This document shows positions 1 through 24,704 of a DNA stretch of 24,704 nucleotides, one piece after another; positions within the stretch are counted from its first letter, which is position 1, and every line of letters starts with the position of its first letter. The DNA lies in IMG/VR virus record IMGVR_UViG_3300021185_000744, positions 1 to 24,704 of that record, one strand, 5' to 3'. The position numbers were made by a program, and so were the translations under genes. The notes below the pieces were generated by a model. It did no database searches. It saw only the letters and a program-made list of their open reading frames with translations, and was not told the DNA's origin. The stretch is from a virus.

Positions 1-44
1 TCATATGCTTTCTCGCCTATCGCTTTACACCATAATTCCCACAT
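1..44 (-). CDS. Partial CDS, N-terminus of a conserved phage protein
   Basis: Only the first 14 codons are inside the window; the gene continues past position 1. The peptide begins MWELWCKAIGEKAY. It starts four bases after the stop of the gene at 49-447 and appears to be the last visible gene of the same operon. I have a general memory of similar tryptophan-rich starts (WELWCKA) in hypothetical proteins of marine T4-like phages, but no function is known to me. The ribosome site is weak, so translation probably depends on the upstream gene. The start is inferred from the in-frame ATG and the tight spacing. Confidence 0.5.
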   Translation of the reverse strand, partial: MWELWCKAIGEKAY

Positions 45-48
45 ATTT

Positions 49-447
49 TTAGTCCCATAGTCCTCTGTAGTATTTACCGAACAGTTCAAAGCCTCTATCT
101 ATTCGTTGTTCTATCTTGCGTAAACCCTCAATATCAATACTGTACTTCTCTTCGTAGTCACCGTTCAATGATGCAAATGCAAATATCATCTCATCTAAGA
201 CCCAATCCCAACGTTTGAAGTGAGTATCATCAGTGCCGTACTCATCTTTCTCTGATGGACGTAACTCTTCAGGTACATCTTCTGGTTCAACATATGGTGC
301 CCCATGCTTTGTGTCTTTCAACTGTCTAAGCATAGGTTCAATAATCAACGCAAGTGTATGGTCCATAGACCATGTGTCATAGTTATGGATTTGAACCTCT
401 TCTCTGCGTTCATCATCATCTTCATATGGACCAAGGAATACTTTCAT
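49..447 (-). CDS. Conserved hypothetical phage protein, 132 aa
   Basis: Acidic, soluble protein of 132 residues rich in Asp, Glu and aromatic residues, with no membrane segment or signal peptide. Its middle part (HNYDTWSMDHTLALIIEPML, then KHGAPYVEPEDVPEELR) looks like a family found repeatedly in marine T4-like phages; no function is known to me. The start codon overlaps the last 26 bases of the gene at 422-610, and a four-base gap separates it from the next gene, so the three form one operon. That operon is driven by the paired early and late promoters near 636-673. Confidence 0.75.
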   Translation of the reverse strand: MKVFLGPYEDDDERREEVQIHNYDTWSMDHTLALIIEPMLRQLKDTKHGAPYVEPEDVPEELRPSEKDEYGTDDTHFKRWDWVLDEMIFAFASLNGDYEEKYSIDIEGLRKIEQRIDRGFELFGKYYRGLWD

Positions 448-610
448 CGTTTTGTCTCTCTATAATCTGAACCCAATGTTCACTATCTTCATATATCTTT
501 GCTTCTTTAACAGCATCTTCATATTGTCGAAAATACTTTAGTTCACCGTCATCATTTGTCACATATGCATACTTATCTTCGTCTGGGAATTCTACCCTAA
601 TAACATACAT
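422..610 (-). CDS. Small hypothetical protein, 62 aa
   Basis: Charged 62-residue protein that begins MYVIRVEFPDEDKYAYV and has no recognised domain. Its compact pattern (YAYVTNDDGELKYFRQYEDAVKEA) suggests a small alpha/beta fold that might be a regulator or inhibitor, but this is inference. The start is well supported: AGGAGG lies six bases upstream of the ATG. It is the first gene after the promoter cluster at 636-673, so it should be both early and late. It overlaps the following gene by 26 bases. Confidence 0.75.
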   Translation of the reverse strand: MYVIRVEFPDEDKYAYVTNDDGELKYFRQYEDAVKEAKIYEDSEHWVQIIERQNDESIPWSI

Positions 611-635
611 AGCGTCCTCCTAATATGGCGCACTA

Positions 636-643
636 TATTTATA
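636..643 (-). promoter_or_regulatory. T4-type late promoter TATAAATA
   Basis: Exact match to the T4 late promoter box TATAAATA on the minus strand, about 25 bases upstream of the RBS and ATG of the gene at 422-610. It lies one base downstream of the -10 box of the sigma70-type promoter at 645-673, so the two sites overlap functionally. Confidence 0.7.
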
Positions 644-644
644 C

Positions 645-673
645 AATATACACGATTTAAGACCATTTGTCAA
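645..673 (-). promoter_or_regulatory. Early sigma70-type promoter
   Basis: TTGACA at 668-673, a 17-base spacer and TATATT at 645-650. It reads into the gene at 422-610. Its upstream side is the T-tract of the terminator at 674-702 instead of the A-rich element seen at most other promoters here. Confidence 0.8.
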
Positions 674-702
674 GGAAAAAAAGGGACGCTGTTGGCGTCC
701 CC
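674..702 (-). terminator. Rho-independent terminator after pqqA
   Basis: On the minus strand a seven-base-pair stem GGGACGC / GCGTCCC with a five-base loop is followed directly by seven T. It lies 28 bases after the stop of the PqqA-like gene, ends that transcript, and abuts the -35 box of the next promoter. Confidence 0.9.
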
Positions 703-729
703 ATTTCTCTGGTGTTTCTAGTAACCGTC

Positions 730-801
730 TTATCTATTCATAACATACATCGTTACTTCGAAACCAAATCTCATCTCTGTTGCTGTTGGTGTTGTCCACA
801 T
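730..801 (-). CDS. pqqA: PqqA-like PQQ precursor peptide, 23 aa
   Basis: A 23-codon ORF that begins MWTTP and contains RFGFEVTMY. In the PQQ pathway, PqqA is a ribosomally made peptide of about 23 residues whose Glu and Tyr are joined by the radical SAM enzyme PqqE with the chaperone PqqD, then processed to pyrroloquinoline quinone. The proteobacterial type (for example Klebsiella) has the same length, an MW start, Pro5, Arg11, Gly13 and Glu15-Val-Thr-x-Tyr19; all of these align here without a gap. AGGAGA sits six bases before the ATG, and a strong terminator follows. No pqqB, C, D or E is visible, so the peptide would need host enzymes. It ends the unit DUF1127, small membrane protein, pqqA that starts from the late promoter at 1409-1416; a weak private promoter is possible. 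Identity is strong from sequence; function in infection is inference. Confidence 0.87.
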   Translation of the reverse strand: MWTTPTATEMRFGFEVTMYVMNR

Positions 802-820
802 AAAATATCTCCTAATAAAA

Positions 821-838
821 TATAGCGAAATTGCTATA
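821..838 (-). other. Hairpin in the pqqA leader
   Basis: Inverted repeat TATAGC, six-base loop, GCTATA, followed on the minus strand by TTTTATT and then the pqqA RBS. It could be a weak terminator for the preceding gene, a 5' stabilising stem, or a control element for pqqA translation. The sequence alone does not decide. Confidence 0.4.
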
Positions 839-843
839 CTAAT

Positions 844-872
844 ATCTTATATGGATACCCTATCAAAAGCAA
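844..872 (-). promoter_or_regulatory. Possible weak promoter for pqqA
   Basis: TTGCTT at 867-872, a 17-base spacer and TAAGAT at 844-849. It lacks the exact TTGACA and A-rich upstream element of the other early promoters, so it is weak or accidental. If used, the transcript would begin at the leader hairpin. Confidence 0.3.
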
Positions 873-884
873 TAGAGAAAATCA

Positions 885-1073
885 TTAATCTTTTCTAAGC
901 ATCAACTCTTTTGCTTCTTTGTGATATCCTAAACGAGATAGTTCTGCCGCCGCTCTTGCACGACCTGCGCTTTCGCCAAATGCCCATACACCCATTGCAA
1001 ATGCTAATACATATGTGCCAAAGGTTTTTACAATCTTAGGTGCTTCTACTGGTGTGTTTCCTACGACTTCCAT
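885..1073 (-). CDS. Small single-pass membrane protein, 62 aa
   Basis: The chosen start is the ATG at 1071-1073, which overlaps the stop of the DUF1127 gene as TAATG and has AGGGGTGG just upstream; a GTG nine bases earlier is possible but less likely. The protein has one hydrophobic segment (YVLAFAMGVWAFGESAG, about residues 20-36) followed by a charged tail with AELSRLGYHKEAKELMLRK. No family is recognised. Its coupling to DUF1127 and its place just before pqqA suggest all three are made together late in infection. The role is unknown. Confidence 0.7.
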   Translation of the reverse strand: MEVVGNTPVEAPKIVKTFGTYVLAFAMGVWAFGESAGRARAAAELSRLGYHKEAKELMLRKD

Positions 1074-1303
1074 TATATCCACCCCTTCAAGTTAGGGTTA
1101 GATGAAGTCTCAACACTTGAGTTTGCGATATATTTGATATCACAACGGGAGATACCCATGTCATTCAATTCTCTGTCATTAAGTTTAGACAGTTCATTGA
1201 TTGTAATTCTGACATTGCGATTATGTTCCATTTTCTTGCGGATATTTTTAACCCAGCCCGCAACGTCTGGGAAGCCGAACTCGACCCCTGTTAATGTAGC
1301 CAT
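1073..1303 (-). CDS. DUF1127-domain protein, 76 aa
   Basis: The C-terminal half carries the DUF1127 signature: residues about 36-60 read NELSKLNDRELNDMGISR followed by an acidic residue and Ile, matching the LxxLSDxxLxDIGI(S/T)R pattern of this bacterial family. DUF1127 proteins are small and common in alphaproteobacteria, and some have been linked to RNA turnover or phosphate and carbon metabolism. The N-terminal part (ATLTGVEFGFPDVAGW) is extra. The ATG has GAAGGGAT upstream. It is the first gene after the late promoter at 1409-1416 and is coupled by TAATG to the next gene. Confidence 0.8.
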   Translation of the reverse strand: MATLTGVEFGFPDVAGWVKNIRKKMEHNRNVRITINELSKLNDRELNDMGISRCDIKYIANSSVETSSNPNLKGWI

Positions 1304-1325
1304 TACATTAATCCCTTCTATTCTG

Positions 1326-1346
1326 TATGATATGTTATGATATGTT
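1326..1346. repeat. Short tandem repeat in the DUF1127 leader
   Basis: Two near-contiguous copies of TGATATGTT(A) on the plus strand lie about 25-45 bases upstream of the DUF1127 start. A second small duplication, GTAGGAC twice on the minus strand, lies at about 1358-1372. These shape the 5' leader but have no assigned role. Confidence 0.45.
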
Positions 1347-1408
1347 GAAGTGCGGCAGTCCTACTGTCCTACCAATTTATATATAACGCATCATCTTGAA
1401 AATGGGGT

Positions 1409-1416
1409 TATTTATA
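1409..1416 (-). promoter_or_regulatory. T4-type late promoter TATAAATA
   Basis: Exact TATAAATA on the minus strand, about 105 bases upstream of the DUF1127 start in a 133-base gap. A near match, TATAAATT, lies at 1374-1381 and could be a second start. It would drive DUF1127, the small membrane protein and pqqA up to the terminator at 674-702. Confidence 0.7.
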
Positions 1417-1436
1417 ATGATTTTTCGGCATACCCG

Positions 1437-1634
1437 CTATTCAGGTTGTGCAACACCTTTGATTTCTCCAGTGTCTGAACACACCTTAATGACACCCTGC
1501 TTCTCTAGGGTCTCAAGTGTAAGTTCTACACCAGCCTCAAGGTTCTGTCTCATGCCTGTGCGTTGACCATGAATATATGCACCTGCAATCACTGCAAGTA
1601 TTGATATTTCATACCAACCAATAAAGTCTAACAT
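1437..1634 (-). CDS. Small N-terminally anchored membrane protein, 65 aa
   Basis: Residues about 6-22 (GWYEISILAVIAGAYIHG) form a likely transmembrane helix; the rest (GVELTLETLEKQGVIKV) is a soluble amphipathic tail that could bind a partner. No family is recognised. The start lies one base after the stop of the 53-aa gene upstream, so the two are probably translated together from the promoter at 1850-1878. Confidence 0.7.
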   Translation of the reverse strand: MLDFIGWYEISILAVIAGAYIHGQRTGMRQNLEAGVELTLETLEKQGVIKVCSDTGEIKGVAQPE

Positions 1635-1635
1635 T

Positions 1636-1797
1636 CTACCAATCCTCTAAAAGTTCTTTATAACGTGCTTCTACCCAGTCAAAGGGAACTTTGAGTTTTT
1701 GTGCAATGCTTAACAGGTCAGCGTTTTCGACACGCTTCTGCATTGCATCGTATAACTCTTCGTCAATGTCTAGGATTAAGTCGCTTACTTTACTCAT
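1636..1797 (-). CDS. Small acidic hypothetical protein, 53 aa
   Basis: This 53-codon ORF starts MSKVSDLILDIDEELYDAM and ends KELLEDW. It is mostly predicted helix, with charged and leucine-rich faces and a central SIAQKLKVPFDWVE segment that looks like a short helix-turn-helix, although too small to assign. It is the first gene after the promoter at 1850-1878, and the next gene begins one base after its stop. The tight packing and matching operon position support it as real despite its size. Confidence 0.65.
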   Translation of the reverse strand: MSKVSDLILDIDEELYDAMQKRVENADLLSIAQKLKVPFDWVEARYKELLEDW

Positions 1798-1849
1798 AAT
1801 ATAACTCACTTTGGTTACGTTGTTGAAATAATCCCCAACAACAGTTCAT

Positions 1850-1878
1850 AATATACATCAAACCCAGGTATATGTCAA
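1850..1878 (-). promoter_or_regulatory. Early sigma70-type promoter with A-rich upstream element
   Basis: TTGACA at 1873-1878, a 17-base spacer and TATATT at 1850-1855. Upstream are two 10-base-phased ACCAAA units ending in AACCC, bounded by an eight-base inverted repeat (GGGTTAAT / ATTAACCC). It drives the 53-aa and 65-aa genes. Confidence 0.85.
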
Positions 1879-1902
1879 GGGTTAATTTGGTTTATTTTGG
1901 TA

Positions 1903-2091
1903 TTAACCCTCTAAATATTCGTCCCAATCTTCAATATCTTCGAAGTTGCCTTGACGAACTAGGTTTTGAAATGAACGCTTTTTACGCTTGTTTTCTTGCT
2001 TACGTTCAGATTTAGACTTCTTAACAATTAATTCATCATTGAATAAGTCATTTACGGAAGCGGTCTCTCGCTCCTGAGAATGATTGTTCAT
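1903..2091 (-). CDS. Small highly charged protein, 62 aa
   Basis: Residues about 24-42 are strongly basic (KKSKSERKQENKRKKR), with acidic flanks (NDELIV before, EDIEDWDEYLEG after). It has no hydrophobic core or family match and may bind nucleic acid or be disordered; this is inference from composition. The stop codon lies inside the upstream element of the promoter at 1850-1878. It is the last gene of the operon that starts with the Rnh nuclease. Confidence 0.65.
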   Translation of the reverse strand: MNNHSQERETASVNDLFNDELIVKKSKSERKQENKRKKRSFQNLVRQGNFEDIEDWDEYLEG

Positions 2092-2118
2092 AGTGTATTG
2101 CCTTTTGTTGCTAAAGTA

Positions 2119-2394
2119 TTATGTGGTGACAGTCTTTTTAGGCGTACGGATTTTAGTCCATATCTTACCAGAGTTAGACGAACTCTTAAAGTGATATGTC
2201 AGATGGGTTCCATCTTCGTTCTGATAGAAGCCAGGACGACCTGCATCATCTGCATACGAGACTGTGATAGTCTCTTTGATTGAAGGCACCCATACAACAC
2301 AAGACACACGTTCTCTAAACTGTCGTACTTCTCCAGTGTAGTCTTTGCCGTCTTTGTTTACGGTTACAATTCTGTCTTCGATGTTGTCTGACAT
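2119..2394 (-). CDS. Hypothetical protein, 91 aa
   Basis: The 91-residue protein is predicted to be rich in beta strands (ETITVSYADDAGRPGFYQNE, then THLTYHFKSSS) with a basic C-terminus (WTKIRTPKKTVTT). No domain is recognised. AGAGGC lies a few bases before the ATG. It sits between the Rnh nuclease and the small charged protein and shares their promoter at 3318-3346. Confidence 0.7.
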   Translation of the reverse strand: MSDNIEDRIVTVNKDGKDYTGEVRQFRERVSCVVWVPSIKETITVSYADDAGRPGFYQNEDGTHLTYHFKSSSNSGKIWTKIRTPKKTVTT

Positions 2395-2434
2395 GGGTGC
2401 CTCTGTTTTGATTGATTACCTACTATTTAGTAAA

Positions 2435-3283
2435 TCAGAAATCTTGAAGATTGTCCATCATCATACGCATTTTGTTTTTGATGAAGAAGTTCAACAGACC
2501 ACTACGAGGAGGAACTTCGTAATTCTCAAACGTATTGAGAATATCTTCAACGATGTTCTTCGGTGTCTTAGTCAAGTCAATCAACATTTCATTACGCTTC
2601 CAGTTACGCATCATGTTATCATCACAGAATTGTTCTGGTTCGCTATCAACCCACACTTCAAGTTTCTTCTTCTGTACGGGTTTCTGACGACCGCCAGTAA
2701 CGAATACATCATCTTTCGACAAGAAGTTAGGGATGCCATCGCCTCGGTCGCCCTTAACGATATGCTCTTTCAAGAATTGCAGTGCGTTATCTGTACGCAA
2801 CCAACGCTTCATAATAGGCGAGTATTGGTCAACGTTGGGATAGCGTTGCAATTGCATGAAGTCTTTATCACCTGACAAGACAAGAATTTTCTCATGGGCG
2901 TGATACTTCTGTGCGAGTGTACCGATGATATCATCTGCTTCTGCGCCACGAATGTTCAACACCTTGTATGGGAAGTTCTCTTGTATCTCATCACGGATAG
3001 TATTCAGAGTTTCGAACACTGCCGTCCAATCAATCTCTGATGCTTCACGGGTCTTCTTACGACTTGCTTTGTAGTAAGGGAATACCTCTTTGCGCCAGTA
3101 GTGTCGATTGTCACAACAGATTACAAGTTCGCCGTACTTGTCTTTGTACTTCGAACGGTATGCTCTAAGTGAATTCAACACCATGTGTCGAATGAGGTTA
3201 GGTTCGATTTCAACGTTTGTATGATTGCCCAATTGCATCATAAGATTTGAAATCATAACCTGATTTAAGTCTACTAATATCAT
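2435..3283 (-). CDS. rnh: T4 Rnh-like RNase H / 5'-3' exonuclease
   Basis: A 282-residue FEN/RAD2-superfamily nuclease like T4 Rnh, which removes RNA primers and some DNA from lagging-strand fragments. The acidic two-metal site is visible: Asp5 (MILVDLNQ), Asp58 (VICCDNRHYW), Glu115, Asp117 and Asp118 (RGAEADDIIG), and Asp139 and Asp141 (LSGDKDFMQL). The basic region RKEVFPYYKASRKK (about 64-77) is the usual bridge segment. The C-terminal third, with DRGDGIPNFLS, is the helix-hairpin DNA-binding part. Length is close to T4 Rnh (about 305). A perfect early promoter lies 35 bases upstream. Confidence 0.93.
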   Translation of the reverse strand: MILVDLNQVMISNLMMQLGNHTNVEIEPNLIRHMVLNSLRAYRSKYKDKYGELVICCDNRHYWRKEVFPYYKASRKKTREASEIDWTAVFETLNTIRDEIQENFPYKVLNIRGAEADDIIGTLAQKYHAHEKILVLSGDKDFMQLQRYPNVDQYSPIMKRWLRTDNALQFLKEHIVKGDRGDGIPNFLSKDDVFVTGGRQKPVQKKKLEVWVDSEPEQFCDDNMMRNWKRNEMLIDLTKTPKNIVEDILNTFENYEVPPRSGLLNFFIKNKMRMMMDNLQDF

Positions 3284-3317
3284 TTTATTTACACCTTTAA
3301 TTTCATTCTATATATGC

Positions 3318-3346
3318 ATTATAGCAGGCAATGCATGGTATGTCAA
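3318..3346 (-). promoter_or_regulatory. Consensus early sigma70-type promoter for rnh
   Basis: Perfect TTGACA at 3341-3346 and TATAAT at 3318-3323 with a 17-base spacer. The stop codon of the 33-aa membrane peptide lies three bases upstream of the -35 box. The upstream element is a variant of the family. Confidence 0.9.
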
Positions 3347-3348
3347 GT

Positions 3349-3450
3349 TTATATTGCAAACATGACGAAAATAAACAGCCATGCGAGTGCCTGTAGAACA
3401 AGATAACCCAGACCCAAGACCACTAAAAAACTTATTAAATTGAAACTCAT
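3349..3450 (-). CDS. Tiny membrane peptide, 33 aa
   Basis: A 33-codon ORF (start MSFNLISFLVVLGLGYL) that is hydrophobic along nearly its whole length and so is probably a single transmembrane helix. Its ATG overlaps the TAA of the 379-aa gene as TAATG, the same coupling used repeatedly in this phage, and GAGGG lies upstream. It fills an otherwise empty gap up to the rnh promoter. It might be a small lysis or membrane-modifying peptide, but there is no direct evidence of function. Confidence 0.6.
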   Translation of the reverse strand: MSFNLISFLVVLGLGYLVLQALAWLFIFVMFAI

Positions 3451-4589
3451 TACATTACCCTCAACAAAATTGTTTCTTCATTCAAGCGACCATTCAGTGC
3501 GCTTTCCTTAGAGTTGACTTCATCAAGTACCTTACGCAATACAATCTTACCACCAGTCAAGCATCGCTTTAACACCTCTTCTGGTTTGCGTAGTTTCTTC
3601 TTCTTCGAAGTCTTTTCATCAAAGCCCTGCAAAGTTGTGCCTTTGATTGTCAAGCCACTAGGACCCATTGCATTGTAGACACCGAGTGTTCGATACTTCA
3701 CATTGAAGACCCATAGTTGGTCAGCACCAATCACCTTCTCTGGCGAGATACTTTGCAACTTGTACTCTTCATTAGCACGGGCGAACTTCATCTTTTCGAC
3801 AATCTTGCCGATTGGTTTCGCTTTTGCTTTACGAGGTTTACGAACTGCTTTCTGGTTCGATACCCAACGGTCGAGGTCATCACATATACTACGCATGAAT
3901 GCCGCATACTTTTTCAGTTGTGCTTTTTTCATGTGGGAGTAACCCTCATTCAATTGCTCACAAGTACCAGCCAAAGCCTCTTCTAACTCTTCTGCCTCAC
4001 CAATGTATAGGTCTTTCATTACCTTAGCAATGCCACCCTTGATTTGTTGAGACCGAAGAAACTTGAAGCAATCGAAATCAGACTTCTTGTAACCACCCTC
4101 GGTAAACTCTTCAATCGCTTGTTCGATAGGTTCTGCTTGTTTGCAGGCGCTTTCGAATGTGCGTTGTTTGATTGATATTACGGGTGCCGCAGGCTTGTCT
4201 TCTTCTACAGGTTCTACTGCTAATTTGCCTTGTGCGACAATATTCGCCAAACGACTTTCAAAGAAGTCATCAGTGTTTCCACCTGGAACTTGACGTTCAA
4301 GACCATTTGTACGCATCTTTGCAATGGCAACAATAGTAGAACCGATACACCAGTCAGGTGCTTTCTGTACGAACTTGATTGTCTCAGCATCGTACTTGCG
4401 CTTTTTCAAGAAGGATAACAGCGTTGTTTTGCCCTTCTTCTTGTCATAGAAATAGTTGTACCAATTCAGCGCATTGCCGATTTTGATTTTGAGTTCGAAT
4501 TCACTCAAATCGTTTTGGTCAAGCCATGTAGGTTCTGGACCCATACTGTCGTGTATTGTAACGTTACGACTTCTTTTTGCTTTAGGCAT
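3450..4589 (-). CDS. Conserved phage protein of unknown function, 379 aa
   Basis: A large basic protein with no domain I can name. The N-terminal part (about 1-110) has WYNYFYDKKKGK and APDWCIGSTIVAIAKM. An acidic linker (about 115-135) follows, then a helical middle with a basic patch (RKPRKAKAKPIGKIVEKM, about 248-265). The C-terminal part contains WVFNVKYRTLGVYNAMGPSG. The basic patch and its place beside rnh suggest nucleic-acid binding (inference). I recall similar proteins in other marine T4-like phages, always unnamed. It is not gp32 in appearance: no zinc motif and no acidic tail. AAAGGAGA precedes the ATG. Confidence 0.85.
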   Translation of the reverse strand: MPKAKRSRNVTIHDSMGPEPTWLDQNDLSEFELKIKIGNALNWYNYFYDKKKGKTTLLSFLKKRKYDAETIKFVQKAPDWCIGSTIVAIAKMRTNGLERQVPGGNTDDFFESRLANIVAQGKLAVEPVEEDKPAAPVISIKQRTFESACKQAEPIEQAIEEFTEGGYKKSDFDCFKFLRSQQIKGGIAKVMKDLYIGEAEELEEALAGTCEQLNEGYSHMKKAQLKKYAAFMRSICDDLDRWVSNQKAVRKPRKAKAKPIGKIVEKMKFARANEEYKLQSISPEKVIGADQLWVFNVKYRTLGVYNAMGPSGLTIKGTTLQGFDEKTSKKKKLRKPEEVLKRCLTGGKIVLRKVLDEVNSKESALNGRLNEETILLRVM

Positions 4590-4617
4590 AGACTGTCTCC
4601 TTTATCATTATAAGAGT

Positions 4618-4646
4618 ATCCTACACGGCTTGATTAAGTTTGTCAA
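4618..4646 (-). promoter_or_regulatory. Early sigma70-type promoter
   Basis: TTGACA at 4641-4646, a 17-base spacer and TAGGAT at 4618-4623, with the upstream element ACCAAATTAACCA. It drives the 379-aa gene and the 33-aa membrane peptide. Confidence 0.75.
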
Positions 4647-4649
4647 TGG

Positions 4650-4916
4650 TTAATTTGGTACAATATCAAATTTTTTCACAGAATCCAGTCGGAAACTACG
4701 CCAACCTTCTGCCTGTAAGTCCCAAACAGCGAGAACATCAGTATTGACTGCTTTCTCTGTCTTCTCTGCATCTTCTTTCACTTCAACAGCAGGTAGATGC
4801 TCAGGCATCAGTGTACACTGCATAATACGCTCATCACCATTCTTTTTGGTGAACGTTACATTCGATACTGCGTTTTGAAGGAGTGCCTTCATATCATCAT
4901 AAGTCACAATAGACAT
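4650..4916 (-). CDS. DUF2693-like SH3-fold small protein, 88 aa
   Basis: The segment about 17-40 (SNVTFTKKNGDERIMQCTLM) and the later LAVWDLQAEGWRSFRLDSV resemble phage DUF2693, a predicted SH3-type beta barrel that often accompanies nucleotide and replication genes in T4-like phages. The molecular role is unknown. It begins three bases after the stop of the glutaredoxin gene and ends next to the promoter at 4618-4646, so it is the last gene of the operon from 6404-6432. Confidence 0.7.
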   Translation of the reverse strand: MSIVTYDDMKALLQNAVSNVTFTKKNGDERIMQCTLMPEHLPAVEVKEDAEKTEKAVNTDVLAVWDLQAEGWRSFRLDSVKKFDIVPN

Positions 4917-4919
4917 AAT

Positions 4920-5183
4920 TTATCCTCTAGTTTCTTTTACATGTTTATTAAATTCAGCAAAGCCACCAATCAATTGACGGTTGCCATGCTCATCTTCACC
5001 TACAATCATAGGCATTGTACGCCCATGACCATAATATTGAATTGCTTCAAGTAGTGCATCACGCTCAATGTCACGCCCAAGTTTTATGATTGTGTGTTGC
5101 AAATCATCGCTTTCAGCCAGTTGTTTTGCTCTGTCACAAAAAGAACAGGCATCCTTTGAGTATATCGTGTAGTGCATTATCAT
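4920..5183 (-). CDS. nrdC: Glutaredoxin
   Basis: An 87-residue thioredoxin-fold protein with the redox pair Cys13-Ser-Phe-Cys16 at the start of the first helix, the cis-proline segment TMPMIV (Pro58) and the glutathione-binding GG in LIGGF (73-74). Phage glutaredoxins reduce ribonucleotide reductase; this phage carries nrdA and nrdB at 13641-17084, so the three would work together although they are in different operons. The start overlaps the TGA of the glycine-zipper gene as ATGA, showing translational coupling; a second ATG two codons later is possible. Confidence 0.93.
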   Translation of the reverse strand: MIMHYTIYSKDACSFCDRAKQLAESDDLQHTIIKLGRDIERDALLEAIQYYGHGRTMPMIVGEDEHGNRQLIGGFAEFNKHVKETRG

Positions 5184-5704
5184 TTCTTTACACTATGGGT
5201 TGTCTGCGTCTGAATAGTCACATATGAACCTGGGTCTTTATGATACTTTGTAGTATAGACTGCACCATTAAAACGATACTTCACACGATAACCAGTGACC
5301 ACTTGAACCTCACGATATTGTGGTACATCTTGACAAACTGTTGTAGTTGTCGGGCGACTTGGTTGATTTGTATTTGCACCAATGTTCGAACCAATGATTG
5401 CACCAAGTGCAGTTGCCGCATCTTTACCTTTACCGCCACCAAACTGATTACCAACTACACCACCAATAATCGCACCAAACAATGCATCGCCATTGCCTTT
5501 AAGTGCTTGCCCTGCGCCGTTGAACACACCATTGTTGTTCTGACTTTGGGTTTGATATTGCGTACATTCTTGTACATTACCAATAAACTCAGACTGTTGA
5601 GCATAGATTGGTGTCTTGTTGATAATGGGCACCTGTACTGTTTCTGCCAATGCCGCTGTCGATAGAACTGTCGCACCGAGTGCGATTGCTATTGTCTTAT
5701 ACAT
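5180..5704 (-). CDS. Secreted glycine-zipper protein (17 kDa antigen-like), 174 aa
   Basis: The start is placed at the ATG at 5702-5704, which has AAGGAGA seven bases upstream; an earlier in-frame start is less likely. Residues 1-20 are a signal peptide with a predicted signal peptidase I cut after ALA20; there is no lipobox cysteine. Residues about 63-112 form a glycine-zipper repeat (GALFGAIIGGVVGNQFGGGK, then GAIIGSNIGAN), typical of Rickettsia 17 kDa and SlyB-like envelope proteins. The C-terminal part is beta-rich (YREVQVVTGYRVKYRF). It should act in the periplasm or outer membrane, perhaps altering the envelope during infection (inference). It is coupled to glutaredoxin. Confidence 0.85.
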   Translation of the reverse strand: MYKTIAIALGATVLSTAALAETVQVPIINKTPIYAQQSEFIGNVQECTQYQTQSQNNNGVFNGAGQALKGNGDALFGAIIGGVVGNQFGGGKGKDAATALGAIIGSNIGANTNQPSRPTTTTVCQDVPQYREVQVVTGYRVKYRFNGAVYTTKYHKDPGSYVTIQTQTTHSVKK

Positions 5705-6371
5705 TTTCTGTCTCCTTTTGACCAATTATTTCCTTAATTACTACACGGTTGAATTGAGTTTCTTTTCCACCATGCCACTCTGATACGATGTGGCGCTTTG
5801 GTGTCGCTTTCATAACAAAGCAATCATCTACTGAAATTTTAAATTTAGTCTGTGAAAAGAACGAACCGATGTTACCGTCACGGGTGACCACTTTATATAT
5901 GTATGAACCAAAGCGTTCTACAAATTTCTTTTCAGTCAATTTGACAAAAAACTCATCACGTTTACGCACAACCCCAAACCACTCAGAACCTGACGAAGCC
6001 TCTGCCTGAGCATCAGCCGCCTTCGCCCGTTGTTGCGATATTGTTCGTTGGTTGGGGAGTGTTACTAGAAAAGCGACTTGGGCGAGAGAAATGGCACCCT
6101 TCTCAAGCATCTGCCTGATAGTGTGACCGAAGTCACCACGAAGGTTGCCAGTTTCTTTTGCCCATTCTATGAGTTCAGCCGCTTCGGGGAACCGATGTTG
6201 TAGCATCTCAGATATTTCATCGGTAGGGTAGCGAAGAAGAAATTCTTGTACCCGACTGGCAGTTGATGGTGTGTTTACGTCTGCATCTTTCTTAGATACA
6301 AAGCCGTCTTGCTCAATACATACGATTGAAGCAGTAACAACATCAAGAATACCAAACTTTTCTGTTTTCAT
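5697..6371 (-). CDS. Hypothetical protein, 224 aa
   Basis: A soluble 224-residue protein. The N-terminal half is helical (FLLRYPTDEISEMLQHRFPE, then GHTIRQMLEKGAISLAQVAF). A short low-complexity linker rich in Ala and Ser (about 118-128) leads to a beta-rich C-terminal half (EWFGVVRKRDEFFVKLTEKK). No family is recognised. It is the first gene of the operon from the promoter at 6404-6432 and overlaps the start of the glycine-zipper gene by eight bases. Confidence 0.8.
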   Translation of the reverse strand: MKTEKFGILDVVTASIVCIEQDGFVSKKDADVNTPSTASRVQEFLLRYPTDEISEMLQHRFPEAAELIEWAKETGNLRGDFGHTIRQMLEKGAISLAQVAFLVTLPNQRTISQQRAKAADAQAEASSGSEWFGVVRKRDEFFVKLTEKKFVERFGSYIYKVVTRDGNIGSFFSQTKFKISVDDCFVMKATPKRHIVSEWHGGKETQFNRVVIKEIIGQKETENV

Positions 6372-6403
6372 AATATAGACCTTTTTTCACATTCGATACA
6401 AAC

Positions 6404-6432
6404 ATCATAGCACAAGGTTATTCAAGTGTCAA
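6404..6432 (-). promoter_or_regulatory. Early sigma70-type promoter
   Basis: TTGACA at 6427-6432, a 17-base spacer and TATGAT at 6404-6409, with the upstream element ACCAAATAAACCC. It drives the 224-aa gene, the glycine-zipper gene, nrdC and the DUF2693-like gene. Confidence 0.85.
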
Positions 6433-6436
6433 GGGT

Positions 6437-6943
6437 TTATTTGGTATTATTTACACTATCTGCCATTTTTTTGGCAACATCATCCCACTCTGATGGGGTT
6501 GCATCATTGATGCTTGTGCGAACATTCACACTAGCATATGCTGGAGGTTGTGACCAGATGCTTTCAGTGCTATACCCAGTAACTTCGACATTAGCAGGTT
6601 CAGGTGTAATCTCAAGGTTTACATCACTCTCTGTAATGCTATCAAAGTTGAAGTGAGGCTGTTCACCATAATCTACGTCCCATGACGTATCAACATCATC
6701 CAAGTAACTGTCATAGTCATCGGTTTTATGCTCATTGCCTGTGTCTGTAATTACTGATACGCCCTTTGCCCATGTGAAACCATTGGCTTGTAAGAATGAC
6801 AAGAACATCTCTGACAGGTCTCTTGCATCTTCATCACTAAACGTTTTTTGAATATTGATTTCTGATGTGTTGTTCCAACCACTGTCATCATCAGCATCAT
6901 ACTGATATGAAGACATTGTATATTGCGTTTTTGTATTGAACAT
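6437..6943 (-). CDS. Acidic hypothetical protein, 168 aa
   Basis: A very acidic, Ser- and Asn-rich soluble protein (SSYQYDADDDSGWNNTSEIN; DDYDSYLDDVDTSWDVDYG). A more structured stretch lies at about 30-60 (TFSDEDARDLSEMFLSFLQ). No domain is recognised. AAGGAAAC precedes the ATG. It is the last gene of the operon that begins at 8413-8441, and its stop lies in the upstream element of the next promoter. The composition is compatible with a DNA mimic or a disordered protein, but nothing proves either. Confidence 0.7.
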   Translation of the reverse strand: MFNTKTQYTMSSYQYDADDDSGWNNTSEINIQKTFSDEDARDLSEMFLSFLQANGFTWAKGVSVITDTGNEHKTDDYDSYLDDVDTSWDVDYGEQPHFNFDSITESDVNLEITPEPANVEVTGYSTESIWSQPPAYASVNVRTSINDATPSEWDDVAKKMADSVNNTK

Positions 6944-6953
6944 TTTAGTTTCC

Positions 6954-7316
6954 TTATTTTGACATATTCGAAATGTCAGTCGCTTGTTCTTTATTGATAA
7001 TAGGAACAGCGTTTGACTTGTGCATTGTTGCGATACCTTTAATCAAAGTGCCTGTGTATTGAGGCGTTTCTCTGACTGCCGCTACTCCACCAATGTTGTT
7101 ACTGCATGATGGATAGTCTGGCGTTTCCCTTACAAAGATATCTCGCTTTGGTTTGTATTCAACAAACTCTCGCTTTTTAGGTTTTTTGTCAGGGTCAATG
7201 CCCATCGACTTCAAGAATTTAGCGTGTTCTGCTTCACGTTGTTGCCAACCAGGTTTACGTTTCTGCTTTCGCTTTTTCGTATTGGTTGTCGAATAATATA
7301 TTGGCATCATGCCCAT
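6954..7316 (-). CDS. Conserved phage protein, 120 aa
   Basis: The start is placed at the ATG at 7314-7316, one base after the stop of the 69-aa gene, with GAGGAG six bases upstream; the longer reading frame upstream overlaps that gene and is unlikely. The N-terminal part is strongly basic (TNTKKRKQKRKPGWQQRE). The C-terminal part contains TLIKGIATMHKSNAVPIIN, a stretch I remember from many unnamed proteins of marine T4-like phages. Function is unknown; the basic part could bind nucleic acid. Confidence 0.75.
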   Translation of the reverse strand: MGMMPIYYSTTNTKKRKQKRKPGWQQREAEHAKFLKSMGIDPDKKPKKREFVEYKPKRDIFVRETPDYPSCSNNIGGVAAVRETPQYTGTLIKGIATMHKSNAVPIINKEQATDISNMSK

Positions 7317-7317
7317 G

Positions 7318-7527
7318 CTAATCTCCTCGATTTGTAACCCAACCAGCATCTTCTTCAGCATCATCTTCAGTATTATATTCGATGCCTTTGCTCTCAAGTA
7401 GCAGGTCTAACTTCGCTTCAATTACAGCCATCTTTTCAAGAACATCTTCAAGTGATGCTTTCACATTACCTTTCTGAACATTTGATTTCCAGAATGGTGC
7501 TTCAGATTGTTTCTGTGTTACTTTCAT
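7318..7527 (-). CDS. Small coiled-coil-like protein, 69 aa
   Basis: A helical protein with heptad-like spacing (LEDVLEKMAVIEAKLDLLLE, about 26-45), suggesting a short coiled coil that may dimerise, followed by an acidic tail. The ATG overlaps the TGA of the PD-(D/E)XK gene as ATGA. No family is recognised. It may be an accessory subunit for its coupled neighbour (inference from overlap). Confidence 0.7.
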   Translation of the reverse strand: MKVTQKQSEAPFWKSNVQKGNVKASLEDVLEKMAVIEAKLDLLLESKGIEYNTEDDAEEDAGWVTNRGD

Positions 7528-7997
7528 GGTGCAAGTCCTAATTTAGAGAAGTTATCTTTAATGACATCTAATCTAAACAAATAGTTCATGGAATTTGAAC
7601 CTGGGTCACCACCACAGACAATACGGAAGTATTTTTCTTCTCTAATCATCTTTTTCAATAAGGATGTTTTGATGACGTATAAACGCTGTTTACCGTCGGG
7701 TTCATGTACTTTATACAAATACAGGTCTGCTTGTGAAGTTTCGATACCAGAGGGTTTACCTCGACATTCGAATTCAACACCAACATTACCTGTGCGTTGA
7801 CAAGAGAAGTCTTCTTTCACTTCGATAGTGATTTCCCGACCTTCTCTTGTCTGCATCAAGAGGTCATACTTATTATCGTCATTATCACCAAGAAATTTCA
7901 TTTCCGCTTTCTCGACCAAAAAACTAGCAACATCACGTTCTGTTTTCTGAGCGATTGGCAGGTCTTTGTTAAAGTCGTAATTTGGAGAATAACTCAT
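7524..7997 (-). CDS. PD-(D/E)XK nuclease-like protein, 157 aa
   Basis: The catalytic pattern of the PD-(D/E)XK superfamily is visible: Asp45 in NKYDLLM, then Glu59 and Lys61 in ITIEVKED, with Glu20 in the first helix (KTERDVASFLVE). Spacing and predicted strand order fit. The C-terminal half (QADLYLYKVHEPDGKQRLYV) fits the later strands of the fold. It may cut or process DNA during replication or host-DNA breakdown, but substrate and partner are unknown. A hairpin at 8019-8036 lies between it and the winged-helix gene upstream; it is coupled to the next gene by ATGA. Confidence 0.75.
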   Translation of the reverse strand: MSYSPNYDFNKDLPIAQKTERDVASFLVEKAEMKFLGDNDDNKYDLLMQTREGREITIEVKEDFSCQRTGNVGVEFECRGKPSGIETSQADLYLYKVHEPDGKQRLYVIKTSLLKKMIREEKYFRIVCGGDPGSNSMNYLFRLDVIKDNFSKLGLAP

Positions 7998-8018
7998 AAT
8001 AAATCCTCAAGAGAGAAT

Positions 8019-8036
8019 GGGACGCCGAAGCGCCCC
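8019..8036 (-). terminator. Stable UUCG hairpin, partial terminator or mRNA stabiliser
   Basis: On the minus strand a seven-base-pair stem GGGGCGC / GCGTCCC (one G-U pair) closes a TTCG tetraloop, in the 60-base gap between the winged-helix gene and the nuclease gene. The following bases (ATTCTCTCT) are only partly T-rich, so it may attenuate transcription or protect a 3' end instead of stopping all transcription. Confidence 0.6.
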
Positions 8037-8057
8037 ATATGCCATTTCAACTAAGTC

Positions 8058-8336
8058 TTAGGAGAAGTCTGCGCCAGCACTAAATGCCGCGGCAATCATC
8101 GCCTTTGAAGGTGTACCAATACGATACGATACTTCAGTTGACCCAGTTACACGATTTGCATAGACACAGTAGCCTTCGCTACGCAGGTCATAAATGCGCT
8201 TACTTACATTTGCAACAGGCATGTTGAAACGCTTTGCCGCTTGTCGTGCAGTGAATGTATCACCACTTGTCAATGCGTTAAGAATTTTAGTTGCCTGTGG
8301 AGTTTTTACAAAACGTCCGTTTTTTGCTCTAGTCAT
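8058..8336 (-). CDS. Winged-helix DNA-binding protein, about 92 aa
   Basis: The ATG at 8334-8336 is preferred; a GTG at 8346-8348 adds four residues. The core (FTARQAAKRFNMPVANVSKR, then IYDLRSEGYCVYANRV) is a helix-turn-helix followed by a beta wing, as in small regulators. It could control phage or host promoters. It is the first gene after a perfect early promoter, which suits an early regulator (inference). No target operator can be named, although an imperfect palindrome ATGTA/TACAT overlaps the -10 region of its own promoter. Confidence 0.78.
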   Translation of the reverse strand: MTRAKNGRFVKTPQATKILNALTSGDTFTARQAAKRFNMPVANVSKRIYDLRSEGYCVYANRVTGSTEVSYRIGTPSKAMIAAAFSAGADFS

Positions 8337-8412
8337 ATATTTTCTCACTCTTATAATGATTGCTTCAAGTCACTGTCATCAAGGTGCAATCGTTACCTCA
8401 ATTATGTAAACC

Positions 8413-8441
8413 ATTATACATCATGTATTTCATAATGTCAA
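8413..8441 (-). promoter_or_regulatory. Consensus early sigma70-type promoter
   Basis: Perfect TTGACA at 8436-8441 and TATAAT at 8413-8418 with a 17-base spacer, plus the upstream element CCAAATTAACCC. It drives the winged-helix gene and the four genes after it. Confidence 0.92.
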
Positions 8442-8454
8442 GGGTTAATTTGGA

Positions 8455-8538
8455 TTATTTTCGACCCAGATATTTGGGTACTTTTGCCTCTTTGCTTGCA
8501 AGCCACTCGTTAAACATTTTTTTAATCTTATTAAACAT
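8455..8538 (-). CDS. Tiny basic peptide, 27 aa
   Basis: A 27-codon ORF that begins MFNKIKKMFNEWLASKEAK and is basic and amphipathic. TTGGAG sits eight bases before the ATG. It begins 21 bases after the 3' end of tRNA-Arg, and its stop lies just inside the upstream element of the next promoter, as for many neighbouring genes. Function is unknown; it could be a small nucleic-acid or membrane binder. Confidence 0.5.
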   Translation of the reverse strand: MFNKIKKMFNEWLASKEAKVPKYLGRK

Positions 8539-8559
8539 TGCTTACTCCAACAAGTTATA

Positions 8560-8636
8560 TGGCCTGCCCGGCAGGACTTGAACCTGCAACCTACGGTTTA
8601 GAAGACCGTTGTTCTATCCAGTTGAACTACGGGCAG
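8560..8636 (-). tRNA. tRNA-Arg (anticodon UCU)
   Basis: A full cloverleaf on the minus strand: acceptor CTGCCCG / CGGGCAG, D stem GTTC / GAAC, anticodon stem ACGGT / ACCGT with loop CTTCTAA, T stem GCAGG / CCTGC with TTCAAGT, discriminator G and an encoded CCA end. The first base pair is C-G instead of the usual G-C. It reads AGA codons, which suits an AT-rich phage. It lies 3' of the HAD gene in the same transcript. Confidence 0.96.
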
Positions 8637-8653
8637 AAATTGTTGCTACAGTG

Positions 8654-9232
8654 TTACGCTGTAACGTAATTATATATTTCTTTCCAGTTGTTCACTCGAT
8701 TTACATTCTCAGTACAGCCAGCATTAAACATGTGACCCATGAGAAAGGCGTTCAAACCAAATTTATGCCCACATAGAGCATTCTCGTATTTGTCTTCAAC
8801 CCAGATACATTCTGTATCTTTGTACAACTCAAGAACTTCGTCTTTATCAGCACCAGTGTCTAGGTAGATAAACTTCTCAAACACACTGTCGCCAAACAGT
8901 TCACGCAAGTTCTTTGTACGCAAATGTTGTGCATAAACGTCATCACTCAAACTTGTGATACAGTGAAATATGTACCCTTGTTCTTCGTGGAGTTTTTTGA
9001 TGTACTTGATTGCATCACGCAAAGGTGGCAACTTTCGAATCCAAGCACTCTCGTTAAACATGCGAATAAGACGCTTCATATCGCCTCGTGGCATATCATA
9101 CTTAATTTCCATTTCGTAGACGTTTTCTACGACTACTTTATAACCGTGACGTTGCATCCAATAGTCGAATGCATATTCCCAGTCTAGTAAGACGCCATCT
9201 GCGTCTGTCAATATCACTTTATCTTTCTTCAT
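8654..9232 (-). CDS. HAD-superfamily phosphatase, 192 aa
   Basis: The HAD motifs are visible in order: motif I Asp10-Ala-Asp12-Gly (ILTDADGVLLDW), motif II Thr93/Ser94 (HCITSLSDD), a likely motif III Lys130 (TGADKDEV), and motif IV Glu146-Asp147 (IWVEDKYENA). A cap region lies at about 18-75. The layout is like small 5'(3')-deoxynucleotidases, so it may dephosphorylate nucleotides and help control the dNTP pool, but the substrate is not proven. It is followed by tRNA-Arg and a 27-aa peptide in one operon. Confidence 0.85.
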   Translation of the reverse strand: MKKDKVILTDADGVLLDWEYAFDYWMQRHGYKVVVENVYEMEIKYDMPRGDMKRLIRMFNESAWIRKLPPLRDAIKYIKKLHEEQGYIFHCITSLSDDVYAQHLRTKNLRELFGDSVFEKFIYLDTGADKDEVLELYKDTECIWVEDKYENALCGHKFGLNAFLMGHMFNAGCTENVNRVNNWKEIYNYVTA

Positions 9233-9260
9233 AATTTACTTTCTCTTTATTTACTTGTAT

Positions 9261-9289
9261 ATACTAACAGGTGGTTGGAGAATTGTCAA
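9261..9289 (-). promoter_or_regulatory. Early sigma70-type promoter
   Basis: TTGACA at 9284-9289, a 17-base spacer and TAGTAT at 9261-9266, with upstream AAAAATAACCC. It drives the HAD gene, tRNA-Arg and the 27-aa ORF. Confidence 0.8.
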
Positions 9290-9292
9290 GGG

Positions 9293-9934
9293 TTATTTTT
9301 CATCTTTTTTGGAGTTTTTTTGCTCTTCTTCGTGCTTCTTCTTTTTAAGTTCTACGAAGCCTTCAAGCCTATCGCCCATTTCATCGGCGCTGAACCAAAT
9401 GTCTTTGTTGTTCAAGACACTATCAATTTCATCTTCTGTTAGCAAACCTTCATATTCAGTTTTCAGCATATCTTCAGACCACTTTCTGTCGAATGTAATG
9501 CTATCATACAGTTCGCCACCCTTGCCCGCCATGCGAGTTGAGTAGTTATGGAACATGAATGCGCTGTGGTCACTGATTTCAAAACTGTCTGCCGCCAAGA
9601 AGATTAGAGTTGCCGCAGACATACATGCACCTTCAACGGAACAGATGATATTACATTCTGCTTCTTTTAACACTCTCATAAACTGAACCGCAGTGAATAA
9701 ATCACCACCATGAGAATTGATATGAATTTTGATAATATCATTCTCACCACATTGCCTGATTAATTCAAAGGCATCTGTGTAGTTCTCAGGACTTTGAATG
9801 TCGCCTGAAATATAGATTGAGTGAAGGGTTGCAAGTGCTTTACCAGAATACATAGGGCATGTATTGGCACCAAGAATACTTAATAGATTTTTATCCACTG
9901 TAGGTTTTGCCTTTTGATTAGAAGGAATACTCAT
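9293..9934 (-). CDS. ClpP-like serine protease, 213 aa
   Basis: A ClpP-fold protease. The likely nucleophile is Ser106 (VEGACMSAATLIF), the base His129 (SAFMFHNYS) and the acid Asp178 (NNKDIWFSADEMGD); the oxyanion strand SHGGDLF is at 74-80. The C-terminus is a lysine- and glutamate-rich tail (KKKKHEEEQKN). Phage ClpP-like proteins can act in head maturation or with host Clp ATPases; no Clp ATPase is in the window. The ATG overlaps the TAA of the 2OG oxygenase gene as TAATG, so the two are made together. Its stop runs into the next promoter's upstream element. Confidence 0.9.
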   Translation of the reverse strand: MSIPSNQKAKPTVDKNLLSILGANTCPMYSGKALATLHSIYISGDIQSPENYTDAFELIRQCGENDIIKIHINSHGGDLFTAVQFMRVLKEAECNIICSVEGACMSAATLIFLAADSFEISDHSAFMFHNYSTRMAGKGGELYDSITFDRKWSEDMLKTEYEGLLTEDEIDSVLNNKDIWFSADEMGDRLEGFVELKKKKHEEEQKNSKKDEK

Positions 9935-10467
9935 TATGTATAATGTAGTGAAGTCATCATAATGTACTTGTCCGTGTCAGTTGGAATTAACCCTGCATGA
10001 GGATATTGCCAAGTGGGCGGAAATACGATGACGTTACCTTTCTGTGGTGTATTAGAAATACCCAACTGAGGAAACTCAGTTGCGCCATTATTATCATTTA
10101 AATAGATGATTGCAATCAGATACCTCTTCATAGAGTTAGCATCAGCAACATCAATATGGGTCTTAAATTGGTAATCAGAGTTCTTGTAATACTTCTTAAT
10201 ACGAAGTTGTTCAAACCCTTGAATACCAATATACTCAGATACGCCAACTTCTTCAAAATACTGAGAGAAGATATTCGAAAGACCAGAACAGATTTGTTCT
10301 GCTACCCCACCTAAACCTGATGTATTCAGATTAAGTTGTTCGAACTTATACAAATCTGTATCGTGATATTCGATATTCTTATTGTTCTCAAACTGACCAA
10401 TCAGTGCATCACATGATGCTTCATCTAAGAATTGGTCGTATGTTTTGACGTAATCTTTAAGATGCAT
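9934..10467 (-). CDS. 2OG-Fe(II) oxygenase (prolyl 4-hydroxylase-like), 177 aa
   Basis: A double-stranded beta-helix oxygenase with the iron ligands His104 and Asp106 (KTHIDVADA) and His157 (YPHAGLI), and Lys167 as the probable 2-oxoglutarate anchor (TDKYIM). FPPTWQYPHAG and IIYLNDNNGATEFP match the prolyl 4-hydroxylase family found in many marine phages. Target residues are unknown; a hydroxylation of a phage or host protein is a guess. It is coupled by TAATG on both sides, to the 67-aa gene upstream and the ClpP-like protease downstream. Confidence 0.9.
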   Translation of the reverse strand: MHLKDYVKTYDQFLDEASCDALIGQFENNKNIEYHDTDLYKFEQLNLNTSGLGGVAEQICSGLSNIFSQYFEEVGVSEYIGIQGFEQLRIKKYYKNSDYQFKTHIDVADANSMKRYLIAIIYLNDNNGATEFPQLGISNTPQKGNVIVFPPTWQYPHAGLIPTDTDKYIMMTSLHYT

Positions 10468-10670
10468 TAGACTGCAAAATGCTTGTTGAGGACTTCTAAT
10501 TGGTCTTCATATGTCGCAATCTCATTGAGTTCTGCTTCAATAGAATCCATGATTGCTGGATGCTCACCAACGCCCACTGGGTTAGTTAGAAAAACTTCAA
10601 CGTTCATCTTATGCTTTGCAATATGCGATTCCGCATGTGCAATCAACGCTTGTACCATTTGCTGTCTCAT
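10467..10670 (-). CDS. Small helical protein, 67 aa
   Basis: The start is placed at the ATG at 10668-10670, which has GGAGG six bases upstream; an in-frame ATG four codons earlier lies within the RBS. The protein is mostly helical (QMVQALIAHAESHIAKHKMN; SIEAELNEIATYEDQLEVLN) and has no recognised domain. The TAA overlaps the ATG of the 2OG oxygenase (TAATG). It is the first protein gene after tRNA-Pro. Confidence 0.72.
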   Translation of the reverse strand: MRQQMVQALIAHAESHIAKHKMNVEVFLTNPVGVGEHPAIMDSIEAELNEIATYEDQLEVLNKHFAV

Positions 10671-10699
10671 ATAAACCTCCATTGTTTCATTAATATAAT

Positions 10700-10776
10700 T
10701 GGTCGGAGATGCTGGATTCGAACCAACGACCCTCTGCTCCCAAAGCAGATGCGCTACCAGACTGCGCTAATCTCCG
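10700..10776 (-). tRNA. tRNA-Pro (anticodon UGG)
   Basis: Cloverleaf on the minus strand: acceptor CGGAGAT / ATCTCCG, anticodon stem TCTGC / GCAGA with loop TTTGGGA, T arm with GGTTCGAATCC, discriminator A and an encoded CCA. Anticodon UGG reads CCA and CCG proline codons. Its 5' end lies five bases from the structured region at 10782-11062, so RNase P cleavage would release that region's 3' end. Confidence 0.97.
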
Positions 10777-10781
10777 TTAAA

Positions 10782-11062
10782 TAGACTACTCACTGGATAC
10801 GCCCCTAGTATCTCCAATCGCTCCGCACGGACTTATTGACGATGCCGCTCTGGTTTGATTGAAACTAATTAACAGTGCTTTCAGGAGGCCTGCCCTCTAC
10901 ACGGACGCATCCAGAAAGTAGTCTAGTAATAGGTGATACTCACGCCCCCCGCCCCGGCTGAATATCTCTGTTTCGTCCTGCGTGTGGGATTACAACGAAA
11001 CCTTACCTGATAGTGGTGGAGCAGAACGCTCTAAACGATGTATGACACCACTATCTTTCACA
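10782..11062 (-). ncRNA. Candidate structured non-coding RNA upstream of tRNA-Pro
   Basis: There is no ORF with a good start between 10777 and 11073, but several helices are visible. The 144-base domain 10782-10925 is closed by TAGACTACT / AGTAGTCTA (9 bp), continued by CTGGAT / ATCCAG. It encloses GAGG / CCTC (loop 10889-10893) and CAATC / GATTG. A second part holds GTTTCGT / ACGAAAC (10970-10976 with 10995-11001), and GATAGTGGTG / CACCACTATC (11009-11018 with 11046-11055) around GAGC / GCTC. The stretch is more GC-rich by eye than its surroundings and has a G-run on the minus strand at 10945-10955. It fits none of tmRNA, RNase P RNA or a group I intron to my reading. The 5' end is uncertain; it is probably cut from the transcript of the promoters at 11304-11332 and 11424-11452. 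Confidence 0.6.
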
Positions 11063-11073
11063 ACTCAATTTAT

Positions 11074-11274
11074 TTAGTACCCAACGTACTCATTTTTGAA
11101 CATGTCGATAACATCATCATCAGACATCACACCAACCATATCGTTGGTATCCATCAAGAATGTATCATCTTCAAACTCGCCACCCATGTCTTGCTGACAA
11201 GAGTTGCACACTTGCATACCTTGTGCTTTCACAAGAACTGCTTCTTCATAACAATTTTCACATGTATCTAACAT
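11074..11274 (-). CDS. Small zinc-ribbon protein, 66 aa
   Basis: The start is placed at the ATG at 11272-11274 because AAGGA lies six bases before it; an ATG at 11292 would leave almost no leader after the promoter. Two CxxC pairs, Cys5/Cys8 (CENC) and Cys23/Cys26 (CNSC), form a likely zinc ribbon, followed by an acidic tail (EFEDDTFLMD; SDDDVIDMF). It may bind nucleic acid or RNA polymerase (inference). It is the first gene in the transcript that also carries the structured RNA and tRNA-Pro. Confidence 0.75.
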   Translation of the reverse strand: MLDTCENCYEEAVLVKAQGMQVCNSCQQDMGGEFEDDTFLMDTNDMVGVMSDDDVIDMFKNEYVGY

Positions 11275-11303
11275 AATCATTCCTTTTTTCATTTTACTAG
11301 TGC

Positions 11304-11332
11304 AGTATAGCAGATGTTTTAGTGTCTGTCAA
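11304..11332 (-). promoter_or_regulatory. Early sigma70-type promoter
   Basis: TTGACA at 11327-11332, a 17-base spacer and TATACT at 11304-11309. Upstream, CCAAATTA occurs twice with a 10-base phase before ACCC. It drives the zinc-ribbon gene, structured RNA, tRNA-Pro, 67-aa gene, 2OG oxygenase and ClpP-like gene. Confidence 0.87.
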
Positions 11333-11335
11333 GGG

Positions 11336-11938
11336 TTAATTTGGACTAATTTGGTCTTTTTCATCCCGAAACATAGCGATATAGTCATCAGCAACACTAA
11401 ACAGCATGTCATCAACTTGTTCCATTATACTGACTTTATACCCCGTTGTCAAGGCATTTTTATCAATTTTTGCCACCCATTCTAGGTCAACAAACGGGAC
11501 TTTTGCTTTGAGACCATCACCAGCACTGGTGACATGAGGCAAGAGTTTGTTGCGAGACACGATTGCACAAGCATCAGTGTCAACGATAAGAAGATAGTCA
11601 AATGTGTCTGGAAGAGAACGTCCATCAGAAGACCCTAACGTGTTTGTGAGTTTAATTTCAGAAGTAGCATGACCCTTCTTAGGACCACCCTTTGCTGTTG
11701 TCAGAGAGTTAGTGCAAAACTTCGTTTCAATTCGTACATCACCGAACTGATGGTCTTGCCCAATATCATCAACCCAATCAATCTGTCCCTCTGACATTCG
11801 TGCGATTGCACTTTCAATCAATCGTGCTTTTAGAAATCTTAGTTGCCGTTCATTCAATTGAGAACCTAAATCATTAACCATTGCAAAGAACGCATTCCAT
11901 TGTACTGTACTGCCCAGCCGTGTTGCCAAGGTTTCCAT
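11336..11938 (-). CDS. PD-(D/E)XK endonuclease-like protein, 200 aa
   Basis: The ATG at 11936-11938 is preferred over GTG codons up to 12 bases earlier. The segment DHQFGDVRIETKF has the D...ExK arrangement (Asp67, Glu71, Lys73) of restriction-type endonucleases, and a second strand (SEIKLTNTLGSS) follows. The N-terminal part is helical (QLNERQLRFLKARLIESAIA). It might degrade host DNA or act in repair, but no partner methylase is visible. A perfect internal promoter lies inside its 3' part at 11424-11452. Family call is moderate; specificity unknown. Confidence 0.62.
   Translation of the reverse strand: METLATRLGSTVQWNAFFAMVNDLGSQLNERQLRFLKARLIESAIARMSEGQIDWVDDIGQDHQFGDVRIETKFCTNSLTTAKGGPKKGHATSEIKLTNTLGSSDGRSLPDTFDYLLIVDTDACAIVSRNKLLPHVTSAGDGLKAKVPFVDLEWVAKIDKNALTTGYKVSIMEQVDDMLFSVADDYIAMFRDEKDQISPN
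11424..11452 (-). promoter_or_regulatory. Consensus sigma70-type promoter inside a CDS
   Basis: Perfect TTGACA at 11447-11452 and TATAAT at 11424-11429 with a 17-base spacer, inside the 3' end of the endonuclease-like gene. It lies about 100 bases upstream of the promoter at 11304-11332, giving tandem promoters before the zinc-ribbon, ncRNA and tRNA-Pro unit. Confidence 0.6.
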
Positions 11939-11962
11939 TTTGCCCACCACCCCATATTAATG

Positions 11963-12208
11963 TTAGTTGATAATAAATCCGCCGTTATTATTTTCAAAAT
12001 ATTTGTTTACAAGAACATCAAAACACTCAAATAGATATTCAGAAGAATAGAACATCCCAAGGTCAAGGTTCAAATCAGCATCGACAAAGTTCCAATTGAC
12101 ACCACCGCCTTGGTGGAGATTTTCAGGATTGTTTACTGCTTTATAAAACGCTTCAATTACATCGTTTTTAATCGCCGCACCGTTTTCTAAATGAGTAATG
12201 TTTGACAT
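11963..12208 (-). CDS. Hypothetical protein, 81 aa
   Basis: A short acidic soluble protein (AIKNDVIEAFYKAVNNPENL; GVNWNFVDADLNLDLGMFYS) with an Asn-rich C-terminus (NNNGGFIIN). No domain is recognised. It is the first gene after the promoter at 12241-12269 and is followed after 24 bases by the endonuclease-like gene, which suggests co-expression but not a known partnership. Confidence 0.68.
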   Translation of the reverse strand: MSNITHLENGAAIKNDVIEAFYKAVNNPENLHQGGGVNWNFVDADLNLDLGMFYSSEYLFECFDVLVNKYFENNNGGFIIN

Positions 12209-12240
12209 CTTGTATTCCTCTTTTCACTGTCTATACTAAT

Positions 12241-12269
12241 AATATAATGCTTCTTGCTCTAAATGTCAA
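12241..12269 (-). promoter_or_regulatory. Early sigma70-type promoter
   Basis: TTGACA at 12264-12269, a 17-base spacer and TATATT at 12241-12246. Upstream are two 10-base-phased ACCAAA units and AACCC. It drives the 81-aa gene and the endonuclease-like gene. Confidence 0.85.
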
Positions 12270-12544
12270 GGGTTATTTTGGTAAAATTTGGTATAAATCC
12301 CATTTATTTTTCTTTTTTCTGGGTGCTTATGAATCCACTGACCTGTTGATGGGTCAAAGTGTTTCTTAAAGAAGTTGTCCATCTTTCGATTACCAGTTTT
12401 GAAGTCTGGGTCAATCAACAGACACTTCTCATCAAACTCAGCATCAGACATGATACTATTGTTATCAATTTCGTATGCATATGCCGCAACACTCAATTGA
12501 ATTCTTAGTCTGATTTGCTCTTCTTTTTCTGAACCCCAGGTCAA
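12266..12544 (-). CDS. Conserved phage protein with a LigA-like N-terminal motif, 92 aa
   Basis: Residues about 13-45 (RIQLSVAAYAYEIDNNSIMS, then DAEFDEKC) resemble the YY..D.P.ISDAEYD segment at the start of bacterial NAD-dependent DNA ligases, but no adenylation domain follows, so this is not a ligase. The rest (FFKKHFDPSTGQWIHKHPE) is basic and histidine-containing. It may be a small protein derived from, or mimicking, that ligase domain (inference). Its stop lies in the -35 box of the promoter at 12241-12269. Confidence 0.7.
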   Translation of the reverse strand: MTWGSEKEEQIRLRIQLSVAAYAYEIDNNSIMSDAEFDEKCLLIDPDFKTGNRKMDNFFKKHFDPSTGQWIHKHPEKRKINGIYTKFYQNNP

Positions 12545-12554
12545 TCAACCCTCC

Positions 12555-12761
12555 CTAATCAGTGTAACAACTAGGGACAGCACTTGCATCCCAAACCCAT
12601 TGACGGTGAGTAGCGTCACCAACAACGACAACATCATCCTCTGCAACTTCAGACATAACACGGTCATCCATCCAGCGATGATAGTAAGCAGGCGAACCAA
12701 AGATTTGACGTGCCCGTTGATATTGGGATTCAGTCATACCTACATAGTGAACTACTCGCAT
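12555..12761 (-). CDS. Hypothetical protein, 68 aa
   Basis: The start is placed at the ATG at 12759-12761, with AAGGAGG seven bases upstream; the longer frame beginning at 12779 reads through that RBS and is less likely. The protein is aromatic-rich (MTESQYQRARQIFGSPAYYH; HRQWVWDASAVPSC) with an acidic middle. No family is recognised. It is the first gene after the promoter at 12792-12820. Confidence 0.72.
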   Translation of the reverse strand: MRVVHYVGMTESQYQRARQIFGSPAYYHRWMDDRVMSEVAEDDVVVVGDATHRQWVWDASAVPSCYTD

Positions 12762-12791
12762 ATGAATCCTCCTTATCAATGCTACATCTGT

Positions 12792-12820
12792 AATGTAACA
12801 CGGTCAGAGGATAATGTCAA
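12792..12820 (-). promoter_or_regulatory. Early sigma70-type promoter
   Basis: TTGACA at 12815-12820, a 17-base spacer and TACATT at 12792-12797, with the upstream element CCAAAATAACCC. It drives the 68-aa and 92-aa genes. Confidence 0.78.
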
Positions 12821-12823
12821 GGG

Positions 12824-13393
12824 TTATTTTGGAGTATTTTCGAAAGAATATTTACACATGTAATATGCGTCAACAACATCAGAACATGGGTTGCCGTTTG
12901 GTTTGCAGTCAAGTATAGATGCTGGGTCAACGCCAGTCTCAGTTACAAAGCATTCATGCATTCGCTCTTTGGGGGCGTTGCCTTTGCCTGTCGCAAACTT
13001 TTTGATAGTTGTGGGGGCGGGTGTGTCGAATGGTATTCTGTGATTCCACAGTTTATGCTTGAGAAGACCCGTATTCTCAGCAATATGAAAGACTTGTCCT
13101 TTACTGCCCATAGAGTAACCCTCTATAGTGATAGACATGTCTGCATTTAACCCAACTGTTGCACCACCAGCAATAGTCAGTAATTCCATAACCCATTCAG
13201 ATATGTTATTAAACCTCTGTTCTGGGAATGCAAAATCAGGATAAGGGTGTCCGATAATGTTACCGAACACCCCTTCAAATTTTTTAGTCTTAGTTAAATA
13301 ATAAACCCGACAGTTGTTCCATGCGAATACTTCACCTTCGTGAACGCAAACCGCAGGGCTTGTCATACTATAGTCAATGCCAACGTGTATCAT
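12824..13393 (-). CDS. RuvC-like Holliday junction resolvase / RNase H-fold nuclease
   Basis: A 189-residue RNase H-fold nuclease. The acidic site is Asp7 (HVGIDYSMTSPAV), Glu91 (SITIEGYSMG), and Asp172 with Asp175 (CSDVVDAYYM). TTIKKFATGKGNAPKERM (about 128-145) is the basic segment typical of RuvC-type enzymes. It probably resolves branched replication and recombination DNA before packaging, the task of endonuclease VII (gp49) in T4. It follows the zinc-ribbon gene at the end of the primase-nrd operon. A perfect 10-base inverted repeat includes its start codon, and its RBS is weak. Confidence 0.82.
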   Translation of the reverse strand: MIHVGIDYSMTSPAVCVHEGEVFAWNNCRVYYLTKTKKFEGVFGNIIGHPYPDFAFPEQRFNNISEWVMELLTIAGGATVGLNADMSITIEGYSMGSKGQVFHIAENTGLLKHKLWNHRIPFDTPAPTTIKKFATGKGNAPKERMHECFVTETGVDPASILDCKPNGNPCSDVVDAYYMCKYSFENTPK

Positions 13394-13429
13394 AAATAGT
13401 CCATATTGTGATTATATGAACTATTTATG
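13391..13429. repeat. Inverted repeat over the resolvase start
   Basis: Perfect 10-base arms CATAAATAGT (13391-13400) and ACTATTTATG (13420-13429) with a 19-base loop. One arm contains the resolvase ATG; the other gives CATAAATA on the minus strand, a near match to the late promoter box. It may be a regulatory hairpin, an operator, or both (inference). Confidence 0.6.
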
Positions 13430-13431
13430 CT

Positions 13432-13641
13432 TCATTCCCAGTCGTCCACTTCGTCCTTCTCTTCGGGTGCAATATAGTCAAATAGTGCTATATCGTCCCA
13501 CTCTTCATCAGAAGCAGTAATTTCTTCTGAACAAAAAGGGCAGAATTCTGGTGTTAAATCGTTGGTCTCTTCCTCAAGATATCGTAAACTATACGATGAA
13601 CCGCAGGCTTCGCATTTGAAGTCTACTACTTTTATTGTCAT
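13432..13641 (-). CDS. Small zinc-ribbon protein, 69 aa
   Basis: Two CxxC pairs, Cys10/Cys13 (KCEACGSSYS) and Cys34/Cys37 (FCPFCSEE), form a zinc ribbon in an otherwise very acidic protein (DEEWDDIALFDYIAPEEKD). It may bind nucleic acid or a polymerase (inference). The ATG overlaps the TAA of nrdB as TAATG, so it is translated with the reductase subunits. Confidence 0.78.
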   Translation of the reverse strand: MTIKVVDFKCEACGSSYSLRYLEEETNDLTPEFCPFCSEEITASDEEWDDIALFDYIAPEEKDEVDDWE

Positions 13642-14771
13642 TATAGGCTGATTCCTTTAAATGTGTCTTTGTCAACATCTTGTTTTACCCCCCCAATCAC
13701 ATACGATGAAATTTCTGTCTCTTGAGGCGCAACCTGTACTGACGACCCACTAATCCATTTCTGTGTCCAAGGGAGTGGATTTGCTTGTGACGTTTTATAG
13801 GGTGATTGCAATCCCACACTCTGCATACGTCTTGCGCCAATCCATTCAATGTAATCAGACAGAAGTTCTTTGTTCAGACCAATCATTGACCCATCTTTAA
13901 ACAAATATTCTGCCCACTCTTTCTCTTGCTGTACTGCATCAGTAAACATTTTGATGCATTCTTCTTCAGTTTCTTTTACAATCTTTTCGAAATCAGGGTC
14001 ATCTTTGATAATGTTCTTCAAAATCTGTTGGGTTGATGCCAAGTGCAAGTTCTCATCTCTTGCGATAAACTTGATAATCTTCGCATTACCTTCCATCTTC
14101 TTCAGTTCTGCAAATGCCCATGAACACGCAAAAGACACATAGAAACGAACACCTTCAAGGATGTTCACACTCATCATAGACAAGTATAGTGCTTTTTTGA
14201 GTTCATACAGATTTACTTCTACTTTCTTACCATTTACTGTGTGGGTACCTTCGCCAAGCAATTGATACCACATAGACCCATCAATTAGACCATCATAATA
14301 CTTCGAAATGTCTTCTGCACAATCTGCAATCTCTTTGATACTTGTAATCTCATCAAAGACTTTGCTTGGGTTGCTATAAACATTACGAATAATATGTGTG
14401 TAACTACGACTATGTATAGTCTCTGAAAATGACCATGTTTCAATCCATGTTTCAAGTTCTGGAATAGATACAACAGGCAGAAACGCCATGTTGGGTGAAC
14501 GTCCTTGCACACTATCTAGCAGAATTTGTCTTTTCAGATTTGACGTAAAAATATGTCGCTCATGGTCAGTCAAGTCAGCAAAATCTTTACGGTCTTTGCC
14601 CAAATCAACCTCATCTGGTCGCCAGAAGAAACCGAGTTGCTTGTCTGTCAACTTCTCAAACTGTGGGTACTTAACTTGGTCGTATCGTGCAACATCAACA
14701 CCTTCATCAAAGAACATAGTCTTTTCCAAGTGACTTTTCTTGTTCTCTGTATTAAATACTGAATAACTCAT
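13641..14771 (-). CDS. nrdB: Ribonucleotide reductase class Ia small subunit
   Basis: A 376-residue NrdB that houses the diiron-tyrosyl radical for NrdA. The ligands match the family: Asp86 (QILLDSVQG), Glu117 and His120 (SFSETIHSRSY), Glu206 (NILEGVRFY), and Glu240 and His243 (RDENLHLAS). Tyr124 (SRSYTHII) is the radical tyrosine. Length is close to E. coli NrdB (376). It follows nrdA after 15 bases and is coupled by TAATG to the zinc-ribbon gene. Confidence 0.97.
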   Translation of the reverse strand: MSYSVFNTENKKSHLEKTMFFDEGVDVARYDQVKYPQFEKLTDKQLGFFWRPDEVDLGKDRKDFADLTDHERHIFTSNLKRQILLDSVQGRSPNMAFLPVVSIPELETWIETWSFSETIHSRSYTHIIRNVYSNPSKVFDEITSIKEIADCAEDISKYYDGLIDGSMWYQLLGEGTHTVNGKKVEVNLYELKKALYLSMMSVNILEGVRFYVSFACSWAFAELKKMEGNAKIIKFIARDENLHLASTQQILKNIIKDDPDFEKIVKETEEECIKMFTDAVQQEKEWAEYLFKDGSMIGLNKELLSDYIEWIGARRMQSVGLQSPYKTSQANPLPWTQKWISGSSVQVAPQETEISSYVIGGVKQDVDKDTFKGISL

Positions 14772-14786
14772 TTTTTTCTCTTTTCC

Positions 14787-17084
14787 TTATATTGTGCAAC
14801 TATCGCAGTTTTCTTCGTCTTCAATCTCATCAAGTTCTACGGTCTTATCTTCTTTAAATTCAACTTCACCTTGACCATCAAAGGTGTTGTTGTAGTAGAG
14901 TTGTTTGTGACCATACTTGTAGCAAGTCAATAGGTCAGTCAGCAATGCAGACATTGGCACCTTCTCATCTTCATAGTTCACTGGGTTGTATGAAGTATTG
15001 ACTGAGATACCTTGGTCAATGTATTTCTGCAAGATTGCAGTTAGTTTGATATACCCCTCAGGTGTTTTCTGGTCCCATAGCAAATCGTACTTCTTCTTCA
15101 GATGGTGAATGCCAGGTACAACCTGCTTCATAATACCATCTTTAGATTGCTTCTCTGATACTAACGCACGAGGCGGTTCGATACCATTTGTTGAATTACT
15201 GATTTGTGCAGAAGTTTCTGCTGGCATCAACGCCATCAATGTGGAGTTACGAATACCATGTTCTTTCAGTTCTTCACGCAATCCTGCCCAGTCTACTTTA
15301 TCAACGTGCGGAATCAAATCATCAACATCTTTCTTGTAAGTATCAACTGGAAGTATACCATTAGCATATTTCGTTTGATTTGTCAAGGGGATTTTACCCT
15401 TTTCTTTTGCTAAATCAACAGATGCTTTGATAAGGTAGTATGACCAATGTTGCGCCCATTCGTCAACAAGTTCAAACGCACTCTCATCGTATTTGACACC
15501 ATTCTTCGCAAGAAAGTATGCAAAGTTAATGATACCAACACCCAACGGGCGTCTGTTCATTGTGCTAATCTCTGCCGCTCTGACAGGATAGTTCTGATAG
15601 TCAAGCAATGCATCTAGCGCACGAATTGCAATTTCACATGTCTTTTCCATCTGTTCTGGTTTAGTGAATGCACCCCAATTGATAGCAGACAACGTGCAAA
15701 GTGAAATCTCGCCATTCTCATCAGCAATATCATCAAGCGGATTTGTTGGTAGATTAATCTCACAACATAAGTTTGATTGCTTGATTGGTGCTTGCTTCTC
15801 ATCAAATGAACTGTGATTGTTAGCGTTATCTACGTTCATAATGTAGATACGACCAGTGTCTTTACGTTCTGTAATCAGTGCAGAGAAATACTCTTGTGCG
15901 GGTATAGTTTTCTTTGTGACTGTACGAGAACGTTCATACTTCTCATACAACTCTTCAAACTTATCTTGGTCAGCAAAGAATGCATCATACAAGTCAGGTA
16001 CTTCGTCTGGTGAGAATAGAGTAATGTTACCACCAGTAATCAAGCGAGTGTACATCAACTTATTCAACTGAAACGCATAATCCATCTGACGAACACGGTT
16101 GTTCTCTGTACCTTTATTGTTCTTCAATACAACGAGGTCTTCAAACTCTAAGTGCCACCCTGGAAGATAGACTGTTGCCGCACCACCACGAACACCACCT
16201 TGTGAACATGATTTTACAGATGCTTGAAACAACTTCAAAAACGGAATCAAACCTGTGTGCATCGCATCGCCATTGCGAATGGGTTGACCCAACGCACGAA
16301 TACGACCAGCATTGATACCAATACCTGCTTTCTGTGAAATGTAGTTGACGATAGATGAAGAAGTCGCATTGATTGACTTCAGACTGTCATCACTCTCAAT
16401 CAGAACACAAGAAGAGAACTGTCGTGTTGGTGTGCGTAGACCCGCCATAATCGGCGTTGGCAGTGACAACTTGAATGTCGATACTGCATCATAGAAATCT
16501 TTAACCCAACGCATACGGTCTTTCGTGTATGAAGAGAACAGTGTTGCACCAATCATCATGTACATGATTTGAGGTGTTTCATAGTATTGCTTTGTGATGC
16601 GGTTCTGAACCAAGTATTTCCCACGCATCTGCTCCATTGCAACATATGTAAACTCATCATCACGTTCATGCTTAATGTAAGCACCAAGTTCGTTCAACTC
16701 ATCTTCAGTGTACAGAGTAAGGATTTCTGCATCGTATTTGTTAAGTTCAACGTTTGTTTTGATTGTCGAAAGGAAGTCATTAGGTTCGAATTGACCATAG
16801 ACTTCTTTACGCAATGTGTAATTGATTAAACGACCAGCAACCGTTTGGTAGTTAGGTGTTTCTTCAGTAATCAAATCAGCGGCGGCTTTGATTAGTGTCT
16901 CTTGTATTTCTGTAGTCTTCATACCTTCAAAAAACTGAATATGAGATTTGATTTCAATCTCAGAAGGAGACACATTTGCAATATTATTACACGCCCACAT
17001 AACCACTTTGTGAAACTTATTCAAGTCGAGAGGTACCCTTGCACCATCTCTTTTCTCTACCATAATCGTTTGGTTCATTTCCAT
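14787..17084 (-). CDS. nrdA: Ribonucleotide reductase class Ia large subunit
   Basis: A 765-residue NrdA that reduces ribonucleoside diphosphates to supply DNA precursors. An ATP-cone is present at about residues 6-95 (EKRDGARVPLDLNKFHKVV). Active-site residues are clear: Cys226 (RQFSSCVLIE), Asn438, Cys440 and Glu442 (SNLCCEINLP), and Cys463 (ISLCTLSAINW). The C-terminal pair Cys760/Cys763 (ENCDSCTI) passes reducing power, here probably from the phage glutaredoxin at 4920-5183. It lies between primase and nrdB in one operon. Full length with no break. Confidence 0.98.
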   Translation of the reverse strand: MEMNQTIMVEKRDGARVPLDLNKFHKVVMWACNNIANVSPSEIEIKSHIQFFEGMKTTEIQETLIKAAADLITEETPNYQTVAGRLINYTLRKEVYGQFEPNDFLSTIKTNVELNKYDAEILTLYTEDELNELGAYIKHERDDEFTYVAMEQMRGKYLVQNRITKQYYETPQIMYMMIGATLFSSYTKDRMRWVKDFYDAVSTFKLSLPTPIMAGLRTPTRQFSSCVLIESDDSLKSINATSSSIVNYISQKAGIGINAGRIRALGQPIRNGDAMHTGLIPFLKLFQASVKSCSQGGVRGGAATVYLPGWHLEFEDLVVLKNNKGTENNRVRQMDYAFQLNKLMYTRLITGGNITLFSPDEVPDLYDAFFADQDKFEELYEKYERSRTVTKKTIPAQEYFSALITERKDTGRIYIMNVDNANNHSSFDEKQAPIKQSNLCCEINLPTNPLDDIADENGEISLCTLSAINWGAFTKPEQMEKTCEIAIRALDALLDYQNYPVRAAEISTMNRRPLGVGIINFAYFLAKNGVKYDESAFELVDEWAQHWSYYLIKASVDLAKEKGKIPLTNQTKYANGILPVDTYKKDVDDLIPHVDKVDWAGLREELKEHGIRNSTLMALMPAETSAQISNSTNGIEPPRALVSEKQSKDGIMKQVVPGIHHLKKKYDLLWDQKTPEGYIKLTAILQKYIDQGISVNTSYNPVNYEDEKVPMSALLTDLLTCYKYGHKQLYYNNTFDGQGEVEFKEDKTVELDEIEDEENCDSCTI

Positions 17085-17094
17085 ATATTCCTTT

Positions 17095-18129
17095 TTACAC
17101 TTTCTTCCAACTAACGAGTTTATGTTGTGCCGACAGATTTGAGTACGAGTTCTTCTGTATAATCTTCATAAGTTGGGTTGAAGATGCACCAGCAAGTACC
17201 ATGTCATTAATGTCTTTCTCTTTCACTACGTCTGGAAAGAAACAAACACTGAATCCCATATCAATGACTTTTTTCAGTCTGTTGACGATTTCTTTATTTC
17301 TTGGTTCATTGTCGAATACAATGATGGTATTGTCTTTATCAAATAGTTCAAAGGGAATATCTGCCCCACCCATTGCGAGACTGTTTTCTAAAAACAGACT
17401 ATCAATAGGACCTTCTACTATTAATGTTTGTTGGGACTTATCCCAGGAATCCAGACCATAAATCTTAGGCGTATCTTCATCAAATCTGACAGTGATGTAA
17501 CGCATCTTATTATTGGCATCTAGGCTCCTACCTTGGGCGGCGAATAATTTGCCTTGTTGGTCATAGTACGGAATGACAATACGTTCTTCGTTCTCAGGCA
17601 GTGTTGAATATCTATCTGAGATTGAAGTGACCCACTTCTTAAAGTTTTCTGTATAGAATAGTCTTTTATATTTTGACTGTGGTATTTTTCTCGACTTGAG
17701 ATACACAACCGCTTTATGGTCGGTTGGTAATATATCTATACGGCAAAGACCCTCTATATCACTAGATTTAGTGTTTTTCTTGGAAAACTTTGGTGCCGAA
17801 AAGTCAAATAAGTTTTGTGGAGTTTTCTTGGATACACGCCCATGACCAGTATTACCTTCTGAATACTTCTCTAACGTGTATTGCTTGTAGAGTGTTGCAT
17901 CAAGAGATTTGACGAAATTACCAAGAGACATTGAAGCACCACAATTGTGGCATCGGAAATACAATGCATTCTTTCTTTCGTAGATATAACCACGTGCCTT
18001 CGTTTTGCTTGCTGTACTATCACCACAGATAGGACATCTGAAGTTGTAAAGATTTTGCTCTTTACGAGTGAACTTGTCTAGTCTTGGACTGATTAGTCCA
18101 ACATATTTGTGGTCAACGAATGCCGTCAT
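17095..18129 (-). CDS. DNA primase, T4 gp61-like
   Basis: A 344-residue primase. A zinc ribbon is formed by Cys32, Cys35, Cys60 and Cys63 (RCPICGDS, then RCHNCGAS). The TOPRIM catalytic region has Glu239 (LIVEGPIDSLF), Asp273 (IIVFDNEP), and acidic residues in KEKDINDMVLAG (about 303-314). It makes short RNA primers on the lagging strand with a hexameric helicase that is not in this window. Length matches T4 gp61 (342). It is the first gene of the early operon with nrdA and nrdB, so primer synthesis and precursor supply are switched on together. Confidence 0.94.
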   Translation of the reverse strand: MTAFVDHKYVGLISPRLDKFTRKEQNLYNFRCPICGDSTASKTKARGYIYERKNALYFRCHNCGASMSLGNFVKSLDATLYKQYTLEKYSEGNTGHGRVSKKTPQNLFDFSAPKFSKKNTKSSDIEGLCRIDILPTDHKAVVYLKSRKIPQSKYKRLFYTENFKKWVTSISDRYSTLPENEERIVIPYYDQQGKLFAAQGRSLDANNKMRYITVRFDEDTPKIYGLDSWDKSQQTLIVEGPIDSLFLENSLAMGGADIPFELFDKDNTIIVFDNEPRNKEIVNRLKKVIDMGFSVCFFPDVVKEKDINDMVLAGASSTQLMKIIQKNSYSNLSAQHKLVSWKKV

Positions 18130-18147
18130 AATGTACTCTCATGCAAT

Positions 18148-18185
18148 AAAAAAGGTGCCATACTCATAAATGTAAGTATAGCACC
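18148..18185 (-). terminator. Rho-independent terminator containing a promoter -10 box
   Basis: On the minus strand an 11-base-pair stem (GGTGC-T-ATACT / AGTAT-G-GCACC, one U-G pair, loop 65-74) is followed by six T. Its 5' arm contains the TATACT box of the promoter at 18175-18203, so only transcripts coming from upstream can form it. Confidence 0.85.
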
Positions 18186-18203
18186 ATTTTGGTCAATTGT
18201 CAA
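18175..18203 (-). promoter_or_regulatory. Early sigma70-type promoter for primase and nrd genes
   Basis: TTGACA at 18198-18203, a 17-base spacer and TATACT at 18175-18180, with upstream ACCAAATAATA. The -10 box lies within the terminator stem at 18148-18185. It drives primase, nrdA, nrdB, zinc ribbon and resolvase. Confidence 0.87.
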
Positions 18204-18206
18204 GTA

Positions 18207-18548
18207 TTATTTGGTTTTCTTGACGATTTCTTTAAACAGTTTATTAGTCTCTTCTACATCTTGTTTAATCATTCTAACATCATCTATGGCGTTTGTCAAG
18301 TCTTTTTTTGCTTTTCCTGTGATTAGACCAATCGTCATAATCACCCTTAACGCCCAGAACCACCAAACCAAGCATATGAATGCGGCGATGCCTAAAGCAC
18401 ACCAATAGATTTTATCGAAACTAACTACATCATAACTTAGCGCAACATGGGCGCCAGCGACATATATTATGGGGGAGATACAACCAAAGACAATCCACCG
18501 ACTACTCTGATGTATTATCTTTTCTAATTTATCTGTATTTTGTGACAT
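18207..18548 (-). CDS. Two-pass membrane protein with a C-terminal coiled coil, 113 aa
   Basis: Two hydrophobic segments are visible, about residues 18-37 (WIVFGCISPIIYVAGAHVAL) and 48-76 (YWCALGIAAFICLVWWFWAL and onward). They are followed by a charged coiled-coil-like tail (DVRMIKQDVEETNKLFKEIV). This layout suits a small membrane effector such as a holin or lysis regulator, but no family is recognised. The neighbour upstream has one membrane segment and a coiled coil, so the two may act together (inference). A promoter-like TTGACA-17-TAGAAT lies inside at 18271-18299. Confidence 0.72.
   Translation of the reverse strand: MSQNTDKLEKIIHQSSRWIVFGCISPIIYVAGAHVALSYDVVSFDKIYWCALGIAAFICLVWWFWALRVIMTIGLITGKAKKDLTNAIDDVRMIKQDVEETNKLFKEIVKKTK
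18271..18299 (-). promoter_or_regulatory. Possible internal sigma70-type promoter
   Basis: TTGACA at 18294-18299, a 17-base spacer and TAGAAT at 18271-18276, inside the two-pass membrane gene. It lacks the usual A-rich upstream element. Its transcript would meet the terminator at 18148-18185, so it would not simply add to primase expression. Confidence 0.35.
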
Positions 18549-18578
18549 GACGGGTTACATGTTTCCTATGTTGGAGAA

Positions 18579-18824
18579 CTAAAACCCACCTCTCATTGCC
18601 ATTGCTACTATAACAGAAATTGCCGCGGCAACTATTGTAGCAGTTGACGCAAAGATAGATTTAGTCATTGATTGTTGAGAACTGTGAATGGTTTCAGATA
18701 TTTCGACTAACTTTTCTTCTACTTTAGATAGTCGCCCTTCTAGTGCTTCGTAACGTAAAGCACACATATCTACATGAACTTCAAGATTTTCTTTTTCTAG
18801 TTTCGTTGATTTTGCTAATGCCAT
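18579..18824 (-). CDS. Coiled coil plus C-terminal membrane segment (XhlA-like), 81 aa
   Basis: Residues about 5-52 form a coiled coil (EKENLEVHVDMCALRYEALE; SKVEEKLVEISETI). A single transmembrane helix near the C-terminus follows (STATIVAAAISVIVAMAMRG, about 60-79). This order resembles haemolysin XhlA-type phage proteins that work with holins. It lies next to the two-pass membrane protein. The lysis role is inferred from layout only. TAGGA precedes the ATG. Confidence 0.68.
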   Translation of the reverse strand: MALAKSTKLEKENLEVHVDMCALRYEALEGRLSKVEEKLVEISETIHSSQQSMTKSIFASTATIVAAAISVIVAMAMRGGF

Positions 18825-18850
18825 TTTATTATCCTAAATTGATTTTCAAA

Positions 18851-19516
18851 CTATCGCTTGCCGTATCTTAGATACATCATAGCGCCTGAACTTTCGTCTT
18901 GCAAAATCACTGCATTCTTTGGGTTCTTCAAACCGTAAGTACGAATGTCTTCTGCATTTGGTGCTTCTCCAACATAATCAAACCACTTAGCGTACTTTTT
19001 CTTACCTAGTCTCGCTTTCATAAAAGTTGATGTTGGTACTTTAAATACTCTATTGCCCGCAAATTCAAGCGGCTTGTCTACCATTGCAACGTCACTTGTA
19101 GTTGTTGCGGCAGACATATCTTCTTTAAGATAATCTTCTTTGGCAACAAATTCAACATAATTCATCTTGAATTCATTACTATTTATAAGTTTGTTAAGTT
19201 CCTCATGCAATTCTTTTCTATTTAAATCGGTGTCACGGTCTTCTTTTAGAAGATAAAGTGCCGCCGCAAATGACATGAGTTTTGATTTACCGCCCGGGAG
19301 TTTCGACATAATCAGTTTAATATTTCTGACCATTACATGAAATGTAGTAAACGCATTCTTCTCTTTCTGAGATTTTAACGTGCTACGCTTACGCAATGAC
19401 TTACCATTTTCGTCAATGATGCCCATCTCATACGCTTCCCACTCATCGAAAGGTTGAGATATCATCTTAACGAATTGATACGCTATAACTGCGTCAAACA
19501 CTCCAGTAATTGCCAT
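18851..19516 (-). CDS. Conserved phage protein, 221 aa
   Basis: A soluble protein with a helical N-terminal part (DAVIAYQFVKMISQPFDEWE), a basic middle (RKRSTLKSQKEK), and a C-terminal part with APNAEDIRTYGLKNPKNAVI. I recall similar proteins in marine T4-like phages, not functionally defined. Gaps of only two bases to the next upstream gene show it is in the structural operon. It may be a virion or assembly protein; this is inference from location. Confidence 0.75.
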   Translation of the reverse strand: MAITGVFDAVIAYQFVKMISQPFDEWEAYEMGIIDENGKSLRKRSTLKSQKEKNAFTTFHVMVRNIKLIMSKLPGGKSKLMSFAAALYLLKEDRDTDLNRKELHEELNKLINSNEFKMNYVEFVAKEDYLKEDMSAATTTSDVAMVDKPLEFAGNRVFKVPTSTFMKARLGKKKYAKWFDYVGEAPNAEDIRTYGLKNPKNAVILQDESSGAMMYLRYGKR

Positions 19517-19518
19517 TT

Positions 19519-19917
19519 TTATAACTCTCTTAGTTTTTCTGCTATATCAGCATTGATTGTAATGTTACTTTCTAAAATATCCATACCATGAATACCTCTA
19601 ACTGTTTTCGGCATAAAAGCAAGATACACTAAAAACGTCTTCACAATGTCCCACTGATAACTAGGCATCTTTGCAAATAGTATTCTTACTGCGCCCTCAA
19701 TACCAAAGACATTTGTTAATACAATAATATGGTTTAGTACCAAACGCTCTTTAATCTCACCAGTGCTTTGATACCTGTTCAATAGTCTTCTAATGTATTT
19801 AACATGTTTCCAGTCAGTATCAAAAGCATTTACGCCTTCAAGTTCCATGTCGGGACTGTCATATTGTTGCATAGCATAAAGAAGAATATTCTTCTCATTC
19901 AAATTATATATTTTCAT
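19519..19917 (-). CDS. Conserved phage protein, 132 aa
   Basis: A mostly helical protein (NILLYAMQQYDSPDMELEGV; RLVLNHIIVLTNVFGIEGAV; WDIVKTFLVYLAFMPKTVRG) with no signal peptide. Similar unnamed proteins occur near head and tail genes in marine T4-like phages as far as I recall. No catalytic motif is visible. It ends two bases before the 221-aa gene. Function is unknown; an assembly role is possible. Confidence 0.75.
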   Translation of the reverse strand: MKIYNLNEKNILLYAMQQYDSPDMELEGVNAFDTDWKHVKYIRRLLNRYQSTGEIKERLVLNHIIVLTNVFGIEGAVRILFAKMPSYQWDIVKTFLVYLAFMPKTVRGIHGMDILESNITINADIAEKLREL

Positions 19918-19928
19918 CAGTTATCCGA

Positions 19929-20645
19929 TTAGTAATCAGTGTCTTCTTCATAGTTAATAATATCAAACGAACATGCAACTTGAGCATTAGTATCAACGCT
20001 ATACCCAATTACTCTTACATCAATATCCGCTGTTGCTGGTAACGCAAGAGGAATTGCAAATTCGTATGAATACTGCCCTCTAAATACATTACCAATATGT
20101 TGTATTCGAAATGTATCAGTTTCACTATTGCGAATGTACATTTCAATCTTCATGTCTTTATCTGCCGAAGCAGATGCTTCTATGCTCTGTAGTAGACCAG
20201 TGTGATTTCTGGGTATAGTGTAAGTCGCCATCAATGTCTGACCTTTACCTTCACTAATTTTTAGAACTTCTACAGCACCCCTAGTAACTGAAATATCGCC
20301 AGCATTTACATCAGAACCCTCTACATACGCACGATTAACACGTTTGAATAGTACAGTGCTTGAAGCGCCTACTACAATAGTTTCTGAAACCTCATCCCAG
20401 TTACCATCTAAACCAAATATAGTAATAGATTTACCTGCATCAGAAGCACCAGTAACAGTAAGTGGAGTTGAGATATCTGACCACCCAAAAGAACCCCACG
20501 GGTACACACCCGTGCCATCCCAAATAGTTTGGGCTGAACCATTAAGAATTCCTGTTCTTCCACCGAACTTATGCACAGAACTAACTTTGTGCATACGCCC
20601 AAGTGCAATCATATTCTTCTCAGATGAAAGGTAACCTCTTGGCAT
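19929..20645 (-). CDS. Beta-rich virion structural protein, 238 aa
   Basis: The N-terminal part has SSVHKFGGRTGILNGSAQTI and then WDGTGVYPWGSF, a pattern seen in small structural proteins of several marine phages. The rest is almost all predicted beta strand with Thr, Ser and Gly (KSITIFGLDGNWDEVSETIV; KISEGKGQTLMATYTIP). No signal peptide or catalytic motif is present. It is likely a particle-surface or fibre-associated protein, perhaps for adhesion (inference). It is in the run of structural genes. Confidence 0.78.
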   Translation of the reverse strand: MPRGYLSSEKNMIALGRMHKVSSVHKFGGRTGILNGSAQTIWDGTGVYPWGSFGWSDISTPLTVTGASDAGKSITIFGLDGNWDEVSETIVVGASSTVLFKRVNRAYVEGSDVNAGDISVTRGAVEVLKISEGKGQTLMATYTIPRNHTGLLQSIEASASADKDMKIEMYIRNSETDTFRIQHIGNVFRGQYSYEFAIPLALPATADIDVRVIGYSVDTNAQVACSFDIINYEEDTDY

Positions 20646-20649
20646 CTAC

Positions 20650-20898
20650 TTACTTCTTTTTCTTCTTTTTAAATGGTGATGCTACTTTCTTTACTGCTTC
20701 ACCAGCCTCTTTGGCGGCTTCAGTAGCAACATCTACAGTTTCTTTAACTGGTGTGGTTGTACCCTTACCACCAATCAACTTAATCTTTTCATCAAGACCT
20801 TTGTGAGATACAAGCAATTCACCCTTTGGTGTCTTCCAGCCTTGTGCTGTTGCAATTGCATCTTTTGTTGGTGCTTTCGCCCATCTTGGTAGTGACAT
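20650..20898 (-). CDS. Small basic-tailed conserved phage protein, 82 aa
   Basis: The N-terminal half (RWAKAPTKDAIATAQGWKTP) followed by GELLVSHKGLDEKI is a pattern I recall from many marine T4-like phages, unnamed. The C-terminus is an Ala/Glu/Lys helix ending in a lysine run (SPFKKKKKK), compatible with DNA or nucleoprotein binding inside the head. AAGGAGA precedes the ATG. Confidence 0.75.
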   Translation of the reverse strand: MSLPRWAKAPTKDAIATAQGWKTPKGELLVSHKGLDEKIKLIGGKGTTTPVKETVDVATEAAKEAGEAVKKVASPFKKKKKK

Positions 20899-20908
20899 AG
20901 TTTTCTCC

Positions 20909-21463
20909 TTATTTAAAACCTAGTTTCTTTAATTTTGAAATGGTTGCTGAAGTGCTTGTGTGATGCACACCAATACCACCCTTTGCTTCCCATTCTCTAA
21001 TGTTCTTTATATAGTCATCAATGAGAATATTAGGCTGTCCATTCTCGACTGCCCACTTCTGTTTGTCTTCTCTTGGGACTAGTAGAATTCCTTTTGGCTT
21101 TGTTAGATACTTTGCAACCCATTTTTTCTTTTCTGGTTTGCTTGTGGGCATCCTCTTGCTTGGTGTAGACAGAATGTACGGGTTGTACTTTCCGATGAAC
21201 TTCCAGAGGGCGAGACCATCTGACATAGGTTTGAGATTGAACCAGAATTTGTCTACTCCTTTTAGAACGTCCCACTTTTTATCTTTTTCGTTGTGCTGTC
21301 CCTTCTCATTAAACTTCTGAGGGAATCCAGCATCTTCTAACGCTTTGTTAGCACCACCAATGAAATCGACTAATACCATATCCATATCGCAATAGATTTG
21401 AGGCAATGTATCATCTTTTGGTTTTGCCTCTAGCAAAAAGTCTTTAATCTTTTTCACGGTCAT
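20909..21463 (-). CDS. HAD-superfamily phosphatase with a possible capsid-targeting N-terminus, 184 aa
   Basis: HAD motifs are visible: Asp26 and Asp28 (IYCDMDMVLVDF), Ser99/Thr100 (YILSTPSKR), a likely Lys134, and Asp149-Asp150 (ILIDDYIKNI). This is the layout of 5'(3')-deoxyribonucleotidases. The first 13 residues (MTVKKIKDFLLEA) resemble the T4 capsid-targeting sequence with its LxE/A-type cut site, so the enzyme may be packaged in the head and injected (inference). It lies among structural genes, unlike the HAD gene at 8654-9232. Confidence 0.82.
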   Translation of the reverse strand: MTVKKIKDFLLEAKPKDDTLPQIYCDMDMVLVDFIGGANKALEDAGFPQKFNEKGQHNEKDKKWDVLKGVDKFWFNLKPMSDGLALWKFIGKYNPYILSTPSKRMPTSKPEKKKWVAKYLTKPKGILLVPREDKQKWAVENGQPNILIDDYIKNIREWEAKGGIGVHHTSTSATISKLKKLGFK

Positions 21464-21467
21464 GTTC

Positions 21468-22121
21468 CTATTCTTTAGATGCGCCAGGGTTCTTAATGTA
21501 GTCTCTCATACTATTTAGCGAGTTCGCAGAGACAGCCATTTTGTTTGTCCACCATGTAGGCAAATCGTCTTCAGGACCGACTGCTTGAAGTGCAGTCATA
21601 ATGTCTTGTGCATCTTCCATGATTGTTTTACATTTGCGAATTGCAGAAGCAACATCAGTATGCCCATCTTCAGCAAGGTCGGGGTTGATTGTTACTGCAC
21701 CCTTCTTCTTACCTTCTTCAACTTCAGGCTTCTCATGGGTGTATCCCATGTCCTTGTATTTGAGATGGTCTGCCATCGTCTTCGCTTTGTAACCTTTACC
21801 CGTTTTCGGGTCGTACATCATGTGAGGTTCAAATTCGTCTTCTTCTTTCGCTTCAACTTTGCGGGCTTTGTCTAATGCTCTGCCAGCAATCGCACGATTA
21901 GGGAATCCTTTTGTAACCTTCTTAAATGCATTGGCACCTTTGGGTTTCTGGACTGCACCAATAGAAAGGTCAGCATCTTCTTCAAGAGGCTGTTCTTGTG
22001 GTGCTTCAGTAGGTTGTTCAACTTGCGCTTGCTCTACTGCCTTTTCTCTTTCAGCATTTTTGATTTGAGCATATGCATCTGCAACACTCTTTATCTGCTT
22101 TAGATGGTCTGGGTTTGACAT
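21468..22121 (-). CDS. Conserved marine T4-like phage protein, 217 aa
   Basis: The N-terminal third is Glu/Gln/Ala-rich and probably extended (EREKAVEQAQVEQPTEAPQE). A middle block has YDPKTGKGYKAKTMADHLKY, and the C-terminal part has DVASAIRKCKTIMEDAQDIM and LPTWWTNKMAVSA. Such blocks recur in structural-region proteins of marine T4-like phages. It may be a scaffold or head-associated protein (inference from composition and location). TAGGA precedes the ATG. Confidence 0.75.
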   Translation of the reverse strand: MSNPDHLKQIKSVADAYAQIKNAEREKAVEQAQVEQPTEAPQEQPLEEDADLSIGAVQKPKGANAFKKVTKGFPNRAIAGRALDKARKVEAKEEDEFEPHMMYDPKTGKGYKAKTMADHLKYKDMGYTHEKPEVEEGKKKGAVTINPDLAEDGHTDVASAIRKCKTIMEDAQDIMTALQAVGPEDDLPTWWTNKMAVSANSLNSMRDYIKNPGASKE

Positions 22122-22132
22122 AATATTTTATC

Positions 22133-23185
22133 CTATTGAATGTACATATTGAGTTCGTAGAACTTATTATCTAAGTTTGCAATCTGAACCTGCAACGCTT
22201 TACGCTGTTCTTTGCCGTTCTTCGTCAACTTAATAGAATAAGAGTTTGTCTTGCCTTTTGAAGGTTTCTTTGGACCCATTGCAACCTTCTGGTCGTAATC
22301 GTCTGCGTCTACTTCGTAACCTTTTTTCATTGCGACTTCTACTGCATGTTGAATTGCAGAAGAAAATGACTTGTGCTTTATTGTATAGTTGGACTTAACG
22401 TAACCGTACTCTTGCAAGTCTTCTTCTTTGAGTGGATAACCAATCAACTTATCAGCCGCTTTTTGACCAGCAGGCTTCTTCAACTTAACAACCTTTAAAG
22501 TCTTTTTGTCTTTGATTGACATTGGAGGACGTTCTGCACTAACGATAGAAGACTTTGCGCCTTTCTCATCAGATGCCATTGAGACAACCTTATCACCGTC
22601 AGCGGTGTCGATAACAACATGAGTAATTTTCAGTGCTTCATCGAGGTCTTCTTCAGCAATCACTTCTTCAGTCTTAATATCAGTTTTGATTGTTACTGGA
22701 TACTCTTTATCACCAAATTTGAATTTCTTCTTGCCTGCTTTTTTAGCGGCAGCCGCGGCAACAACAAAGTCGCCTGCGTCTTCATCAGTAATTTCTTCAG
22801 GAAGTTCGATATCTTCATACATTTTTGATGCACGAATATTGACCTTGAACATCTTTGATGCAGTCTTAACACCAAGATTATTTGCAACCATCATAATGAT
22901 GAGGTCTCTTGGTTCAGTGTCTAGGTCATTTACGAATTTGACAAGTTCTTTTGTCTGATTTGATTTCATCATATCAGCCGCTTTGAGCATATCTTTCTTG
23001 TCAATTCCACCATGCTTCTTAGCATATGCAGTCAGTTCTTTTGCGACCAACTGAATGCTTTCATTCATGGAACATGCACCTTCTTCATGCATCTTACCAC
23101 ATGCTTCACACATGACTTTCTTTTCCATAATATTTTGCGCTGTTTCAGCAAGTGCTTTTGTCAGCGGGTCTCTGAATAGTGACAT
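22133..23185 (-). CDS. Head or core-associated protein, 350 aa
   Basis: A 350-residue protein in the structural cluster. Near the N-terminus is a cysteine/histidine set (MCEACGKMHEEGACSM, about 25-40) that may bind zinc. An acidic region with LPEEITDEDAGDFVVAAAAA and then KKKFKFGDKEYPVTIK resembles head and core proteins of T4-like phages. The C-terminal part has YTIKHKSFSSAIQHAVEVAM and a basic end (GPKKPSKGKTNSYSIKL). An assembly or core role is inferred. TTAAGGAGA precedes the ATG. Confidence 0.75.
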   Translation of the reverse strand: MSLFRDPLTKALAETAQNIMEKKVMCEACGKMHEEGACSMNESIQLVAKELTAYAKKHGGIDKKDMLKAADMMKSNQTKELVKFVNDLDTEPRDLIIMMVANNLGVKTASKMFKVNIRASKMYEDIELPEEITDEDAGDFVVAAAAAKKAGKKKFKFGDKEYPVTIKTDIKTEEVIAEEDLDEALKITHVVIDTADGDKVVSMASDEKGAKSSIVSAERPPMSIKDKKTLKVVKLKKPAGQKAADKLIGYPLKEEDLQEYGYVKSNYTIKHKSFSSAIQHAVEVAMKKGYEVDADDYDQKVAMGPKKPSKGKTNSYSIKLTKNGKEQRKALQVQIANLDNKFYELNMYIQ

Positions 23186-23186
23186 C

Positions 23187-23441
23187 TTAGTTCTCCTTAA
23201 TTTCGATTTTTAAATCTGTTTTGCCTTTAATAATACGATGATACTCAAGTGCTTCGATGGTAATTTCATCTCCCACATTCAGATGAAACGGCAATTCATT
23301 GTCTCTTTGAAATTGCCAACCATCACCCTCAAGTATCGTAACTGTTCTATCTTTCTTATCTCTATGCCATACTAACTCTTCAGATAGTACGTCTTTAGAG
23401 AAAACTCTAGTGTTACCTTGGTCTGCGTATGGGTTTACCAA
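23187..23441 (-). CDS. Cupin-like small protein, 84 aa
   Basis: A beta-rich protein with the pattern ELVWHRDKKDRTVTILEGDG and a later ALEYHRIIKGKTDLKIEI, which resembles the two halves of a compact cupin barrel found in marine T4-like phages. His in WHRD and in YHRI could bind a metal. No enzyme activity is established. It overlaps the preceding gene by seven bases and lies in the structural operon. Confidence 0.72.
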   Translation of the reverse strand: MVNPYADQGNTRVFSKDVLSEELVWHRDKKDRTVTILEGDGWQFQRDNELPFHLNVGDEITIEALEYHRIIKGKTDLKIEIKEN

Positions 23442-24704
23442 AAGTAGTCTCCCCCACCCTCAAGACCAAGTTCTTTCGCATACATCGGCAATCGACATGC
23501 CCAGTAACCCGGAGTAGTTCTATCTTTCTTCGTATCACATTGATGACGTGCCGCAAAACTCTTAGCGGCGTCTTTGTCGTTAATCTTTGCTTTAAGACCA
23601 GAAGTGTCACCAAACGAAACTTTGATTACATTGCCCTTATCATTCTTAACGTACACATAGAACTTCTTAGAACCACCACGCTTGGGTTTGCCTAGTTCTA
23701 CGTCTTTTTCTTCATCAATCCAATTTTCAACAAGGGGAATATCAAGCGGTACGAATTCACCATCATAACGCTCCCATTCACCAATATTAGTTTGCTCTAG
23801 TAAGTATTTATCCGTACCGTCAACTTGAGCATCAAGTTCTCTTGCAGTCTCAAAAATCTGATAATACATATCTGAATGAGGTCTGTAGATTTCGTGCAGT
23901 GACAGGTTGTTATCTTTAGCATAGAAGATTGCTTCTGTCGCAAGAATTTTCCTTGCAGTTTTTGCAAGAATTTTAGCGTCTAGTTTAGAACCTGCATACC
24001 TAATAACTTCACCTGCATAGAAGTCTAACCCATGTCTCCCTGGCTTTTCTTTTTCCATTTTATCAACATAACGTAGAAGACCCTGTGCCGCTTTTTCATA
24101 CTTATTCTTGGCAAAGTATTTGGCGATAAGTTCTTTCAGCCATCGTGGAGTTGCTTCTTCTAGTTCACCTGGGGTTGCTTTCTTATATGCTTTTACAAGT
24201 TCATCACTGCCATACCCATAGGATTCTCTGTAGTAAGCATCTTGTCTTACTTTCAGGTTATCATCTTTTGCTTGAAGTTTACCTGGGTCGTATGCTCTTT
24301 GACGATACTCACCACGAACTTCTGCATCAGTCACACGTTCAATGTACTCAATATCATCCATTCTTTTAAGTGTCATACGAATAGCAGAACGTACTTTTGA
24401 CACGCTAACTGAATACAAATAAAACTCAGGGAAACCTTTAATCTTTACTGCGTAAGGAACGAAACGTACTTGAACATCTTTGTATGGGTCTTCGTCACCC
24501 ATGTCTGGCAAGTCATTTGATGTGACTTCAGCAATGTGTGCTTCACGAATAGTTTTGACAGTCTTCTTATTTACATCTTCAACTTCTTCGCCACGAACTT
24601 TTGCGGCAAGGTCTGCGTCTGCTTTACCCCATGTACCTTTACCTTTAGTCACAAAAGAATTAACTCTTGCAAACGCCCATTGTTGTGCAGTAGCACCAGG
24701 GCGG
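23435..24704 (-). CDS. Virion-associated phage protein, 5' end outside the window
   Basis: The frame stays open to the window edge at 24704; upstream of the first possible GTG the codons read QQWAFARVNSFVTKGKGTWG, a pattern seen in marine T4-like structural proteins, so the real start is beyond the window. The central part is helical (ATPRWLKELIAKYFAKNKYE). The C-terminal domain has KKFYVYVKNDKGNVIKVSFG and CDTKKDRTTPGYWACRLP, a conserved domain of these phages. It probably takes part in head or particle assembly (inference). No function is proven. Confidence 0.8.
   Translation of the reverse strand, partial: RPGATAQQWAFARVNSFVTKGKGTWGKADADLAAKVRGEEVEDVNKKTVKTIREAHIAEVTSNDLPDMGDEDPYKDVQVRFVPYAVKIKGFPEFYLYSVSVSKVRSAIRMTLKRMDDIEYIERVTDAEVRGEYRQRAYDPGKLQAKDDNLKVRQDAYYRESYGYGSDELVKAYKKATPGELEEATPRWLKELIAKYFAKNKYEKAAQGLLRYVDKMEKEKPGRHGLDFYAGEVIRYAGSKLDAKILAKTARKILATEAIFYAKDNNLSLHEIYRPHSDMYYQIFETARELDAQVDGTDKYLLEQTNIGEWERYDGEFVPLDIPLVENWIDEEKDVELGKPKRGGSKKFYVYVKNDKGNVIKVSFGDTSGLKAKINDKDAAKSFAARHQCDTKKDRTTPGYWACRLPMYAKELGLEGGGDYFW

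Follow-up and report, generated by a model that had tools for sequence, protein, structure and literature searches.

The stretch of DNA analysed here (the window), a 24,704-bp virus record from IMG/VR that represents a 24.7-kb fragment without host label, carries an ORF of 23 codons which, judged by its sequence, is a genuine, phage-owned pqqA gene. Its product (Table 1) is very probably a functional substrate peptide that would sustain the supply of PQQ, and hence methanol dehydrogenase, during infection. We also think it fairly probable that a minimal pqqA cassette, consisting of a ribosome site and a 72-bp ORF, is near-universal in phages of obligate methylotrophs, has been passed between unrelated phage families and is confined to that host guild.

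Table 1. The pqqA gene of the window and its candidate expression signals.
Feature	Position	Strand	Basis
pqqA, 23 codons + stop (ATG 801-799, stop codon TAA 732-730), PQQ precursor peptide MWTTPTATEMRFGFEVTMYVMNR	730..801	-	above curated TIGR02107 and PF08042 cut-offs
Shine-Dalgarno AGGAG, 7 nt before ATG	809..813	-	read from sequence
5' leader stem-loop TATAGC-AATTTC-GCTATA	821..838	-	leader hairpin scan
Candidate promoter element TATAAGATA, T4-late-like, weak	843..851	-	sole exact match in window
Intrinsic terminator, GGGACGC stem then T7	682..702	-	stem-loop + T-run
Sigma-70-like promoter TTGACA-17-TATATT of next gene	645..673	-	directly behind terminator; conserved in L305

Profile searches were done with the translated ORF. 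The peptide scored 37.6 bits against TIGR02107 (cut-off 20) and 38.5 bits against PF08042 (cut-off 21.1), and the search with PF08042 gave no match in any of 14 control genomes; PHROGs gave no match for PqqA. The first-pass annotation had called this ORF PqqA-like, a call that both curated models bear out. The residues that it had named are all present (M1, W2, P5, R11, G13, E15, V16, T17 and Y19), and the ribosome-binding site and terminator that it had assigned to the ORF were located on either side of it. Beyond its score, the peptide has the Glu-x-x-x-Tyr motif of PqqA (TIGR02107/PF08042) and is encoded by a short free-standing ORF with a ribosome site, PqqA being expected as a free-standing ORF of about 22-39 aa with such a site. 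A DNA pattern for the PqqA motif matched once in the window and never in 100 shuffles. The same annotation had seen no other pqq gene, and our search of the window likewise found no PqqE over the cut-off. PqqC had no match in the window, which is a weak negative, as the model matched nowhere, controls included. Compared with bacterial PqqA of the Methylophilaceae type (e.g., MWTTPAATEMRFGFEVTMYVMNK), the window peptide agrees in length, in W2, P5, R11, G13 and E15-V-T-x-Y19, and in its ribosome site. It differs in that the gene stands alone on a phage, without pqqBCDE, and in that the exact peptide (with T6 and R23) is absent among the 83 host copies compared.

The T4-like gene content of the window, together with the presence of pqqA in cultured phages, places the gene in a phage genome and not in host contamination. 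Besides a gp61-type primase, NrdA, NrdB, an exonuclease and a RuvC-like resolvase, the window encodes a ClpP-like protease, a 2OG-Fe(II) oxygenase, tRNA-Arg and tRNA-Pro. Its primase is less than 60% identical to that of any phage in the collection, and Synechococcus T4-like phages gave the best coverage. The nearest relatives according to exonuclease identity are the contigs L304 (93%) and L305 (82%). Both have pqqA at the same place; the gene is whole in L305 and stops at the contig end, after MWTKP, in L304. The window also holds a gene for a DUF1127 small protein (1073-1303, minus strand; PF06568, 37.7 bits), two genes upstream of pqqA and of a type that is usually bacterial, and a gene for a predicted exported glycine-zipper protein (5180-5725, minus strand; PF05433) with a weak match to PRK11280 (60.5 bits, below the cut-off of 99).

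In the lineage of the window, pqqA seems to have been kept as a small transcription unit of its own, given its constant place in L304 and L305, the preservation of the terminator stem via G-U pairs and the leader hairpins found in all three. In this comparison, made by eye on three sequences, the leader hairpin of L304 (TATAGT-AATTTT-ACTATA) shows a paired change relative to the window, and that of L305 reads GTTGC-ATAAA-GCAAC. The terminator stem of L305 (GGGGTGC/GCGTCCC, also compared by eye) is kept through two G-U pairs. The sigma-70-like promoter of the next gene marks pqqA off as a separate unit. At the place of the candidate promoter, L304 has TATAAAATA and L305 has TATAAGATA; one-mismatch matches to the latter occur at chance frequency, and it was rejected as a firm promoter motif and kept as a candidate only. 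The RNA fold of leader, ORF and terminator is unusually stable (z -6.65), but the folded stretch takes in the presumed promoter, and this value is therefore not used as evidence. An SD-like site precedes the gene in all 167 phage records checked (167/167). A terminator follows within 120 nt in 55 of 163 phage pqqA genes, against 1 of 163 random positions, and 62 of 163 have a leader that can form a hairpin of 6 bp or more, against 59 of 652 leaders of other SD-led ORFs. According to these counts, many pqqA phages have an own transcription unit for the gene.

To assess the distribution of pqqA among named phages, the window peptide was compared by tblastn with 50,697 phage records. Matches were obtained in 12 records: P19250A, Venkman, MEP301, MEP401, MEP402, Melnitz (four records), Manatee Spring podovirus and Acinetobacter phage MD-2021a (two records). 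PqqA queries of the Klebsiella type and of the Methylococcales type retrieved the identical set from the same 50,697 records. Since three diverged queries give the same set, the restriction to methylophages is not a query bias. The collection has many phages of other genera that make PQQ (Klebsiella, Acinetobacter), and these lack pqqA. Acinetobacter phage MD-2021a was rejected as phage evidence: one of its two records was opened (L008, CAKLQF020000010.1) and found to be bacterial, as it carries pqqB, pqqC, pqqD, a radical SAM gene and ppk; apparently, a piece of a bacterial chromosome was entered as a phage. None of the phage records inspected has a pqqA annotation. The gene is unannotated in the records of P19250A, Venkman, MEP301 and MEP402, and it is overlain by an opposite-strand hypothetical ORF in those of Melnitz and Manatee Spring podovirus. 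Phage pqqA has been overlooked because the ORF is below the size limits of usual gene finders. The taxonomy names further methylophages (MEP431-434, HIM624-A, phiMB624-A and Venkman EXVC038S), and our statements do not extend to all cultured methylophages.

The cultured carriers are spread over different families: based on record taxonomy and PMC10580990, MEP401 and MEP402 belong to the Zobellviridae, Melnitz belongs to the Kyanoviridae, and others are placed elsewhere. This lineage assignment is based on named isolates, single-linkage by neighbouring genes having lumped most records into one group. A comparison of large proteins in the available stretches (6 kb in the case of Melnitz) found no proteins in common between MEP301, MEP402, Melnitz and the window. 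Venkman and Manatee Spring podovirus (L004:2988-3072 and L003:2107-2190) share 85 bp at 90.6% DNA identity, which is exactly the pqqA cassette, and nothing beyond this cassette is common to them in the 6-kb stretch searched. This seems a clear example of a peptide-sized gene that has moved between two phages otherwise unlike each other. Outside pqqA, a tail structural gene of MEP301 (MW452941.1, 11360-11715) and MEP401 (OP830906.1, 36013-36367) contains a 355-bp stretch that is 89% identical between the two, which suggests exchange between these phages of different lineages.

DNA identity was further profiled along pqqA in phages without homologous neighbours. It amounted to 0.7-1.0 from ATG to stop, the ribosome site gave about 0.53, and the sequence outside gave mostly 0.25-0.35. 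High identity is confined to the span between about -12 and the stop codon and falls to background level on either flank; the inside value is partly imposed by the search pattern, the drop at the edges is not. As identity drops at the cassette edges, the conserved unit is the ribosome site plus the ORF, which is presumably mobile. Exchange with hosts is ongoing, since seven phage pqqA genes show no difference from a host copy (69/69 nt) and further ones reach 65-68. At the peptide level, 68 of 167 phage sequences are identical to a host peptide. For the pqqA of the window itself, the best host match is 59/69 nt and the best phage match, in L305, is 62/69.

Uncultured viruses were covered by searching IMG/VR with a DNA pattern encoding W-x-x-P-...-G-x-E-V-T-x-Y. 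At least 120 contigs contained it, against 9 for a control pattern shifted by one base. The matches listed (at least 120) are all free-standing ATG ORFs of 23-25 aa, and ORF lengths in the 167 phage records cover the same range. R11 and F14, neither of which is required by the pattern, are present in 167/167 of these records. With residues 15 and 19 left free in the pattern, Glu15 and Tyr19 were present in 126/126 viral-locus matches. A failure of these two residues to be conserved in related phages had been named beforehand, in the first-pass annotation, as grounds for abandoning its proposal; the outcome was complete conservation.

Regarding the hosts, peptides of the form x-A-T-E-M-R-F-G-F-E-V-T-M-Y-V-[MC]-N-[KR] were found in genomes of Methylotenera, Methylophilus, Methylobacillus, Methylopumilus and OM43 and in proteobacterial MAGs, and the other PQQ bacteria in the same comparison deviate at positions 7-10 or 20-21. 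Based on this peptide type, the host of the window probably belongs to the Methylophilaceae. Of 150 Methylophilaceae genomes, 149 contain pqqA, mostly as several copies at scattered places. This agrees with the literature, in which genomes of this family have 3-12 pqqA copies but usually only one pqqBCDE (PMC4109929; see also PMC9851590). PqqE scored over the cut-off in 7 of the 8 Methylophilaceae genomes tested, the eighth being a single-cell genome. In some Methylophagaceae genomes (Methylophaga and relatives; L149, L182, L217 and L222), pqqA occurs as two or three closely spaced copies, so the multiplication of pqqA is not confined to Methylophilaceae.

PqqA is the sole component of the PQQ pathway that is consumed one-for-one per PQQ, the enzymes being catalytic. 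A phage would therefore need nothing but pqqA to prolong PQQ synthesis. It fits this need for pqqA alone that no PqqE over the cut-off was found in 51 pqqA-bearing phage records; PqqC also had no match in phage records, which is uninformative, as the model matched nowhere, controls included. PQQ comes from the Glu and Tyr of PqqA, and in Acinetobacter an E->D or Y->F change abolishes its synthesis; PqqA output is about 20-fold above that of PqqC/PqqE (PMC2294125). PqqA binds PqqD through its leader, while PqqE receives the C-terminal part (PMC10906245). We propose that the phage would transcribe pqqA during infection as a short monocistronic mRNA, with the leader hairpin at its 5' end and the terminator at its 3' end. 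Following the chemistry of the family, host PqqD and PqqE would take up the peptide and join Glu15 and Tyr19 by a cross-link, and a host protease, PqqB and PqqC would convert the cross-linked peptide to PQQ. Peptide supplied by the phage would by itself keep PQQ production up if transcription in the host breaks down or more PQQ is needed. PQQ would then load the PQQ-dependent methanol dehydrogenase, providing energy and carbon to the obligate methylotroph and thereby supporting phage replication. Since the hosts already hold several pqqA genes, the extra phage copy must act via timing or dose, not presence. PqqA is not always limiting: in Acetobacter, overexpression of pqqAB raised PQQ by 29%, against about eightfold for the whole operon (PMC7936290).

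The 72-kb pqqA phage L385 (IMGVR_UViG_3300025120_009955) encodes a PQQ methanol/ethanol dehydrogenase (TIGR03075, 608 bits), which adjoins a full-length formate dehydrogenase alpha subunit (TIGR01591, 885 bits; L385:13989-18783, i.e., 33989-38783 of the record). This phage may encode both the first step of methanol oxidation and the last. Methanol dehydrogenase is the most likely sink of the PQQ, as L385 carries one and so does the pqqA phage reported from Lake Baikal (PMC7678222). A PQQ methanol dehydrogenase was found in only 1 of 50 pqqA phages, many of these being fragments; as most show none, the demand for PQQ must stem from a host enzyme. The peptide could instead be a functional PqqA whose PQQ is used elsewhere, through export to neighbours, as an antioxidant or by another quinoprotein. 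PQQ is a free, secretable cofactor, and the low count of phage-borne dehydrogenases would agree with such a use, which we nevertheless hold to be unlikely, as pqqA is restricted to phages of obligate methylotrophs and absent from the abundant Klebsiella and Acinetobacter phages of the collection.

The first-pass annotation had offered two roles, a boost of PQQ supply and a decoy for PqqD/PqqE. The distribution of the gene, its selection and the biology of the hosts argue for the former. As a decoy or inhibitor, the phage peptide would occupy host PqqD/PqqE and lower PQQ, e.g., slowing the host or blocking rival phages. It would indeed bind PqqD/PqqE like any PqqA, as expected from the family and from the binding of the leader to PqqD (PMC10906245). 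However, a decoy would be expected to lose E15 and Y19, since changes at these residues abolish PQQ synthesis (PMC2294125), whereas both are kept in 126/126 matches without being required. Together with the many phage peptides identical to host copies (68/167) and the phage that combines pqqA with its own PQQ methanol dehydrogenase, this makes the decoy role very unlikely.

The phage PqqA peptide is under purifying selection, and changes are mostly synonymous. Across 109 distinct sequences, pN/pS was 0.27 on codons unconstrained by the search pattern; over all pqqA codons it was 0.17-0.19. The other frames of the same strand gave ratios above 1.6, and one reverse-strand frame gave 0.35, presumably owing to third positions in common. 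An attachment-site fragment was ruled out, as the whole ORF and ribosome site are kept and synonymous sites are free to vary, and so was a function of the RNA only, as the variation tracks codon positions. The seven phage copies with 69/69 nt to a host copy, and the others with 65-68, could also be read as a neutral passenger, i.e., a host gene acquired recently and repeatedly with no benefit to the phage; the selection seen in these 109 sequences, the position conserved between the window and L304/L305 and the occurrence of pqqA in several unrelated lineages make this more improbable still. Finally, an ORF that arose by chance, or a viral contig contaminated with bacterial DNA, conceivable for 23 codons on a metagenomic contig, is refuted by the cultured, sequenced phages with pqqA, the shuffle (0 in 100) and frame-shift (9 against at least 120) controls and the phage genes in the rest of the window (NrdA/B, gp61-type primase, exonuclease, RuvC-like resolvase).

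The novelty implied by the first-pass annotation was too high, as a pqqA gene was reported in 2020 in the Baikal methylophage population VP_266, a T4-like phage of Methylophilaceae (PMC7678222). Like the window, VP_266 is a T4-like phage with pqqA, and its gene was proposed as an auxiliary metabolic gene; unlike the contig studied here, it also encodes methanol dehydrogenase. The accessible part of that report deals with one population, without analysis of conservation, distribution or selection (PMC7678222). Virus-encoded pqqA, pqqE and pqqD were described in reservoir sediment viromes (PMC13188868, 2026). There too pqqA is counted among viral auxiliary metabolic genes, but the accessible part of the report reads it in terms of phosphate solubilisation, not methanol oxidation, and contains no peptide-level analysis. 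We found no earlier report in open-access PMC, and therefore regard as new, the unannotated pqqA in cultured methylophages and its restriction to them among annotated phages, the purifying selection under which the cross-link residues have stayed unchanged, and the minimal ribosome-site-plus-ORF cassette common to unrelated phages. A known phage auxiliary gene that renews a short-lived component of host metabolism is cyanophage psbA. The two are alike in that the phage brings just the component needing renewal in infection. They differ in that psbA encodes a reaction-centre protein, whereas phage PqqA would be the consumed peptide substrate of a cofactor pathway.

If the cassette is indeed near-universal in phages of obligate methylotrophs, the consumed peptide would be what limits PQQ during infection, and pqqA would be a direct sequence marker for methylotroph-infecting viruses, cheap to use for assigning viral contigs to methylotroph hosts. 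To our knowledge, it would also be the smallest widespread auxiliary metabolic gene. The gene offers a testable answer to the question of which PQQ component runs out in the infected cell, and it cautions that genes of peptide size escape surveys of auxiliary metabolic genes. Supply of PqqA seems to be a widespread means by which these viruses keep the methanol metabolism of the infected cell going. In surface waters, aquatic methylotrophs of the OM43 and LD28 groups play an important part in the oxidation of methanol and other one-carbon compounds. If the PQQ precursor is regularly provided by their viruses, infection would directly aid the first step of methanol oxidation.
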